Assembly (NCBI GenBank): GCA_021648265.1
Contig: JAKITD010000004.1
Location: forward strand, 1 to 64,000
DNA length: 64,000 nt
Origin: Flavobacteriaceae bacterium
GTDB taxonomy: Bacteria > Bacteroidota > Bacteroidia > Flavobacteriales > Flavobacteriaceae
Direction of reading: 5' to 3'
The stretch's first letter is position 1, and each line of letters begins with the position of its first letter. Both the position numbers and the translations under genes were made by a program. Under the pieces are notes generated by a model. That model was given only the letters and a program-made list of their open reading frames with translations. It was not told where the DNA came from and made no database searches. Positions 1-64,000 of this stretch are shown here, piece by piece.

Positions 1-796
1 GTTTAATAGCTATATTGGAGTTGTTATTTGCAATTTCGATATTTATAAAATCATTAGTAGGGTTGGGATAAATTTTCAATTGGCTTTTTAATGTATTTTC
101 GTTGGTGCTTAAAATAACTTGAGTAAGCGAAACGGAGTCTATATAATACTTCCCCCAATTAAGAAAGTCATACGGCCAAACAGTTACTCTTTCAGTATCT
201 TCGTCACTAAAGAAGTTGCCAATGGTTAGATATTCCTCTCCTCCCTCAGCAATAAAAGTTCCTGTTATTTGCATCCAGTTATCTTTATCAGTTAAGGGAC
301 TCTCAGCTTTTATCTGAGGGTTTGCTTCTATTAGATTTGCTCCTCCAGGACCATTCCCTTCAACAATATAATCTGTAATTAAAACGCCTAAATTATTTAT
401 AGCCGAACCAAATCTATCTGCTAAGGATACATACATAGAGAATTCATATTCTTGATTTTCTATAAGAGGAGTACTTAATTGAATTTCAATATACTCTCGC
501 CTCCCAGAATCATTTCCATAACATTGTATTCCTGCATATCCTTCTCCTTCATAGGGATATTGGGAGCCTGCGATATTTTCAGGTACATCTGAAGGAGTGT
601 CATCTGGAGAACAATCATTATAATAATCTGGAGATGAAATGCTATTTGGTGTTTCAAACCAAAAATCTACATAAAATTCACCTTGATAATATGGGCAATC
701 ATAATATTCTTCAAAACTAGGATTAGGCACCAAGTTTTGACTAACAACAGTATTAGTTGCTACTATAAAAAACAATAAAATGGTAAAAATTTTCAT
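1..796 (-). CDS. T9SS-secreted protein, C-terminus outside window
   Basis: Not in the ORF track because it runs off the left edge. Reading the minus strand from the ATG at 796 gives an open frame of about 265 residues. It starts MKIFTILLFFIVATNTVVSQ, a signal peptide, followed by NLVPNPSFEEYYDCP, the opening of a family of carbohydrate-binding-like secreted proteins in Bacteroidota. Near the window edge it reads LKSQLKIYPNPTNDFINIEI, the start of a type A (Por) sorting domain, so only the last 50 or so residues should be missing. It is probably exported through the type IX system and may bind a surface glycan, but no catalytic motif is visible. The next gene (933-2087) has the same direction. 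Confidence 0.75.
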   Translation of the reverse strand, partial: MKIFTILLFFIVATNTVVSQNLVPNPSFEEYYDCPYYQGEFYVDFWFETPNSISSPDYYNDCSPDDTPSDVPENIAGSQYPYEGEGYAGIQCYGNDSGRREYIEIQLSTPLIENQEYEFSMYVSLADRFGSAINNLGVLITDYIVEGNGPGGANLIEANPQIKAESPLTDKDNWMQITGTFIAEGGEEYLTIGNFFSDEDTERVTVWPYDFLNWGKYYIDSVSLTQVILSTNENTLKSQLKIYPNPTNDFINIEIANNNSNIAIK

Positions 797-932
797 AGTT
801 ATTTATGTTTTAAAAGGAATCTCATTAAATTTAAATTTAAAAATTCCATTGTTATATAATTGGTCTCTGTAAATTAATTGAATGGTTTCGTTGGGGTTAA
901 TACCTCCAAAATAAAGTTTGGTAAAAATAAGT

Positions 933-2087
933 TTAATTCCTGCTTTTTCCAAAAGCTTGTTTTAAATCTAATACAATATCTTTCCATTCTTCAATTCCTA
1001 CAGACAATCGCAACAACCCTTCTGCAATTCCTTGTTTTTTTCGTTCTTCTTCTCCTAATAAAGCGTGGGAGGTTTTTGAAGGTGCCAAAATAGTGGACTC
1101 CACTCCTGCTAAGCTCATCGAGGGTTTTATGAGTTGTAATGCTTTTAAAAACTTTGCGGAATCTACTTTTTCAGACAATTCAAAAGACAACATTCCAGTA
1201 AATCCGTTCATCTGTTTTTTTGCTAATTTATAATTGGGATGAGATTTTAATCCTGGATAATAAACTATATCCACCAAGTCATTTTTATCTAACCATTTAG
1301 CAATTTTCTTTGCATTTCGGTTATGAAATTTCACTCTAATTGCCAAGGTTTTCATACTTCGTTCTAACAACCAAACGGTATATTCACTTAGACTTCCACC
1401 GAGATTTTTCCCCACATTCCATATCTTTTTAATATGTTCTTCGGAAGCTGCCACGGCACCAGCACAAATATCACTATGACCTCCCAAATATTTGGTAGCA
1501 CTGTGTATCATGATATCTATTCCGAAATCTATAGGCGTTTGATTGATAGGTGATGCAAAAGTATTGTCTATCATCGAAACCAAATTATTAGCCTTTGCAA
1601 TTCTTGAAATCATTTCTAAATCGGTGATTTTCATCAAAGGATTGGAAGGTGTTTCCACATAAATAACTTTGGTATTATCCTTAATTTTTGAAGTAAAATC
1701 TTCTTCGGAAAAACCCTCGGTAAAATCGAATTCAATTCCGAATTTAGGAAATTCTTCCACCATAAAATTATAAGCACCTCCGTAAATTGTTTTTTGAACC
1801 AATACGTGATCGCCTTTACTTAAAAACGCTAACAAGCTGGTACTTACTGCTGCCATTCCGCTTCCCAAAATCAAACCCGCTTCTGTTTTTTCTAAAGCGG
1901 CAATCTTTTTACACAAAGCTTCTTGGTTGGGCGTGTTCATATATCTTGGATATCGCAACACTACAACGTCTTCGTAGGCATACGAATTACTCATAAACAA
2001 AGGCGAAATCGCTCCTTTAAATTGCTTGTCTTCTACTTCGCCAATATGAACACATACAGTGTTTATCCCTAAATTTTTGTTTTTCAT
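933..2087 (-). CDS. Cys/Met-metabolism PLP enzyme (cystathionine gamma-synthase/lyase or methionine gamma-lyase family)
   Basis: A 384-residue protein of the fold-type I transsulfuration family, about the usual length. The PLP lysine lies in IHSATKYLGGHSD, and the family phosphate-binding stretch GSGMAAVSTSLLAF and IDNTFASP are present. I start it at MKNKNLGINT (2087) instead of the track's 2159. The longer start adds 24 residues unlike the family and overlaps the divergent hutI. Members act on cystathionine, O-acylhomoserine, homocysteine or methionine. The sequence alone does not tell me which, so the exact reaction is open. It is divergent from hutI with a 62-bp gap, so the two may share a control region. 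Confidence 0.88.
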   Translation of the reverse strand: MKNKNLGINTVCVHIGEVEDKQFKGAISPLFMSNSYAYEDVVVLRYPRYMNTPNQEALCKKIAALEKTEAGLILGSGMAAVSTSLLAFLSKGDHVLVQKTIYGGAYNFMVEEFPKFGIEFDFTEGFSEEDFTSKIKDNTKVIYVETPSNPLMKITDLEMISRIAKANNLVSMIDNTFASPINQTPIDFGIDIMIHSATKYLGGHSDICAGAVAASEEHIKKIWNVGKNLGGSLSEYTVWLLERSMKTLAIRVKFHNRNAKKIAKWLDKNDLVDIVYYPGLKSHPNYKLAKKQMNGFTGMLSFELSEKVDSAKFLKALQLIKPSMSLAGVESTILAPSKTSHALLGEEERKKQGIAEGLLRLSVGIEEWKDIVLDLKQAFGKSRN

Positions 2088-2149
2088 TTTAAAACATATT
2101 TTATAGAAACACAAGATACAATTTCCTTTCAATATTTTATCTTTACCAA

Positions 2150-3385
2150 ATGAAAACACTTCTCATCAACATAAAAGAACTGCTTCAAGTTCGTGAAACT
2201 GCTCCCAATAAAGTTAGTGGAGCTGAAATGAAAGAACTTCCAACCCTGAAAAATGCTTGGTTGTTACTTGAAAAGGATATTATTAAAGACTTCGGCACCA
2301 TGGATTCTTTACTTGCTACGGAAGCAGATAAAACCATCGATTGTACCGGAAAGATAGTGTTACCAACTTGGTGCGATTCACATACGCATATCGTCTATGC
2401 TGGCAACAGAGAACAGGAATTTGTGGATAGAATCAACGGATTGTCCTACCAAGAAATTGCTGATAATGGCGGTGGAATTTTAAACAGTGCCAAAAAACTT
2501 CAGCAGACTTCGGAAGAAGATTTATTTACACAATCGGCTGTTCGTTTAATTGAAGTTATGAAATTAGGAACTGGAGCCATTGAAATAAAATCGGGTTACG
2601 GACTCACCACCGAAGCGGAAATAAAAATGTTGCGAGTTGCTAAAAGATTAGGTGAAACATTTCCTGTAAAAGTAAAAACTACATTTTTGGGAGCACACGC
2701 TGTTCCTTCAGAATTTAAAGACAACAAACAGGGATATTTAGACCATATTTGTACCGAAATGCTTCCGAAAATTGTAGAAGAAAACTTAGCAGATTATGTA
2801 GATATTTTCTGTGAAAAAGGATATTTTTCAGTAGCAGACACGCATCAATTACTTTCCGAAGCCAAAAAATATGGACTAATTCCAAAAACACACGTCAATC
2901 AGTTTAACGCTATCGGTGGTGTAAAAGTAAGTGTAGATTATCAAGCTTTAAGTGTAGATCATTTAGAAGTAATTACCGATGAAGATATTTCAGTTTTAAA
3001 AAATTCTGAAACGATGCCCGTGGCACTTCCCTCCTGCTCTTATTTTTTAAGTATTCCATATACTCCTGGAAGAAAAATCATTGATGCTGGACTTCCATTA
3101 GCATTAGCAACCGACTATAATCCGGGTTCCACACCCAGCGGAAATATGAATTTTGTAGTAGCCACCGCCTGTATAAAAATGAAACTCACTCCCGAAGAAG
3201 CCATTAATGCCGCAACCATTAACGGTGCTTACGCAATGGGGATTTCAGAAACCCACGGAAGTATTACCAAAGGAAAATCTGCCAGTGTCATTATTACTAA
3301 AGAAATTCCTTCGTATGGTTATTTACCGTATTCTTTTGGTAGTAATTTGATTGATGTTGTTATTGTTTGTGGGGAGATGGTTTAG
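2150..3385 (+). CDS. hutI: Imidazolonepropionase
   Basis: A 411-residue amidohydrolase that opens 4-imidazolone-5-propanoate to N-formimino-L-glutamate, the third step of histidine breakdown. Visible motifs are the metal-binding DSHTHIVYAGNRE (about residues 76-88), GAIEIKSGYGL, TTFLGAHAVP, KTHVNQFNA and ATDYNPGSTP. Length and motif order match the family. The product is the substrate of the formiminotransferase encoded at 4156, so the two form a functional pair even though repeats and a GIY-YIG gene separate them. I saw no other hut gene (hutH, hutU) in the window. They may lie elsewhere. Confidence 0.95.
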   Translation: MKTLLINIKELLQVRETAPNKVSGAEMKELPTLKNAWLLLEKDIIKDFGTMDSLLATEADKTIDCTGKIVLPTWCDSHTHIVYAGNREQEFVDRINGLSYQEIADNGGGILNSAKKLQQTSEEDLFTQSAVRLIEVMKLGTGAIEIKSGYGLTTEAEIKMLRVAKRLGETFPVKVKTTFLGAHAVPSEFKDNKQGYLDHICTEMLPKIVEENLADYVDIFCEKGYFSVADTHQLLSEAKKYGLIPKTHVNQFNAIGGVKVSVDYQALSVDHLEVITDEDISVLKNSETMPVALPSCSYFLSIPYTPGRKIIDAGLPLALATDYNPGSTPSGNMNFVVATACIKMKLTPEEAINAATINGAYAMGISETHGSITKGKSASVIITKEIPSYGYLPYSFGSNLIDVVIVCGEMV

Positions 3386-3415
3386 AGACAACCCTTCGGC
3401 TACTTTTTATCACAC

Positions 3416-3546
3416 ACCCTTCGGCTCCGCTCAGGGTGCAAGTATAATTAAACATCTTAACCTGGTCACTGAGCGGAGCCGAAGTAATACTTAAACATAA
3501 CAAAAAGCTTAATCAGTACTCGGTCACTGAGCGGAGCCGAAGTGAC
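3416..3546. repeat. Paired palindromic repeats (cluster 1)
   Basis: Three short palindromic units. Form A, ACCCTTCGGCTCCGCTCAGG, is at 3416-3437. Form B, built on CTGAGCGGAGCCGAAG (the reverse complement of the A core), is at 3464-3485 and 3522-3546. The last B copy has matching GTCACT/AGTGAC arms. A partial A copy (ACCCTTCGGCTAC) lies at 3390-3402. The A-then-B arrangement can fold as a long hairpin and resembles the BIME layout of REP elements. The units fill the gap between hutI and the GIY-YIG gene. Confidence 0.85.
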
Positions 3547-3600
3547 TGCTAATTATTTTACTATATTTACTTATCAAACTCCTCTTTTTAATCAATATTT

Positions 3601-3903
3601 ATGAAAGGATTCATGTATATCTTAAAATGCTTTAACGATTTGTACTATACAGGAAGTACAATTAATTTAGAAAAAAGAGTTGTGCAACACAATGCAGGTG
3701 AAGGATCTAATTTCACTAAAAAACACCTCCCAGTTAAGTTAGTCTATTTTGAAGAATTTCAAAGAATAGACGAAGCTTTTTACCGTGAAAAACAAATACA
3801 AGGTTGGAGTAGAAAAAAGAAAGAAGCATTAATAAATGGTGAATCAAATTTACTTCATACTCTTTCTGAATGTAAAAACGAAAGTCACTTTAAAAACAAA
3901 TAA
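3601..3903 (+). CDS. Small GIY-YIG nuclease-superfamily protein
   Basis: A 100-residue single-domain protein. The GIY-YIG signature appears as FMYILKC followed by LYYTGSTINLEKRVVQH, with the family arginine in the KRV segment and a later glutamate region (YFEEFQRIDEAFYREKQI) and KGW-like GWSRKKKEAL. This is the stand-alone UPF0213/endonuclease SLX-type form common in Bacteroidota. Function in these organisms is not established; DNA cleavage or repair is inferred from the fold. The gene is bracketed by palindromic repeats on both sides (3416-3546 and 3940-4077), which also occur after FTCD. The 3' end after GESNLLH is unlike the domain and may include repeat-derived sequence. Confidence 0.85.
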   Translation: MKGFMYILKCFNDLYYTGSTINLEKRVVQHNAGEGSNFTKKHLPVKLVYFEEFQRIDEAFYREKQIQGWSRKKKEALINGESNLLHTLSECKNESHFKNK

Positions 3904-3939
3904 GCATTACATACTATTCTGCTCCAATTAACGACACAT

Positions 3940-4077
3940 ACCCTTCGGCTCCGCTCAAGGTACAAGTAAAACTGAACGTCTTAACTCGGTCGTAGAGTAC
4001 ACAACCTTTCAAAAAAAGGTTATATTTTCTTCAAAGGTTAAATCTATATCTGGTCACTGAGCGAAGCCGAAGTGACC
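3940..4077. repeat. Paired palindromic repeats (cluster 2)
   Basis: Form A at 3940-3961 (ACCCTTCGGCTCCGCTCAAG) and form B at 4052-4077 (GGTCACTGAGCGAAGCCGAA), the latter with perfect GGTCACT/AGTGACC outer arms. Between them lies another small inverted repeat (AACCTTT/AAAGGTT). The rest of the gap to the FTCD start at 4156 is AT-rich and I see nothing else in it. Confidence 0.85.
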
Positions 4078-4155
4078 AATACAAAAATTAATTTTCCAAT
4101 TAAATTCCAAATTCTAATCTCTTTAACCTAATTTTGAAATTCAAAATAAAAAACA

Positions 4156-5847
4156 ATGAAAAAACAACTTATAGAATGCGTACCAAATATTAGTGAAGGT
4201 CGCGACTCAAAAATTATAGAGACTGTTTCTCAAATTGTCGAAACTGTTGACGGTGTAAAACTATTAGATGTCGATCCTGGAAAAGCAACCAATCGTACGG
4301 TTATTACCTTTGTTGGAGAACCAGAACCAGTGATTGAAGCTGCTTTTAGATTGATAAAAAAGGCTGCTGAACTTATCGATATGAGTAAACATACTGGAGA
4401 ACATCCTCGTTTTGGAGCTACAGATGTTTGTCCTTTGGTTCCTATTTCAGGAATTACTTTAGAAGAAACTGCCAAATACGCTCATAAATTAGGAGAGCGT
4501 GTTGGAAAAGAACTTGGTATTCCAGGATATTTCTATGAAACCGCAGCCAAAGAAGAAAAACGTAAAAACCTCGCCAACTGCCGAAGTGGAGAATATGAAG
4601 GATTGGCAAATAAGCTTTCAAATCCAGAATGGAAACCAGATTTTGGTCCTTCGGAATATAACGAAAATGTTGCCAAAACAGGAGTAACTGCAATTTCTGC
4701 TCGTGACTTTTTAATCGCATATAATGTAAATTTAAATACTACTTCAACCAGAAGAGCCAATGCTATCGCTTTTGATATTCGGGAAGCAGGAAGAGTAAAA
4801 CGGGAAGGAAATCCAATTACAGGTAAAAAAGTAATGGACGAAAATGGAGAGCCTGTTCGAATTCCTGGAAAACTAAAAGCCGTAAAAGGGATTGGTTGGT
4901 ATATTGATGAATACGGAATTGCACAAATCTCTTACAATCTTACCAACATCACCATCACTTCAATGCACGAAGCTTTTGACGAAAGTTGTAAAGCAGCTTT
5001 GGAACGTGGAATTCGAGTAACAGGATCTGAGATTATTGGATTGATTCCCTTACAAGCGATGTTAGATGCAGCAGATTTTTATCTGATTAAGCAAGAACGT
5101 TCTTTAGGAATTGCTGAAAGTGAAAAAATTAAAATTGCAGTAAAGTCATTAGGTCTAGATGATTTAAAACCTTTTCACCCTGAAGAAAAAATCGTCGAAT
5201 ATATGTTAGAAAACGATGAGAAGAAACTAGTCGATTTCAAACTAGATGACTTTGCCGATGAAACCGCAGGAGAATCTATGGCACCAGGAGGTGGATCGAT
5301 TTCTGCTTATGTGGGAGCTTTGGGCGTTTCTTTAGGAACGATGGTTGCCAATCTTTCTGCACATAAAGCCGGTTGGGATGATCGTTGGGAATTCTTTTCA
5401 GAATGGGCAGTAAAAGGACAAGCTTACAAAGAAAAATTATTGTTTTTGGTAGATGAAGACACCAATGCTTTTAATAAAATTATCGACGGATTTAGAATGC
5501 CAAAAGATTCTGATGAAGAAAAAGAAGTAAGAAAACAAGCCATTGAAGAAGCTACTATTTACGCTACCGAAATCCCTTTTCAGGTGATGGAAACCTCTTT
5601 CAATTCTATGGAAGTTATGCAAGCAATGATTAAAGACGGATTGCAAAATTCGCTGTCTGATGGTGGTGTTGGAATTCTTTGTGCAAAAGCAGCAGTTTTA
5701 GGTGCTTATTTTAATGTAAAAATTAATGCAAAGGATATAAAAGACCGAACTTTTACAGAAGGTATTTTAACTAGGGCTGAAAATATTTACCAACAAACGT
5801 TGAAAATTGAAACGGATACTATTGAATATATTAATAGTAAGATGTAG
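4156..5847 (+). CDS. Glutamate formimidoyltransferase / formiminotetrahydrofolate cyclodeaminase (bifunctional)
   Basis: A 563-residue fusion. Residues 1 to about 300 form the formiminotransferase, which moves the formimino group of N-formimino-L-glutamate to tetrahydrofolate. It opens LIECVPNISEGRD and carries HTGEHPRFGATDVCPLVP around residues 79-96, including the catalytic histidine region. Residues from about 345 to the end form the cyclodeaminase, marked by AGESMAPGGGSISAYVGALG, giving methenyl-THF plus ammonia. The domain order and length match FTCD-type enzymes. It completes histidine-to-glutamate conversion downstream of hutI. A start at 4156 is supported by its position within two residues of the family N-terminus. 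Confidence 0.95.
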   Translation: MKKQLIECVPNISEGRDSKIIETVSQIVETVDGVKLLDVDPGKATNRTVITFVGEPEPVIEAAFRLIKKAAELIDMSKHTGEHPRFGATDVCPLVPISGITLEETAKYAHKLGERVGKELGIPGYFYETAAKEEKRKNLANCRSGEYEGLANKLSNPEWKPDFGPSEYNENVAKTGVTAISARDFLIAYNVNLNTTSTRRANAIAFDIREAGRVKREGNPITGKKVMDENGEPVRIPGKLKAVKGIGWYIDEYGIAQISYNLTNITITSMHEAFDESCKAALERGIRVTGSEIIGLIPLQAMLDAADFYLIKQERSLGIAESEKIKIAVKSLGLDDLKPFHPEEKIVEYMLENDEKKLVDFKLDDFADETAGESMAPGGGSISAYVGALGVSLGTMVANLSAHKAGWDDRWEFFSEWAVKGQAYKEKLLFLVDEDTNAFNKIIDGFRMPKDSDEEKEVRKQAIEEATIYATEIPFQVMETSFNSMEVMQAMIKDGLQNSLSDGGVGILCAKAAVLGAYFNVKINAKDIKDRTFTEGILTRAENIYQQTLKIETDTIEYINSKM

Positions 5848-5855
5848 GCTAATCC

Positions 5856-5976
5856 GTACCCTTCGGTATGATTTTCTATGGGAAATCACTCAGGGTACTT
5901 TACTCAAAGGCAAACAATAACCTTAATGTAAGGTCACTGAGTGCTTCGAGTGAGCAAGAAGTGTATCGAAGTGACC
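5856..5976. repeat. Paired palindromic repeats (cluster 3)
   Basis: A more diverged A/B pair directly after FTCD. The first unit spans 5856-5898 with perfect GTACCCT/AGGGTAC arms and an inner GATTTTC/GGAAATC hairpin. The second spans 5932-5976 with GGTCACT/AGTGACC arms. It keeps the order and spacing of clusters 1 and 2 but the loops have been replaced. It could also serve as a transcription barrier after FTCD, though no T-tract follows. Confidence 0.75.
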
Positions 5977-5987
5977 AAAACTAAAAA

Positions 5988-6476
5988 ATGCCAATTAAAA
6001 TATCACCATACCAAGAAAAATACGCCCCAGCATTCTACGATCTCAATATAGAATGGTTGGAAGCTTTTTTCTATGTGGAGGATTTTGACAGGGAGGTTTT
6101 AGGAAATCCAAATAAGTACATTATCAAAACGGGCGGACATATTTTCTTTGCTTTAGATAATGGAGTCGTGGTTGGGACTGTAGCCTTAATGCCAATTTCA
6201 AAAACTTTTTTTGAACTTACTAAAATGGCAGTAGCTCCCAACCAAAGAGGAAAGAAAATAGGACAACAATTAATGCAACATTGTATTGATTTTTCAAAAG
6301 AAAACAACCTTGATAAACTTATTATTTATTCCAGTAGAAAACTTGAAAATGCCATCTATATCTATCGTAAATATGGATTTATAGAAATTCCTGTAGAAGT
6401 CGATTGTCATTATAAACGCTGTGATATTAAATTGGTATTACTCATTCCTACGAATCCCAATAATTATCGAAAATAA
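5988..6476 (+). CDS. GNAT-family N-acetyltransferase
   Basis: A 162-residue acetyltransferase. The acetyl-CoA-binding motif A reads KMAVAPNQRGKKIGQQLMQH (about residues 82-101), followed by the typical NAIYIYRKYGFIEIP strand. The substrate cannot be deduced. The start at 5988 lies just past a palindromic repeat (GGTCACT...AGTGACC ends at 5976), leaving only 11 bases of leader, so the repeat may affect its translation. Confidence 0.88.
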   Translation: MPIKISPYQEKYAPAFYDLNIEWLEAFFYVEDFDREVLGNPNKYIIKTGGHIFFALDNGVVVGTVALMPISKTFFELTKMAVAPNQRGKKIGQQLMQHCIDFSKENNLDKLIIYSSRKLENAIYIYRKYGFIEIPVEVDCHYKRCDIKLVLLIPTNPNNYRK

Positions 6477-6502
6477 ATCTCATCAAACCAGTAATAATTA
6501 CA

Positions 6503-6824
6503 ATGAAAAAATTATTAATAGCTTCCATTTCAATCAATATCATTGTAGTCTGTGCAGTTATTTTTGTTGTAATAAAAGGAAACAGCTAAAAATGTTGTAA
6601 AAGACTATATTGCTAATCATTACTAGCAAAAATCAAATATGTTTGAAGAGATGGAAAATAACAATAACCTCATCGTATTTCTTGGAGATAGTATTATTGA
6701 AAGTGCTAATTGGGATGAATTATTCAACAATCCAAACATTGTTAATCGCTGTATTAGCGGAGACAAAACAGAAGGTGTTTTAACCCGCACTATTCATCGT
6801 GCGGATAAATCAAGAAAAGCATGA
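6503..6824 (+). pseudogene. Broken SGNH/GDSL hydrolase (5' portion only)
   Basis: Two pieces of one former gene. At 6503-6589 a 28-codon frame reads MKKLLIASISINIIVVCAVI, a membrane anchor, and then stops. At 6639-6824 the frame MFEEMENNNNLIVFLGDSII contains the block I GDS serine motif of SGNH hydrolases, followed by WDELF and NRCISGDKTEGVLTRT, which match the block II region. It then stops at HRADKSRKA. The remaining catalytic Asp-His block is absent. The break lies just before the IS-like transposase remnant, so insertion and later decay are the likely cause. Confidence 0.7.
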
Positions 6825-6959
6825 GTTCATTTTTTTCACTACTGACATAATAAAATAACAGGCACCTATTTTAGCCTTATTTTCTAAAATTCCGAATGAA
6901 TAATGTCCTTTTTCAAGTAAAAAACACGTTATTTTAATAACAAGACGTACCTATCCCAA

Positions 6960-6987
6960 GGTTGTTGGCTTTAGAAAATCAACAACC
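6960..6987. terminator. Hairpin directly after the transposase remnant
   Basis: Perfect 8-bp arms GGTTGTTG (6960-6967) and CAACAACC (6980-6987) around a 12-base loop, immediately past the transposase stop codon at 6989 on the minus strand. There is no strong T-tract, so it may be a weak terminator or part of the IS end. Confidence 0.4.
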
Positions 6988-6988
6988 G

Positions 6989-8280
6989 CTATTGTGTGAT
7001 AATCTCTCGGAATAAATCCTTATAAACAAAAGCCTTTGATAGCTGGTAGTAGATACATTTTTTTGTGATTTTTATTGTTGTTCCAAACTTTAATAAATAA
7101 GTTCTTATGGAGCTTATTTGCCATTTTTTAGCAGTTTCAAAAGAGGTTTTCTTAATCTTTTGTTTGATTAACAAAAACATCTCATAAGCAAGACTACTGA
7201 TAAAAAGACGAAAGAAGTTAGCCCAATATCCGTAATTGGAAAGCCTGTCTGAGAAGCACATATTTTTTACTTCTTTAATTCTGTTTTCACTTGCCTCACC
7301 TCTGAGTACATAAAACCCGAAATAGAGTTCTCTCGCTTCTTGTTGCTTTATGTTGCTGATAAAATGCCTCACATTCATTCCTAGTCCAGTACTTTCTACT
7401 TTCGAATAACACTGTTGTTCTTTGTGCCAACTTTTTGCTTTGTAGGTAAAATTAATAAAATGTTGATGCTTTTCCTTTTGTTTTAAGTATAGATGCTTTA
7501 CTGCTTTTTCTGCTCGTGAGACTTTCTTTTTCGACACAGCATTACTTGCTTGACCTATAATGAACAATAAATTATACTGATCTACCAACTCATAAAATGG
7601 AGCACAACTAAAACCACTATCTGTACGTATTCAATTTCCATCTCAGGATAAGTTGCTCTAATCTTAATGCGTCTTAAAATCGAGACATACCATTTATTAG
7701 AATGACTATTTCCTGGACGAAGAACAGGAAGAATTATTTGACCAGTCTCGCCATCATAAAAAAGCAATTCGTTCAACATAAACTGTCCAGAATAACCATT
7801 AAACATAGACATTTGTTGATTACCATGTGTAGGATCATCCGTTGCATCAACATCAATAACAATACTTTTTCTGCCAGCTAAGCTAGATACATAATGGGCA
7901 ACCCATGCATTACTAAGTTCGAAGATCGCTCGCTTGTCCAAACTATTTTCAAATCTCGATATGGTGGGCTGAGAAGCTAAATCTGTTTGAAGAACATCTT
8001 TAAATAATGGATCGTGTTTCAAATGTGTAACATCATTAGCATCTTGATAACCAAGTATCATCATAAAAACACGTTGCTTCAACTGTACTTCTCGGCTGAA
8101 TGTAATTAGTTTTTGATTCCGTAAATCGGGTAAAAGATTCCCAAATTTCTTTATCAACTTATGCTCTCGCTCTATTTTTTCTAAAAGTATCAGTAAGCCA
8201 TCAGAGCTGATTTCTGATGCAGAAAAATCAACAGAAACTTCTTTGTTTCCTTTATAAAATAAGATATCTTTATTGCTCAA
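6989..8280 (-). mobile_element. IS1380-type insertion sequence remnant
   Basis: The core of an insertion sequence recognised from its DDE transposase, which is in two frames. Flanking sequence at 6825-6988 and 8281-8362 may belong to it, but I could not find convincing terminal inverted repeats or a target duplication. The true ends are therefore not given. Broken genes lie on both sides (SGNH hydrolase left, HtrA-like right). They are different genes, so a simple insertion into one reading frame does not explain the locus. Confidence 0.6.
6989..8280 (-). pseudogene. Frameshifted IS1380-family transposase
   Basis: Two ORFs form one protein. The N-terminal part (8280-7582, TTG start) includes LEKIEREHKLIKKFGNLLPD and the first DDE aspartate region IVIDVDATDDPTHGNQ. 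The C-terminal part (7588-6989) starts at LVDQYNLLFIIGQ. Reading across about 7600-7635 in the other frame gives IRTDSGFSCAPFYELVDQ, the conserved second catalytic segment of IS1380 transposases. A 1-base shift in the GAATACGTACAGATAG stretch near 7625 therefore splits the gene. The C-terminal YGYWANFFRLFISSLAYEMF region is also family-like. The family is not known for programmed frameshifting, so I call it a pseudogene, although a sequencing error is possible. Confidence 0.75.
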
Positions 8281-8362
8281 AATTCGGTGGTTTTTTAAAG
8301 GGTTGCTTTTCTTTGTTTACACAATAAAGCTAACACTTTCCGCCCTTTTTACCTACCGTTAG

Positions 8363-8694
8363 TATGAATTTTTAGGGTTAATTCCTTTAACAGGAAAAAT
8401 GGCTGAAATATTTAACTTACCTCAAAAAACAGGATCCTTAGTTCAGAAAGTAGTAATGTCTTCACCTTTAGGAATTATTGGAGTTCGTGGTGGTACCATT
8501 GAAATGGAAATTGGCGGACAAAATATTTGGGCTGGAGGTGATATTATACTTCCTTTAACGGAATTAAGATCGAAGAATCTGACGAAATATTATTACAAAT
8601 TGCCAATAATATGGATAACAGATCTCCAAATGATCCTGTTTAAGTTACTGTTTTAAGAGCTGGAAAAATCAAAATCTTAGGAAGAACGAAATAA
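8363..8694 (+). pseudogene. Decayed 3' end of an HtrA/DegP-like serine protease (PDZ domain)
   Basis: From 8363 the frame reads YEFLGLIPLTGKMAEIFNLP and then QKTGSLVQKVVMSSPLGIIG, the linker and opening of an S1C-protease PDZ domain. It continues GGDIILPL, after which a frameshift at about 8555-8562 is needed to reach NGIKIEESDEILLQIAN. That frame is broken once by TAA at 8641 and resumes VTVLRAGKIKILGRTK to a stop at 8692-8694. The protease domain and catalytic triad are missing. The 85-residue ORF in the track (8399-8656) is only the first part of this wreck and is not a functional gene. Confidence 0.7.
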
Positions 8695-8754
8695 ATAGCA
8701 CACTTTATTATTAACTTAATAATTAAATAACTATTCAAGTTTTTTATAAAAATT

Positions 8755-8785
8755 ATTGAATAGTTATTTTTTTATAGTACTTTTG
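8755..8785 (+). promoter_or_regulatory. Promoter of the TetR-efflux operon
   Basis: A close match to the Bacteroidota sigma-A-type promoter: ATTG at 8755-8758, a 19-base spacer, and TACTTTTG (TAnnTTTG) at 8778-8785. Transcription would start at about 8790-8793, inside the palindrome described next and some 25 bases before the tetR start codon. Confidence 0.7.
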
Positions 8786-8786
8786 T

Positions 8787-8813
8787 CAACCAAATGGTTA
8801 AACTATTTAGTTG
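8787..8813. promoter_or_regulatory. 27-bp palindrome, probable TetR operator
   Basis: An imperfect palindrome centred on 8800. The left arm is CAACCAAATGGTT and the right arm AACTATTTAGTTG. Eleven of the 13 base pairs match. It begins two bases after the -7 box and ends two bases before the tetR start codon, so a bound dimer would cover the transcription start. That is the usual autorepression layout of TetR regulators. Confidence 0.7.
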
Positions 8814-8815
8814 AA

Positions 8816-9427
8816 ATGGCAAAAACAAAAGATTCAAATACAGAAGGTAACATACTAGCCTCTGCAGAAAACATATTCCAGTCAAAAGGAATGGATGGTG
8901 CACGTATGCAAGAGATAGCAGATAAAGCAGGAATTAATAAAGCAATGCTTCATTATTATTATCGCAGTAAGCAATTGCTTTTTGAAGCGGTATTTAATAA
9001 AGCTTTTTCCTTATTGGCTCCTCAATTAAATGTTATTTTAAATGATGATTCTACCATTGAAGATAAGATTAAAAACTTCACTTCAAGTTATATTTCATTT
9101 ATAATGAAGCATCCTTACTTACCAAGTTTTATTCTTCAGGAATTAAATAGAAATCCAAAATTTGCAAAAAAACTCCAAGAAAATCAAAACTTTCCGAATT
9201 TAGAAAAGTTTAAAAATCAGGTGAATTTAGAAATTGAAAAAGGAATTTTAAAACCCATTAAAGGGGAACAATTGTTTATTAATGTTTTGGCTTTAAGTAT
9301 TTTTCCTTTTGTTGCATCACCTTTAATAAAAATTTTCTTGAAATCTTCAGAGAAAGAATATAAACAATTAATGAAAGATCGAAAAACCGACGTTTCCGAT
9401 TTCATTATTAAATCCATAAAAGCATAG
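8816..9427 (+). CDS. TetR/AcrR-family transcriptional regulator
   Basis: A 203-residue regulator starting MAKTKDSNTEG. The track's 8756 start would place coding sequence over the promoter and operator. The N-terminal helix-turn-helix is clear: ILASAENIFQSKGMDGARMQ, then EIADKAGINKAMLHYYYRSK at about residues 33-52. The C-terminal ligand domain is variable, as usual. It heads the efflux operon: tolC-like starts two bases after its stop and the rest follow in the same direction to 17580. It very likely represses its own promoter until an effector binds. The effector is unknown. Confidence 0.9.
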   Translation: MAKTKDSNTEGNILASAENIFQSKGMDGARMQEIADKAGINKAMLHYYYRSKQLLFEAVFNKAFSLLAPQLNVILNDDSTIEDKIKNFTSSYISFIMKHPYLPSFILQELNRNPKFAKKLQENQNFPNLEKFKNQVNLEIEKGILKPIKGEQLFINVLALSIFPFVASPLIKIFLKSSEKEYKQLMKDRKTDVSDFIIKSIKA

Positions 9428-9429
9428 TT

Positions 9430-10680
9430 ATGAAAAAAGGAATTCTATACTTAATTTTTTTAACTACCTCCCTACTTTGGTCACAACAGCAAATTAGCTT
9501 AACTGATTGCTATAATTTGGTAGATATAAATTATCCATTAGCCAAACAATCTTCTTTATTAGAAGAGAGAAATACTTTAGAATTAGAGGTAATTGACAAA
9601 GAAAAACTTCCTCAACTAGACTTCAACGCACAGGCTACTTATCAATCGGATGTGATTAATATTCCCATTCCAAATTCAGGTATTGAACCTCCAAATAACG
9701 ACCAATATCGTGCGACTTTATCGGTGAATCAATTAATTTATGCAGGTGGAGCCATTAATGCTAATTACAAATTAAAGCAGGCTTCATTAAACACCCAGCA
9801 AAAACAGGTAGAGGTTAATTTGTACCAATTAAAAAAACAAGTGAATCAAATTTATTTCTCTATTCTTTTAGTTCAAGAAAAAAACGGGTTATTAAATAGT
9901 AAAAATGAAATGCTTCAAGCCAAGTTAAAGGAAGTAAAATCAGGTATTACAAACGGAATGGTCATTCCAACATCCGATAAAATTATTGAAGCAGAATTAT
10001 TAAAAATCGAACAGCAATTTTCTGAAATTAATCAAACTAAAAAATCACTCATCAATACTTTATCTTTATTAATTTCTGAAGATATTTCTGAATTAACTAC
10101 TTTTCAAAATCCCGAAATTTCAGTTCAGTTAAACTCAACGATCAACAGACCCGAATTGGAATTATTTCAGCTTAAAAAAGACGAAGTAACTTCTTCTGAA
10201 GAATTGATTTCTAAAAATAATTATCCTAAATTATTTGGCTTTGCTACGGGAGGTTATGGTAATCCAGGGTTGGACCCATTAGACAATTCATTTCAAGCAT
10301 TCTATACCGTGGGCGTAAAATTAAACTGGAGTGTTTTTGATTGGAATAGTACCAAAAAACAAAAACAAGCTATTTCAATTAACAAAGATATCATCGATAT
10401 AGAAGAGGAAACTTTTTCATTAAACACTCGAATTGAATTGAATCAATTAGAGAATGATATTCAGAAATATTCAGATTTTATTGAAACCGATTCTAAAATT
10501 ATTGCTTTAAGAAATGAAGTGCTGAAATCGGCAGCCTCGCAATTAAAAAATGGTGTCATCACTTCGTCTGCATACATTACCGAACTTACAAATTTGTATG
10601 AAGATAAAAACAACAAAACTACACACCAAATACAATTACAGCTTATAAAAGCTAATTATAACATTACAAAAGGAATTTAA
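9430..10680 (+). CDS. TolC-family outer membrane efflux protein
   Basis: A 416-residue protein with an N-terminal signal peptide (MKKGILYLIFLTTSLLWSQ) and two long coiled-coil halves typical of the outer-membrane channel family. Examples are LINTLSLLI after a helical repeat, and FDWNSTKKQKQAISI in the second half, a common TolC-like stretch. It would form the trimeric outer-membrane duct for the adaptor and ABC transporter encoded downstream. It is the second gene of the operon, two bases after tetR and two bases before the adaptor gene, which indicates translational coupling. Confidence 0.88.
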   Translation: MKKGILYLIFLTTSLLWSQQQISLTDCYNLVDINYPLAKQSSLLEERNTLELEVIDKEKLPQLDFNAQATYQSDVINIPIPNSGIEPPNNDQYRATLSVNQLIYAGGAINANYKLKQASLNTQQKQVEVNLYQLKKQVNQIYFSILLVQEKNGLLNSKNEMLQAKLKEVKSGITNGMVIPTSDKIIEAELLKIEQQFSEINQTKKSLINTLSLLISEDISELTTFQNPEISVQLNSTINRPELELFQLKKDEVTSSEELISKNNYPKLFGFATGGYGNPGLDPLDNSFQAFYTVGVKLNWSVFDWNSTKKQKQAISINKDIIDIEEETFSLNTRIELNQLENDIQKYSDFIETDSKIIALRNEVLKSAASQLKNGVITSSAYITELTNLYEDKNNKTTHQIQLQLIKANYNITKGI

Positions 10681-10681
10681 T

Positions 10682-11572
10682 ATGAAAAATTATAAATTAA
10701 TAGCTGCAACCTTACTTTTATCAACCTTGTTTTCTTGTAAAAATGGCGATAAAAAAGCAGATGGTTACGGAAATTTTGAAGCTACCGAAATCACAGTTTC
10801 AGCAGAAAATAACGGGAAGATTGTGCAATTTAATATTTCTGAAGGGCAAGAACTTAAAAAAGAAGCTTTTATTGGTTATATCGATACCATTCCGTTGGCA
10901 TTAAACCGTGAGCAACTTTTGGTGTCTAAACAAGTAGTGGCTTCAAAATCTAAAGGTGTGTTATCTCAAATCACCGTATTAAAATCAAGGTTAAAAACAG
11001 CTAACGTCAATAAAGTTAGGGCTCAGAATCTGATTAAAGACAATGCAGGAACTCAAAAACAATTGGACGATGTTAACGGAGATATTGATGTGCTTAAACA
11101 ACAAATTAGAAGTATCGAAATTCAAAATGCACCAGTGGTAAATGAATTAAAAAGTATCGATGTTCAATTGCTTCAAATTGAAGATAAAATTACAAAAAGT
11201 AAAATTATCAACCCTGTAAACGGAACCGTTTTAGTAAAATATGCAGAGCCTGATGAAATTACAGTTTTTGGAAAACCTTTATATAAAATAGCCGATTTAT
11301 CTACGATGCAATTACGTGTGTATGTAAGCGAACCACAACTTCCAAATATTAGAATAGGACAAGAGGTTACCGTTAAAATTGATTCGGGTGACGATATGAA
11401 ATCCTATACCGGAAAAATAAGTTGGATCGCTTCGGAAGCGGAATTTACACCTAAAATCATTCAAACAAAAGAAGAACGGGTAGCTTTGGTATATGCAGTA
11501 AAAATAGATGTGAAAAACGACGGAAGCTTAAAAATTGGAATGCCTGCAGAGATGTGGATTAATGTTAAGTAG
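10682..11572 (+). CDS. HlyD-family periplasmic adaptor lipoprotein
   Basis: A 296-residue membrane-fusion protein. It has a lipoprotein signal (LLLSTLFSCKNG, with lipid-accepting Cys at about residue 19). A biotinyl-lipoyl half-motif follows: EATEITVSAENNGKIVQFNI and SEGQELKKEAFIGYID. A coiled-coil hairpin around residues 70-170 and the beta-barrel part (SKIINPVNGTVLVKYAEPDE, then KIADLSTMQLRVYV) complete the fold. This matches YbhG-type adaptors that pair with the YbhFSR ABC-2 exporter. It bridges the inner-membrane permeases (15253, 16459) and the TolC-like protein (9430). Confidence 0.9.
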   Translation: MKNYKLIAATLLLSTLFSCKNGDKKADGYGNFEATEITVSAENNGKIVQFNISEGQELKKEAFIGYIDTIPLALNREQLLVSKQVVASKSKGVLSQITVLKSRLKTANVNKVRAQNLIKDNAGTQKQLDDVNGDIDVLKQQIRSIEIQNAPVVNELKSIDVQLLQIEDKITKSKIINPVNGTVLVKYAEPDEITVFGKPLYKIADLSTMQLRVYVSEPQLPNIRIGQEVTVKIDSGDDMKSYTGKISWIASEAEFTPKIIQTKEERVALVYAVKIDVKNDGSLKIGMPAEMWINVK

Positions 11573-11598
11573 ATAGTAATTAAAAATAATAAAATATT

Positions 11599-11889
11599 AT
11601 GAAAATGAATTTAAAAAAAATACATCAGGAAGATAAGGATATTCAAACAAAGCTTCTTCGTACAGTTGAAGAAGGTAAAGTTGTTTCATTACAAATTAAA
11701 AAAGGTAAAGTTTTAGAAGAACACGTAAGTAAAACGCCAGCAATTCTTATCTGCATAAGTGGAAAAGCACTTTACGAAGAAGAATCAAGAGAAATTAAAT
11801 TAAAAAAAGGTTCTTACGTAATGATTGAGCCAAATATTAAACACAAAGTTACTGCAATAAAAAAAAGTAACTTTATTCTAATCAAATAA
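11599..11889 (+). CDS. Small cupin-domain protein
   Basis: A 96-residue protein with a single cupin barrel. The second cupin block reads GSYVMIEPNIKHKVTA, with the conserved Pro-x-x-x-His arrangement. The first block KGKVLEEHVSKTPAILICI retains one histidine. No signal peptide, so cytoplasmic. It may bind a metal or a small molecule, but the ligand is unknown. It is the first of four genes placed between the adaptor and the ATPase genes of the exporter, all in the same direction with short gaps (26 bases before, 11 after). Confidence 0.75.
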   Translation: MKMNLKKIHQEDKDIQTKLLRTVEEGKVVSLQIKKGKVLEEHVSKTPAILICISGKALYEEESREIKLKKGSYVMIEPNIKHKVTAIKKSNFILIK

Positions 11890-11900
11890 ATAAAATTAAA

Positions 11901-12455
11901 ATGTACAAAAAATTATTAGTAAGCATTAGCATTCTTTCTTTACTTGCAAGTTGTAATCAGTCTAATAAAGAGAAGAAAACAGATGCATACCAAGATTCCG
12001 GAAAGGCGGTTATTGCTCAAACTGAAGCAATTCAAACAAAAGATGGATATGCATTAATGAAAGAGAATTGTTATGTATGTCATAATCCGGAAGCAGTTTC
12101 ACATGATACTATTATTGCACCTCCTTTTAAGGCTGTAAAAATGCATTATATGAATAGTTACGACGCTAAAGAAAGTTTTGTAACTGCTATGGTGAATTGG
12201 GTTCAAAACCCTTCCGAAGAAAAGGCATTAATGAAAGGTGCGGTAACTAAATTTAAAGTAATGCCTCCACTCCCATTGGAAACTTCAGAAATTGAAAAAA
12301 TTGCTACTTACATCTACGATAATGATGTAGAAGAACCTATTTGGATGAAAGAACATATGAAAGAAATGAAAGGAAAAGGAATGATGAATGGCAACGGAAT
12401 GGGAAAAGGCAAAGGAAACAATAAAGGAATGAAAAAAGTTAATCAATTAAAATAA
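11901..12455 (+). CDS. Cytochrome c-type lipoprotein
   Basis: A 184-residue protein with a lipoprotein signal (SILSLLASCNQSN). One haem c attachment site reads ENCYVCHNPEAVSH (CxxCH, about residues 53-57). A likely distal methionine lies in FKVMPPLPLETSEIEKIATY, typical of small class I cytochromes. The tail is unusually rich in Lys, Gly and Met (MKGKGMMNGNGMGKGKGNNK), which could bind metal, though this is inference. It probably sits in the periplasm on a lipid anchor and carries electrons. Its place inside an efflux operon suggests a role in the same stress response. Confidence 0.8.
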   Translation: MYKKLLVSISILSLLASCNQSNKEKKTDAYQDSGKAVIAQTEAIQTKDGYALMKENCYVCHNPEAVSHDTIIAPPFKAVKMHYMNSYDAKESFVTAMVNWVQNPSEEKALMKGAVTKFKVMPPLPLETSEIEKIATYIYDNDVEEPIWMKEHMKEMKGKGMMNGNGMGKGKGNNKGMKKVNQLK

Positions 12456-12459
12456 TAAC

Positions 12460-12942
12460 ATGAAAAAAATTAGTAAATTAATCACGATTGTAGCAATCAC
12501 ATTATCTATCACCTCTTGTGGAAATACTTCTGAAAAGAAAGAAAGTAAAAAGGAAACAATTGAAGAAACAAAAGTTGTTGATAAAACGGAAGCAGAACAA
12601 CATGATAGCGACGAAGAACTAACTCTAAACGATGGTAAACGTTGGGAAGCAAACCCAGAAACAACCCAAGGTGTTAAACAACTACAAATGCAATTACAAG
12701 GTTTTTCAGATAAAGAATCTGTAGAGGCTTATGCAACTTTAACAAAAGAACTGGAAGAAACTTTTGCCGAAATATTCGCAAAATGTACGATGAAAGGAGA
12801 AGCTCACAATCAGCTTCACAATTTTCTAAAACCTATGTTAGATCTTTTTGATGGTATGAAGTCGGGAGATCTAAACAACTGTAAAAAAAGTTATGATATT
12901 TTAAACAAACATTTAACTCTTTATAAAGAGTATTTTATTTAA
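12460..12942 (+). CDS. Uncharacterised lipoprotein
   Basis: A 160-residue protein with a lipoprotein signal (TIVAITLSITSCGNTSEKKE). A charged, probably unstructured linker (Lys/Glu-rich, residues 25-60) is followed by a helical domain from about EANPETTQGVKQLQMQLQGF to the end. The domain carries two cysteines (FAKCTMKGEAH and LNNCKKSYDI) and several histidines, compatible with a four-helix bundle that could bind metal. I do not recognise a named family. It starts four bases after the cytochrome gene, so the two are likely co-translated and may work together. Confidence 0.7.
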   Translation: MKKISKLITIVAITLSITSCGNTSEKKESKKETIEETKVVDKTEAEQHDSDEELTLNDGKRWEANPETTQGVKQLQMQLQGFSDKESVEAYATLTKELEETFAEIFAKCTMKGEAHNQLHNFLKPMLDLFDGMKSGDLNNCKKSYDILNKHLTLYKEYFI

Positions 12943-12943
12943 G

Positions 12944-13339
12944 ATGTCGAACACAAAAAAAATACATTATTTAACCACTATTGCCGCATTTATAGCATTA
13001 TTTATTGGTGCAATGTCAGTATTTGCAGGTACAAAAGTATTGCTGGGCATAGATACAAAAACCTACACTACTTTAATTTGGTTGCTTGCTTATAATGTGT
13101 TTTTTGGAGTTATTTCAATAGGTGTTGCTTTTCTAATTTTAAAGAATAAACTGCTAGCGAAACTTGCAACTTATTTTGTTTTAGCAAGCCATTTTGTAGT
13201 TTTTCTATATCTGAAATTTGTTAGTGAAATTGTTGCTTCAGAAAGTATCAAAGCAATGTTATTTAGAATTTCAATTTGGATCATCATTGTGGTTTTATCA
13301 ATTATAATTCCGAATTATTTAATTAAAAAAATAAACTGA
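12944..13339 (+). CDS. Small four-helix membrane protein
   Basis: A 131-residue hydrophobic protein with four predicted membrane segments: TTIAAFIALFIGAMSVFAG, LIWLLAYNVFFGVISIGVAF, LATYFVLASHFVVFLYLKF and ISIWIIIVVLSIIIPNYLI. It begins one base after the lipoprotein stop and ends just before the TTG start of the first ATPase gene. No catalytic motif is seen. It is likely an inner-membrane partner of the cytochrome and lipoprotein, but that is inferred only from gene order. Confidence 0.7.
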   Translation: MSNTKKIHYLTTIAAFIALFIGAMSVFAGTKVLLGIDTKTYTTLIWLLAYNVFFGVISIGVAFLILKNKLLAKLATYFVLASHFVVFLYLKFVSEIVASESIKAMLFRISIWIIIVVLSIIIPNYLIKKIN

Positions 13340-13340
13340 T

Positions 13341-14243
13341 TTGAGTATTTCCGTACAACATATAAGTAAATCGTTTAAAGATGTAGCTGCCTTAAAAGAC
13401 ATTTCTTTTGAAGTAAAGGAGGGAGAACTATTCGGACTTATTGGTCCAGATGGTGCAGGAAAAACTACCCTATTCAGAGTATTAACCACACTCCTATTTG
13501 CTGATAAAGGTGTTGCAACTGTTGCTAATTACGATGTGGTGGAAGATTATAAAGCTATTCGTCATTCAGTGGGCTATATGCCAGGGAAATTTTCTTTGTA
13601 TCAAGATTTAACAGTAGAAGAAAATCTTACTTTTTTCGCAACTATTTTTGGTACTACCATAGAAGAAAATTACGATTTAATTAAAGAAATTTATGTTCAG
13701 ATAGAACCTTTTAAAAACCGTAGAGCAGGAGATTTATCTGGAGGAATGAAACAGAAATTAGCTTTGAGTTGTGCCTTGATACATAAACCTAAAGTATTAT
13801 TTTTAGATGAACCAACCACGGGTGTAGATCCTGTTTCAAGAAAGGAATTTTGGGAAATGTTAAAACGACTTCAGAAAAAAGGAATTACCATTTTGGTTTC
13901 CACTCCTTATATGGACGAAGCTGCACTTTGCGACCGAATTGCATTGATACAAGATGGTGAAATTTTAGAAATAGACACTCCAAAATCCATTGTCAATAAA
14001 TTTCCGAAAGTTCTTTACAATGTAAAAGCAGCAAATATGTATCAATTAATCAGAAGTTTAAAAGAATACCAACATCAATACAGTGTGTATCCTTTTGGAG
14101 AATTTGTTCATTATACAGATCAACGAAACGATTTTAATCCTGAAGTATTAATTAATTATTTAAAAGAAAAGAATTTAAAAGAAATAACAATTACTGAAAC
14201 ATCTCCAACTATTGAAGATGTTTTTATGGAATTGGCGAGGTAA
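13341..14243 (+). CDS. ABC exporter ATPase, YbhF N-half type
   Basis: A 300-residue ATPase. Walker A is FGLIGPDGAGKTTLFRVL (about residues 33-50), the signature LSGGMKQKLALSCALIH, and Walker B VLFLDEPTTGVDP. The GPDGAGKTT and LSGGMKQK forms match the first half of YbhF/YhiI-type double ATPases. It uses a TTG start at 13341, two bases after the preceding stop. No ATG in frame lies near. It would pair with the second ATPase (14318) to drive the two ABC-2 permeases. The substrate is unknown; the class often exports drugs or organic cations. Confidence 0.9.
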   Translation: MSISVQHISKSFKDVAALKDISFEVKEGELFGLIGPDGAGKTTLFRVLTTLLFADKGVATVANYDVVEDYKAIRHSVGYMPGKFSLYQDLTVEENLTFFATIFGTTIEENYDLIKEIYVQIEPFKNRRAGDLSGGMKQKLALSCALIHKPKVLFLDEPTTGVDPVSRKEFWEMLKRLQKKGITILVSTPYMDEAALCDRIALIQDGEILEIDTPKSIVNKFPKVLYNVKAANMYQLIRSLKEYQHQYSVYPFGEFVHYTDQRNDFNPEVLINYLKEKNLKEITITETSPTIEDVFMELAR

Positions 14244-14295
14244 TATTTAACTAACTCTTTTAGGATTCAAAACCTCAGAAGAGTTAAAAAAGAGA

Positions 14296-14313
14296 TTCCT
14301 GCCTTCGCAGGAA
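14296..14313. repeat. Hairpin repeat abutting a start codon
   Basis: Perfect 7-bp arms TTCCTGC and GCAGGAA around a CTTC loop, ending four bases before the ATG of the second ATPase. A near copy precedes the start at 15253. Confidence 0.8.
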
Positions 14314-14317
14314 ATTT

Positions 14318-15046
14318 ATGAAAAAAGAAAACGTAATAGAAGCAACCAACCTTACCAAAACATTTGGTGATTTTACCGCAGTGGATGCCATTACCTTTGA
14401 GGTGAAAAAAGGAGAGATTTTCGGATTTCTGGGTGCGAATGGAGCTGGAAAGACTACGGCAATGAAAATGCTGATTGGTATTTCAATTCCTTCAGATGGG
14501 AAAGCGACTGTTGCAGGTTTCGATGTTTCTTCACATCCTGAAGATATTAAGAAAAATATTGGCTACATGAGCCAGAAGTTTGCTTTATACGATGATTTAA
14601 CCGTAAGAGAAAACATTACTTTTTTTGGTGGAATTTATGGTTTGAAACGTTCACAGATTAAAATTAAATCGGAAGAATTAATAACAAATTTAGGTTTACA
14701 AGAAGTGGAAAACGACTTGGTGGGTTCACTCCCATTGGGCTGGAAACAAAAAATAGCTTTTTCGGTGGCTCTGTTACACAATCCAAAGATCATTTTTTTA
14801 GATGAACCTACAGGCGGAGTAGATCCAATAACTAGAAGACAATTCTGGGAAATGATTTATCAAACCGCCCACGAAGGAACTACCGTTTTTGTAACCACAC
14901 ATTATATGGATGAAGCAGAATATTGCGATCGGGTTTCTATAATGGTAAACGGGAAAATTGAAGCATTGGATACACCCAAAAAATTAAAAGAACAGTTTGA
15001 AGTAGATAACATGAACGATGTGTTTTTGAAATTGGCTAGAGGGTAA
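14318..15046 (+). CDS. ABC exporter ATPase, YbhF C-half type
   Basis: A 242-residue ATPase. Walker A GFLGANGAGKTTAMKMLIG, Walker B IIFLDEPTGGVDP and H-loop VFVTTHYMDEAEYCDR are intact. The signature is degenerate: SLPLGWKQKIAF instead of LSGGQ. That is a known trait of the second half of YbhF-like fused ATPases, so here the fusion is encoded by two genes. It starts right after a hairpin repeat (14296-14313), which may mask or shape its ribosome site. It is part of the same operon. Confidence 0.9.
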   Translation: MKKENVIEATNLTKTFGDFTAVDAITFEVKKGEIFGFLGANGAGKTTAMKMLIGISIPSDGKATVAGFDVSSHPEDIKKNIGYMSQKFALYDDLTVRENITFFGGIYGLKRSQIKIKSEELITNLGLQEVENDLVGSLPLGWKQKIAFSVALLHNPKIIFLDEPTGGVDPITRRQFWEMIYQTAHEGTTVFVTTHYMDEAEYCDRVSIMVNGKIEALDTPKKLKEQFEVDNMNDVFLKLARG

Positions 15047-15049
15047 AAA

Positions 15050-15229
15050 GATGGAAGACAGGAAGACCGAAGATAGCTAGAATTTGTGTTCTAATAAAGA
15101 AAAGGGAGTAAAGAAAAAAGAAGAGAGAATGATGGAAGATTGAATAATCTGTGATAAATCTGTATAATCAGTGTTATCTGTGTTCTATAAAATATAAAGA
15201 GATTAGTAAAAAATAGTGTTTAAAAAAGA
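15050..15229. other. Noncoding spacer with degenerate repeats
   Basis: The 205-base gap between the second ATPase and the first permease gene contains no ORF. At about 15150-15190 it holds degenerate copies of an ATCTGTGATAAATCTGT-type sequence commonly scattered in Bacteroidota genomes. It ends in the hairpin at 15230-15247. Confidence 0.5.
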
Positions 15230-15247
15230 TTCCTGCCTTCGCAAGAA
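15230..15247. repeat. Hairpin repeat near a start codon (copy 2)
   Basis: TTCCTGC and GCAAGAA arms (one mismatch) around CTTC, five bases before the ATG at 15253. It is the same repeat as at 14296-14313. Confidence 0.7.
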
Positions 15248-15252
15248 ATGAT

Positions 15253-16359
15253 ATGAAAAGATTTATAGGTTTTATAAGAAAAGAGTTTTACCACATCTTC
15301 CGAGATAAGCGTTCCTTGTTTATTTTGTTTGGGATGCCTATTGCTCAGATTATGCTTTTCGGATTTGCAATTACCAACGAAATTAATAATGTGGACATTG
15401 CTATTTTCGATAAGTCAAAGGATGCAACTACCCAAGAAATCATCAATAAAATTACAGCTTCCAAATACTTCAGTAATAAACAACTCATTCAAAATGAAAA
15501 AGAAATAGAAGCAGTTTTCAAAAAAGGGAAAGTAAAAGCAGTATTGGTTTTTGAAAAAGATTTTAGTAAAAAACTAGTAAAAGAAAACAAAGCCACCATT
15601 CAGATTATCACCGATGCTACCGATCCAAATACTGCAAATACGATTAGTAATTACACCAATTCAATTTTAAAAAAATACCAACAAGAGATTAATAAAGACA
15701 TCAAAATTGCCTATCAAATAATTCCTGAAACTCGAATGGTTTACAATCCGGAATTAAAAAGTGTTTTTATGTTTGTTCCTGGTGTGATGACGATAATTTT
15801 AATGTTGGTTTCGGCGATGATGACTTCCATTTCTATCACCAGAGAAAAGGAGTTAGGAACGATGGAAATCCTTTTGGTTTCGCCAATTAAACCCGCACAA
15901 GTGATTATAGGTAAGGTATTCCCGTATATATTCTTATCGGTTATAAACGCTATTGTAATTATACTATTAAGCATATTTGTTTTTAAAATGCCCGTACAAG
16001 GAAGTTTCTTTTTACTAGGGTTTGAAAGTGTTTTATTTATCGTAAACGCTCTTTCTTTAGGAATTTTAATTTCCACCATTTCAGAAACACAACAAACCGC
16101 CATGATGATTTCCTTAATGGGATTAATGCTTCCGGTGATTTTATTATCTGGATTTATATTCCCGATTTCGAGTATGCCTTTTCCGCTGCAAGTGATAAGT
16201 AATATCATTCCTGCAAAATGGTTTATTATTATTTTAAAAGGAATTATGTTGAAAGGAGTTGGTATTTCATTTATATGGAAAGAAACATTGATATTAATAG
16301 GAATGACCCTGTTTTTCATGGGATTAAGTATTAAAAAATATAAAATTAGGTTAGAGTAA
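15253..16359 (+). CDS. ABC-2 type permease (YbhS/YbhR-like), first of two
   Basis: A 368-residue permease. One membrane helix lies near the N-terminus (RSLFILFGMPIAQIMLFGFA), then a large periplasmic domain (residues about 45-170), then five C-terminal helices from VFMFVPGVMTIILMLVSAMM onward. The family stretch ITREKELGTMEILLVSPIKP is present around residues 196-216, the coupling segment of ABC-2 exporters. It forms a heterodimer with the product at 16459 and uses the two ATPases upstream. Confidence 0.88.
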   Translation: MKRFIGFIRKEFYHIFRDKRSLFILFGMPIAQIMLFGFAITNEINNVDIAIFDKSKDATTQEIINKITASKYFSNKQLIQNEKEIEAVFKKGKVKAVLVFEKDFSKKLVKENKATIQIITDATDPNTANTISNYTNSILKKYQQEINKDIKIAYQIIPETRMVYNPELKSVFMFVPGVMTIILMLVSAMMTSISITREKELGTMEILLVSPIKPAQVIIGKVFPYIFLSVINAIVIILLSIFVFKMPVQGSFFLLGFESVLFIVNALSLGILISTISETQQTAMMISLMGLMLPVILLSGFIFPISSMPFPLQVISNIIPAKWFIIILKGIMLKGVGISFIWKETLILIGMTLFFMGLSIKKYKIRLE

Positions 16360-16407
16360 ATGAATGATTTAATGTTTGAATGATATAATGAAATTGACAT
16401 AATCAAA

Positions 16408-16436
16408 TCATTCATTCATTCATTCATTCATTCATT
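16408..16436. repeat. TCAT tetranucleotide microsatellite
   Basis: Seven and a quarter perfect copies of TCAT (29 bases) lie in the 99-base gap between the two permease genes, 22 bases before the TTG start at 16459. The stretch just upstream (AATGAATGATTTAATG) is partly its reverse complement, so a hairpin is possible. Confidence 0.95.
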
Positions 16437-16458
16437 AAAAAATTAAATAATTAATAAA

Positions 16459-17580
16459 TTGAAAACAATAATATTCATCATACAAAAGGAATTCAAGCAA
16501 ATCTTTAGAAATAAAGGAATGCTTCCTATCATCTTTGTTTTGCCCTTACTACAATTGGTAATCCTCTCGAATGCAGCAACTTTTGAAGTTAAAAACATTA
16601 AATTCTCTTATTTGGATAATGACCGGACTTCCTTTTCAAGAGCTTTAATAGATAAATTTGATGCTTCCGAATACTTCAATGTTTTAGCTCATTTTACTTC
16701 AGAAAAAGAAGCCAGTTCAGCCATGTTAAAAGGTGAAGTTGATGTGATTTTAGAAATTCCACAGTATTTTGAAAGAGATTTATTAAAAGAAAAAAAAACC
16801 ACCCTTTCCGTTACAATAAACGCAATTGATGGTGCAGCAGCGGGAGTTGAAAATGTGTATATCAATCAGATTGTGCAGGGTTTTAATAAAAATGCTACTT
16901 CAGAATTGGCGATGATTAATGGAGTGGTTGCCATTCCGAAAACCATAGATAGCATCCCTTCGTTTTGGTATAATGAAACTTTAAATTACAAAACCTATAT
17001 GGTTCCTGGTATATTGGTTTTATTGGTGACGATGATTACTTTGTTCTTATCTGGAATGAACATTGTGCGGGAAAAAGAAATAGGAACCTTAGAGCAAATT
17101 AATGTAACTCCTATTAAAAAGTACCAGTTTATTATTGGAAAATTATTTCCTTTTTGGGTAATTGGTTTTGGGCTATTAACTATTGGTTTAATTTTAGGAA
17201 AAGTAATTTTTGATGTTCCTATGCTAGGAAGTATTCTACTAATTTACTTTTATACAGGAATTTTCCTGTTGGTTATTTTAGGAATGGGGTTCTTTATTTC
17301 CAACTTTACAGATACCCAACAACAGGCTATGTTTATCGCTTGGTTTTTTGTAGTGATTTTTATCTTGATGAGTGGACTTTTCACTCCTATTGAAAGTATG
17401 CCAATCTGGGCACAAAAATTAACTGAGTTGAATCCAATTAAATATTTTGTAGAAGTAATGCGAATGGTAATGCTTAAAGGATCTTCCTTACAAGACATTC
17501 TTCCTCAGTTATTAAAAACGACAGCTTATGCAATTGTTATGAATGGTTTGGCGGTTTGGAGCTATCGTAAGACTAGTTAA
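16459..17580 (+). CDS. ABC-2 type permease (YbhS/YbhR-like), second of two
   Basis: A 373-residue permease paralogous to the one at 15253, with the same topology: one N-terminal helix (MLPIIFVLPLLQLVILSNAA), a periplasmic domain, then helices from YMVPGILVLLVTMITLFLSG. The coupling stretch reads IVREKEIGTLEQINVTPIKK. It uses a TTG start (16459), with the ATG-less leader containing a TCAT microsatellite. It is the last gene of the efflux operon, closed by the terminator at 17602. Confidence 0.88.
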   Translation: MKTIIFIIQKEFKQIFRNKGMLPIIFVLPLLQLVILSNAATFEVKNIKFSYLDNDRTSFSRALIDKFDASEYFNVLAHFTSEKEASSAMLKGEVDVILEIPQYFERDLLKEKKTTLSVTINAIDGAAAGVENVYINQIVQGFNKNATSELAMINGVVAIPKTIDSIPSFWYNETLNYKTYMVPGILVLLVTMITLFLSGMNIVREKEIGTLEQINVTPIKKYQFIIGKLFPFWVIGFGLLTIGLILGKVIFDVPMLGSILLIYFYTGIFLLVILGMGFFISNFTDTQQQAMFIAWFFVVIFILMSGLFTPIESMPIWAQKLTELNPIKYFVEVMRMVMLKGSSLQDILPQLLKTTAYAIVMNGLAVWSYRKTS

Positions 17581-17601
17581 AAATTTTAAATAAAATTAAA
17601 A

Positions 17602-17626
17602 AAGCCCATTCAAAATGAATGGGCTT
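17602..17626. terminator. Bidirectional intrinsic terminator
   Basis: Perfect 11-bp arms AAGCCCATTCA and TGAATGGGCTT with an AAA loop, between two convergent genes. T-rich sequence follows on the minus strand; the plus side is A/T-rich but weaker. It probably ends the efflux operon and the T9SS gene on the other strand. Confidence 0.85.
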
Positions 17627-17649
17627 AAATATTATAAAAATTTGTTAGA

Positions 17650-20565
17650 TTATTTTACAATTACTCTTCCAGTTTTAAAAGTAGTTGTGTTTTTACCTCC
17701 AACTCGAATTAAATACACTCCACTTTCAACATTAGAAAGGTCTATATTCATTCTATAACTTCCTCCGTTATTTTCAACTAATTTAACTCCTAATTGTTGT
17801 CCAAGCATATTGTAAATAGCCATATAAACAGTACCATCAAATTCACTATTAAAAATTACTTCAAAATTATTATTATCTATAGAAGTAATAATTAAATTGG
17901 AATTATTAATCACAAAATCATTAACTCCCAACACTCCTATATTAGCTGTATAATCTTCTGTTTCACCAAATGTTGTCTCTTCGCAAGCATCTGCTGGAAC
18001 AGGTGCGTTCCAGTTAGTTTTTGCTCGCATTATATGTTCCCCTATTGTTGCGTTTGCTGGTATTACCAAATCGAAAGTTTCAGTATAACTTCCAGCACCT
18101 TGACCAGATGCTATAATGTAATCATTTACTACTAGCTCATTAGTAGTAAAAGTAAAGTCATCATTAAAATCTATCCAAACATTTACGTGTTGGTTACCCC
18201 ACCCAGTAGTAACTGTTAAGCTATTTGTTGAACCTGGTGCTAAATTTGCAATTAAGTTGGAAAAATCACCATACCCTTCACAGCCTGAGGGATTATTAAT
18301 CTCTGCAATACTAAATAATTGAAATCCATCTCCAAGTGAGCAATCTCCAGACGGTTGGCATAGCATGTTTGTTACAACAACAATTACTTCATTATTACTA
18401 TTATCTTGGTCTCCGCTTAATGTTGTGGATACTGTTAGGTTATAATTTCCTAAAGTCGAAAAATCTGCTTGTTCTGTAAAACTAAATGAGACTTCTTCTT
18501 CGGAAGCAATTGGTCCTACAAAAGTTTCAACAACTGGAGATCCACCATCAATTACATATTGTAGGTCAAAATTAGACTGCGTAGAAGCACCGTAATTTTT
18601 AATTGTAACAGCTATTGTTTCCATACCTAATCCAGATCCTGAAGATGGAGCAGTAATTTCTAAAGCACCAACATCATTACTAAATAAATAAGTTACCTCT
18701 TTTATAAATGTATCGTTAGGAGAAAATTCATCACCGCTTAAATTAGTTTTAATTTCTATGGAATATGTTTGCCCTAAAGTTGATAAATCTACAGTTTGAG
18801 CAAACGTATAATTTTCAACTCCATTTGTGGCTACTGTTCCGTTAAACACTTCAGAGGCAACTAAACTACCATCAACTCTTAATTCAACTGGAATATTAGA
18901 TTGAGGATCTAAACCAAAATTACGAATACTCACTGTTACTGTTTCTGCATTGGTTAAAATTCCATTATTTGGACTTGAAATACCACTAATCCCAACATCA
19001 TTAGCAAATCCACCAGACAATGTAAATGAAGCTACTTGGGTTCTCCATTGGTTGGTTGCTGTAAAATATTCTGCCGTATGCCAAAAAGTAAAGTTATCTG
19101 GATCCATAGTTAAATGTGAGTAATCTCCAAACCTGTTTGAGAAAGTTTGCACTCCTACTCCATCTACAATGGTTGTTTCTACAACTGTCATCTGTCCTAA
19201 CGGATCTCCATCAAAACGTCCAGTATATCTAATACCTACAGGAAGTGTAGGACTTGCAATATTAAACCCTAAACCAATATTTCCTGCGGCATCCATTGCT
19301 GCACTTCCCATAAAACGAGATAAACCATCTGCTGGTGCATACGTTCCTTCTTGAAAAACGGTCCAAGGATTTACATCATCATTACGTAATTCAATCCAAC
19401 GAATTCCTGAAGTATCAGCTCCATCGATATCGTCATTAAAAGTAATTACCCAAGAATTATGAGTGCCAAAACTTCTATAATTAGCAGCAAATGAAACGAT
19501 ACCACCAATCATATCTATTTTTTGTCCAGTTCCAGGTTGCTCTACATCACCAGTTCCAAATGGTGCAAATACAGAATTAAAAGGATCGGTAGGGATTTCT
19601 AAGGGTGAAGATATGGTTGAGTTTCCTGGCACCACAAAATCAACATCAATTTCCCATACTTTTAAATGATCGAAAGTAACTCCTGCCCAACCATCATCTT
19701 GTAAATAAATAATGTAACCTGGTATATCTGCTGGAAAAGAAGTTCCTAATAAATTTGCAGGCTCTGGACTTAATACTGTATTTGGATTTTGCGTATTTCC
19801 TGGTAATGGAAATCCAATAATTTGAGGATTAGCACCACCTGCAATCATTACATTTTTATCGATAGCATATACCTTATTACTTCCGCCTTTATTGGCAGTT
19901 AAATAATAAGCATCTGGCCAAACCGCATAATGTGGGTAATCTGGAAAAGCGTCTAATGAAAATTGATATACATTATAAGCTCCTGTTGGATCATTAGTAA
20001 CTGAAATACCAATTGCAAGTCCATTACTTACCGAGCCAAATTGACTCACAAAATAGCGATCTGCTAATTGATCATACAAAACAATAGGATCTCCTGCATT
20101 TGTGCCCATACTCAAAAAACTACCTAAAGACACTGGTCCTGCTATTACATTTCCTGTTTTGTCAAATATTTTAATTTGTGAATTTACTGCATGAACATAA
20201 TGATTGGGTCCAACTGCTCCTGTAGGGTCTGGTGGTGTAGCACCTGTATTATCAAATCCTGTGAAATTTTGCTCTAGAGCATAGGTCTGAATTCCTCCAA
20301 TACTACTTTGAATCTTCGTATTAATATCATTAAAAGGAAGTGCATCCCCATTTACTTTTGCATTAAAACGTGATCTGTTAGGAAAAATAGTCATCGTTTT
20401 AACATCGTCCGTACTATACTCCGCTACAACTGGAAAATCCCTTAATGGGATAGTCGTTCCTACAAATGTTCCTTGAATTATTTCTACTGGAGAAAATGAT
20501 TCTTGTGCCATCATCCCACTACTAAAAAGAAGTGCAACGAATGCAAATAATATTTTTGTTTTCAT
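17650..20565 (-). CDS. Large T9SS-secreted protein with CARDB and GEVED domains
   Basis: A 971-residue protein with a signal peptide (MKTKILFAFVALLFSSGMMA). Residues about 105-520 form a beta-propeller-like region beginning TGATPPDPTGAVGPNHYVHA. Two CARDB-like domains follow (NDVGISGISSPNNGI and NDVGALEITAPSSGS). A GEVED domain is marked by VNVWIDFNDDFTFTTNE and ETEDYTANIG. The C-terminus (IYNMLGQQLGVKL to FKTGRVIVK) is a type A sorting signal, so it should be exported by the type IX system and attached to the surface. No protease motif is seen. A surface binding or adhesion role is likely. Confidence 0.85.
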   Translation of the reverse strand: MKTKILFAFVALLFSSGMMAQESFSPVEIIQGTFVGTTIPLRDFPVVAEYSTDDVKTMTIFPNRSRFNAKVNGDALPFNDINTKIQSSIGGIQTYALEQNFTGFDNTGATPPDPTGAVGPNHYVHAVNSQIKIFDKTGNVIAGPVSLGSFLSMGTNAGDPIVLYDQLADRYFVSQFGSVSNGLAIGISVTNDPTGAYNVYQFSLDAFPDYPHYAVWPDAYYLTANKGGSNKVYAIDKNVMIAGGANPQIIGFPLPGNTQNPNTVLSPEPANLLGTSFPADIPGYIIYLQDDGWAGVTFDHLKVWEIDVDFVVPGNSTISSPLEIPTDPFNSVFAPFGTGDVEQPGTGQKIDMIGGIVSFAANYRSFGTHNSWVITFNDDIDGADTSGIRWIELRNDDVNPWTVFQEGTYAPADGLSRFMGSAAMDAAGNIGLGFNIASPTLPVGIRYTGRFDGDPLGQMTVVETTIVDGVGVQTFSNRFGDYSHLTMDPDNFTFWHTAEYFTATNQWRTQVASFTLSGGFANDVGISGISSPNNGILTNAETVTVSIRNFGLDPQSNIPVELRVDGSLVASEVFNGTVATNGVENYTFAQTVDLSTLGQTYSIEIKTNLSGDEFSPNDTFIKEVTYLFSNDVGALEITAPSSGSGLGMETIAVTIKNYGASTQSNFDLQYVIDGGSPVVETFVGPIASEEEVSFSFTEQADFSTLGNYNLTVSTTLSGDQDNSNNEVIVVVTNMLCQPSGDCSLGDGFQLFSIAEINNPSGCEGYGDFSNLIANLAPGSTNSLTVTTGWGNQHVNVWIDFNDDFTFTTNELVVNDYIIASGQGAGSYTETFDLVIPANATIGEHIMRAKTNWNAPVPADACEETTFGETEDYTANIGVLGVNDFVINNSNLIITSIDNNNFEVIFNSEFDGTVYMAIYNMLGQQLGVKLVENNGGSYRMNIDLSNVESGVYLIRVGGKNTTTFKTGRVIVK

Positions 20566-20684
20566 AATAATTTTATTTTTGTTTAAGTTGTGTAATATAC
20601 ACCATTATATAATGAAGTATAAAATCAAATTAAATATTTTAAAATACTACCTTTGTATTTTAAAAACCGTGATAAAATTAAACG

Positions 20685-23600
20685 ATGATTCACTTTTTCG
20701 GAGACCTTAAAAACACCCTTTTTACTGTCCAAACTTCCTCCCTACTTTCAGTAAATGAAATAGACAAACTACAATGGCTTTTTGGCGACCAACCTAAAAT
20801 AAATGAATCCGTAATCGCGGATTTTTTTATTGGACCTCGTGCCACAATGATTACGCCTTGGAGTACCAATGCTGTTGAAATTACCCAGAATATGGGAATT
20901 GAAGGAATTATTCGTATTGAAGAATTTTATTCGGTTGCTAAAGACTTTTCAGATTTTGATCCGATGCTTTCTCAAAAATATTCGGAATTAAATCAAGATA
21001 TTTTTACCATTGATATTCAGCCAGAAGCGATCATTGAAATTGAAGATATCAATGCGTATAATCAAGCAGAAGGGTTGGCATTAAACAATGAAGAAGTTGG
21101 TTATTTAGAAGATCTTTCAAAAAAGCTAAACAGAAAATTAACCGATAGTGAAGTATTTGGTTTCAGTCAAGTGAATAGCGAACATTGTCGTCATAAAATA
21201 TTTAACGGTACTTTTATTATTGATGGAGAAGAAATGCCTTCTTCCCTATTCAAATTGATTAAAAAAACTTCTAAAGAAAATCCAAATACAATTGTCTCTG
21301 CCTATAAAGACAATGTTGCTTTTGTAGAAGGTCCTAAAGTGGTTCAGTTTGCTCCTAAAAGTGCCGACAAGCCTGATTTTTATCAGAATACAGATTTTGA
21401 ATCTGTAATTTCTATAAAAGCCGAAACACACAATTTTCCTACTACCGTTGAACCTTTTAATGGTGCCGCTACAGGAAGTGGAGGAGAAATTAGAGACCGT
21501 TTGGCTGGCGGAAAAGGTTCACTTCCATTAGCAGGAACCGCTGTTTATATGACATCTTATTCTAGACTACCCTTCGATACTTCGACAAGCTCAGCATACC
21601 ACTCCGCTCAAGGAAAGCCCTGGGAAAAAACAATGGAAGCAAGAGATTGGCTATATCAAACTCCTTTAGATATTTTAATAAAAGCGAGTAATGGCGCTTC
21701 CGACTTCGGAAATAAATTCGGACAACCACTCATCACAGGATCTGTTTTAACTTTTGAAAACGAAACCGATAATAGAAAATTGGGGTACGATAAAGTAATC
21801 ATGCAAGCTGGAGGAATTGGCTACGGAAAAAGAGATCAAGCCATAAAAGGCATTCCTAAAGAAGGAGATAAAATTGTAATTCTAGGTGGTGAAAATTATA
21901 GAATCGGAATGGGTGGTGCTGCAGTTTCCTCTGCAGATACAGGAGAATTTTCAAGCGGAATTGAATTAAACGCCATTCAACGTTCCAATCCCGAAATGCA
22001 AAAACGTGCTGCCAATGCCATTCGTGGGATGGTAGAGTCTGAAGAAAACACGATTGTTTCTATTCACGATCACGGAGCTGGAGGACACTTAAATTGTTTA
22101 AGTGAATTGGTAGAAGAAACAGGTGGAAAAATAGATTTAGATCAACTTCCTGTAGGCGATCCTACCCTTTCGGCAAAAGAGATTATAGGAAACGAATCGC
22201 AAGAACGTATGGGCTTAGTGATTGGTAAAAAAGACATTGCCCAATTAGAACGAGTTGCTAAAAGAGAACGTTCGCCAATGTACGAAGTTGGTGAAGTAAC
22301 AGGCGATAATAAATTTACATTTGAGAGTAAAACTACTTGTGAAAAACCAATGGATTTCGAGCTAGAAGATATGTTTGGAAGCTCTCCAAAAACAGTGATG
22401 AATGATGTTACTGTAAAACGTGAATATTCAAATCCATCGTACGAATCTTCTAAAATAAAAGAATATTTAATAGATGTACTATCTCTTGAAGCAGTAGCGT
22501 CTAAAGATTGGCTAACCAACAAAGTAGATCGTTGTGTAACTGGCAAAGTTGCCAAACAACAATGTGTAGGTCCTTTGCAATTACCTTTAAATAATTGTGG
22601 TGTAATGGCGTTAGATTATAAGGGAAAAGAAGGAGTTGCAACCTCTATTGGGCACGCTCCTATTTCGGCTTTAATCGACCCTGTTGCAGGCTCCAGAAAC
22701 GCTATTGCAGAATCCTTATCCAATATTATTTGGGCACCTTTAGAAGAAGGATTAAAAAGTATTTCGCTTTCTGCCAATTGGATGTGGCCTTGTAATAATG
22801 AAGGTGAAGATGCACGTTTATATAAAGCAGTAGAAGGTGTTTCGGAATTTGCTATCGAATTAGGAATCAATGTTCCTACCGGAAAGGATTCTCTTTCAAT
22901 GAAACAGAAATACAAAGATGAAGAAGTAATTGCTCCAGGAACAGTGATTATTACTGCAGCTGGACATTGTAAGGATATTAAAAAGGTGGTAGAACCTGTA
23001 CTTCAGAAAAACAAAGGAAGTATTTATTATATCAACATCTCGAAAGATGATTATAAACTAGGAGGCTCTTCTTTTGCACAGACTTTAAGTGCTATTGGAA
23101 ATGAAGCTCCTACCATAAAAGATGCTAATTATGTTGCGACTGTTTTTAATACGATGCAACAATTAATTTCAGACAATCAAATAGTAGCTGGGCACGATGT
23201 CGCTTCAGGTGGATTAATCACAACACTTCTTGAAATGTGCTTTGCTGACACTAATTTAGGAGCGGTTTTAAATCTTTCTGAATTAAAAGAAAACGATTTA
23301 GTGAAAATTCTTTTTTCTGAAAACAACGGAATTGTATTCCAAGCTTCAGAAGATAGTTTAGTTGAAAAAGTACTTTCAGAAAGCAATATTAACTTTATAA
23401 AAATAGGTACTGTAACTGAAGCGGAAACCCTTCAGATAAAACATAACAATCAGAATTTATCTTTTAATATTCCTGAAATGCGGGATGCTTGGTATAAAAC
23501 TTCGTATTTATTAGACCAACAACAAAGTGGTGTAGCAAAAGCAACTGAGCGGTTTGAGAATTATAAAAATCAGCCTTTAAACTTTAAGTTTCCTGAGCAA

Positions 23601-24398
23601 TTTACGGGCGCTTCTCCCGAATTACTCGGGACGCTCAGCGACCAACACACAAGACCAAAAGCAGCTATCATTCGTGAAAAAGGATCCAACTCAGAACGTG
23701 AAATGGCAAATGCTATGTATTTGGCAGGTTTTGATGTAAAAGATGTTCATATGACCGATTTAATTGAAGGTCGAGAAACGCTGGAAGACATTAAGTTTAT
23801 TGCTGCGGTTGGAGGTTTTTCTAACTCAGATGTTCTTGGTTCAGCAAAAGGTTGGGCAGGTGCATTTTTATATAATGAAAAAGCAAATAAAGCCCTGAAA
23901 GATTTCTTTGCAAAAGAGGATACACTTTCATTGGGAGTTTGTAATGGCTGTCAGTTATTCATTGAACTAGGATTAATTAATCCTGAAGATGAAGAGAAGC
24001 CAAAAATGCTTCATAATGATAGTGGTAAGTTTGAATGTACCTTTACTTCGGTAGAAATTCAGGAAAATAATTCGGTGATGTTATCCTCTCTTAAAGGTAG
24101 TACTTTAGGGATTTGGGCGGCTCACGGAGAAGGAAAATTCAGTTTCCCAAAAAGTGAAGATCATTATAACATTGTTGGTAAATATGGTTACGAAGGTTTC
24201 CCTGCCAATCCTAACGGAAGTGATTTTAACACCGCGATGCTTACCGATACCACCGGAAGACATTTAGTAATGATGCCACATTTGGAGCGTTCTACTTTTC
24301 CTTGGAACTGGGCGCATTATCCAAGCGATAGAAACGATGAGGTTTCGCCTTGGTTAGAAGCTTTTGTAAATGCTCGCAAATGGTTGGAGAGCAAATAG
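20685..24398 (+). CDS. purL: Phosphoribosylformylglycinamidine synthase (large, single-chain)
   Basis: A 1237-residue FGAR amidotransferase that makes formylglycinamidine ribonucleotide, the fourth step of purine synthesis. Landmarks: FSQVNSEHCRHK (about residue 158), VSIKAETHNFPTTVEPFNGA, the two AIR-synthase-like halves, and a C-terminal glutaminase with nucleophile LGVCNGCQLFIELG (about residue 1085) and PHLERSTFPW. Two stretches look foreign: residues 295-309 (LPFDTSTSSAYHSAQG) and about 975-986 (ASPELLGTLSDQ). They are encoded by palindromic repeats like the intergenic ones and keep the frame. The rest of the enzyme looks intact, so it is probably active. Confidence 0.95.
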   Translation: MIHFFGDLKNTLFTVQTSSLLSVNEIDKLQWLFGDQPKINESVIADFFIGPRATMITPWSTNAVEITQNMGIEGIIRIEEFYSVAKDFSDFDPMLSQKYSELNQDIFTIDIQPEAIIEIEDINAYNQAEGLALNNEEVGYLEDLSKKLNRKLTDSEVFGFSQVNSEHCRHKIFNGTFIIDGEEMPSSLFKLIKKTSKENPNTIVSAYKDNVAFVEGPKVVQFAPKSADKPDFYQNTDFESVISIKAETHNFPTTVEPFNGAATGSGGEIRDRLAGGKGSLPLAGTAVYMTSYSRLPFDTSTSSAYHSAQGKPWEKTMEARDWLYQTPLDILIKASNGASDFGNKFGQPLITGSVLTFENETDNRKLGYDKVIMQAGGIGYGKRDQAIKGIPKEGDKIVILGGENYRIGMGGAAVSSADTGEFSSGIELNAIQRSNPEMQKRAANAIRGMVESEENTIVSIHDHGAGGHLNCLSELVEETGGKIDLDQLPVGDPTLSAKEIIGNESQERMGLVIGKKDIAQLERVAKRERSPMYEVGEVTGDNKFTFESKTTCEKPMDFELEDMFGSSPKTVMNDVTVKREYSNPSYESSKIKEYLIDVLSLEAVASKDWLTNKVDRCVTGKVAKQQCVGPLQLPLNNCGVMALDYKGKEGVATSIGHAPISALIDPVAGSRNAIAESLSNIIWAPLEEGLKSISLSANWMWPCNNEGEDARLYKAVEGVSEFAIELGINVPTGKDSLSMKQKYKDEEVIAPGTVIITAAGHCKDIKKVVEPVLQKNKGSIYYINISKDDYKLGGSSFAQTLSAIGNEAPTIKDANYVATVFNTMQQLISDNQIVAGHDVASGGLITTLLEMCFADTNLGAVLNLSELKENDLVKILFSENNGIVFQASEDSLVEKVLSESNINFIKIGTVTEAETLQIKHNNQNLSFNIPEMRDAWYKTSYLLDQQQSGVAKATERFENYKNQPLNFKFPEQFTGASPELLGTLSDQHTRPKAAIIREKGSNSEREMANAMYLAGFDVKDVHMTDLIEGRETLEDIKFIAAVGGFSNSDVLGSAKGWAGAFLYNEKANKALKDFFAKEDTLSLGVCNGCQLFIELGLINPEDEEKPKMLHNDSGKFECTFTSVEIQENNSVMLSSLKGSTLGIWAAHGEGKFSFPKSEDHYNIVGKYGYEGFPANPNGSDFNTAMLTDTTGRHLVMMPHLERSTFPWNWAHYPSDRNDEVSPWLEAFVNARKWLESK
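21569..21613. repeat. Palindromic repeat inside purL (first)
   Basis: The 45 bases begin ACCCTTCGATACTTCGACAA and end CACTCCGCTCAAGG. They share the ACCCTTCG start and CCGCTCAAGG end of the form A intergenic repeats at 3416 and 3940, with an extra CTTCGACAAGCTCAG core. The purL frame is preserved. Confidence 0.75.
23609..23643. repeat. Palindromic repeat inside purL (second)
   Basis: The stretch begins GCGCTTCTCCCGA and ends CGCTCAGCGACC, with perfect TCCCGA/TCGGGA arms around ATTAC and an outer CGCT/AGCG pair. It resembles the CTTCG...GCTCAGCGACC repeats of Bacteroidota and keeps the reading frame at the border of the glutaminase domain. Confidence 0.6.
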
Positions 24399-24411
24399 TA
24401 AAAATGAACTA

Positions 24412-24432
24412 CCCCGAGGCAGAGCGTCGAGG
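24412..24432. repeat. Imperfect palindrome after purL
   Basis: The 21 bases begin CCCCGAGGCAGAGC and end GTCGAGG. The sequence is an imperfect palindrome of a further dispersed type. It lies 14 bases past the purL stop and before the terminator. Confidence 0.6.
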
Positions 24433-24463
24433 AACTCTATAGATTAAATATTTTAAATAACGT

Positions 24464-24495
24464 AAAGACTATCAAGTTTTGGTAGTCTTTTTTTT
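24464..24495 (+). terminator. Intrinsic terminator of purL
   Basis: Stem AAAGACTA / TAGTCTTT with an 11-base loop, followed by a run of eight T. Confidence 0.85.
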
Positions 24496-24584
24496 GTTAA
24501 AAATTATTATTCAATACAATTTCAAATAAAATATAATGGCTTAATTTATTCTACTTCAATATTTCATAGTAACTTTACACTAAA

Positions 24585-24603
24585 TTAACGTCTGCTACGT
24601 TAA
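24585..24603. promoter_or_regulatory. Perfect inverted repeat upstream of the M14 peptidase gene
   Basis: TTAACGT and ACGTTAA arms with a CTGCT loop, 23 bases before the start codon. It lies just downstream of a partial -7-like TAACTTTA (24570-24577), so it could be an operator or a 5' leader hairpin. Confidence 0.4.
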
Positions 24604-24626
24604 CGATATAAAATATATCAATTGCT

Positions 24627-27020
24627 ATGAAAAAATTACTACTCCTCATATTGTTTGTAACGATACAATTTACGTTTGCTCAAAATGTTCAAGAAAAATA
24701 TCAAAGAGCAAAAATAAATTACACACAACCTAATGATTTAAGTAAGTTAGAGTCTCTAGGAATACCTGTAGATCACGGAACTCATAAACGCGGTTATTTT
24801 GTTATTTCAGATTTTTCGATTTCAGAAATTAAAAAGGCTAGAAACGCAGGTTATCAAGTAGATATTTTAATTGAAGATTCCAAAGAGTATTTCCTTCAAC
24901 AAAACAGTTTAAACAAAGCACCAGAAAGAAACCTTACTTGTAGTGAAGAAGTTAATGATTACCAAACTCCTGCCAATTTCAACTTAGGAAGCATGGGAGG
25001 TTATTTAACCTACCAAGAAATGTTAGATGAGCTAGACCAAATGAAAGCATTGTATCCAAATTTAATAACCGCCAAAGAAAACATTAGTACCTTTTTAACC
25101 GAAGGGCAAGCCGATAACTCCACAACACCTTCTATTGGTGGCAACGGAATTAAATGGGTAAAAATTAGCGATAATCCCAATACTTCATCAGAAGGTGAGC
25201 CACAGATATTATATTCAGCCATTCATCATGCTCGTGAGCCTGCCTCCTTGTCGCAGTTAATATTTTATATGTGGTATTTGTTAGAAAACTATGATAGCAG
25301 TCCAGAAATACAAAGTATCGTAAACAACACCGAATTATATTTTGTTCCTGTTCTAAACCCTGACGGGTATTTATATAATGAAAAAACAGATCCTAATGGT
25401 GGTGGTTTTTGGAGAAAAAATCGTAAAAATGGCTACGGAGTAGATAATAACCGTAATTACGATTATTATATTAACGGAGATCCAAATGATAATGTTTGGG
25501 GAGGAGAAGGAACCTCAACAGACCCTTCCAGTGGAGTATATGCAGGAACAGGTCCTTTTTCAGAAATTGAAAATCAGGCAATGAAATGGTTTGTAGAGAA
25601 CCACGATTTTGTAATGGCTTTTAATAATCATTCTTATGGTGAATTATTATTATTACCGTATGGTTATACTAGTAATGTTCCCACTCCTGAACATGATTTA
25701 TTTGTTGGGGTTTCTGAAGAATTAGTATCTCAAAATGGATATAACAATATTTTATCCTCAGAATTATATCCAGCTGCTGGCGATAGTGATGATTTTATGT
25801 ATGGAACCACTGGTACTCATAATAAAATATATGCTTTTACTCCAGAAATTGGATCTTCATTTTGGCCACCATCAAACCAAATAGAAAATATTTGCAAGGA
25901 AATGATGTATCTTAATATAACCGCAGCAAAAATGGTTAATAATTACGCTGCTTTAACAGATACTTCAGAAAATTTTATAGGAATAGGAACTACAAACGAA
26001 TTTACTTTTAATTTAAAAAGATTAGGGGTTTCTGGAAATGGGAATTTTTCAGTAAGCATTAACCCTATCTCTTCAAATATTATTTCTGTGGGAAATCCTG
26101 TCAATTTTAATAATTTAGATCCATTAGAAGAGGTAAATAGCGAGATAACTTATACTCTAAATACAGGTATTAATTCTGGTGAATCTATTTTATTTGAAAT
26201 AACTGTTACTAATGGGAGTTATGATGAGATTACTCTAATTACTAAATTTTATGGTTCTTTAATTGCTATTTTTGAAGATAACGGAGATAGCGCAACAGCT
26301 AATTTTAATAATAATGGCTGGGACACTACCAACACTACTTATGTTTCGCCACCAAGCTCAATTACAGATTCTCCAAACGGCAATTATCAAAACAATGAAT
26401 ATAAAACAATTACTCTCTTAAATGAAGTAGATTTATCTTCTGCTATTGGTGCAAATATTACATTTCATGCTAAATGGGATATTGAAAATAATTGGGATTA
26501 TACACAGTTTGAAGTTTCTATAGACAATGGAAATACTTGGATTCCTCAATGTGGAAAATATACTAATGAAGGAAGTAGTAATAATGGACAACCTACAGGA
26601 GAACCCTTATACGACGGAACTCAAAACGATTGGGTATTGGAAGAAATTAATTTAAGTGATTATTTAGGAGAACAAATTTTGGTTCGTTTTCAATTTGAAT
26701 CGGATGGGTTTCAAAGAGCTGACGGATTCTATTTTGATGATTTAAAAATTAATATATTGGATGAAACTCTTGGTGCTTCCAGTTTCTCTGAAACGGTATT
26801 TACTGTATATCCAAATCCTGTTAAAAATTTACTAAATATCAATACCAGTTCCACTAATTATTCTGTTGAAATCTATACTATACAAGGGCAATTAATTACT
26901 AAAATTAAGAATGTTTCAACAACACAAACTATCGATTTTAGTGCATATACTACTGGCATTTATTTTATGAGAATCGTTTCAGGAAGTACTTCTAGAACTT
27001 TTAAGATTGTGAAGGAGTAG
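24627..27020 (+). CDS. Secreted M14 zinc carboxypeptidase with T9SS signal
   Basis: A 797-residue exoprotein with a signal peptide (MKKLLLLILFVTIQFTFAQ). The peptidase M14 domain shows the zinc ligands HHAREPAS (HxxE, about residues 199-203), FNNHSYGELLLLPYGY (third ligand, about residue 333) and the general-base region FTPEIGSSFWPP (about residue 404). The substrate arginine/asparagine segment is VDNNRNYDYY. After it come beta-sandwich modules, one immune-inhibitor/MAM-like (ending RADGFYFDDLKI), then the type A sorting domain from FTVYPNPVKNLLNI to the end. It should cleave C-terminal residues from peptides outside the cell. Confidence 0.92.
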   Translation: MKKLLLLILFVTIQFTFAQNVQEKYQRAKINYTQPNDLSKLESLGIPVDHGTHKRGYFVISDFSISEIKKARNAGYQVDILIEDSKEYFLQQNSLNKAPERNLTCSEEVNDYQTPANFNLGSMGGYLTYQEMLDELDQMKALYPNLITAKENISTFLTEGQADNSTTPSIGGNGIKWVKISDNPNTSSEGEPQILYSAIHHAREPASLSQLIFYMWYLLENYDSSPEIQSIVNNTELYFVPVLNPDGYLYNEKTDPNGGGFWRKNRKNGYGVDNNRNYDYYINGDPNDNVWGGEGTSTDPSSGVYAGTGPFSEIENQAMKWFVENHDFVMAFNNHSYGELLLLPYGYTSNVPTPEHDLFVGVSEELVSQNGYNNILSSELYPAAGDSDDFMYGTTGTHNKIYAFTPEIGSSFWPPSNQIENICKEMMYLNITAAKMVNNYAALTDTSENFIGIGTTNEFTFNLKRLGVSGNGNFSVSINPISSNIISVGNPVNFNNLDPLEEVNSEITYTLNTGINSGESILFEITVTNGSYDEITLITKFYGSLIAIFEDNGDSATANFNNNGWDTTNTTYVSPPSSITDSPNGNYQNNEYKTITLLNEVDLSSAIGANITFHAKWDIENNWDYTQFEVSIDNGNTWIPQCGKYTNEGSSNNGQPTGEPLYDGTQNDWVLEEINLSDYLGEQILVRFQFESDGFQRADGFYFDDLKINILDETLGASSFSETVFTVYPNPVKNLLNINTSSTNYSVEIYTIQGQLITKIKNVSTTQTIDFSAYTTGIYFMRIVSGSTSRTFKIVKE

Positions 27021-27312
27021 TAGCAGTCTCTAATTGATAATTGTATTTAGATGAAAATTGACTCTCGCTGATTGCGCAGATGTTCGCAGATTTTTTAGTT
27101 TGTGAGGTGATTGATGAAGCACCGATACCGCTATCGCCTACTCAATTACTTTTGTTGGTGATTAATATTGATTTTGGAAGGTTCATGAGTTTGCTTCGTC
27201 GTATCCTCCTCGTAAAGACATTTGATTTTTCAACTTATATTATGTGCACGTTTTTTATTTCAAAAATCGGAAGTTTTTTCCTATTTTGCAGTCTATACAA
27301 AAACACGCCTTT
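27021..27312. other. Noncoding interval before the acyl-CoA synthetase
   Basis: There is no supported gene. The tracked ORF 27080-27316 has no family features and runs into the next gene in another frame. A degenerate repeat (CTGATTGCGCAGATGTTCGC) sits at about 27069. I see no clear promoter or terminator. Confidence 0.5.
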
Positions 27313-29088
27313 ATGACCGATGTAAAACGCCTCTTCGACTTTCCTTATTATCAATTAGAAAATTATGAATTAAAGGAATCGTTGGTTTCAAAAGTGGATG
27401 GAAAGTGGGAAGCTACTTCCACTAAAGAATATTTAGCCAAAGCAAATGCGATAAGTAGAGGGTTAATACGTCTTGGAGTTCAGCCCAACGATAAAGTAGC
27501 GATTATATCGTTGACCAACCGTACCGAATGGAATATTTGTGATATTGGTATTTTACAAACAGGTGCACAAGATGTACCTATTTATCCGACCATTTCTGAA
27601 GAAGATTATCTATACATTCTTAACCATAGCGAAAGTGTGTATTGTTTTGTTTCGTGTGAATTTGTATTGGAAAAAATAAATAAAATAAAAGAACAAGTAC
27701 CTACTCTAAAAGGAGTGTATTGTTTTGATGAACAAGAAGATTGTGATCATTGGACGGAAGTTTTAAAACTAGGTGCTGACGAAAGTAATCAAGATGAGGT
27801 AGAGAAACGGAAAGCAGCTATTGTTGAAACCGATTTGGCTACTATTATTTATACTTCAGGAACTACAGGTCGTCCAAAAGGTGTAATGCTTTCACATAAA
27901 AATATTGTGAGTAATGCTATAAGCAGTACGTACCGTTTACCCATGCAATTAGGAAATTCTAAAGCTTTGAGTTTTTTGCCTGTATGTCATGTTTTTGAAC
28001 GTATGCTCTTATATATGTACCAATATACGGGCGTTAGTATTTATTTTGCCGAATCTATTGAAACGATAAGTGCTAATTTGCAAGAAGTAAAACCGCAAAT
28101 AATGACAGTGGTTCCGCGTTTATTAGAAAAAATATACGATAAAATATATGCCAAAGGCACTGACTTAACAGGAATAAAAAAGAAATTATTTTTCTGGGCA
28201 ATCGATCTTGGGTTGCGTTACGAACCTTACGGTCAAAATGGTTGGTGGTATGAGAAGCAATTAGGTCTTGCTCGTAAGCTTATATTTAGCAAGTGGCAAG
28301 CAGCTTTGGGTGGTAATTTACAAGCTGTAGCTTCTGGAAGTGCTGCTTTACAACCACGTTTAGCAAGAGTTTTTAACGCTGCTGGCATCCCTGTAATGGA
28401 AGGTTATGGTTTAACTGAAACATCGCCAGTAGTTACGGTAAATGATATGCGTGATTTCCATTTTAGAATTGGAACCGTAGGGAAAGCAATTCATGATACC
28501 GAAATAAAAATTGCTGAAGACGGCGAGATATTAGTAAAAGGACCACAAGTAATGATTGGTTATTATAAAGAACCCGAACTTACCAGTGAAACTATAAAAG
28601 ACGATTATTTTCATACTGGAGATATTGGCGAAGTAGATAGTGATGGCTTCTTGAAAATTACCGATCGTAAAAAAGAAATGTTTAAAACCAGTGGTGGTAA
28701 ATATGTTGCTCCTCAGCTATTAGAAAATGTTATGAAGGAATCTTTCTTTATCGAACAGATTATGGTTGTTGGTGATGGCGAAAAAATGCCTGCTGCCTTT
28801 ATCCAACTTAACTTCGATTTTGTAAAGGAATGGGCACATAGAAAAGAGATTGATCTAGGAAATACACCTGAAGAAATGGTAACTAACGAGCGTTTGATAA
28901 AACGTATTCAGAAAGAAGTAGATATCCATAATGAGCAATTTGGAAATTGGGAAAAGATAAAACGTTTTGAATTAACTCCAGATACTTGGAGTATTGAAGC
29001 AGGACACCTTACTCCTACTATGAAATTAAAACGTAAAATTATAAAGCAAAAATATATTGTTCTTTATAATAAGATATACGGACATTAA
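27313..29088 (+). CDS. Long-chain acyl-CoA synthetase (AMP-forming)
   Basis: A 591-residue adenylate-forming ligase starting MTDVKRLFDFPYY. The track's 27244 start adds 23 residues with no family match. The AMP-binding P-loop is IIYTSGTTGRPKGVML (about residues 178-193). GYGLTETSPV and YFHTGDIGEVDSDGFLKITD mark the core, and the hinge DRKKEMFKTSGGKYVAP with the C-terminal catalytic lysine region is intact. It activates fatty acids to acyl-CoA, probably at the inner membrane, for degradation or lipid synthesis. The neighbours offer no further specificity. Confidence 0.92.
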   Translation: MTDVKRLFDFPYYQLENYELKESLVSKVDGKWEATSTKEYLAKANAISRGLIRLGVQPNDKVAIISLTNRTEWNICDIGILQTGAQDVPIYPTISEEDYLYILNHSESVYCFVSCEFVLEKINKIKEQVPTLKGVYCFDEQEDCDHWTEVLKLGADESNQDEVEKRKAAIVETDLATIIYTSGTTGRPKGVMLSHKNIVSNAISSTYRLPMQLGNSKALSFLPVCHVFERMLLYMYQYTGVSIYFAESIETISANLQEVKPQIMTVVPRLLEKIYDKIYAKGTDLTGIKKKLFFWAIDLGLRYEPYGQNGWWYEKQLGLARKLIFSKWQAALGGNLQAVASGSAALQPRLARVFNAAGIPVMEGYGLTETSPVVTVNDMRDFHFRIGTVGKAIHDTEIKIAEDGEILVKGPQVMIGYYKEPELTSETIKDDYFHTGDIGEVDSDGFLKITDRKKEMFKTSGGKYVAPQLLENVMKESFFIEQIMVVGDGEKMPAAFIQLNFDFVKEWAHRKEIDLGNTPEEMVTNERLIKRIQKEVDIHNEQFGNWEKIKRFELTPDTWSIEAGHLTPTMKLKRKIIKQKYIVLYNKIYGH

Positions 29089-29370
29089 TTTAAAAAGAAT
29101 CACTGTTGTCCAATAAAAGATTAAAGACCGCTTCGCTGAAAGACAAAAGATGAAAACCCCAATAACTATCGGGATGATTTTAACTAACTGACAATCATTT
29201 TAGTGATGATTTAATGTTTTTTTTTCTAATCTTAAAATCCTTTTTTAGGGGAAGCTTACAAACAATGTAGCACTTTAAACAGAGTTAAATTATTTTAGTT
29301 GGATAACAAAAAAGTTGCATTTGTGACTTGAATTCAATAAATAATCTTAGTTTGTTTTAAATTTAATCTG
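29089..29370. other. Intergenic region
   Basis: There is no gene. It contains scraps of dispersed repeats (GACCGCTTCGCTGAAAGAC near 29126) and AT-rich DNA. I see no other structure before the element at 29371. Confidence 0.5.
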
Positions 29371-29532
29371 ATACCAAATTGAAAGCAAAGTGACCAATAT
29401 AAATAGCTTTACTTTCACTTATTCAGCTTCAAAAAATAGAACCATAACTACGGCTATGCTTATATTTTTATCATTGTCTAAGTAAAACTAAATTCTATTT
29501 ATTTCTCGGCAATTTTGCATCCAAATTGGTAT
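29371..29532. mobile_element. MITE-like element with terminal inverted repeats
   Basis: A 162-base stretch starting ATACCAAATTG and ending CAAATTGGTAT. The ends are inverted repeats with 10 of 11 matches. It encodes no protein. Inside is CATAACTACGGCTATG, a short imperfect palindrome. The size, the ends and the lack of coding are those of a miniature inverted-repeat element, but no target duplication was verified and I cannot count copies in the genome. Confidence 0.55.
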
Positions 29533-29550
29533 GACTAGATTATAAGCATA

Positions 29551-29586
29551 AAAAAATCTCTGAACAATTAAGTTTAGAGATTTTTT
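29551..29586. terminator. Bidirectional intrinsic terminator
   Basis: Perfect arms AAAAAATCTCT and AGAGATTTTTT, extended inward by GAAC/GTTT, with A and T runs on both sides. It sits between the convergent acyl-CoA synthetase and M36 peptidase genes. Confidence 0.9.
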
Positions 29587-29603
29587 CATTTAATTAATAC
29601 CTT

Positions 29604-32600
29604 TTATTTCTTGACAATCTTTTTGATAATACTAAAATCGTTTGATACTATTTTTACGAAGTATAAACCCGTTGCTTGATTTTCAATAGAGAAATTACTT
29701 TCTAAATTACTCCCATTAATTGAAATTTCGTTAATTACTCTTCCGTTAATATCGAATATAGTTACTGTCTTAATCAATATGTTAGAGTTATTCAACAAAG
29801 TAACATCACCATTTGTAGGATTAGGATATAAAACAATAGCGCTATTATAATCAACATCGGTTGTACTCAAGCTAAATTCTACCGTAATTATAAAAGTACA
29901 AATAGTTACATTACCAGCATCATCGGTAACCGTAATTGTGATGGTTGTATCGCCTTCACCAATTTCTGTTCCTACAATTGGCTCTTGAGTAATTAAAGGT
30001 GATGCAGTACAATTATCTGTTGCAGAAACTGTAATAGTAAAATCTGGAATGGTATATAAATCTCCTTCATTAATTGTTTCAACACTATCAGCTGGACAAG
30101 TTACTTCGGGGGCAACATCATCAACAACTGTAACTATTTGAGTACAAGTATTTGTATTTCCAGCAGAATCTGTTACTGTCCAAATAACATTTGTATCTCC
30201 TAATGGAAAACTAGCAGGAGCATCGTTTGTAAGTGATTGAACCGCACAATTATCTGTTACCGTCGGATCAATTAAACTAACACCTGTTGCTGTACAACTA
30301 TTTGTATCTGTGCTTATTTGTATATCTTGTTCGCAAGCAATTGTAGGTGCTAGTTGATCTGCTATAACTTCAGCTACCGTTCTGTCGCCAAGACAACCTA
30401 ACACTCCAAGATTAATATCACTATTAGCTACACCATAATCTGAAGTTTCGCAAATACCAGACCAATCTGAAGCAGAATTAGTGTCTCCATTTCTTCTAAA
30501 AGAGTTATTGCAATCTATTGTTAATGCAGCACCATCACCTGTCCAATCTAAATCTGCAGCTGTGATGTTAAAACCATTAATAATTACGTTTAAACCAGCA
30601 ATTTCAGCTGAAGTAAAGTTCCAAAAAACTGAATCTACCACGTTTCCGTTATCATCTATAATAATGATCCATCCTGTACCATCATTATCCCACCATATAT
30701 TATTTCCCCAATATCCTGCGCCACTATCATCATTATAGTCTACCACCGAGTTTGCACCCATATTTCCAAGGGGCTGTACAATACTATTAATTGCATTAAC
30801 ATCTGGGTAAGGTTCTTTACTTACGGCAACACTATAACCTGTATAATCAAAAGCTTCCCCTACATTCTGTATTTCAAGACGATCTGGAGTTTCTAAGGTA
30901 ATTTCTGAAATTACTAGTTGTGAAATTGGCCCTGGAGGAACTTCTTGTGCGTAAACATCTATAGAACCAGTAGGAGTAAATGTATATGATTCTCCTTCAA
31001 AAAGAAAATTACCACCTATTTGTGCATCATACCAACGAATTACATTTAGAGGATCGGCTAAAGTAGCAGTTACTGTTACTTCATCTCCAACACAAAAATC
31101 TGCAGCACCCGTTGTGGTAGGTCCAGGAGGTATTGCTAATACTTCAATAGTATCAGTTGCTGTTGAAGCTACAGAACAAGTTCCTGCTTGAACTTCATAA
31201 CTAATAATATGTATTCCAACTCCTGCAACAGCAGGATTAAAAGAATAAGTAGCACCATTACCATCATCAGTAACACCTGTTCCGCTATAAACACCTCCAG
31301 AAGGTGATCCTCCACCTAATCCTGTTAATTCGGGTTCATTTTCACACACATCTACAGGTGCGATAAAAGCCGCAAGACCAGAAGGAGTATCAAATGCTTC
31401 AGTTCCATCAGAAACACTATTGGATGAACCTTGATTTGCACTTACTCCAAGACCTCTTTTGGCAAAGGCATCCCAAATAATACATTCGTTTGCGCCTCCA
31501 TAAATAGCTTGATCTGCAGCTAATATTGCATCTCTTCCATCTACAAAACCTGGACTACAAGGTTGTAGTTTTAAAGCTTCGGTTACAAGTGCTAATGCTG
31601 CTATATTTCCTGCATCTAAGTTTGTGCTTCCAGAAAAATTATAAATATCACTATCAAAACCATGCTCATCGACTAATGCCCAAGTTAACTCCCAAAGCAT
31701 TGTTGCCCACACAGAGCCTACTCCGTGAGGTACTGTTGAAGTTTTAATATCATCATAAGTTTGTGGGTTCACTCCCAAATCTGTACTATAAGGAAATGGT
31801 CTAATACCATTGCCTCCTAATCCTTGGTTAAACAAATAGGTTCCTACTCCTCTTGCGTCAGTACCTGTATCACCAGACTCGTAAGTCATCATTACTCCAT
31901 ACCAATCACTCCAACCTTCTCCCATTTGCTCTGAATTTCCTAAACACCCTGTATTTCCAGGACCTCCTGTTAATCTATTTGATATGCCATGACCATATTC
32001 GTGAATAACTACCAAGTTATCAAAACATCCATCTTGAGCTCCGCATATAAACATATTCATACTTGGGCTTGATCCATCTGGTGGCGTTCCGAATGTAGCG
32101 TTACAAAATTGATCTATTTGAGAATTTGCTTCAACCGAGTCGTTACCCAAACCGCCATTACCATAGTTGTTTACTTGAAAGTTTCCTCCTGCTTCATCCA
32201 TACCATATATATATAACACATCGTGTATGATATTGTTCCAATAAAAAAGATTGGTGATTGAAGCGTCTTCATATTGATTGGCGTTGGTGTACATTTGATC
32301 AAAAGGGTATCCCGTAAAATCTAATGTTGCACCTCCATCTGGGCGATACCCGAAATTATCACCAGCATCAATTGCATCAACATTATTTCCTCTGGTATCA
32401 GTAAATTCTGCTCCTACTACACCATCGGTATCATGCCATCCAAAAGGGGAAGCTGTTGTGTTTGCAGGATTTACTGTTGCTGTTCTGCTTCCGTAATATG
32501 GGCTTTCAAGAGGCATTGCAAGTACTTCATAACAATCACTACAAACAGAAGCTTCTTCTAATATTTCATTATAATTAGGAATATCAAAAAGGTTTTTATT

Positions 32601-33278
32601 ATAGTCTAATACTTCGTGAATACTATGGTCGTGGTCGAAAGAACAGCTTACCATCCAATTATTTTTATTTAATATTTGACCAGAATTTGCATCTACCCGA
32701 ATGCTCCACCAATTCTGCTGGCTTTTTTCTTGAATTGAAATATCCCAAGCTAAAACCAATTGATTATCGTCACTAATATGATAAACTAATCTTGCAGGGA
32801 TTGGACTCAATGAAATTCCTCCGTCACTTAGGAGTGTTTTTCTATTTGTTCCTTTAGCATTCTCAATCACTGAAATATTTTCTGAAACCAAATAATTTAA
32901 TTGATTTGCTACAGAAGATACTGCTTGAGATGCAGAAATTGAAGGGCTAGAAATTCCAGCAGACTTTTCTACACTATTTTTCACAAACACTATACTTGAA
33001 GAAAGTGTTTTCCCATTTGATAAAACATGAATGCTTGACTCGGTACCATACACCTCTATACCATTAATGGTTTGTGTAAAGTAAGTATGGTGAATATTAC
33101 TCGTGCTACTTAGATGATCTGAAGTAACTCGATACTGAACATCACTTGTTTTTAATTGATTTTGTTCTAATTGTTGTTCAAGCTGATAGACAATATTAGA
33201 ATTAAAATTTTGAGCCTTTAGTTGAAATACAAAGGTACTGATTAGCCCAAAAGCCAAGCAAAAAGTTAGTTTTTTCAT
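29604..33278 (-). CDS. Secreted M36 (fungalysin-type) metallopeptidase with T9SS signal
   Basis: A 1224-residue protein. I start at MKKLTFCLAFGLISTFVFQL (33278), which opens with a proper signal peptide. The tracked start adds 17 residues. An FTP-type propeptide precedes the M36 domain. The zinc site is VVIHEYGHGISNRLTGG (HExxH, about residue 424) with the third ligand in EGWSDWYGVMMTY (about 457). Then follow Ig/PKD-like modules, a lamin-tail-like domain (VISEITLETPDRLEIQNVGE), two HYR-type repeats (TDNCAVQSL and TDNCTASPL), and a type A sorting domain ending NDFSIIKKIVKK. It digests extracellular protein and lies tail-to-tail with the acyl-CoA synthetase gene. Confidence 0.93.
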   Translation of the reverse strand: MKKLTFCLAFGLISTFVFQLKAQNFNSNIVYQLEQQLEQNQLKTSDVQYRVTSDHLSSTSNIHHTYFTQTINGIEVYGTESSIHVLSNGKTLSSSIVFVKNSVEKSAGISSPSISASQAVSSVANQLNYLVSENISVIENAKGTNRKTLLSDGGISLSPIPARLVYHISDDNQLVLAWDISIQEKSQQNWWSIRVDANSGQILNKNNWMVSCSFDHDHSIHEVLDYNKNLFDIPNYNEILEEASVCSDCYEVLAMPLESPYYGSRTATVNPANTTASPFGWHDTDGVVGAEFTDTRGNNVDAIDAGDNFGYRPDGGATLDFTGYPFDQMYTNANQYEDASITNLFYWNNIIHDVLYIYGMDEAGGNFQVNNYGNGGLGNDSVEANSQIDQFCNATFGTPPDGSSPSMNMFICGAQDGCFDNLVVIHEYGHGISNRLTGGPGNTGCLGNSEQMGEGWSDWYGVMMTYESGDTGTDARGVGTYLFNQGLGGNGIRPFPYSTDLGVNPQTYDDIKTSTVPHGVGSVWATMLWELTWALVDEHGFDSDIYNFSGSTNLDAGNIAALALVTEALKLQPCSPGFVDGRDAILAADQAIYGGANECIIWDAFAKRGLGVSANQGSSNSVSDGTEAFDTPSGLAAFIAPVDVCENEPELTGLGGGSPSGGVYSGTGVTDDGNGATYSFNPAVAGVGIHIISYEVQAGTCSVASTATDTIEVLAIPPGPTTTGAADFCVGDEVTVTATLADPLNVIRWYDAQIGGNFLFEGESYTFTPTGSIDVYAQEVPPGPISQLVISEITLETPDRLEIQNVGEAFDYTGYSVAVSKEPYPDVNAINSIVQPLGNMGANSVVDYNDDSGAGYWGNNIWWDNDGTGWIIIIDDNGNVVDSVFWNFTSAEIAGLNVIINGFNITAADLDWTGDGAALTIDCNNSFRRNGDTNSASDWSGICETSDYGVANSDINLGVLGCLGDRTVAEVIADQLAPTIACEQDIQISTDTNSCTATGVSLIDPTVTDNCAVQSLTNDAPASFPLGDTNVIWTVTDSAGNTNTCTQIVTVVDDVAPEVTCPADSVETINEGDLYTIPDFTITVSATDNCTASPLITQEPIVGTEIGEGDTTITITVTDDAGNVTICTFIITVEFSLSTTDVDYNSAIVLYPNPTNGDVTLLNNSNILIKTVTIFDINGRVINEISINGSNLESNFSIENQATGLYFVKIVSNDFSIIKKIVKK

Positions 33279-33402
33279 AGTAAAATTATTAATTGATTTA
33301 TAAATGCTATTTATGAAGAGGTTATGCAAAAATAGTTTATTTAATTATGCTAAATAACTGGGCTAAATATACAATTTTTATTAAATAGGTAAGAATTGTT
33401 AT

Positions 33403-34686
33403 TTAAAGGTTTTTTATAGAGTTATTCAACACATTACCCAATTCAATAGTTGAATTATTTAATGTTGCCTTTAAGTCATTAACTTTTTTAGTTTTATGTG
33501 TTGCTTTAAACACTATAGCTTGATAATACAAAGAACGTGGGTTGTTTGTTTTTCCTTCCACTTTTTCTTCTATTAATAAAAGTGCTTTTTCTTTATCCAT
33601 ATTTTTTAATAATGAATAGGCTAACAAAGCATAAGAATCTGGTGTGCTACAGTTTTTTATTTCTTCTTTTGCAAGTTGCAAGGCTTTTACAGGAGCTGTT
33701 TCTGAATAAATTTTAATCAAATTTTCACTATACATGCTTCCATATTTTTGAGCTGAAACGATTTCAATAAACCTGTTTTTAAGTTTGTTACTTTCAGATG
33801 TGTTTCCCTCAAATTCCTCAATTTCAGCTTTAAACAACAATAATTCTGGAAGCTTATTTGTGGTCAATAATGAATTTAATATTCGCTTTGCTTCCATCGA
33901 TTTTTTTTCATAAGAATATAAAATCCAAGCAAGTTGCTTTTTTGCATTTATATGATCTGGTTGCAGTTGAAGTGTTTTTAAAATTAGTTGATATGCTTCC
34001 TCTACCCTTCCAGAATTGGTATATAAATTTGCTAAATGTGTATATGTCCAAATTTGCAAAATCTTACTTTTTCGGGAATCTGCAATTTTCATTGCCTCCT
34101 CTAAATTACGAATGGATGCTTTCTTATTACCTTTATAGTCCATCCATTTTGATAAACGCAATAGGTAATTATAATCGTTTGTGTTTTTTAACAAACCCAA
34201 AAGTTGAAATGCTTTCGTGTAATTTCCTAATTCTATATTTACATCAAAAAGCAAAAATTGGGTGGCCCTTTTGTTAGATTTCCCATTAATACTTTCTTCT
34301 AAAATAAATTTAGCTTCCGTATATTGTCGTTGAATGATAAGGTTTTTAGCTAACTTTCGTACATACGTATCCTTATTTTGAGCTGAAATATTTATGGCTT
34401 TTCGGTATAGGTTTTTGGCTTCTATTAAATGCTGAATGTCACCCGAAGCATTATACATTGCAGTATATGATTTTGCTAAAGGGCCTAAATCTCCAATACC
34501 GCTTGAGTCTGGTCGTAAGCGTTTTGACCAAAATTCTTTTTCAGAATTAGCATTATTAAAAGCACTATTATTGGAGTCTAATATATATATGTCATACTCT
34601 TTTGGATTGGTAATTGAAATGACTTTTTCTTCCTTTTTACAAGATGAAAAAAGAGTTAAAATTAGTAGTATATAAAAATACTTCAT
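33403..34686 (-). CDS. TPR-repeat lipoprotein
   Basis: A 427-residue protein with a lipoprotein signal (YILLILTLFSSCKKEEKV, Cys at about residue 16). Tetratricopeptide-like helical pairs run through the rest, for example LEEAMKIADSRKSK, IWTYTHLANLYTNSGRVEEA and YQLILKTLQLQPDHINAKKQ. No enzyme motif is visible. It follows the M36 peptidase gene's 5' side by 124 bases in the same direction. It probably scaffolds protein contacts in the envelope; the partners are not evident. Confidence 0.8.
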   Translation of the reverse strand: MKYFYILLILTLFSSCKKEEKVISITNPKEYDIYILDSNNSAFNNANSEKEFWSKRLRPDSSGIGDLGPLAKSYTAMYNASGDIQHLIEAKNLYRKAINISAQNKDTYVRKLAKNLIIQRQYTEAKFILEESINGKSNKRATQFLLFDVNIELGNYTKAFQLLGLLKNTNDYNYLLRLSKWMDYKGNKKASIRNLEEAMKIADSRKSKILQIWTYTHLANLYTNSGRVEEAYQLILKTLQLQPDHINAKKQLAWILYSYEKKSMEAKRILNSLLTTNKLPELLLFKAEIEEFEGNTSESNKLKNRFIEIVSAQKYGSMYSENLIKIYSETAPVKALQLAKEEIKNCSTPDSYALLAYSLLKNMDKEKALLLIEEKVEGKTNNPRSLYYQAIVFKATHKTKKVNDLKATLNNSTIELGNVLNNSIKNL

Positions 34687-34816
34687 TTATTAAAAAATTT
34701 AAGTTCGATAAAAATACTATTATTTACTTATCCTGATTAATTTTTATTAAAATTACACCTACTTTTATATGCATTAAAAAATTCAGTATATTTAACCATT
34801 AACAGTTAAATTATAT

Positions 34817-35278
34817 ATGATGAAAAATATTACACTCACACTCACAGCTTTATTATTTTCAGTTACTTTATTACAAGCTCAAGATAATGATAAAACAAAA
34901 AATGTACAAAAAGAAACTATTACCAAAACCACAACGGTTAAAGGAGTTACTGACAAAACAACCGTAACGAAAATAGTAAAAGAAAAAGAACAAATAATTA
35001 ATATAAGCGATACAGGTTCCGAAAACCAAGACATTAATTACGCAACAAAAAGAGACCAAACAATCAAACATACTTCATCAGAAATTAGAGTAAACAAAGA
35101 AAATCAAGCTGCAATTGAAGGTGAAAAGCTCAAACAAGAAGCAGAAATTAAAGCATCAAAAGAGGCGCAAAAAGCAAAATATGAAGCAGAAGGAATAGCA
35201 CTAAAGAAAAAAGAAGCTGCAGATGTAAAAAGAAAAAAAGATTCTATTCATAAAAAATATCAAAAAGAAAACAATTAA
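34817..35278 (+). CDS. Small secreted charged protein, uncharacterised
   Basis: A 153-residue protein with a signal peptide (ITLTLTALLFSVTLLQAQ). The mature part is rich in Lys, Glu and Thr, with a stretch of KTTTVKGVTDKTTVTKIVKE-like repeats and a Lys/Ala/Glu helix (QKAKYEAEGIALKKKEAADV) likely to form a coiled coil. Two methionines begin it, and the second may be the start. No known family. It overlaps nothing and ends two bases before the convergent ferredoxin gene. Confidence 0.65.
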   Translation: MMKNITLTLTALLFSVTLLQAQDNDKTKNVQKETITKTTTVKGVTDKTTVTKIVKEKEQIINISDTGSENQDINYATKRDQTIKHTSSEIRVNKENQAAIEGEKLKQEAEIKASKEAQKAKYEAEGIALKKKEAADVKRKKDSIHKKYQKENN

Positions 35279-35279
35279 A

Positions 35280-35630
35280 CTATTCTCTGTGTAGAAATTG
35301 TTTTTTTACGAGTAGTTCTGTTTCTGACTCTACTACATCTAAATTAGGCACACAACAATCCACAGGGCAAACAGCAGCACATTGAGGTTCGTCATGAAAC
35401 CCTTTACATTCCGTACACTTATCAGGAACTATATAGTACACATCATCGTCTATAGGTTCCTGATTTTTTGATGCGCTTACTTTTTTTCCGTTAGGGAGAA
35501 TTACATCCCCTTTAAGTTCGGTACCTTCTTCAAAATTCCATTCTTCAGAGCATTCATAAATGGCATTATTAGGACATTCGGGTTCACAAGCACCACAATT
35601 TATACATTCGTCGGTGATAATAATTGCCAT
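35280..35630 (-). CDS. 4Fe-4S dicluster ferredoxin
   Basis: A 116-residue protein starting [20 protein letters not shown] (35630). The tracked start at 35687 would add residues over the promoter. It has two cysteine sets: [19 protein letters not shown] and, after a family insertion, [20 protein letters not shown]. That matches the Bacteroidota ferredoxins with an enlarged middle loop, and it carries electrons in the cytoplasm. It is divergent from the acyl-CoA reductase gene, whose promoter begins inside the first codons of this gene. Confidence 0.9.
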
Positions 35631-35653
35631 CGTATTTTCTTTTTTTAACTTTG
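35623..35653 (+). promoter_or_regulatory. Promoter of the acyl-CoA reductase gene
   Basis: ATTG at 35623-35626, 19-base spacer, TAACTTTG at 35646-35653. It matches the Bacteroidota promoter consensus and lies 42 bases before the ATG at 35695. The -33 box is within the 5' end of the divergent ferredoxin gene. Confidence 0.65.
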
Positions 35654-35656
35654 CTG

Positions 35657-35688
35657 CAAATTTAATTAGATAGAAAGCTAACACCAAA
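35657..35688 (-). promoter_or_regulatory. Promoter of the ferredoxin gene
   Basis: On the minus strand, TTTG (35688-35685), a 20-base spacer and TAAATTTG (35664-35657), 26 bases before the start codon. It faces the promoter at 35623-35653, and the two overlap almost completely. Confidence 0.55.
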
Positions 35689-35694
35689 CAAAAT

Positions 35695-36759
35695 ATGCAA
35701 TTAGAAAAAAGAATTCAAGCCTTTGTAATGCTGGGAAAATTTATGAGTCAGTTTACTACTGAAACTTATTTAAAAAAAGAAAACATTCCTAACAACGATA
35801 ATTATTTTGATGAAATGGTTTCTCTCATTCAATTATCTAAATCGTATAATGGATGGTTTTCGGAAGATAATATACAGTTTGCATTTAGTAGTTGGGCAGA
35901 AGCCTTAACGGAAGAAAATTTAGGTAAATGGCTTTCAAATTATTCTATTGAAAATACAGCAAACAAAACAATAGCTTTGATTTTGGCTGGAAATATACCA
36001 TTGGTAGGCTTTCACGATTTTCTTTCGGTATTAATTACTGGAAATAAAGTGTTGGCAAAACTATCTTCCAATGACAAGTTATTGCTTCCGTTTTTGTCAA
36101 AGTATTTAATTTCGGTAGCACCAGAATTTGAAAATAAAATAAAATTTACAGAAGAAAAACTAGAAAATTTCGATGCCGTAATCGCCACAGGAAGTAACAA
36201 TACCGCTCGTTATTTTGACTATTACTTCGGAAAATATCCTAATATCATTCGGAAGAACAGAAATTCCGTAGCCATTTTAACAGGAAAAGAAACTCAAGAA
36301 CAACTCGAAAAACTTTCTGACGATATTTTTCGATATTTTGGCTTGGGATGCCGAAATGTTTCCAAACTATACCTTCCAAAAGATTATAATTTTGATAATT
36401 TTTTCAATGGAATGTTCAAATGGAAAAAAGTAATAAACGATAACAAATACATTAATAATTACGACTATAATAAGGCAGTGTATTTAATGAGTCAATTAAA
36501 TCTTTTAGACAACGAGTTTTTATTGTTAAAAGAAGACCCGAATTTCTCATCACCTGTTTCGGTAATATTCCACGAAACCTATGAAAACATTGATGATTTA
36601 AAAGAAATAATTAAGTCTGAAACGAACAATATTCAATGTGTAGTTTCAATTATTGGAATAAAAAACGAAATTGCATTTGGAGAAACCCAAAACCCACAAC
36701 TCTGGGATTATGCCGATGATGTTGATACACTTGATTTTTTGTTAAAACTAACTGAATAA
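35695..36759 (+). CDS. Acyl-CoA reductase (LuxC-like)
   Basis: A 354-residue aldehyde-dehydrogenase-type protein. [20 protein letters not shown] marks the nucleotide-binding start, and the nucleophilic cysteine is in [17 protein letters not shown] (about residue 222). The family reduces acyl groups to aldehydes using NAD(P)H. In Bacteroidota the gene commonly sits next to ferredoxin and serC, as here, but its physiological substrate is not settled. Start [10 protein letters not shown] at 35695 has a promoter just upstream. Confidence 0.8.
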
Positions 36760-36825
36760 TTTATTGATAATTTAACTTTTAAAAACGATAGATTTTACAT
36801 CTTTGTATCGCGACATAAATGAATT

Positions 36826-37893
36826 ATGAAAAAACACAATTTTAGTGCAGGACCTTGTATTTTACCACAATCGGTACTACAAAAAGCTTCAGAAGCAATA
36901 CTTAATTTTAATAATTTAGATCTTTCATTAGTAGAGATTTCTCACCGATCGAAAGACTTTGTTGACGTAATGGAAAATGCGAGAAGTTTGAGTTTAGAAT
37001 TACTCGGGCTTCAAAATAAAGGATATAAAGCTTTGTTTTTGCAAGGTGGAGCTAGTTTAGAATTTTTAATGGTTGCCTATAATTTATTAGAAAAAAAGGC
37101 AGCGTATTTAAATACAGGAACTTGGGCAAACAAAGCAATTAAAGAAGCTAAACTATTTGGAGAATTAATTGAAGTAGCGTCATCTAAAGACTATAACTTC
37201 AACTATATACCAAAAAATTATTCTATCCCTTCAGATGTAGATTATTTTCACTGTACAAGTAATAATACTATTTTCGGAACACAAATAAATCACTTCCTAA
37301 AAACAGATGTAGTGAAGGTTTGTGATATGAGTAGTGACATTTTTTCGAGACAAATGGACTTCTCTCAATTCGATTTAATTTATGCTGGAGCTCAAAAAAA
37401 TATGGGTCCTGCAGGAACTACTTTAGTAATTGTAAAAGAAGAAATTTTAGGAAAAGTTTCTAGAACTATCCCTTCCATGTTAGATTATCGAGTACATATT
37501 GGCAAAGACAGTATGTTTAACACTCCTGCTGTTTTTCCAGTTTACGTTTCAATGTTGACACTGGAATGGCTAAAGGGTTTGGGAGGAATTTCAGCAATTG
37601 AAAAAATTAACAATCAAAAAGCAACTTTATTATATTCAGAAATTGACAGAAACCCATTATTTAAAGGTTTTGTAACAGATAAAGAAGATCGTTCAAAAAT
37701 GAATGCTACTTTTAATTTAACCAACGATTCATTCAGTGAAACATTTAATAATCTTTGGAAAGAAGCAGGAATTAATGGTTTAAAAGGTCATAGAAGCGTT
37801 GGAGGTTATCGAGCTTCTATGTATAACGCCTTACCTTTAGAAAGTGTTCAAGTATTGGTGGATGTAATGAAGGAATTAGAACGTAAAGCATAA
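36826..37893 (+). CDS. serC: Phosphoserine aminotransferase
   Basis: A 355-residue class V aminotransferase that converts 3-phosphohydroxypyruvate and glutamate to phosphoserine and 2-oxoglutarate. The opening MKKHNFSAGPCILPQSVL, the PLP lysine in YAGAQKNMGPAGTTLVIV (about residue 190-207), and the C-terminal GHRSVGGYRASMYNALP are diagnostic. It is followed by serA in the same direction, so the two steps of the serine pathway are adjacent. It also serves pyridoxal phosphate synthesis in many bacteria. Confidence 0.96.
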   Translation: MKKHNFSAGPCILPQSVLQKASEAILNFNNLDLSLVEISHRSKDFVDVMENARSLSLELLGLQNKGYKALFLQGGASLEFLMVAYNLLEKKAAYLNTGTWANKAIKEAKLFGELIEVASSKDYNFNYIPKNYSIPSDVDYFHCTSNNTIFGTQINHFLKTDVVKVCDMSSDIFSRQMDFSQFDLIYAGAQKNMGPAGTTLVIVKEEILGKVSRTIPSMLDYRVHIGKDSMFNTPAVFPVYVSMLTLEWLKGLGGISAIEKINNQKATLLYSEIDRNPLFKGFVTDKEDRSKMNATFNLTNDSFSETFNNLWKEAGINGLKGHRSVGGYRASMYNALPLESVQVLVDVMKELERKA

Positions 37894-37901
37894 AATAAAA
37901 A

Positions 37902-37947
37902 CCTTAGCGAACTTTGTGTAAAACCTTTGTGAGCTTTGTGGTTAAAA
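37902..37947. repeat. Dispersed CTTTGTG-type repeat
   Basis: The stretch AGCGAACTTTGTGTAAAACC followed by TTTGTGAGCTTTGTGGTTAA repeats a CTTTGTG motif. Such units are scattered between Bacteroidota genes. No function is assigned. Confidence 0.5.
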
Positions 37948-37970
37948 ATATAAAGTTTAATTAAAAGATA

Positions 37971-37984
37971 CCCGCTTTCGCGGG
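37971..37984. repeat. Hairpin just before the serA start codon
   Basis: Perfect CCCGC and GCGGG arms with a TTTC loop, six bases before the ATG at 37991. It is the same design as the hairpins at 14296 and 15230 but with different arms. Confidence 0.7.
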
Positions 37985-37990
37985 CATATT

Positions 37991-38944
37991 ATGAAAGTAT
38001 TAGCAAACGACGGAATATCACAAACAGGAATAGACAAATTAGAAGCTGCTGGTTTTGAAGTATCTACAACAACCGTAGCACAAGAGCAATTAATAAATCA
38101 TATCAACGAAAACGACATTACCGTTCTCTTGGTACGAAGTGCTACCAAAGTCCGTAAGGATTTAATTGACGCTTGTCCTTCGATAAAAATCATAGGTCGT
38201 GGTGGCGTTGGAATGGATAATATAGACGTTGATTATGCAAGAAATAAAGGGTTAAGTGTAATCAACACACCTGCTGCTTCATCAGCTTCGGTAGCCGAAT
38301 TGGTATTTGCACATTTATTTGGCGGTGTTCGATTTTTATACGATTCTAACCGTAATATGCCATTGGATGGTGACTCTAGATTTAAAGAATTAAAGAAGAA
38401 TTATGGTGGTGGAAGAGAACTTCGTGGAAAAACATTGGGAATTATTGGTTTAGGGCGAATTGGTCAAGAAGTAGCAAAAATTGGTTTAGGCTGCGGAATG
38501 AAAGTTATTGCCAGTGATTTATTTATAGAAAAAGCTACTATTGAAGTGAAATTCTTTGATGGTCAATCTGTAAATTTCGAAATCGCATCACAACCTTTTG
38601 AAGATGTTTTAAAGGAAAGTGACTTTATAAGTGTTCACGTTCCTGCACAAAAAAATTATGTTTTTAGTAAGAAACAATTTAATTTAATGAAAGATGGTGC
38701 TGCCATTGTAAATGCTGCTCGTGGTGGCGTTATAGATGAAGTAGCTTTAATTGAAGCAATAGAAAGTAATAAATTATCCTTTGCTGCAATCGATACTTTT
38801 GAAAACGAACCGACACCTGCAATCAAGGTTTTGATGAATGGTAAACTATCATTAACTCCGCACATTGGAGCTGCAACTAATGAAGCACAAGATAGAATCG
38901 GTACTGAATTAGCAGAACAAATAAAAAGTATATTATTAAGTTAA
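37991..38944 (+). CDS. serA: D-3-phosphoglycerate dehydrogenase (short type)
   Basis: A 317-residue NAD-dependent dehydrogenase that makes 3-phosphohydroxypyruvate, first step of serine synthesis. Rossmann motif TLGIIGLGRIGQEVAKIGLG lies at about residues 143-162. The catalytic residues are in NAARGGVIDE (Arg), FENEP (Glu) and TPHIGAAT (His). It lacks the ACT domain of longer SerA forms, so serine feedback by that route is not expected. The start is set by the hairpin and ATG at 37991. Confidence 0.93.
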   Translation: MKVLANDGISQTGIDKLEAAGFEVSTTTVAQEQLINHINENDITVLLVRSATKVRKDLIDACPSIKIIGRGGVGMDNIDVDYARNKGLSVINTPAASSASVAELVFAHLFGGVRFLYDSNRNMPLDGDSRFKELKKNYGGGRELRGKTLGIIGLGRIGQEVAKIGLGCGMKVIASDLFIEKATIEVKFFDGQSVNFEIASQPFEDVLKESDFISVHVPAQKNYVFSKKQFNLMKDGAAIVNAARGGVIDEVALIEAIESNKLSFAAIDTFENEPTPAIKVLMNGKLSLTPHIGAATNEAQDRIGTELAEQIKSILLS

Positions 38945-38986
38945 TTTTAGTATATTTAGGCATTCAATAATTAAAAAAAACAAGAA

Positions 38987-39616
38987 ATGACAGGAATATT
39001 AGATTTATTAAATAGTGATTTAGGAAAACAAATAATTAGTGGTGTTAGTAGCGACAGCAATCAATCTGAAAGTAAAACTGCAGATATAATGTCAATGGCA
39101 TTGCCTTTATTAATGGGAGCAATGAAAAAAAATGCCACTACGCCAGAAGGTGCAGAAGGTTTAATGAACGCTTTAAACACAAAACACGACGGAAGTATTC
39201 TAGATAATTTAGGAAGTCTTTTTGAAGGCGGTGTAGATGCGAATGTAAAACAAGATGGCGCAGGAATATTAAAGAATATCTTAGGAAATTCAGAAAATAA
39301 TGTCACTAATGCAATTTCTCAAAAATCGGGAATAGATACTAGTACAGTAATGAATATTTTAAAAGTAGCTGCTCCTTTAGTATTGGGTTATTTAGGAAAG
39401 CAAAAAAAACAGCAACAAGTACAATCTTCTTCTGGAATTGAAGGACTACTAGGAGGAATTCTAGGAGGCGATAACAAGCAACAAAGTATGATCGAATCTT
39501 TATTAGACGGCAATAACGATGGTAGTGTTATCGATGATATAGCCGGAATGGTATTGGGAGGAAGTAAAGGAAAGAACGGCGGCTTAGGAAGTTTACTAGG
39601 CGGATTTTTAAAGTAA
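38987..39616 (+). CDS. DUF937-domain protein
   Basis: A 209-residue protein rich in Gly, Leu and Asn with low-complexity ends (GLLGGILGGDNKQQSM and GGLGSLLGGFLK). The core LMGAMKKNATTPEGAEGLMN and LKVAAPLVLGYLGKQKKQQQ match the DUF937 family, of unknown function. It follows serA by 42 bases in the same direction. No signal peptide. A terminator follows at 39643. Confidence 0.75.
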   Translation: MTGILDLLNSDLGKQIISGVSSDSNQSESKTADIMSMALPLLMGAMKKNATTPEGAEGLMNALNTKHDGSILDNLGSLFEGGVDANVKQDGAGILKNILGNSENNVTNAISQKSGIDTSTVMNILKVAAPLVLGYLGKQKKQQQVQSSSGIEGLLGGILGGDNKQQSMIESLLDGNNDGSVIDDIAGMVLGGSKGKNGGLGSLLGGFLK

Positions 39617-39642
39617 AATAGATTTAATTAAATTTATATACA

Positions 39643-39672
39643 AACCATCTATTCATTAGATGGTTTTTTTTT
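39643..39672 (+). terminator. Intrinsic terminator
   Basis: Stem AACCATCTA / TAGATGGTT with a TTCAT loop and a long T run. Confidence 0.9.
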
Positions 39673-39737
39673 GTTAAAGAATGAAAAAATTGATTATAAC
39701 CATTCAATTATTTATTAATTTTGTGAAAAATATTTAT

Positions 39738-40145
39738 ATGAAATACTTTATTCTAGTATCATTAGTAACAACGTTTATTCTTAGCTGTAACACAAACAAA
39801 ATCAGCATAGAAAGAAATAATACTACTAAAATTAGTACCGTTAAAAACGATACTATTCGTATTGCAAATGATAAATTGGAATATGAAATTTTTATTTATG
39901 AACAAGGGTTTGAGGCTTGGCTTCCACAACAACCAACAATGGGATATTATAGTATTAATTTTTTAGAAAGAAAAAATAGATTGTTAGTGCAATCATATAA
40001 TAATAAGGTATTTAATGATACAACAAGGCAATTATACGAGCAGGAAATTAATTATGATCCTAACTTACATTATGGCTTAGAAGTAAATTATTTGCTTTTT
40101 AACTACTTTAAATATTTTCAACAAAAATATAAGCAGAAGTTATGA
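39738..40145 (+). CDS. DUF6146-type lipoprotein
   Basis: A 135-residue lipoprotein. I start at MKYFILVSLVTTFILSCNTN (39738), which gives a proper lipobox (ILSC). The track's 39681 start would add a second hydrophobic segment. The conserved core is NDKLEYEIFIYEQGFEAWL, YYSINFLERKNRLLV and the closing INYDPNLHYGLEVNYLLFN. I recall this as the DUF6146 family of Bacteroidota, function unknown. Its stop overlaps the start of the next gene by a few bases. Confidence 0.75.
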   Translation: MKYFILVSLVTTFILSCNTNKISIERNNTTKISTVKNDTIRIANDKLEYEIFIYEQGFEAWLPQQPTMGYYSINFLERKNRLLVQSYNNKVFNDTTRQLYEQEINYDPNLHYGLEVNYLLFNYFKYFQQKYKQKL

Positions 40146-40444
40146 TGGAAAGGCTTAAAAAACGCTGGGGCATTAACTCGAACTGGCAAGTTATCATCAT
40201 TTTAATTGTTTTTACTGTCACAGGTAGTACTTCCGTTTACATTGCAAAACCTGTTATTGAGTTTCTTGGAATCACCAAAGATCTTGGTGGTTTTATCTAT
40301 TGGTTATTACGAATTTTGGTTATTTTTCCTCTTTATCAAATCCTTTTAATAAGTTATGGTTGGCTGTTTGGGCAATTTAATTTCTTTTGGAAATTTGTTA
40401 AGAAATTTTTAAGCAGAATGGGATTGGGCTTTTTATATAAATAA
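40142..40444 (+). CDS. DUF6787-type small membrane protein
   Basis: A 100-residue protein with two membrane segments (QVIIILIVFTVTGSTSVYIA and WLLRILVIFPLYQILLISYG). It ends in a charged, aromatic tail. It overlaps the preceding gene by four bases, indicating translational coupling, and I recall the same pair in other Flavobacteriia. The function is unknown. Either of the two opening methionines could be the start. Confidence 0.7.
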   Translation: MMERLKKRWGINSNWQVIIILIVFTVTGSTSVYIAKPVIEFLGITKDLGGFIYWLLRILVIFPLYQILLISYGWLFGQFNFFWKFVKKFLSRMGLGFLYK

Positions 40445-40454
40445 TTTCAATCCA

Positions 40455-42662
40455 ATGAAAAAACAATTTATTTTGGTTTTCTTACTTTCAGTAAGTGTCT
40501 CTCTTTTTTCTCAAAATTCTTTAAAAGGAATTATAACAAATCATAACAATCCTATACAAGCAGATATTTATATTTCAAAGTTAGAAAAAGGTGCTATTAC
40601 AGATTTTGACGGGTATTATAAATTTTTAAATATTCCCGATGGTACTTTTACAATTGTCTATTCTTCATTAGGGTTTACATCGGTTTCAAAAACAATTACG
40701 TTTATAAATAACGAAAAAGTAGTAATTGATATTGAAATGAAGGAAACTGCTGTTGAAATGGAAGAAATCATTATCTCTACTCCTTTTCATAAATTACAAA
40801 GAGAAAATGTGATGAAAGTAGAGCGAATATCTGCCCAAGACATTACCAACTCTGGTGCATTAACTTTAGCTGAAGGAATTACAGAAATCCCTGGAGTTTC
40901 CACCATAAGTACAGGTGCAGGCATAGGAAAACCAGTAATTAGAGGTCTTAGTTCTAACAGAGTTTTAACCTATACACAAGGAGTTCGGTTAGAAAACCAA
41001 CAATTTGGAGGCGAACATGGATTGGGAATTAATGCAGAAGGTATTTCGAGTATTGAAGTCATTAAAGGTCCCGCGTCCCTCCTTTACGGAAGCGATGCCC
41101 TTGGTGGGGTTTTATACTTAAATCCAGAAAAATTTGCTCCCGAAAATAAAACTCAAGGTTCTATAAAAAGTAATTATACAACCAATACTCTAGGGTCTTC
41201 AACTTCTTTAGCGGTAAAAAATTCACAGGAGAAATTTAAATTTATTGTTAGAGGAACCTATGCAACTAACAGCGATTATAAAACGGGAAATAACGAACGA
41301 GTTACGCTAAGTAGGTTTAACGAAAGTGATTTTAAAACAGGTTTTCGTTTTCAAACTAAAAAATTTAAATCAACTGTACGTTATAATTACAATCAATCTA
41401 AAATTGGGATTCCAGAAGAAATCGGCACACAAACCACTTCAAAAAAAATGGAACTTCCTTATCAGAAAATTGATAATCATATTTTATCATTTAATAATAA
41501 AATATTCCTAACCAACTCTAGTTTAGATATTACTTTAAGTTATTTATTTAATGATAGAAATGAATTTGAAGACGATTTATTTACTCCAGCCTTGCGATTA
41601 CGGTTAAATACTTTTGGTTATAATGTAAAATACAATCTTCCAGAATTTAAAGATTTTGAAACTATTGTTGGTGTGCAGGGAATTTATCAAACCAATACAA
41701 ATTTAGGCGAAGAATTGTTGATCCCGAATGCAACTAAAAACGATTTTGGAGTTATGACAACTACCCATTATCATATTGGCGATGTTGGGCTACAAGGAGG
41801 TGTCCGATTTGATACCAGAACTATTACAACTGAAAAAGCAGGAACCTTTGGTGGGCAAGATTACATTGCTCCAATCGATAAGAATTTTTCAAGTTTTAAT
41901 GCTGCTATTGGAGCAAAATTTAATGTTTTAAAATATATTTTAACTCGTATAAATTTTGCATCAGGTTTTAGAGCTCCTAATTTAGCAGAACTTGCTTCAA
42001 ACGGTATTCATGAAGGAACCAATAGATATGAAATAGGAAATACAAACTTAAATAATGAACAAAATTTTCAAGCCGATGTAGCGTTGGAATTTAATAATGA
42101 CCATATTGAAATTTTCGCAAATGGTTTTTACAATCATATTAACGATTATATTTTTATTGAACCAACAAACGAAATTATTGAAAACAAACAAGTATATCGT
42201 TATTCACAAAACAATGCTTATTTATACGGTGGCGAATTTGGTTTTCACTTTCATCCACATCCTTTAGATTGGCTTCATGTTAATAGTAGTTTTGAAACGG
42301 TAACTGGAAAATTAACTAATCTAGATTACCTACCCTTGCAACCAGCAAATTCATTAAGTAATACAGTTAAAATAGATTTCAATGATTTCGGATTTCTGAA
42401 AAAATCATTCTTTTCAACAACTTATAAAAACACTTTTAATCAAAATAATATAAGCGAATTTGAAACATTAACTCAAGGTTACAACATTTTGAACATGGCT
42501 ATCGGAACACAAATAACTTTGGCAAATTTTAAAGCGATTATTGGTATTCAAGCTACCAACTTAACTGACGAGGTATATATTTCTCATCTTTCAAGATTAA
42601 AAGTAAATGGAATTGAAAATATTGGTAGATCTATTAATTTTAGTCTTTTACTTCAACTGTAA
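40455..42662 (+). CDS. TonB-dependent outer membrane receptor
   Basis: A 735-residue receptor. Signal peptide MKKQFILVFLLSVSVSLFSQ, then a carboxypeptidase-regulatory-like domain (residues about 22-100, GAITDFDGYYKFLNIPDG), a plug from ISAQDITNSGALTLAEG to SGDALGGVLYLN-type sequence (VIKGPASLLYGSDALGG), and a beta-barrel ending in an aromatic/leucine terminus. The histidine-rich stretch FGFHFHPHPLDWLH might reflect metal binding but is not proof. The substrate is unknown. It starts 10 bases after the small membrane protein gene and overlaps the convergent gene at 42640. Confidence 0.88.
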   Translation: MKKQFILVFLLSVSVSLFSQNSLKGIITNHNNPIQADIYISKLEKGAITDFDGYYKFLNIPDGTFTIVYSSLGFTSVSKTITFINNEKVVIDIEMKETAVEMEEIIISTPFHKLQRENVMKVERISAQDITNSGALTLAEGITEIPGVSTISTGAGIGKPVIRGLSSNRVLTYTQGVRLENQQFGGEHGLGINAEGISSIEVIKGPASLLYGSDALGGVLYLNPEKFAPENKTQGSIKSNYTTNTLGSSTSLAVKNSQEKFKFIVRGTYATNSDYKTGNNERVTLSRFNESDFKTGFRFQTKKFKSTVRYNYNQSKIGIPEEIGTQTTSKKMELPYQKIDNHILSFNNKIFLTNSSLDITLSYLFNDRNEFEDDLFTPALRLRLNTFGYNVKYNLPEFKDFETIVGVQGIYQTNTNLGEELLIPNATKNDFGVMTTTHYHIGDVGLQGGVRFDTRTITTEKAGTFGGQDYIAPIDKNFSSFNAAIGAKFNVLKYILTRINFASGFRAPNLAELASNGIHEGTNRYEIGNTNLNNEQNFQADVALEFNNDHIEIFANGFYNHINDYIFIEPTNEIIENKQVYRYSQNNAYLYGGEFGFHFHPHPLDWLHVNSSFETVTGKLTNLDYLPLQPANSLSNTVKIDFNDFGFLKKSFFSTTYKNTFNQNNISEFETLTQGYNILNMAIGTQITLANFKAIIGIQATNLTDEVYISHLSRLKVNGIENIGRSINFSLLLQL

Positions 42663-42942
42663 TAGGTTGCATTTTAGGCTGTTTTCCCCAAACAAAAGTA
42701 TATAACCACATTAATGTAAATGTTGGTATAAAATCTAAGCCTGGAATTAACTCTTCAAGAAACACAATCACCGAAGCAATTTTACCTTTTTTACCAGGGT
42801 ACATTTCGGTCATTTTTTTAGCAGCATAAGGAGCCCAAAGTAAATCGATAATAGTTCCAGCAACAGGAATTAACATCGTTGCCATGCCTATTGCATCTAA
42901 TAAAATTCCTTTTTTTAATAATTTATTTTTTTGTGTATTCAT
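42640..42942 (-). CDS. Small uncharacterised membrane protein
   Basis: A 100-residue protein with two hydrophobic segments (LLDAIGMATMLIPVAGTIID and LDFIPTFTLMWLYTFVWG) and a Lys/Gly-rich middle. I recognise no family. Its last 23 bases overlap the 3' end of the TonB receptor gene on the other strand, so both stops lie inside the other gene. Confidence 0.65.
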   Translation of the reverse strand: MNTQKNKLLKKGILLDAIGMATMLIPVAGTIIDLLWAPYAAKKMTEMYPGKKGKIASVIVFLEELIPGLDFIPTFTLMWLYTFVWGKQPKMQPITVEVKD

Positions 42943-43031
42943 TTTATATCTTTGTCAATAATAACGCAAGAATCCTGCCATAAATTATGAAATATTATTA
43001 GTCCAATTTAATGTCGCTAGTTTGGAAATTA

Positions 43032-43559
43032 TTATTTTAATTTATCTGAAAACATTTTTTTCAATTTAGCAATTTTAGGCGTAATTGTAAAGTCACAATA
43101 TTGTTGCTCTGAATTTTGATTGTAATAATTATGATGGTCTTCACCCGCATCATAAAATACTTCAAAAGGAGTAATTTCTGTTACTATTGGGTTTTCAAAA
43201 AATTGCTGCTTTGTTAATGCTTTAATAAATACTTCTGCTTGTTGTTTTTGTTCTTCTGAAGTATAAAATATTCCGCTTCTGTATTGTGTACCAACATCTG
43301 CTCCTTGACGATTAAGTGTCGTTGGATCATGTGTTGCAAAAAACACTTCTAATAACGTTGTAAAAGAAACTTCAGCTTCATTATAAATAATTTCAATTCC
43401 CTCCGCATGTCCCGTTCCTCCAGTACAAACTTCTCTATAAGCAGGATTTTTTATTGTACCTCCAGTATAACCAGACTTGATAGACTCCACTCCTTTTAGG
43501 CGTTGAAATATTGCCTCAGAACACCAAAAACAACCACCTGCTAATATGGCTTTTTTCAT
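43032..43559 (-). CDS. msrA: Peptide-methionine (S)-S-oxide reductase
   Basis: A 175-residue MsrA. The active-site cysteine is in AILAGGCFWCSEAIFQRLKG (about residue 10), and the family segments SGYTGGTIKNPAYREVCTGG and AEVFFATHDPTTLNRQGADVG-like sequence are intact. The GEDHHNYYNQN stretch supports it. It repairs oxidised methionine in the cytoplasm. On the minus strand a TAGATTTG -7-like box lies at 43587-43580, but no good -33 box pairs with it. Confidence 0.94.
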   Translation of the reverse strand: MKKAILAGGCFWCSEAIFQRLKGVESIKSGYTGGTIKNPAYREVCTGGTGHAEGIEIIYNEAEVSFTTLLEVFFATHDPTTLNRQGADVGTQYRSGIFYTSEEQKQQAEVFIKALTKQQFFENPIVTEITPFEVFYDAGEDHHNYYNQNSEQQYCDFTITPKIAKLKKMFSDKLK

Positions 43560-43703
43560 TAAATCATTTTTATTTTAAACAAATCTACAATTAATAAACG
43601 TAGTTAAAAATTGAACTTTCTTTTTAACTTTTTGTTAGTACAAGTAGTTGATTTAGTGTGGTAATTTTGTTATTCACCAATCATTTTTATCAAAAAAACA
43701 GTA

Positions 43704-46127
43704 ATGCTCAAACATATTGTATCTTTTTTTATTTTATTAAGTTGTTTTTCAGCTTTTTCTCAAGATAAAAAAACAATAGAAGCTACCAGAATAGAAATTC
43801 CACCAAAAATTGATGGTATTATAGACGATGAAATTTGGAAATCATTACCAGTAGCTAATAATTTTAATATGTGGCAACCTGGAAATGAAGGAACCATCCC
43901 TCCAGAGTATCAAACCGAAGTAAAAATTGCATACGATAATACGGCTGTGTATTTTGCAGTAGCTATGCTTGACCCTAATCCCGATGAAATTTTAAATCAA
44001 CTGAGTCAAAGAGACGAAGTTTTTGTACAAGCAGATTTATTTTACATTGCATTAAACACATACAACGACGGTATTAACGAAACTCGTTTTTATATTACAA
44101 GTGCTGGTGCAATAGGCGATTCTCGAACTTCTCAAAATGGAGAAGATTTTAATTACGATGTAGTTTTTAGTGCAAAAATGTCAAAAGATAATAAAGGTTG
44201 GTATGCCGAGTTTAAAATACCCTACAATGCCTTGCGTTTTCCTGAAGTAGAAACTCAAGATTGGAGCGTTAATTTTTACCGTCAATTAAAAACAAAAAAC
44301 GAAACTCATACTTGGAATTTTATTGATAATAAAGTGGGGAATTCTAAACTCTACAACGGATTAATTTCTGGAGTTAAAAATATCGAAGCTCCAATTAGAC
44401 TTACCTTCTACCCTTTTATTCAAGGGGTTGTTAGTACTTTTGATGGTAATACTGAATTTAATTTTACCGGCGGAATGGATTTAAAATATGGATTGACCGA
44501 CAGCTTTACTTTGGATGCTACATTAATTCCAGATTTTGGTCAAGCAGCCTTTGATAATGTGGTATTAAATCTAGGACCTTTTGAACAAACCTTCGATGAA
44601 AACAGAGCCTTTTTTACCGAAGGAGTTGAACTTTTTAACAAAGGACGAATTTTCTTTTCTAGACGAATTGGCGGTCCTCCATCGGGAAGTATTGGAGAGT
44701 TGGAAGATACTGAAGAAATCACAGAATATCCTTCAAGTGTAAATATTGTAAACGCCATTAAGGTTTCAGGAAGGACTAAAAAAGGATTGGGTGTGGGGAT
44801 TTTAAATGCGATTACCGAAAAAACCTATGCAAAAGTAACTGATATAGAAACGGGGGAACACCGAAAAGTTTTACTAGAATCTTTAACCAATTATAATGTT
44901 TTTGTTTTAGACCAACAGTTTAATGGAAACTCGTCTGTATCGCTTGTAAATACAAATGTTATAAGAAATGGAAGCGAGTTTAAAGACGCCAATGTTACCG
45001 CTGGAGTATTTGATATTTCCAACAAAAAAAATAGCTACAGAACTTCTGGTCGTGCAATTTTTAGCAATGTAAATTATGGAGACGGTTTTAAATCTGGTTT
45101 TCGTTCTGAAATAAATATTGCAAAAACTGAAGGGAATTTTCGTTACAGGATTGGACACGATTTTGCAAATACAACACTAGATATTAATGATTTAGGCTTA
45201 AATTTTAGAAATAATTTTAATAATTTTGGTGGAGGTGTATCTTATGAAATATTTGAGCCTACCAAAAAGTTTAATAAATATAGAATTAATTTATCTGCTA
45301 GACACAGAAGACTTTACAAACCCAGCATACAAACTGAAAACTCTATAAGTTTAAATATGTTTTTTTTTACAATTGAAAGGTTTGCATTTGGAGGAAGAAC
45401 AAATTTCAGGTCTAAAAAAGAAGATTATTTTGAACCACGAGTAGATGGTAGGTTTGTAACTTTTGCTCCAAACTATGGAATTAACGGATGGATTTCTTCC
45501 GATTTTCGAAAAAAGTTTGCTTTGGATGCTGGATTGGGTTATCGGACTTACATCGGTGATCCTCAGCAAAATTTTAATTTTAATTTTGAGCCACGTTATC
45601 GTTTTTCAGATAATTTTTTAATGGTTTGGCGAACTAACTATTTTGTTTCCAATCATAATAACGGTTTTATAGATTACGACGGTACCGACATCTTTTTCGG
45701 ACAGCGAAATATTGCCAATCTTGAGAATTCCTTGACAGCAAGTTATAATTTTGACCCCTATAAAGCCATCGATTTGCGTTTTAGAAATTTCTGGGGAACC
45801 GCAGATTATAGTAATAATTTATTTTACACCCTAAACGAAAATGGTTCGTTAACACCTGCCAATTATGACATATCGAAAAATAACCCAAATAGAAATTTTA
45901 ATATTTGGAACATCGATTTAAGTTTTAGATGGCGATTTGCACCCGGAAGTGAAGCTACCTTATTATATAGAAATCAGATTTTTAATCAAGATAATCTTTC
46001 CTCGATTAACTATGGTGAAAGTTTGCAAAATTTATTCGATCAACCTGAACAACATACGGTTTCGTTACGGGTAACTTATTTTATAGATTATAATAATATT
46101 ACAAATTTACTAAAAAAGAATTCGTGA
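43704..46127 (+). CDS. DUF5916 outer-membrane protein with CBM9-like domain
   Basis: An 807-residue protein with a signal peptide (LKHIVSFFILLSCFSAFSQ). Residues about 25-190 are a carbohydrate-binding family 9-like domain (IPPKIDGIIDDEIWKSLPVA). The remainder is the DUF5916 beta-barrel-like region, with DGNTEFNFTGGMDLKYGLTD, FTLDATLIPDFGQAAFDNVV and FFTEGVELFNKGRIFFSRRI. It is probably an outer-membrane barrel that binds a glycan; the family is uncharacterised. A TAATTTTG -7-like box lies at 43662-43669. Confidence 0.85.
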   Translation: MLKHIVSFFILLSCFSAFSQDKKTIEATRIEIPPKIDGIIDDEIWKSLPVANNFNMWQPGNEGTIPPEYQTEVKIAYDNTAVYFAVAMLDPNPDEILNQLSQRDEVFVQADLFYIALNTYNDGINETRFYITSAGAIGDSRTSQNGEDFNYDVVFSAKMSKDNKGWYAEFKIPYNALRFPEVETQDWSVNFYRQLKTKNETHTWNFIDNKVGNSKLYNGLISGVKNIEAPIRLTFYPFIQGVVSTFDGNTEFNFTGGMDLKYGLTDSFTLDATLIPDFGQAAFDNVVLNLGPFEQTFDENRAFFTEGVELFNKGRIFFSRRIGGPPSGSIGELEDTEEITEYPSSVNIVNAIKVSGRTKKGLGVGILNAITEKTYAKVTDIETGEHRKVLLESLTNYNVFVLDQQFNGNSSVSLVNTNVIRNGSEFKDANVTAGVFDISNKKNSYRTSGRAIFSNVNYGDGFKSGFRSEINIAKTEGNFRYRIGHDFANTTLDINDLGLNFRNNFNNFGGGVSYEIFEPTKKFNKYRINLSARHRRLYKPSIQTENSISLNMFFFTIERFAFGGRTNFRSKKEDYFEPRVDGRFVTFAPNYGINGWISSDFRKKFALDAGLGYRTYIGDPQQNFNFNFEPRYRFSDNFLMVWRTNYFVSNHNNGFIDYDGTDIFFGQRNIANLENSLTASYNFDPYKAIDLRFRNFWGTADYSNNLFYTLNENGSLTPANYDISKNNPNRNFNIWNIDLSFRWRFAPGSEATLLYRNQIFNQDNLSSINYGESLQNLFDQPEQHTVSLRVTYFIDYNNITNLLKKNS

Positions 46128-46182
46128 TAATTAAATTGCCAAATCAATCCTAAAATACTACTTTCACGCTATAATTATATGT

Positions 46183-46848
46183 ATGATTGAAGCAAAAAAC
46201 ATTCACAAATATTTCGATACTCTTCACGTTTTAAAAGGAGTAGATTTGCAAATTGCTAAAAGTGAAATTGTATCGATAGTTGGTGCTTCCGGAACTGGAA
46301 AAACGACATTGCTTCAGATTTTAGGCACTTTAGATACTTTTTCAAATGAAGAACATAAAAGCTCCCTTCATATAAATGGAACCGACATTGCCTGCTTAAG
46401 TAGGAATCAGTTAGCAAAATTCAGAAATAAAAACTTAGGATTTATATTTCAGTTTCATCAATTACTTCCTGAATTTACAGCCTTAGAAAATATTTGTATT
46501 CCTGCTTTTATAAAAAAAACACCTAAAGGAGAAGCCGAAAAACGAGCCAAAGAGTTATTGGCATTTTTAGATCTTTCTCATCGTGAAAACCATAAACCCA
46601 ACGAATTATCTGGAGGTGAACAGCAAAGAGTAGCCGTTGCAAGGTCTTTAATAAACAATCCATCAATTATATTAGCAGACGAACCCAGTGGAAATTTAGA
46701 TACTGAAAGCGCCGAAAATCTTCATAATTTATTCTTTAAATTAAGAAATGAGTTTGGACAAACATTTATAATTGTTACTCATAATAACGATTTAGCAAAC
46801 ATGGCAGATCGAAAATTAGTGATGGTGGACGGAAAGATTGTTTCTTAA
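46183..46848 (+). CDS. lolD: ABC ATPase, LolD type
   Basis: A 221-residue ATPase. Walker [21 protein letters not shown], signature [18 protein letters not shown], and Walker [15 protein letters not shown] are complete. The [18 protein letters not shown]-loop region is LolD/MacB-like. It probably powers lipoprotein release to the outer membrane or a related MacB-type exporter. No LolCE permease is adjacent, so the partner is elsewhere. It ends one base before the next gene. Confidence 0.82.
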
Positions 46849-46849
46849 T

Positions 46850-47626
46850 ATGAATCAAATTGATTTAAAAGAATTTCTAGATTCTAAAGTCTTACTTTAT
46901 AACAATCCTACCTTTATTGAGAGTGATCCTATTCAAATTCCACATCAATTACAAAATCAAGGAGCAAAAAAAGAAGATGTTGAGATTATCGCATTTTTAG
47001 TTTCTATTATTGCTTGGGGAAACCGAAAAAGTATCATTAAAAACGGAAAAAAATTAGTTGAGATTATGGGAAATTCTCCATTAGATTTTGTTTCTAATTT
47101 TTCAGAAAAAGACGAAAAATACCTTTCTGGCTTTGTACATCGTACTTTTAACGAATTTGACCTCACTTATTTTATGTTTGCATTACAAGACATTTACAAC
47201 AGACAAGGCGGAATGGAATTGCTGTTTTCAAAAAACATACAAAACAACTCCATTCAACCTGCTATTAACGAGTTTAAAAAACAGTTTTTTAGCTTGCCAC
47301 ACTTACAACGAACCGAAAAGCATATTAGCGACCCTTTAAAAAATTCAGCCGCAAAACGGATCAACATGTTTTTACGTTGGATGGTACGAAACGATACTGC
47401 TGGCGTAGATTTCGGACTTTGGAAAAGTATTTCACCCGCTGTTCTCTCCTGCCCTTTGGATGTTCATACTGGAAATGTTTCTAGAAAACTTGGCTTATTA
47501 ACTCGAAAACAAAACGATGGAAAGGCTTTGGCAGAATTAGACATCGCTCTTAGAAGCCTCGACGCTGAAGATCCTGTAAAATATGACTTCGCTTTATTCG
47601 GTTTGGGAGTTTTTGAAAATTTTTAA
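46850..47626 (+). CDS. TIGR02757-family protein
   Basis: A 258-residue protein. The start MNQIDLKEFLDSK at 46850 follows the lolD stop by one base. The conserved parts are IIAFLVSIIAWGNRKSIIKN, RINMFLRWMVRNDTAGVDFG and LDVHTGNVSRKLGLLTRKQN. The family (also DUF2400) has an HhH-like helical fold and is uncharacterised. Its tight link with lolD suggests co-expression, not a shared function. Confidence 0.82.
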   Translation: MNQIDLKEFLDSKVLLYNNPTFIESDPIQIPHQLQNQGAKKEDVEIIAFLVSIIAWGNRKSIIKNGKKLVEIMGNSPLDFVSNFSEKDEKYLSGFVHRTFNEFDLTYFMFALQDIYNRQGGMELLFSKNIQNNSIQPAINEFKKQFFSLPHLQRTEKHISDPLKNSAAKRINMFLRWMVRNDTAGVDFGLWKSISPAVLSCPLDVHTGNVSRKLGLLTRKQNDGKALAELDIALRSLDAEDPVKYDFALFGLGVFENF

Positions 47627-47683
47627 TATGATTAAGCACCACAAAACAATAGTTTATTTTATCTTTGAAAAATCTTAATTGGA

Positions 47684-49609
47684 ATGCAGTTTAAACACCC
47701 TGAACTTCTTTACGCGCTTTTCTTACTACTCATTCCTATTTTCATTCATCTTTTTCAACTTAGACGATTTCAGAAAGTAGCTTTTACCAATGTTGCATTT
47801 CTTAAAAAAGTGACTATTCAAACCCGAAAAAGCTCGCAATTAAAAAAATGGCTAACTTTATTAATAAGATTACTAGCATTGGCTTGTATTATTTTGGCTT
47901 TTGCACAACCCTTTTCGGCTTCCAAAACCGCATTAAATACAGAAAAAGAAACCGTCCTTTATATTGACAACTCTTTTAGTATGCAGCTTAAAGATGAAAA
48001 TGGCTCCCTACTGCAACAAACACTTCAGCAGTTATATTCACAATCTGTTTTGTCTGAAAATATTAGTTGGTTCACCAATGACATCACTAAAAAAAAGGCA
48101 TCCATTCAAGATTTTAAAAATGATATTCTTAGGGTTAATTATACTCAAAAGCAACTTCCTTTAAATGATGTTTTACTGAAAGCAAATAGACTGTTTTCTG
48201 AAAACAATTCGGCTTCAGAAAAAAGATTGATTCTAATTTCTGACTTCCAACAAAAAGGAAATTTCCCAAATATCGAGAATGATTTAAAAGTTGAAGCCAT
48301 ACAATTAATTCCGAAAAACCCTAAAAATAGTGGTATTGACACTGCATATATTATTAAAAAAAATGCAACGACAAAATTGAAGGTTAAGATGTCTTCTACA
48401 GGATATTATCCGGAACCCATTCCAGTTTCATTATATAATGATAAAGTGTTAGTAGCAAAAACAGCAATAGATTTTTCTGAAAATACTAGCCAGTTAATTT
48501 CGTTTGACATTGATAACAACAAAGGTTTTAGAGGGAGAATAGAAATAAACGATCCAAATTTAATTTTTGACAACAGTCTTTATTTTACTATTAATACTCC
48601 TGAAAAAATTAAAGTATTGGTTTTAAATAATGGGAAAACCGGTTATTTACAACGCATCTTTAATTCGGAAGAGTTTGTTTTTAGTCAGCAGAATTTTGAG
48701 AATTTGAATTATAGTGAGTTTTCAAATCAAAATTTTCTAGTTCTTAACGAACTAGATACTATACCTGAATCACTGAGTACTGCCCTTCAAGTTTTTTCAG
48801 AAAATGGTGGTTCTATTTTCATTATTCCTTCAGAAAGCATTGAGATTTCAACTTATAATTCTCTTTTAAACAAGCTACAATTGGGTGCTATTTCAGAAAA
48901 GGTAGATCAAGAAAAAAAGATTACTCAAATTGTTTTTAATCATCCATTATATGAAGGTGTTTTTGAAAAACAAGTAATCAATTTTCAGTATCCAAAAGTG
49001 AACTCTTTTTATACCATTTCGTCTTTAGGAACTTCAGTTTTAAAGTTCGAGGACAGCAAGCCTTTTATCATTCAAAAAGGAAATAATTATTTAAGTACGG
49101 CTGCTACCAATAAAGAAAACTCCAGTTTTCAAAATTCGCCATTAATTGTTCCGACCCTTTATAATATGGCAAAACAGAGTTTATCTTTGTCGAAATTATA
49201 TTTCGAAATAGGAAAACAGAATCGTTTTTCGGTTCCTATTCAATTAAATCAAGATGAAATTCTCACTATAAAAGATAGCACTTATAATTTTATACCCTTG
49301 CAGCAAACAAAGGCTACTCAGGTAATTATTACTACGGAAGAGGAACCTTCAAAAGCTGGTATTTATGCAATTGAAAAATCTTCAGAATTTATAGAAAATG
49401 TGAGTTATAATTTTAACAGAGATGAAAGTAAACTCATTTATTTAAATCCCAAAAACTGGGAGAATGTTACTGTTTATAGTACCATTAATGATTTACTGGA
49501 AACTATTTCAGAAGAGAATACAATTAATAGTTATTGGAAATGGTTTGTTATTTTTGCACTACTCTTTTTAATTACTGAAATGTTATTATTGAAATATTTA
49601 AAGAACTGA
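47684..49609 (+). CDS. BatA-like membrane protein with degenerate vWA region
   Basis: A 641-residue protein. The N-terminus PELLYALFLLLIPIFIHLFQ followed by LTLLIRLLALACIILAFAQP is the BatA N-terminal membrane domain. A vWA-like region begins VLYIDNSFSM (DxSxS-type, about residue 93). The rest is periplasmic-like and ends with a C-terminal helix WFVIFALLFLITEMLLLKYL. The family is linked to aerotolerance operons, but no BatB/C/D genes are next to it. A TATCTTTG -7-like box is at 47660-47667. It is followed after 18 bases by a dihydroorotase-like gene. Confidence 0.8.
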   Translation: MQFKHPELLYALFLLLIPIFIHLFQLRRFQKVAFTNVAFLKKVTIQTRKSSQLKKWLTLLIRLLALACIILAFAQPFSASKTALNTEKETVLYIDNSFSMQLKDENGSLLQQTLQQLYSQSVLSENISWFTNDITKKKASIQDFKNDILRVNYTQKQLPLNDVLLKANRLFSENNSASEKRLILISDFQQKGNFPNIENDLKVEAIQLIPKNPKNSGIDTAYIIKKNATTKLKVKMSSTGYYPEPIPVSLYNDKVLVAKTAIDFSENTSQLISFDIDNNKGFRGRIEINDPNLIFDNSLYFTINTPEKIKVLVLNNGKTGYLQRIFNSEEFVFSQQNFENLNYSEFSNQNFLVLNELDTIPESLSTALQVFSENGGSIFIIPSESIEISTYNSLLNKLQLGAISEKVDQEKKITQIVFNHPLYEGVFEKQVINFQYPKVNSFYTISSLGTSVLKFEDSKPFIIQKGNNYLSTAATNKENSSFQNSPLIVPTLYNMAKQSLSLSKLYFEIGKQNRFSVPIQLNQDEILTIKDSTYNFIPLQQTKATQVIITTEEEPSKAGIYAIEKSSEFIENVSYNFNRDESKLIYLNPKNWENVTVYSTINDLLETISEENTINSYWKWFVIFALLFLITEMLLLKYLKN

Positions 49610-49627
49610 TACAAAAAATAATTTATT

Positions 49628-50887
49628 ATGAATGTATTAATAAAATCGGTAACTATTATAGATGAAACTAGTAAACATCATCTTAAAAAAAGAGATGTTT
49701 TAATAGAAAATGGGGTTATTAAAAAAATAGCAGTTTCTATTAATAATCCTAAAAATATAAAGGAGATTTCATTAGCAAATCTTCATATTTCTCAAGGTTG
49801 GTTTGATAGTAGTGTTTCTTTTGGCGAACCAGGTTTTGAAGAAAGAGAAACTATAGCCAACGGTTTAAAAGTAGCTGCAAAAAGTGGCTTTACTCACGTT
49901 GCAGTTAACACCAACACCAATCCTGTAACCGATAATAAATCGACTATAAAATATTTAAAATCTGAAGCTTCCAAAAATCCGGTAAACCTCTATCCTATCG
50001 GTGCTTTAACCAGTAAATGTGATGGCGAAAATTTAGCCGAATTATACGATATGAAAAACGAAGGAGCCGTTTCCTTCTACGATTATAAATTACCTGTTAA
50101 AAATCCGAATTTACTAAAAATTGCACTTCAATACACACAAACATTTGATGGATTGGTGCAATCGTTTCCTTTTGAAAAAGCCATTGCACAAAATGGAATG
50201 GTCAACGAAGAAACCAATAGTACTTTACTTGGATTAAAAGGAATTCCCGCTCTTGCCGAAGAACTTCAAATTACTAGAGATTTATATATTTTGGAATATA
50301 CGGGAGGAAAACTTCATATCCCAACAATCTCCACCAAAAAATCGGTTTCGTTACTAAAAGAAGCCAAGAAAAAAGGACTGAATGTGACTTGTAGCGTTGC
50401 TATTAACAACCTTATTTTAACAGACGATGTATTGGAAACTTTCGATACCAATTATAAATTACTTCCTCCTTTACGAACCAAAAAAGACATTAAAGCACTT
50501 TTAAAAGGGCTTGAAGATGGAACGATTGACGGCGTTACTAGCGATCATAACCCTATAGACATTGAACATAAAAAAATAGAATTTGATCACGCTTTTTATG
50601 GAAGCATCGGATTAGAAAGTTGCTTTGGAGCATTAAATTCGGTTTTAAATACTGAGGAAACTATAAATAAACTAACAAGCTTGAAAGAAACCTTTAACAT
50701 TCCTCAACACCCTCTTAAAGAAGGAAATAAAGCAGATATTACTTTATTTAATCCAAGCCAAGAATGGAAGTTTTTAGAAGAAAATATTAGTTCAACTTCA
50801 AAAAACGCTGCTTTATTAAATTGTGAATTAAAAGGAAAAGTTTACGGAATCATAGCTAATAACAAACTGGTTGTACATAAAAATTAA
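49628..50887 (+). CDS. Dihydroorotase-like protein without zinc ligands
   Basis: A 419-residue class I dihydroorotase homologue. The fold is clear from GEPGFEERETIANGLKVAAK, TNTNPVTDNKSTI and IGLESCFGALNSVLNT. Yet the residues that bind zinc are gone. The DxHxH motif reads DSSVS at residues 60-64, the later HCED-type site reads FPFE, and the HVST site reads TIST. Only the catalytic-type aspartate survives in SDHNP. It is unlikely to hydrolyse dihydroorotate. Inactive homologues elsewhere help assemble aspartate transcarbamoylase, so a structural role is possible. Annotation as pyrC would mislead. Confidence 0.85.
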   Translation: MNVLIKSVTIIDETSKHHLKKRDVLIENGVIKKIAVSINNPKNIKEISLANLHISQGWFDSSVSFGEPGFEERETIANGLKVAAKSGFTHVAVNTNTNPVTDNKSTIKYLKSEASKNPVNLYPIGALTSKCDGENLAELYDMKNEGAVSFYDYKLPVKNPNLLKIALQYTQTFDGLVQSFPFEKAIAQNGMVNEETNSTLLGLKGIPALAEELQITRDLYILEYTGGKLHIPTISTKKSVSLLKEAKKKGLNVTCSVAINNLILTDDVLETFDTNYKLLPPLRTKKDIKALLKGLEDGTIDGVTSDHNPIDIEHKKIEFDHAFYGSIGLESCFGALNSVLNTEETINKLTSLKETFNIPQHPLKEGNKADITLFNPSQEWKFLEENISSTSKNAALLNCELKGKVYGIIANNKLVVHKN

Positions 50888-50924
50888 TTTTTAAAATAAG
50901 ATTCCCTTTTAAAGGAAAATAATT

Positions 50925-51242
50925 ATGAAAAACAAAGGAAACTATAAAGCAATACTCGCTTACTTATTTTTTATTGGATTAATTATTGCCTATATTTTAA
51001 ATATGGATGAAAAAGATAAGTTTGTGACTTTTCATATTAAGAACATGTTTGGATTGGTGTTGATTTCAATTTTCCCCATAACATTTGTAAATGACCCAAC
51101 TTTTTATTCAACTGGAAAAGTAATTTTCACCCTTTTAATTATTTTATGGTCTTATTCTTTAGTAATGGCAATAACAGGAAAAATGAAAGGAATTCCCTAT
51201 TTAAGTGACTTCTTTCAGAAATGGTTTAGATTTTTGAATTAA
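50925..51242 (+). CDS. Small membrane protein, first of a tandem pair
   Basis: A 105-residue protein with three membrane segments (ILAYLFFIGLIIAYILNM, MFGLVLISIFPITFV and VIFTLLIILWSYSLVMAITG). The layout DEKDKFVTFHIKNMFGLVL matches the EFGAFHLRQVLGI part of the next gene, so the two are diverged tandem duplicates, similar to the DUF4870 family. Function unknown. Confidence 0.7.
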   Translation: MKNKGNYKAILAYLFFIGLIIAYILNMDEKDKFVTFHIKNMFGLVLISIFPITFVNDPTFYSTGKVIFTLLIILWSYSLVMAITGKMKGIPYLSDFFQKWFRFLN

Positions 51243-51289
51243 TTTCCCTACTTTTAACATATAAATTACCCAAACAAAAATAAATAATT

Positions 51290-51619
51290 ATGACAGAAAA
51301 CGCATCAAACAACGGGAAAACAGTAGGTCTTATCGCTTACTTCACTTTAATAGGCTGGATCATCGCATTAGTTATGCATAATAAAGATAAAACTGAATTT
51401 GGAGCATTCCATTTAAGACAAGTTTTAGGAATTATGGTTACTGGTATTGCTCTTTCAATAGTAGCAAGTTTTATTGGTATTTCAATTATTTCTATGGCGG
51501 TTAATATTGCTGTTTTTGTTTTGTGGATTATTGGCCTTATTGGTGCAGCGCAAGGTGAGCAAAAGCTAGTTCCCGTTTTAGGGGAAAAATACCAAGAATG
51601 GTTTAAAGGAATTGGATAA
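51290..51619 (+). CDS. Small membrane protein, second of a tandem pair (DUF4870-like)
   Basis: A 109-residue protein with three membrane segments: TVGLIAYFTLIGWIIALVMH, LGIMVTGIALSIVASFIGIS and VNIAVFVLWIIGLIGAAQ. The short loop NKDKTEFGAFHLRQ is typical of the DUF4870-like family. It is paralogous to the gene 47 bases upstream. A terminator follows at 51639. Confidence 0.75.
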   Translation: MTENASNNGKTVGLIAYFTLIGWIIALVMHNKDKTEFGAFHLRQVLGIMVTGIALSIVASFIGISIISMAVNIAVFVLWIIGLIGAAQGEQKLVPVLGEKYQEWFKGIG

Positions 51620-51638
51620 AAACAAAATTTTACAAGTA

Positions 51639-51667
51639 AGGCATCGTTAATCTGATGCCTTTTTTTT
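51639..51667 (+). terminator. Intrinsic terminator abutting the next start codon
   Basis: Stem AGGCATC / GATGCCT, 8-base loop, then seven or eight T. The ATG of the hydrolase begins on the next base (51668), so no ribosome site can lie between. Confidence 0.85.
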
Positions 51668-52324
51668 ATGGAAAAACAACAACTAACATTAGAACATAAT
51701 TACAGATCTTCAAATTTAGTAACAGGTAAAAGCCCTGTTATCATAATGCTTCACGGATACGGAAGTGATGAAAACGACTTGTTTTCTTTTGCTACTGAAT
51801 TACCTTCAGAATACACCATCATCTCCTTAAAAGCACCTTATGCAATGCAACCCTACGGAAACGCTTGGTATGCCATTCATTTTGATAATGTAGATGGAAA
51901 ATGGAGTGATGATGCTCAAGCAATAGAATCTAGAGATTTAGTTGCCAAATGTATTGATGAAGTTATTGAAAAATACCAAGTAAACACAAACAATGTGACC
52001 CTTTTAGGTTTTAGTCAAGGAACCATATTAAGTTTTGCGGTAGCATTAAGTTATCCTGAAAAAGTAAAAAATGTAATTGGTTTAAGTGGTTATATTAATG
52101 AAGCCATCTTTAAAGAAAACTACGCTCAAAACGATTTTAATAACTTAAGCGTTTATACTTCCCACGGTAATGAAGACCAAGTGATTCCTGTGGATTGGGC
52201 TCGTAAAACACAACCTTTTTTACAAAACTTAGAGATAGATTGTGAATATTCGGAATTTCCTGTGGGTCACGGTGTAGCTCCTCAAAATTTTTATGCGTTG
52301 AAGAATTGGTTGGAAAAGCATTAG
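51668..52324 (+). CDS. Alpha/beta hydrolase, phospholipase/carboxylesterase family
   Basis: A 218-residue hydrolase. VIIMLHGYGSDENDLFSFA forms the oxyanion side, the nucleophile elbow is VTLLGFSQGTILSFAVALSY (Ser about residue 118), and TSHGNEDQVIPVDWARK and FPVGHGVAPQ supply Asp and His. It likely cleaves small esters or lysophospholipids in the cytoplasm. Its start is placed on the terminator's T-run, and the next Met is inside the conserved region, so this odd start is probably right. A decayed copy of its 3' half lies at 55995-56145. Confidence 0.88.
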   Translation: MEKQQLTLEHNYRSSNLVTGKSPVIIMLHGYGSDENDLFSFATELPSEYTIISLKAPYAMQPYGNAWYAIHFDNVDGKWSDDAQAIESRDLVAKCIDEVIEKYQVNTNNVTLLGFSQGTILSFAVALSYPEKVKNVIGLSGYINEAIFKENYAQNDFNNLSVYTSHGNEDQVIPVDWARKTQPFLQNLEIDCEYSEFPVGHGVAPQNFYALKNWLEKH

Positions 52325-52453
52325 ACGATAATGTTTTAGCTACTGAACATTGTTAGACTGTATTGGAAGTTACTTTATCAACGGTTTGTATAAGAATAGT
52401 AGCCGATTTCGGAAGTAGAATTTTTCAATTTATCACCAAATTTTATGCGTGCT

Positions 52454-52504
52454 ACAATGTTTGTATCTACTATTATTTCGGCTATTATTTTTATACATTG
52501 TTGT
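52454..52504. repeat. Long imperfect palindrome at the 3' end of the methylase gene (attC-like)
   Basis: On the minus strand it begins ACAACAATGTATAA and ends ACAAACATTGTAG. The ends pair (ACAA/TTGT, GTAT/ATAC) around a loop holding AGCCGAAAT. It overlaps the last codons and stop of the methylase. The palindrome at 55734-55789 begins ACAACAGTGTATA in the same orientation, so the two share an opening of 13 bases with one change. No exact RYYYAAC/GTTRRRY boxes are present. Confidence 0.5.
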
Positions 52505-54179
52505 GTTTTCGTACATTATTTTCCGTTCTATTGATAGCGTTGGCAAAGACATACTCTTTTGCAATTTTCGGCTTGTGCTGTTGGCTTTGAGCGAATTGCA
52601 AATGTGTATGGCTTTCAGGTTGGGAGTATTCAGTTTCAAAAATTTCGTTTATCTGGTCAATATAAGTTCGACTTTGCTCTTTTCTATATTCTTGGAACAA
52701 ATTTAAAATTCTATTTACAGTTTTACTATTAAGTAAAGAAAGGTTTAATACTTTTGCTTTATTTAAGTCGTTTGGTTCAAATTTCTTTAATCCATTTCCA
52801 TATTCCCGTCTGTTATCACTAAATATTTCTTTTGCTATATCTGTCAGTAAATATGCAAAAAGTAAATCGGGATTAATCGTAGAGAATAAATCTGATTGTT
52901 TTAAATATACACAATGAAATGTCGTTAAATTGGATATTTCGGCTTCATTTCGTATAAATTTCAATCCATTTCGGTTAAAAACTGAAACCCAAATGGGTGC
53001 AGGTGGACGGTTTTCCAATGAATACCATATTTTTCTACTTTTTGTTAAATATTTTTCATTTACACCTTCTTCAATTCCTTTTTTAATATATTCATCAACT
53101 GCATTGTTATTTGATTTTACTGCGTCAAATAAATATGTTAATTCATCATTTTTTTCAAGTTGCTTATAATCATTTGAAGTAAAAAACACATTCTTAACGT
53201 CTTTTGCTTTACAAATGCAAGGGAGTAAATTATCAGATTGAATTGAGAATTCTTTTGCTTTAGATGGTCTGAAAGTAAAATAATCATTTGCTCCTGTAGC
53301 AATTCCTCTAACCACTTTTGCATATTTTGAAAAAGGGACAAGGTTTTTGTATTTATCGGAGTTTTGAACTTGATAATATTTACGCCATTTTATATTTGGG
53401 TCTAAATCTGTAGGTTTATATGTGAACTCTCCTTTTAATTTTGGATAAAAATTAATGTAACTTACTATTTTTGTTAAATCTGATTTTGATTTTATTGTAG
53501 AAATGTTGATTTCTTTATCATTATTATCTTTGGCTAATAAAAGGATAGATGCGGTGGTTAAAGCGTCATCAAAAACATTTTCTTTAAAATCAATTATAAA
53601 CAAATGTCTTAACGTGTTTGTTTTAACAAGGTATTCCTTGACCAATTTCCCATAATCAGAATTTAGAAATTCAGAAGGAATAATGTAAGCCATCCTTCCA
53701 TTTGGTGCTAATTGGTAAATTGATTTTAAGAGAAAAAGAGTATATAAGTTTGTAAAACCATTAAACTTAAATTTTAATTTATTTTCGATTTCTTTTAGAA
53801 TATTTTTATTATCGTAATCGTGAAATTTAAAATAGGGAGGATTACATATAATTCCATCATATTCATTTGACCAATCATTAAACATATAATCTTCAAGGTT
53901 TAATGAAACATTGGAATTGACATTAAAGTATGATTGGGCTTCTTTAAAAATGGTTTCATCAATATCGAAACCTTTAATATTTAGTTTAGGTTTCTTTTTG
54001 AGAAGGTTTCTTGAAAAAATACCTAAACCAAAAGCAGGTTCTAAAACTGTTTTTAGTTTTTTGTTTCCAATTAACCAATCAGACATTAAATCAGCAATAG
54101 TTTCAGGTGTAAAAAATTGGGCGAATTTTTTACGGTGTAAAAGACTGATTTTTTTAGTATATATTTTTTCTAATACCAT
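52491..54179 (-). CDS. N6-adenine DNA methyltransferase of the C-R-M operon
   Basis: A 562-residue type II-like methylase. SAM motif I reads KTVLEPAFGLGIFSRNLLKK (about residue 44) and the catalytic motif GIICNPPYFKFHDYD (NPPY, about residue 112), placing it with gamma-class adenine methylases of the Eco57I/TaqI type. The C-terminal half is a target-recognition region (LTFHCVYLKQ and ANLEY-type ends). It starts two bases after the endonuclease stop in an operon with it, so it protects the host at the same site. Its last codons lie in the palindrome at 52454-52504. Confidence 0.87.
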   Translation of the reverse strand: MVLEKIYTKKISLLHRKKFAQFFTPETIADLMSDWLIGNKKLKTVLEPAFGLGIFSRNLLKKKPKLNIKGFDIDETIFKEAQSYFNVNSNVSLNLEDYMFNDWSNEYDGIICNPPYFKFHDYDNKNILKEIENKLKFKFNGFTNLYTLFLLKSIYQLAPNGRMAYIIPSEFLNSDYGKLVKEYLVKTNTLRHLFIIDFKENVFDDALTTASILLLAKDNNDKEINISTIKSKSDLTKIVSYINFYPKLKGEFTYKPTDLDPNIKWRKYYQVQNSDKYKNLVPFSKYAKVVRGIATGANDYFTFRPSKAKEFSIQSDNLLPCICKAKDVKNVFFTSNDYKQLEKNDELTYLFDAVKSNNNAVDEYIKKGIEEGVNEKYLTKSRKIWYSLENRPPAPIWVSVFNRNGLKFIRNEAEISNLTTFHCVYLKQSDLFSTINPDLLFAYLLTDIAKEIFSDNRREYGNGLKKFEPNDLNKAKVLNLSLLNSKTVNRILNLFQEYRKEQSRTYIDQINEIFETEYSQPESHTHLQFAQSQQHKPKIAKEYVFANAINRTENNVRKHNNV

Positions 54180-54181
54180 TA

Positions 54182-55276
54182 TTAAAAATCAGTTATGTTT
54201 AATAATGATGTTAGACTATCTATATCCAAATATGCTGTACCTTTCTCAAAACTAACATAAAACAATAATCTACCTCTTCCCATTTCTCGTCTAACACTTT
54301 TGTGTTCAGGTTCAATTATTTTATATGCGACTTGATTTGTGTTTCTGGTATTAATTTTAACCGTAGTTTTATTTTGATTTTTTATATCTTGACTTATTTC
54401 ATAATAATCCCCTTCTTTTTCAGGTTCTGTTAGTAAGGTTAGAATGTTCTTGAAAGAAATACCATAAGATTTATCGAAAAATACTTGAAAATAGTAATGT
54501 GGGACATCAAATGTTTCAGCCCATTTATAAACAACTTTTACATCCTCAATTTTGGGCGTTATACTTAAATAATCTCTTTTTTGAACAATAATAATATTGT
54601 CTTTTAACTCTTTGAAAAGAAGTGATAATTCTTGCAACCTTTCTGTTGCTTTCCAACTTGGTCTTCTAAAACTAATTGAGGTTATCGTTTCAGAATTGAT
54701 ACTATTTAAAATATCAATGAAATGTTTTTTATTTGGGTGTTCAAGTAAGTCTGTAAAATTTTCAAGAATTTTATCTTTTACTAATAATGCTTGTTCAAGA
54801 TGAGTTGCAGTTCTATCCTGCATTTCTTGTTCGTATTTATCTATCAGAAATGCACTTGACCTAATTTCTAAACCTGCAATCGCCTTTTTGACATAATCCG
54901 CTATTTCAGAATGTGGAATATTACTTATGTCATAATCAAGGTTTATATCAAAATCTTCTTTCTTGAAAATAAGGAGGTCTGGTCGTTTGCCAATTGTATC
55001 TAATTCATCCTGAAATTCATTATAGAATTGGTCAAAACCTTTTTCTCCCGCAACAATATCGTCTGATTTTCCATATCTAACAGCAACATAGTTTTTAGAA
55101 GTTTCATTAATTGCTCTAAAGATTAAATCTTCCGCCCAATCTCCTTGCTCTTTGTTACTAATGAACATTGAAGATGCTTGAGTAGGTGGTGAAGTCCTAT
55201 CTCTCGGTATTGAAAAATCAACTATTGTTTCTGGAATAAGTTTAGTTAATTCCCTTAATTCATTAAAGTATGTCAT
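54182..55276 (-). CDS. Restriction endonuclease, probably AccI family
   Basis: A 364-residue protein between the XRE controller and the methylase. The start [20 protein letters not shown] and the segment [20 protein letters not shown] followed by [16 protein letters not shown] match what I recall of AccI-type enzymes (target GTMKAC). A PD-(D/E)xK-like site is possible in KRPDLLIF (about residue 100) and GLEIRSSAF (about 134). The AccI assignment rests on memory of the family, so the recognition site is a hypothesis. Its start overlaps the controller stop by four bases (ATGA). Confidence 0.65.
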
Positions 55277-55566
55277 ATGTTTTTACCGTATTTTATTTCC
55301 TGTTCTGCAACTTTTAGTATTTGAATTGCTTGATTTTCATTTTTAATTAAGTCATATACTTTATTTGCCAACCACAGAGTTTCTAATTCATTGTAAGGGA
55401 AATTGAAGATTTTACTAATGGAAACTAAATGCTCTCTTTTAAGAACTTTTTGGTTTCGTTCAATCTTACTTAAAAAACCATCTCCAACATTTAGTTTAGA
55501 AGCAAGTTCTCGTTGTAACATTCCTTTACTTTCTCGTAATTCTTTTATTTTTTGTCCAATTGTCAT
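55273..55566 (-). CDS. XRE-type controller protein of the R-M operon
   Basis: A 97-residue helix-turn-helix protein. The HTH reads [20 protein letters not shown] and [14 protein letters not shown] (residues 5-38). Small XRE proteins upstream of R-M genes act as C proteins that delay endonuclease until methylation is complete. It is first in a C-R-M operon on the minus strand. The promoter (55597-55626) and an inverted repeat (55575-55601) overlap just before its start, supporting autoregulation. Confidence 0.85.
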
Positions 55567-55574
55567 CTTACCTT

Positions 55575-55601
55575 ATTTGACTTGACTTAATTTGGTCAAA
55601 T
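55575..55601. promoter_or_regulatory. Candidate controller (C-box-like) operator
   Basis: ATTTGAC at 55575-55581 and GTCAAAT at 55595-55601 form a perfect 7-bp inverted repeat. A nested TTGAC/GTCAA pair (8-base gap) and outer CTTAC/GTAAG ends add symmetry. The right arm covers most of the -7 box, as expected if the controller represses its own promoter. It does not match the classic C-box consensus exactly. Confidence 0.55.
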
Positions 55602-55626
55602 GTAAGAAAAATTTTCGAGTTTCAAT
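55597..55626 (-). promoter_or_regulatory. Promoter of the C-R-M operon
   Basis: On the minus strand ATTG (55626-55623), an 18-base spacer and TACATTTG (55604-55597). It agrees with the Bacteroidota promoter pattern and lies about 30 bases before the controller start. Confidence 0.65.
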
Positions 55627-55733
55627 CTGTGAGTTGGAAAGATTTTACTCTTTTATTTTTTAGTGTTGGAATTGAGCATTGGCAAAAAAATAAACGTGTA
55701 AAATGTGTGGATGGCTTTTTTCGGGTATGAAAC
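55627..55733. other. AT-rich spacer upstream of the R-M operon
   Basis: I see no ORF or repeat. It separates the operon promoter from the palindrome at 55734. Confidence 0.4.
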
Positions 55734-55789
55734 ACAACGCAAGTATATCATCAGTTTCGCTTATCGATATTGATGATATACACTGTTGT
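55734..55789. repeat. Long imperfect palindrome upstream of the R-M operon (attC-like)
   Basis: Outer arms ACAAC/GTTGT and a perfect 11-bp inner pair GTATATCATCA/TGATGATATAC, with a 17-base loop containing TTTCGCTTATCGATAT. Unpaired bases lie between the two pairs, a feature of attC folding. On the minus strand it opens ACAACAGTGTATA, like the element at 52454-52504, and both read in the same direction relative to the R-M genes. Confidence 0.55.
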
Positions 55790-55907
55790 AAAGTTAGATT
55801 AAAAAAATAAGAAAGTCAAGTGGTTTTAATAAGTATTAATAAGTAATTTCCTTAATTTAAGAATGCTATTGATCATTCTTCAGAAAAAATTGGAGACCTT
55901 ATTTAAA
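55790..55907. other. Spacer, nothing recognised
   Basis: AT-rich, with a minor inverted repeat GAATG/CATTC at 55861-55878 and an AAGTATTAATAAGTAATT repeat near 55835. No gene. Confidence 0.4.
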
Positions 55908-55990
55908 CTACATTGAAGGATACATTAATGAAGAAACTTGATGAACTCTATTTTTCGATTTTTGGTTAAAATATAATCTAAGGTTTTAAT
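55908..55990 (-). pseudogene. Fragment of the 3' end of a 57666-58184-type gene
   Basis: Plus-strand CATTAATGAAGAAACTTGAT matches TACATCAATGAAGAAACTTG at 57679 closely, and similarity continues for about 75 bases. On the minus strand it reads HQVSSLMYPSM and a stop, compared with HQVSSLMYPSL in the intact gene. One base is missing upstream, so it is a decayed copy. Confidence 0.8.
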
Positions 55991-55994
55991 TGGC

Positions 55995-56145
55995 TTTAAG
56001 TTATATTTTAAAGAAAACTATGCCAAAAACGATCTTAGTGTTTTAAACATATATACTTCCTACGAAACTAAAAATCAAGTAATTCCTGTGGGTTGGACTC
56101 GTAAAACGTAGCCTTTTTTTTTTACAGAACTTAGGGATTGATTGT
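55995..56145 (+). pseudogene. Fragment of a second copy of the alpha/beta hydrolase gene
   Basis: Clear DNA similarity to 52110-52250 of the intact hydrolase gene: TTAAAGAAAACTATGCCAAA against TTAAAGAAAACTACGCTCAA, and AATTCCTGTGGGTTGGACTC against GATTCCTGTGGATTGGGCTC. It translates NYAKNDLSVLNIYTSYETKN, then QVIPVGWTRKT and a stop, so it is broken. It lies directly after the fragment of the other flanking gene. Confidence 0.85.
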
Positions 56146-56165
56146 TACCTCATTTGAAAGCAATA

Positions 56166-57590
56166 TTATATAATTTCCATTGCTTTATTAGTTATTAACT
56201 TCCAAGCTTCTTTAATATGATTTTGATTTACATTCGTTTGTCCAATTGACATTCTTAACGTATAGGTTCCTTTAACTTTTGTATGTGTCAAATATATTTT
56301 ACCCGTATCATTTAACTTTTGTAAAAGAACTTCGTTTATTTTATTGAGCTCTTCAATATCGCTGAATCCTTGAGGCTTAAAATGAAAACACACTAAATTA
56401 ATATTACGTGGTACTACAAGTTTAAAATTAGTTGATTTCACTATTTCATTTTCTAACCACTTCGCTAATTCAATATGATATCTAAGTTTGTTCTGTAATT
56501 CTTCTAAACCATAATAACGCATTACAAACCAAAGCTTTAAAGATCGAAACCGCCTACCAAGAGGAATACCCCAATCACAATGATTACTAACCATACCATC
56601 TGTATTTGTTTTGAGATATTCAGGTAGAACCTCAAAAGTATTGACTAAAGCATTTTTATCTTTTACAAAATAAATTGAACAATCAAAATTTGTAAACAAC
56701 CATTTGTGTGGGTTAAAAACGAAACTATCTGCTTTTTCTATTCCTTTAATTAAATTCTGGTATTCAGGTAATAACAAAACAGAACCTGCATAAGCTGCAT
56801 CTACGTGAAGCCATATATTAAATTTTTCAGCAATTTCAGCAATTTCATTTAACGGATCTATCGCTGTAGTTCCAGTAGTTCCAATAGCAGCAATAATACA
56901 GAGCGGTTGATAACCATTTTCGATATCTTGTTTAATAGATTGGAGCAATAAATCGGGTCGCATTCTTAACACATTATCTGTCTTAATTTTTATTACATTC
57001 TCTTTTCCGATTCCTGCTATTTTAGTTCCTTTTTCAATGGATGAATGAGTTTCTTCAGAGCAATAGACACGAAAGTTTGTAAACCCTTTAAAACCCTCCT
57101 GATTTATTTTGTAATGAGATTTTTGCTCCCTTGCAGTTAAAATAGAAGCTAAAGTTGCTGATGAAGCTGAATCCTGAATTACTCCAGTCCAGTTTTTTGG
57201 AATTCCTAGTGCATTTTTAAACCATTCAGTCATTCTTTCTTCCAGTTCAGTAGATGCTGGTGAGGTATCCCATTTCATTCCTTGTACACCAAGTGTAGCT
57301 GTTAGCATTTCGGCTAATATAGATGGAGGGCTTGTGTTGGCTGGAAAATATGCGAAAAAATTTGGACTTTGCCAATGCGTAATTCCTGGCATAATAATTT
57401 TTTTAAAATCATCGAAAATAGTTTCAATATCTTCGCCTTGAGAAGGAATATTATCTTCTATTTGATTGTATATTTCCTTAGGCAATACTTGAGATTTTAC
57501 TGGGTAATCTTCCACATTATCCATATAATCTGCCATCCAATCAACAAACTGGTGGGCTTGTTTTCGAAACTCTTTTGATTTTATATCCAT
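56166..57590 (-). CDS. PLP-dependent group II decarboxylase (aromatic-L-amino-acid decarboxylase type)
   Basis: A 474-residue decarboxylase. The cofactor lysine is in SFVFNPHKWLFTNFDCSIYF (about residue 295), with the upstream aspartate region WLHVDAAYAGSVLLLPE (about 262). It opens with the family-like RKQAHQFVDWMADYMDNVED and keeps MPGITHWQSPNFFAYFPA. It decarboxylates an aromatic or related amino acid to an amine; I cannot choose among tyrosine, DOPA, tryptophan or glutamate-like substrates. It lies between the hydrolase-gene remnant and the gene at 57666, on the opposite strand to the remnant. Confidence 0.88.
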   Translation of the reverse strand: MDIKSKEFRKQAHQFVDWMADYMDNVEDYPVKSQVLPKEIYNQIEDNIPSQGEDIETIFDDFKKIIMPGITHWQSPNFFAYFPANTSPPSILAEMLTATLGVQGMKWDTSPASTELEERMTEWFKNALGIPKNWTGVIQDSASSATLASILTAREQKSHYKINQEGFKGFTNFRVYCSEETHSSIEKGTKIAGIGKENVIKIKTDNVLRMRPDLLLQSIKQDIENGYQPLCIIAAIGTTGTTAIDPLNEIAEIAEKFNIWLHVDAAYAGSVLLLPEYQNLIKGIEKADSFVFNPHKWLFTNFDCSIYFVKDKNALVNTFEVLPEYLKTNTDGMVSNHCDWGIPLGRRFRSLKLWFVMRYYGLEELQNKLRYHIELAKWLENEIVKSTNFKLVVPRNINLVCFHFKPQGFSDIEELNKINEVLLQKLNDTGKIYLTHTKVKGTYTLRMSIGQTNVNQNHIKEAWKLITNKAMEII

Positions 57591-57599
57591 GTTGTGAAA

Positions 57600-57631
57600 T
57601 TAACTATAAAAAAGGATAACCTTATAGTTAA
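57600..57631. promoter_or_regulatory. Long hairpin in the leader of the decarboxylase gene
   Basis: Perfect 10-bp arms TTAACTATAA and TTATAGTTAA flank AAAAGGATAACC, which can itself pair GG with CC. It is 10 bases upstream of the decarboxylase start on the minus strand. It could be an operator or an RNA leader structure. Confidence 0.5.
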
Positions 57632-57665
57632 AAAATAAAATAGATAACGTAGAATTTATTTAGCA

Positions 57666-58184
57666 TTACAATGATGGGTACATCAATGAAGAAACTTGAT
57701 GAAATTCAATTTTTCGATCTTTAGTAACATAATACTCTAAAATCATTTCTCCCCAATAACGACCATCGGTAAAGTCGACCTGGATCCATTTGTGGTTTAG
57801 AAACTTTAGCTTGTTTATTTTCATATCCCCTTTCATTCCTTCATAAGGTATTAAAGTATTGTTTCCTTTTTTAAGATTTTGATCGTAGATATATTCTGAA
57901 ACAAAATTTTCTATATCTTTTGCTTCATAACCTAAACTTTCAATATAAGACATGGCATTTTCATTACCTTGTAATGTGAAATAATTGATATCTGAAATTT
58001 CATTAGACAGTTTTTCAATAGAGTCGTTTAAAACTTTAAAATCTTTCTTATATTTTTTAATCTTACTTCGTTGGGATTCAATTTTATTTTCTTGCTTTTC
58101 AAATATTTTCTTTTCATTCATATACTGAAATATCACAAACAGTAAAGCAAAAAAGAATAGGTACATAAAAAAGGAACGTTTCAT
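57666..58184 (-). CDS. Membrane-anchored coiled-coil protein, uncharacterised
   Basis: A 172-residue protein with an N-terminal membrane segment (MYLFFFALLFVIFQYM). A coiled coil (residues about 25-65, KKIFEKQENKIESQRSKIKK) and a globular C-terminal domain ending EFHQVSSLMYPSL follow. I do not recognise a family. It starts one base before the MBL-fold gene's stop and shares its direction. A decayed copy of its 3' end exists at 55908-55990. Confidence 0.7.
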   Translation of the reverse strand: MKRSFFMYLFFFALLFVIFQYMNEKKIFEKQENKIESQRSKIKKYKKDFKVLNDSIEKLSNEISDINYFTLQGNENAMSYIESLGYEAKDIENFVSEYIYDQNLKKGNNTLIPYEGMKGDMKINKLKFLNHKWIQVDFTDGRYWGEMILEYYVTKDRKIEFHQVSSLMYPSL

Positions 58185-58185
58185 A

Positions 58186-58962
58186 TTATATAAAGATTTT
58201 TAAAGTATCATAAGCTAAGAATACATTTTCGGGAAGTGTTTTTTCTACTTCCTCATGAAATCCTAAAATATGACTTATGTGAGTTAAATAGGCTTTTTCT
58301 GGTTTAATTTTATTAATGATTTCAAGTGCTTCAGATAGATTTAAATGAGAATGATGTGATTCGTGTCTCAAGGCATTTATCACTAAAACTTTGCTTCCTT
58401 TAATTTTTATAAGCTCTTCTTTAGTAATCGTTTTCACATCGGTTAAATAGGTGAAATCATCAATTCTGAAGCCTAAAATAGGCAATTTAGCATGGAACGC
58501 TTCAATTGGAATTATATTCTTATTGCCAATGGTAAATATTTCTGATTTAGAAATTTCAATTTCATCAATAGTCGGTGCTCCAGGATATTTGTTTTCGGTT
58601 TCAAAAATATAGGCGAAGCGTTGATGAAGGCTTTCAAAAACTCTTTTATGTGCGTAAAAAGGAAAATAACCTTGTTTAAAATAATAAGGTCGAATATCAT
58701 CAATTCCAGCGGTATGATCACTATGTTCATGAGTAAATAAGATTCCGTCTAATTTGCAAATATTTTCTCGCAACATTTGCTGCCGAAAGTCGGGACCGCA
58801 ATCAATTACAAAATTAAAATCATCCCAAGAAAGTAAAACTGAAACTCTTAATCGCTTATCTTTGGAGTTTTTACTTTTACAAACGCAGTGATTACTAGCA
58901 ATAACGGGGATTCCCTGTGAAGTACCCGTTCCTAAAAAAGTAATATTAATTTGCGATTTCAT
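58186..58962 (-). CDS. MBL-fold metallo-hydrolase (PhnP-like)
   Basis: A 258-residue beta-lactamase-fold hydrolase. The core motif LFTHEHSDHTAGIDDIRPYY (HxHxDH) binds two metals, with later ligands in the KVLVINALRHESHHSH and LTHISHILGFHEE segments. ASNHCVCKSKNSKDKR near residue 25 resembles the extra metal-binding cysteine/histidine loop of PhnP-like enzymes. The opening FLGTGTSQGIPVIA is typical. The substrate is likely a phosphodiester but is not fixed by sequence. A TATTTTTG box lies on the minus strand at 58975-58968, only five bases from the start. Confidence 0.88.
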   Translation of the reverse strand: MKSQINITFLGTGTSQGIPVIASNHCVCKSKNSKDKRLRVSVLLSWDDFNFVIDCGPDFRQQMLRENICKLDGILFTHEHSDHTAGIDDIRPYYFKQGYFPFYAHKRVFESLHQRFAYIFETENKYPGAPTIDEIEISKSEIFTIGNKNIIPIEAFHAKLPILGFRIDDFTYLTDVKTITKEELIKIKGSKVLVINALRHESHHSHLNLSEALEIINKIKPEKAYLTHISHILGFHEEVEKTLPENVFLAYDTLKIFI

Positions 58963-58986
58963 TCACACAAAAATAACAGTATTTAT

Positions 58987-59016
58987 TTTGTTTCCCTATG
59001 GTATTTCTTAACTTTG
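58987..59016 (+). promoter_or_regulatory. Promoter of the 476-residue protein gene
   Basis: TTTG at 58987-58990, 18-base spacer, TAACTTTG at 59009-59016, 25 bases before the ATG at 59042. It is one of the best consensus matches in the window. Confidence 0.7.
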
Positions 59017-59041
59017 TTTTTTTAAATTTTTAAAAACTACT

Positions 59042-60472
59042 ATGGCTGTAACTATCTTAGGAGATAAGGAAATTGAGAGTATTCCTTCTATAAAAAGTAA
59101 AGCGCTTCGAATTAATTTAAACGAAAATATTTACGGTTCTTTTTCAGAAATTGGTGCTGGGCAAGAAACTGTTCGTAATTTCTTTAGAGCTGGCGGAGCT
59201 TCTGGAACAATTGCTAAAACCATGTCTGCTTACGACAAGGATTTTAGTGATGCCATTTATGGTATTGAAAAAGATGGCCGCTATGTAACAGAATCTCGTT
59301 TAAAAACAATGCTTTCCTACGAAATTGGTTTGATTGAACAACGAATTCCTAGAGAAAAACATCCCAACAAACTGTTTTTTTCCTATGCAAATACAGTGAC
59401 AACTATCGATTTTGCTAAAAAATATAAAGGTCATGGTTGGGTTGGAATTCGTTACCAAGTAGAACCAAATGGTGATTACAACGAAATTTTACTTCATATT
59501 CGCTTTCATGAAAATGAAGCAACCTTACAACAAAACACTTTAGGAATTTTAGGTGTTAATTTAATTTATGGTGCTTACTATAAATTTGATGAACCTAAAA
59601 AATTACTTCGTTATTTATACGATCATATTGATAAAGAAAAAATAGAAATTGATACTATAAATTTTTCAGGACCTCAATTTGAAAAAGTGGATAATCGATT
59701 AATGAGTCTGCAATTGGTAAAAAACGGAATGACTGAAGCAATTATGTTTGGTCCTGATGGAAATAACATTCTTCCTGCTTCTATTCTATATAAGAAAAAT
59801 ATTCTTGCATTACGTGGGAGTTTTAGACCTGTAACAAAGGTAAATATCGATATGTACGAGAAATCGTTAGAAATGTTTAAAAAAGAAAAGCGTGTAGATG
59901 AAGATCGTACTTTGGTTATTTTTGAAATTACACTTTCTAATCTAAGAGCAGAAGGCGAAATTAATGAAGAAGATTTTATGTCGAGAGCTAGATTGTTGTG
60001 TTCATTAGGTCATACTGTAATGATTTCTAATTTTCAAGAATATTACAAATTGGTAGAATATTTTTCAGCTTACACCAAAAAAAGAATGGGATTGGCACTT
60101 GGTGTTAATAACTTGATCGATATTTTTGATGAAAAATACTACCGTCATTTAAGTGGTGGGATTTTAGAAGCCTTCGGAAAGCTATTCTTTAAAGATCTAA
60201 AAGTGTATTTATATCCTATGCTAAACCCTAAAACAGGAGAATACACTAATAGTGAAAACTTAAAAGTGCATCCAAGAATGAAAGAGCTTTATAAATTCTT
60301 TAAATATAACGGAAAAGTGGTAGATATTGAAGATTTTAACAAAGATCATTTGAATATTTTCTCCAGAACGGTACTTAAAATGATTCAGAATAAAGAAGCA
60401 GGTTGGGAAGAATTATTACCAGAAGGAGTTGCCCGTATTGTTAAGCAACAAAAACTTTTTGGTTGGAAGTAA
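59042..60472 (+). CDS. Conserved uncharacterised protein (476 aa)
   Basis: The protein begins MAVTILGDKEIESIPSIKSK and contains RINLNENIYGSFSEIGAGQE, FSYANTVTTIDFAKKYKGHG, NLIYGAYYKFDEPKKLLRYL, RALRGSFRPVTKVN-like sequence (ILALRGSFRPVTKVNIDMYE) and YLYPMLNPKTGEYTNSENLK. I could not place these in a named enzyme family, though the arrangement feels conserved in Bacteroidota. No signal peptide or membrane segment is seen, so it is cytoplasmic. It has its own strong promoter (58987-59016), suggesting constitutive expression. Database labels for such proteins, if any, should be treated with care. Confidence 0.8.
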   Translation: MAVTILGDKEIESIPSIKSKALRINLNENIYGSFSEIGAGQETVRNFFRAGGASGTIAKTMSAYDKDFSDAIYGIEKDGRYVTESRLKTMLSYEIGLIEQRIPREKHPNKLFFSYANTVTTIDFAKKYKGHGWVGIRYQVEPNGDYNEILLHIRFHENEATLQQNTLGILGVNLIYGAYYKFDEPKKLLRYLYDHIDKEKIEIDTINFSGPQFEKVDNRLMSLQLVKNGMTEAIMFGPDGNNILPASILYKKNILALRGSFRPVTKVNIDMYEKSLEMFKKEKRVDEDRTLVIFEITLSNLRAEGEINEEDFMSRARLLCSLGHTVMISNFQEYYKLVEYFSAYTKKRMGLALGVNNLIDIFDEKYYRHLSGGILEAFGKLFFKDLKVYLYPMLNPKTGEYTNSENLKVHPRMKELYKFFKYNGKVVDIEDFNKDHLNIFSRTVLKMIQNKEAGWEELLPEGVARIVKQQKLFGWK

Positions 60473-60583
60473 AATTTCTAAATTTATAAAACTCTTAAAT
60501 ATTTATAGCGTATATTTATCGTTCTGAACTAAAGAAGTAAACAATATTCTTCAAAAAACAAATTATTAACTAAACTACTACAA

Positions 60584-62875
60584 ATGAAAAAACTATTATT
60601 ATTACTAACTGTTTTATTTACAGTTAATTCATTCTCTCAAGTTACAAACGAAGGGAAGCCCCATAGTTGGAAACAGTTAAACGATACTCAAAACATACAA
60701 CCTAATCTATTACCAAGTTTTGATTTAAAAGCGATCCAAGATGAAGACAAAGTAAATGACGGTCTTTTTGATAGACCATGGCGATTTGGATTTATGCATA
60801 GTGTGGACTATGGTTTTGAACAAGGACAATGGGATGTTTTAGACAATGGAGACCGAATTTGGAGAATTCTAATCACTTCGCCAGGTGCACTTTCTTTAAA
60901 CGTTATTTTTGATGACTTTTTTGTACCTGAAGGAAGTACAGTTTACTTATATAACAACGACAAAACAGACCTTTTAGGAGCTTATACTTCAATACAAAAT
61001 CAAGAAAGCGGAATATTAGGCACTTGGCTTGTACAAGGTGACTCTCTATGGATTGAGTACTACGAACCTGCCAATGTTTCTGGCCAAGGAAGACTACACA
61101 TTGCAAAAGCAACTCATGGTTACCGAAATGCAGAAACATTTAATTTAGCTAAAGGATTAAATGACTCTGGAGATTGCAATCTTGATGTTGATTGCCCAAT
61201 AGGTTCTGACTGGGAAGTATTAAAAGACCTTAATAAAAGGTCCGCAGGAATTTTATTATCAGGCGGTAGTGGATTCTGCTCTGGTGCCTTAGTAAACAAT
61301 ACCGCAAACGATGGGAAACCTTATTTTTTAACTGCCAATCATTGTTTTAGCAATCCAGGTGCTTGGGCGTTTAGATTTGGATGGATTAGTCCAGACCCAG
61401 TTTGTGCCGCTACTACTAACAGTACCAATGGACCAACTAATTTAACTATTAGTGGGGCAACCTTAAAAGCTAGAAGCGCAAATGCCGATTTTTGTTTAGT
61501 AGAAATTAACAGTCCTATTCCTGTAGCTTGGGATAGAGTTTGGGCTGGTTGGGACAAGAGCGATAATTTTCCAGATTTTCAAGTAAGTATTCATCATCCA
61601 AGAGGCGATATTATGAAAGTTTGCCGTGATGATGATCCAGCAACCAAAGAAGTAAATGCCGGAGCACAAACCTGGGAAATTCTTGGAGGAGCTAGTGGAG
61701 GCTGGGAACTTGGTGTTACAGAGCCTGGATCTTCTGGATCGCCTCTTTTTGACCAAGACGGAAGAGTTATTGGTCAATTATTTGGTGGTGCTGCTGCCTG
61801 TTCTGGAACAAACGACAATGGAGCTTTTGATTATTACGGACGCTTTGGAGTATCTTGGGATACTGGAGCAACTGCTGCGACTCGTTTAAAGGAATGGTTA
61901 GATCCTGCTGGATTAAACCCAGATTTTATAGATAGTTTCCCCCCTTTAATAGCTTATGCTCTAGATGGTGCTGTTGGTATTTCTATTCCAAATATAGTTT
62001 GTGGCGATACAGAAGTAAACCCTACTATTACATTAACTAATTTTGGTACAGGAGACATTACAAGTGCTACAATTGAGTGGAATATTGACGGAGGTGCTAA
62101 TACAACTATAAACTTTAATGGAAATTTAGCTCAAAACGAATCAGAAATTTATAATATTGGTCCCATAACAATTTCTGCAGGAACACTTGAAATCAATGCT
62201 ACTTTAACAGATGTAAATGGGATTACCGATGAGAATACAGCAAACGATAATGCTACCAATACTGCCAACATAGATGATAGCTATTTAACTACACAAGTTA
62301 ATTTAGAATTAACTACAGATGATTATGCTGAAGAAACTAGTTGGGAGTTTAGAGATTCTAACGGAACCGTTTTATACAGTTTTGGTCCATATCAAGAAAC
62401 CACAGATGATAATACAACCTTTAATTATTCTTTTGATGTTTCTGAAAATGAATGCTATACTTTCGAAATTTTTGATGAATTCGGAGATGGAATTTGTTGT
62501 GGTTTCGGAAATGGATCTTATTCATTAACAACAGACAATTCAACTATTATATTTAGTGGAGGAGAATTTAGTGGAGATAGTGAAATAACAGAAATTGGTA
62601 TTGGCGATGACCTTGGTGTTTCTGATAATCTAGCTCAAAATATTATTATGTATCCAAATCCAGCAAGTGAATTGTTAAATATAAATATTACAATTAATAA
62701 TCAAGATTACACTTACTCTATAATTAATATCCTTGGGCAAGTAATTAGAGAAGGCTCACTTAATAATGGAGTAAATTCTGTTTCAATAAATAATATTGAT
62801 ACTGGTCTTTATTTTGTAAAAGTTGAAGATAATACAACAAATAAATCGGTTGTAAATAAGTTAATTATTAAATAA
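60584..62875 (+). CDS. Secreted trypsin-like (S1) serine protease with T9SS signal
   Basis: A 763-residue protein with a signal peptide (MKKLLLLLTVLFTVNSFSQ) and a propeptide of about 200 residues. The triad is visible: His in KPYFLTANHCFSNPGAWAF (about residue 251), Asp in ANADFCLVEINSPIPV (about 300), and Ser in TEPGSSGSPLFDQDGRVIGQ (about 383). The spacing and the SGGSGFCSGALVNNT entry resemble lysyl-endopeptidase-like enzymes. A CARDB-like module (AVGISIPNIVCGDTEVNPTI) and a second beta domain follow, then the type A sorting domain ending NKSVVNKLIIK. Confidence 0.92.
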   Translation: MKKLLLLLTVLFTVNSFSQVTNEGKPHSWKQLNDTQNIQPNLLPSFDLKAIQDEDKVNDGLFDRPWRFGFMHSVDYGFEQGQWDVLDNGDRIWRILITSPGALSLNVIFDDFFVPEGSTVYLYNNDKTDLLGAYTSIQNQESGILGTWLVQGDSLWIEYYEPANVSGQGRLHIAKATHGYRNAETFNLAKGLNDSGDCNLDVDCPIGSDWEVLKDLNKRSAGILLSGGSGFCSGALVNNTANDGKPYFLTANHCFSNPGAWAFRFGWISPDPVCAATTNSTNGPTNLTISGATLKARSANADFCLVEINSPIPVAWDRVWAGWDKSDNFPDFQVSIHHPRGDIMKVCRDDDPATKEVNAGAQTWEILGGASGGWELGVTEPGSSGSPLFDQDGRVIGQLFGGAAACSGTNDNGAFDYYGRFGVSWDTGATAATRLKEWLDPAGLNPDFIDSFPPLIAYALDGAVGISIPNIVCGDTEVNPTITLTNFGTGDITSATIEWNIDGGANTTINFNGNLAQNESEIYNIGPITISAGTLEINATLTDVNGITDENTANDNATNTANIDDSYLTTQVNLELTTDDYAEETSWEFRDSNGTVLYSFGPYQETTDDNTTFNYSFDVSENECYTFEIFDEFGDGICCGFGNGSYSLTTDNSTIIFSGGEFSGDSEITEIGIGDDLGVSDNLAQNIIMYPNPASELLNINITINNQDYTYSIINILGQVIREGSLNNGVNSVSINNIDTGLYFVKVEDNTTNKSVVNKLIIK

Positions 62876-62916
62876 ACAACTTACTAGATAATATATAATC
62901 TTTGATTTAAAAAAAA

Positions 62917-62949
62917 GCTGTCTAAAAATTTATTTAGGCAGCTTTTTTT
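62917..62949. terminator. Bidirectional intrinsic terminator
   Basis: Stem GCTGTCTAAA / TTTAGGCAGC (one G-T pair) with an A-run on the left and a T-run on the right. It separates the convergent protease and bcp genes. Confidence 0.9.
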
Positions 62950-62961
62950 AAATAATAATCT

Positions 62962-63414
62962 TTATTCTAATATCTGAGCAGCGTGAGACTTAGTTTTAAC
63001 TTTGTCTATCACTCGTTCTACAACTCCAGCTGTATTAATAATAAACGTTTTACGATGAATACCATCATATTCCCTTCCCATAAACTTTTTAGGACCCCAA
63101 ACTCCAAATAAATTAATAACTTCCTTTTCTTCGTCAGCTAAAAGCGGAAATGGAAATTTATATTTATTTCTGAAATTTGTTTGTTTCTTTTCACTATCGG
63201 CACTAACACCTAATAATTCATAGCCTTGTTCTTGCAAAATTGTATAGTTATCACGTAAATTACAAGCTTCCATAATACAACCAGGTGTACTTGCTTTTGG
63301 ATAAAAAAATACGATTACTCGTTTGCCTTTATAATCTGAAAAAGATATTTCAGTACCACCTTGATCTTTCGATGTGAAATTTGGCACCTTATCTCCTGCT
63401 TTTAATGTGTCCAT
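62962..63414 (-). CDS. bcp: Thiol peroxidase, Bcp/PrxQ type
   Basis: A 150-residue peroxiredoxin. The active-site segment is FYPKASTPGCIMEACNLRDN, with the peroxidatic Cys at about residue 44 and resolving Cys five residues later, the PrxQ pattern. LFGVWGPKKFMGREYDGIHR is typical of the family. It reduces peroxides using thioredoxin in the cytoplasm. The nth gene is divergent, 29 bases away. Confidence 0.94.
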   Translation of the reverse strand: MDTLKAGDKVPNFTSKDQGGTEISFSDYKGKRVIVFFYPKASTPGCIMEACNLRDNYTILQEQGYELLGVSADSEKKQTNFRNKYKFPFPLLADEEKEVINLFGVWGPKKFMGREYDGIHRKTFIINTAGVVERVIDKVKTKSHAAQILE

Positions 63415-63443
63415 TTCTTTACTTTTGTGTAAAAGTACATAAA

Positions 63444-64000
63444 ATGACGAAACAAGAAAAGGTAGATTTTATAATAAACACTTTAAATAATTTATTTCCC
63501 GAAACTCCTATACCTTTAGATCATAAAGATCCTTATACTTTATTGATTGCAGTATTGCTTTCCGCTCAAAGTACCGATAAAGGTGTTAATAAAATTACTC
63601 CTATTTTATTCGAAATTGCAGATAACCCTTATGATATGGTCAAACTTTCTGTTGAAGAAATTAGAGATATTATTAGACCCGCTGGACTTTCACCAATGAA
63701 ATCGAAAGGAATTCACGGACTATCTGAAATATTAATTAAAAAGTACAACGGACAAGTGCCAAAGACCTACGAAGCTCTAGAAGCATTACCTGCTGTGGGT
63801 CATAAAACTGCTAGTGTTGTCATGTCACAAGCCTTTAATATTCCTGCTTTCCCTGTAGATACACATATCCATAGATTAATGTATCGTTGGGGATTAACCA
63901 ATGGAAAAAACGTAAAGGTTACTGAAAAAGATGCTAAAAGATTATTTCCTGAAGATTTATGGAACAAATTACATCTTCAAATCATCTTCTACGGAAGACA
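63444..64000 (+). CDS. nth: Endonuclease III, C-terminus outside window
   Basis: Not in the ORF track because it runs off the right edge. The frame begins MTKQEKVDFIINTLNNLFPE and reaches residue 185. It shows LIAVLLSAQSTDKGVNKITP, the helix-hairpin-helix LPAVGHKTASVVMSQAFNIP with the catalytic lysine, and FPVDTHIHRLMYRWGL with the catalytic aspartate. It removes oxidised pyrimidines and cuts the strand in base-excision repair. The C-terminal iron-sulfur cluster lies beyond the window. A TACTTTTG -7-like box is at 63420-63427 with a weak -33 region. Confidence 0.93.
   Translation, partial: MTKQEKVDFIINTLNNLFPETPIPLDHKDPYTLLIAVLLSAQSTDKGVNKITPILFEIADNPYDMVKLSVEEIRDIIRPAGLSPMKSKGIHGLSEILIKKYNGQVPKTYEALEALPAVGHKTASVVMSQAFNIPAFPVDTHIHRLMYRWGLTNGKNVKVTEKDAKRLFPEDLWNKLHLQIIFYGR

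Follow-up and report, generated by a model that had tools for sequence, protein, structure and literature searches.

A putative TetR-controlled ABC-2 exporter operon of a flavobacterium with a variable slot for accessory genes of possible redox or metal function

In the stretch of 64,000 nucleotides analyzed here (the window; contig JAKITD010000004.1 of Flavobacteriaceae assembly GCA_021648265.1), four genes for a cupin, a cytochrome c, a lipoprotein and a four-helix membrane protein (TM4), all complete and on the + strand, were found between the HlyD adaptor and ATPase 1 genes of an ABC-2 exporter operon. Comparison with related operons shows this insert to be one occupancy of a variable slot and not a fixed module. 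With a probability of about 0.55, we interpret the locus as a TetR-repressed, tripartite ABC-2 exporter of the YbhFSR type with an accessory slot, the helpers in which would be co-induced with the pump and serve in redox or metal handling. An efflux operon is commonly taken to encode pump components alone; here, redox proteins in a rotating set accompany the pump. Of the helper families, two lack a Pfam model, and our analysis provides a first lead for both, one of them being common to the clusters for maturation of nitrous oxide reductase. The role of Bacteroidota multidrug-type pumps in copper or nitrogen-oxide stress thus becomes a testable question.

The inserted genes are closely spaced, with gaps of 26 bases (HlyD to cupin), 11 (to cytochrome c), 4 (to lipoprotein), 1 (to TM4) and 1 (to ATPase 1), compared to 74, 206 and 99 bases for the wider gaps of the downstream pump genes. 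ORF coordinates and Pfam analysis were in full agreement with the sequence-only reading that had placed four genes between the adaptor and the ATPases with gaps of 1 to 26 bases. Matches above the Pfam cut-off were obtained in the operon for ABC_tran, ABC2_membrane_3 (two permeases), HlyD, OEP, TetR_N, Cupin_2 and Cytochrom_C. Two ABC2_membrane_3 permeases, an ABC_tran ATPase and an HlyD-type adaptor in one cluster represent the layout of a YbhFSR-type exporter. The adaptor reached 106.8 bits against the PRK03598 (YbhG) equivalog, compared to a cut-off of 393, and the predicted exporter is therefore described as of the YbhFSR type, with orthology to YbhFSR not established.

Features of the putative exporter operon (positions in the window; +, forward strand)
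Feature	Position	Strand	Basis and remarks
Bacteroidota-type promoter-like site, TTG-19-TACTTTTG (TAnnTTTG element)	8756..8785	+	upstream of TetR; orthologous regions compared
27-bp imperfect palindrome CAACCAAATGGTTAAACTATTTAGTTG, presumed TetR operator	8787..8813	.	between promoter and TetR start
TetR-family regulator, 203 aa	8816..9427	+	TetR_N 4.8e-13; start moved from TTG 8756 to ATG 8816
TolC-like outer-membrane efflux protein	9430..10680	+	OEP 4.5e-22
HlyD/YbhG-like adaptor	10682..11572	+	HlyD_3, HlyD_D23; PRK03598-like 1.3e-30, below equivalog cut-off
Small single-domain cupin, 96 aa	11599..11889	+	Cupin_2 4.4e-07
Mono-haem cytochrome c lipoprotein, 184 aa	11901..12455	+	Cytochrom_C; alignment A3; tail survey
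Lipoprotein, unnamed family, 160 aa	12460..12942	+	no Pfam match; alignment A1; AF2 model
Four-helix membrane protein TM4, unnamed family, 131 aa	12944..13339	+	no Pfam match; AF2
ABC ATPase 1, TTG start	13341..14243	+	ABC_tran 1.2e-28
ABC ATPase 2	14318..15046	+	ABC motifs read from the ORF; orthologue in sister operons
ABC-2 permease 1	15253..16359	+	ABC2_membrane_3 1e-52
ABC-2 permease 2	16459..17580	+	ABC2_membrane_3 1.5e-48

In YbhF of Escherichia coli, both ATPase domains are fused in one protein. The window operon differs from the YbhFSR system in its two separate ATPase genes, a TolC-like gene inside the operon and the accessory redox genes. E. coli YbhFSR is reported to export tetracyclines and ethidium and to give tolerance to Na+ and Li+ (PMC7190983), and the abstract of that paper mentions no comparable insert. 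It has in common with the window operon an HlyD-type adaptor, ABC ATPase units, two ABC-2 permeases and TetR-type regulation. A literature search on this gene combination returned nothing relevant.

The region upstream of the TetR gene was compared among 48 orthologous loci. By this approach, the TAnnTTTG element was detected at 44 of the loci (5.1 expected from shuffled sequences) and the pattern of the operator palindrome at 35 (0 expected), mostly at an equal distance from the TetR start. A stricter TTTG...TAnnTTTG pattern was not enriched above chance over the window, and thus the promoter call rests on the orthologous upstream regions. No second copy of the operator with two or fewer mismatches was detected in the rest of the window's genome, which is 92% complete. 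Taken together, the conserved operator at the head of the cluster and its single genomic site suggest that a single local TetR repressor most likely controls the entire cluster.

We examined the slot between adaptor and ATPase in relatives of the exporter. Among adaptor orthologues of at least 50% identity from 301 genomes of the same family (Flavobacteriaceae; n = 51, window included), the lipoprotein gene adjoined the adaptor gene in 28, a frequency that argues against chance adjacency. A wider survey covered 54 distinct exporter operons, about eight of which were reached via the lipoprotein itself, such that this set is somewhat biased towards the lipoprotein. Twelve different arrangements of five families were observed: lipoprotein (32 slots), OsmC (14), TM4 (11), cytochrome c (8) and cupin (6). 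OsmC, of the OsmC/Ohr peroxiredoxin family, is missing from the window operon and is not homologous to its four inserted genes. At least one of the five families was present in 42 of the 54 slots and 11 slots were empty, suggesting the helpers are not required for the pump as such. The fillings were lipoprotein alone (12 operons), lipoprotein with OsmC (9), OsmC (5), cytochrome with lipoprotein and TM4 (4), TM4 with lipoprotein (4) and cupin (2), with one operon each for cupin-cytochrome, cytochrome-cupin, lipoprotein-cupin, TM4, a cytochrome::lipoprotein fusion with TM4 and lipoprotein, a short unrelated ORF, and the four genes of the window. In the cultivable relative Psychroserpens jangbogonensis (locus L012), the slot contains the cytochrome, the lipoprotein and TM4. 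Genes for VIT1 and glyoxalase-like proteins were also among the slot contents, and in two genomes (G117 and G188) accessory genes were located between the TetR and outer-membrane genes instead of in the slot. On a tree of adaptor and ATPase, the filling changed 33 times compared to a shuffled mean of 36.5, a rough count given the many weak branches; this closeness suggests that the slot content turns over fast while its repertoire stays small.

The earlier proposal that the four genes form one unit did not withstand this survey, as cupin and cytochrome are each found in a small share of the slots and all four occur together in the window operon only; a single fixed four-gene module was thereby ruled out. 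The associated proposal, a redox- or metal-linked module coupled to the exporter, fared better in that the genes are associated with ABC-2 exporters in other genomes and other families as well, and stand with redox, copper and N-oxide genes in other contexts. The idea that the genes might occur elsewhere as a rule proved correct for cytochrome c (found in 95 of 301 family genomes, within the slot in 3) and for the lipoprotein (42 of 70 copies outside the slot), and incorrect for TM4 (in the exporter slot in 6 of the 6 family genomes that carry it) and the cupin (in 6 of 251 family genomes, 5 of these within this exporter operon). Thus, TM4 and the cupin are nearly exporter-specific within the family.

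The lipoprotein had been regarded as uncharacterized, and neither it nor TM4 was found to match Pfam. AF2 modeling of TM4 yielded four long helices (mean pLDDT 87), consistent with its earlier description as a four-helix protein; naming TM4 by fold or PDB sequence was abandoned, as no match was significant. The lipoprotein was modeled by AF2 as a four-helix bundle (residues ~51-160; pLDDT 89-99, mostly >95) with a C-x-M-x-G-x-x-H-x-x-L-H motif (C109, M111, H116 and H120) where the third helix begins; 94 family members keep this motif, and the cytochrome fusions have lost it. Sequence reading alone provided the lipoboxes of the lipoprotein (ITSC-GN, with C20 conserved in at least 90% of alignment A1) and of the cytochrome c (LASC-NQ). 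No significant match was obtained for the lipoprotein by fold search or PDB sequence search, the fold matches being generic four-helix bundles (best E 0.14), and naming by either means was dropped; compared to cytochrome b562 (4er9), TM was 0.68 by target and E was 0.76, and the lipoprotein has no CxxCH.

Outside of the slot, the stand-alone lipoprotein was found mainly behind NosD-NosF-NosY (about 16 loci) and otherwise near NO-related and anaerobic genes, with NrdD, hemerythrin, Rrf2, CopD, ScdA and NorB among its neighbors; an assignment of neighbors as NnrS was dropped, as it had no Pfam or NCBIfam match. On the lipoprotein tree, in which the label of L106 is uncertain with its exporter ~5 kb away, exporter copies fell into several separate groups and the exporter label needed 11 changes, with well-supported branches forcing at least 5 of these; thus, the link between lipoprotein and exporter appears to have been gained or lost repeatedly. 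The lipoprotein was fused to the cytochrome in six loci, and at L036 its domain was fused to another CxxCH domain, which suggests these families are physically tied.

The inserted cytochrome c (Cytochrom_C, 21.9 bits; cut-off 21.3) carries a CYVCH haem motif, with C57, C60, H61 and M121 invariant in alignment A3. Met121, in VMPP, is likely the distal ligand, and with its CxxCH, distal Met and Pfam gathering score the protein has the sequence attributes of a class I cytochrome c. The C-terminal Lys/Gly/Met tail pointed out earlier (KGKGMMNGNGMGKGKGNNKGMKK) is real and is not distinctive, since tails or linkers rich in K and G are found throughout this family of cytochromes, with few Met in the relatives and Cys-rich tails in three. 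The tail was weakened as a candidate for a specific copper site, being mostly a K/G-rich stretch with Met-poor relatives. Elsewhere, the cytochrome is often part of a Tll0287-like fusion beside thioredoxin-like or rhodanese-like genes. This fusion is widespread in the family and has the same cytochrome family and a similar K/G/M-rich stretch, whereas the inserted cytochrome ends at its tail and is without the Tll0287-like domain. At L166, L167, L170 and L172, a cytochrome c-Tll0287-like fusion (domain tested for L166) is near thioredoxin-like, rhodanese-like and Crp-like genes. The window cupin (Cupin_2, 29.9 bits; cut-off 27.2) has no signal sequence. In two genomes (G070 and G285; loci L195 and L197) the slot cupin has a lipoprotein-like signal of its own, unlike the window cupin, and the exporter has a nos-type cluster with the lipoprotein a few kb away.

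Distant relatives of TM4, the cupin and the lipoprotein were also found beside efflux genes in other families. A TM4 relative directly follows ABC-2 permease genes at L222; TM4 and cupin are near ABC-2 exporter genes at L226, L227 and L231, two of these three beside NorB (qNor) and hemerythrin; and TM4 with a c'-type cytochrome follows TolC of a TetR-RND-TolC operon at L224. The lipoprotein is behind TetR at L218-L220, with RND efflux genes and either cytochrome b561 or cupin and VOC (glyoxalase-like) genes. These ABC-2 and RND neighbors reveal the association with efflux as recurrent and not a local accident. At L226, L227, L229, L230 and L231, TM4 is preceded by a presumed large envelope protein and followed by a presumed small secreted protein of ~135 aa, both unnamed.

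By the mechanism we propose, an inducer would release TetR such that pump and helpers are made together, and joint induction of the two is likely. The helpers may be directed against the stress that the pump also meets; located in the periplasm or membrane, they would bind, oxidize or reduce redox-active species such as a soft metal (e.g., Cu(I)), haem or N-oxide-damaged centers; the lipoprotein with its C-x-M-x4-H-x3-H pattern may be the ligand-binding part and the cytochrome its electron partner, with the pump meanwhile removing the toxic compound. The data are compatible with a redox or metal function of the insert. Neighboring genes for copper enzymes, NO reductase, hemerythrin and N2O-reductase assembly point to copper or nitrogen-oxide stress, an identification we offer as a guess at well below even odds; the other fillings (OsmC, CMD and glyoxalase) would also agree with a general stress by electrophiles or peroxide. 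A broader and somewhat more doubtful idea sees the four-helix lipoprotein with its Cys-Met-His-His motif as a metal or haem partner that ABC-2 transporters of Bacteroidota generally use in the periplasm. It would serve NosFY in the maturation of N2O reductase and pumps of the YbhFSR-like kind in copper or N-oxide stress, with the pump operon having a dedicated slot for helper exchange.

A rival reading makes the exporter itself a machine for processing copper or a cofactor, in analogy to NosDFY, instead of a drug pump, with the lipoprotein as the shared periplasmic partner of ABC-2 permeases. NosL and NosDFY function in copper handling for nitrous oxide reductase (PMC7558416), and the gene order named for flavobacterial nos clusters is nosZ, nosL, nosD, nosF and nosY with no further lipoprotein (PMC7477175). 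Both systems pair an ABC-2 permease and ATPase with a periplasmic lipoprotein partner, and members of the window lipoprotein's family stand behind NosY in many flavobacteria and behind the adaptor here; the C/M/H/H motif also fits, as do TM4 relatives at L232 with multicopper, SCO1 and azurin-like genes nearby. By contrast, the pump includes TolC and HlyD components, as drug efflux systems do, NosD, NosL, NosZ and any other cuproenzyme are missing from the cluster, so that it falls outside the NosDFYL-type copper systems in which these three stand together, the lipoprotein has no Pfam match to NosL, and relatives of the exporter exist without the lipoprotein. We consider this explanation unlikely. 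In the window's own genome, a nosZ-nosL-nosD-nosF-nosY cluster is present on contig C35 (L156; Pfam matches for NosD and nos_propeller, other genes assigned by reading). The lipoprotein that adjoins nosY in many relatives is missing from this cluster, and the window lipoprotein is away from the nos genes. No match to NorB was found in this genome (92% complete), and a tie of the exporter to NO reduction there was dropped.

Shared regulation alone, with the inserts linked to the pump neither physically nor through a substrate, is a possible if less probable account: the slot would simply be handy behind a stress-responsive TetR promoter, and its inserts would answer the same inducer (peroxide, electrophile or NO). 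The slot contents are functionally mixed (OsmC, cupin, VOC, VIT1, CMD and cytochrome c) and freely interchanged, accessory genes can alternatively stand between the TetR and outer-membrane genes, and the OsmC and CMD families include members for peroxide or thiol stress. Regulation alone leaves unexplained why TM4 is found within the family only with the exporter and why it directly adjoins ABC-2 permease genes in another family. Neutral hitch-hiking, by which recombination dropped genes into the operon that were tolerated as short and non-disturbing, would agree with the high, nearly shuffled turnover of fillings; random inserts would, however, be random genes, whereas the same few families recur in most operons, their reading frames intact and a motif conserved, and we regard this account as very improbable. 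The co-induced exporter with helpers for redox or metal handling is thus the reading we prefer.

Additional elements were observed in the window. Near-identical copies of a palindrome, ATTCCTGCCTTCGCAGGAAA, are located at 14295-14314 and 15229-15248, ending 3-4 bases ahead of the ATPase 2 and permease 1 start codons; none is expected by chance, and the palindrome is missing from loci L002, L003 and L027. A transposase-like gene, seemingly split over two ORFs (6992-8283, - strand), is directly upstream of the exporter promoter. Two adjoining ORFs at 52494-55279 (- strand) resemble a DNA methyltransferase and its partner protein.
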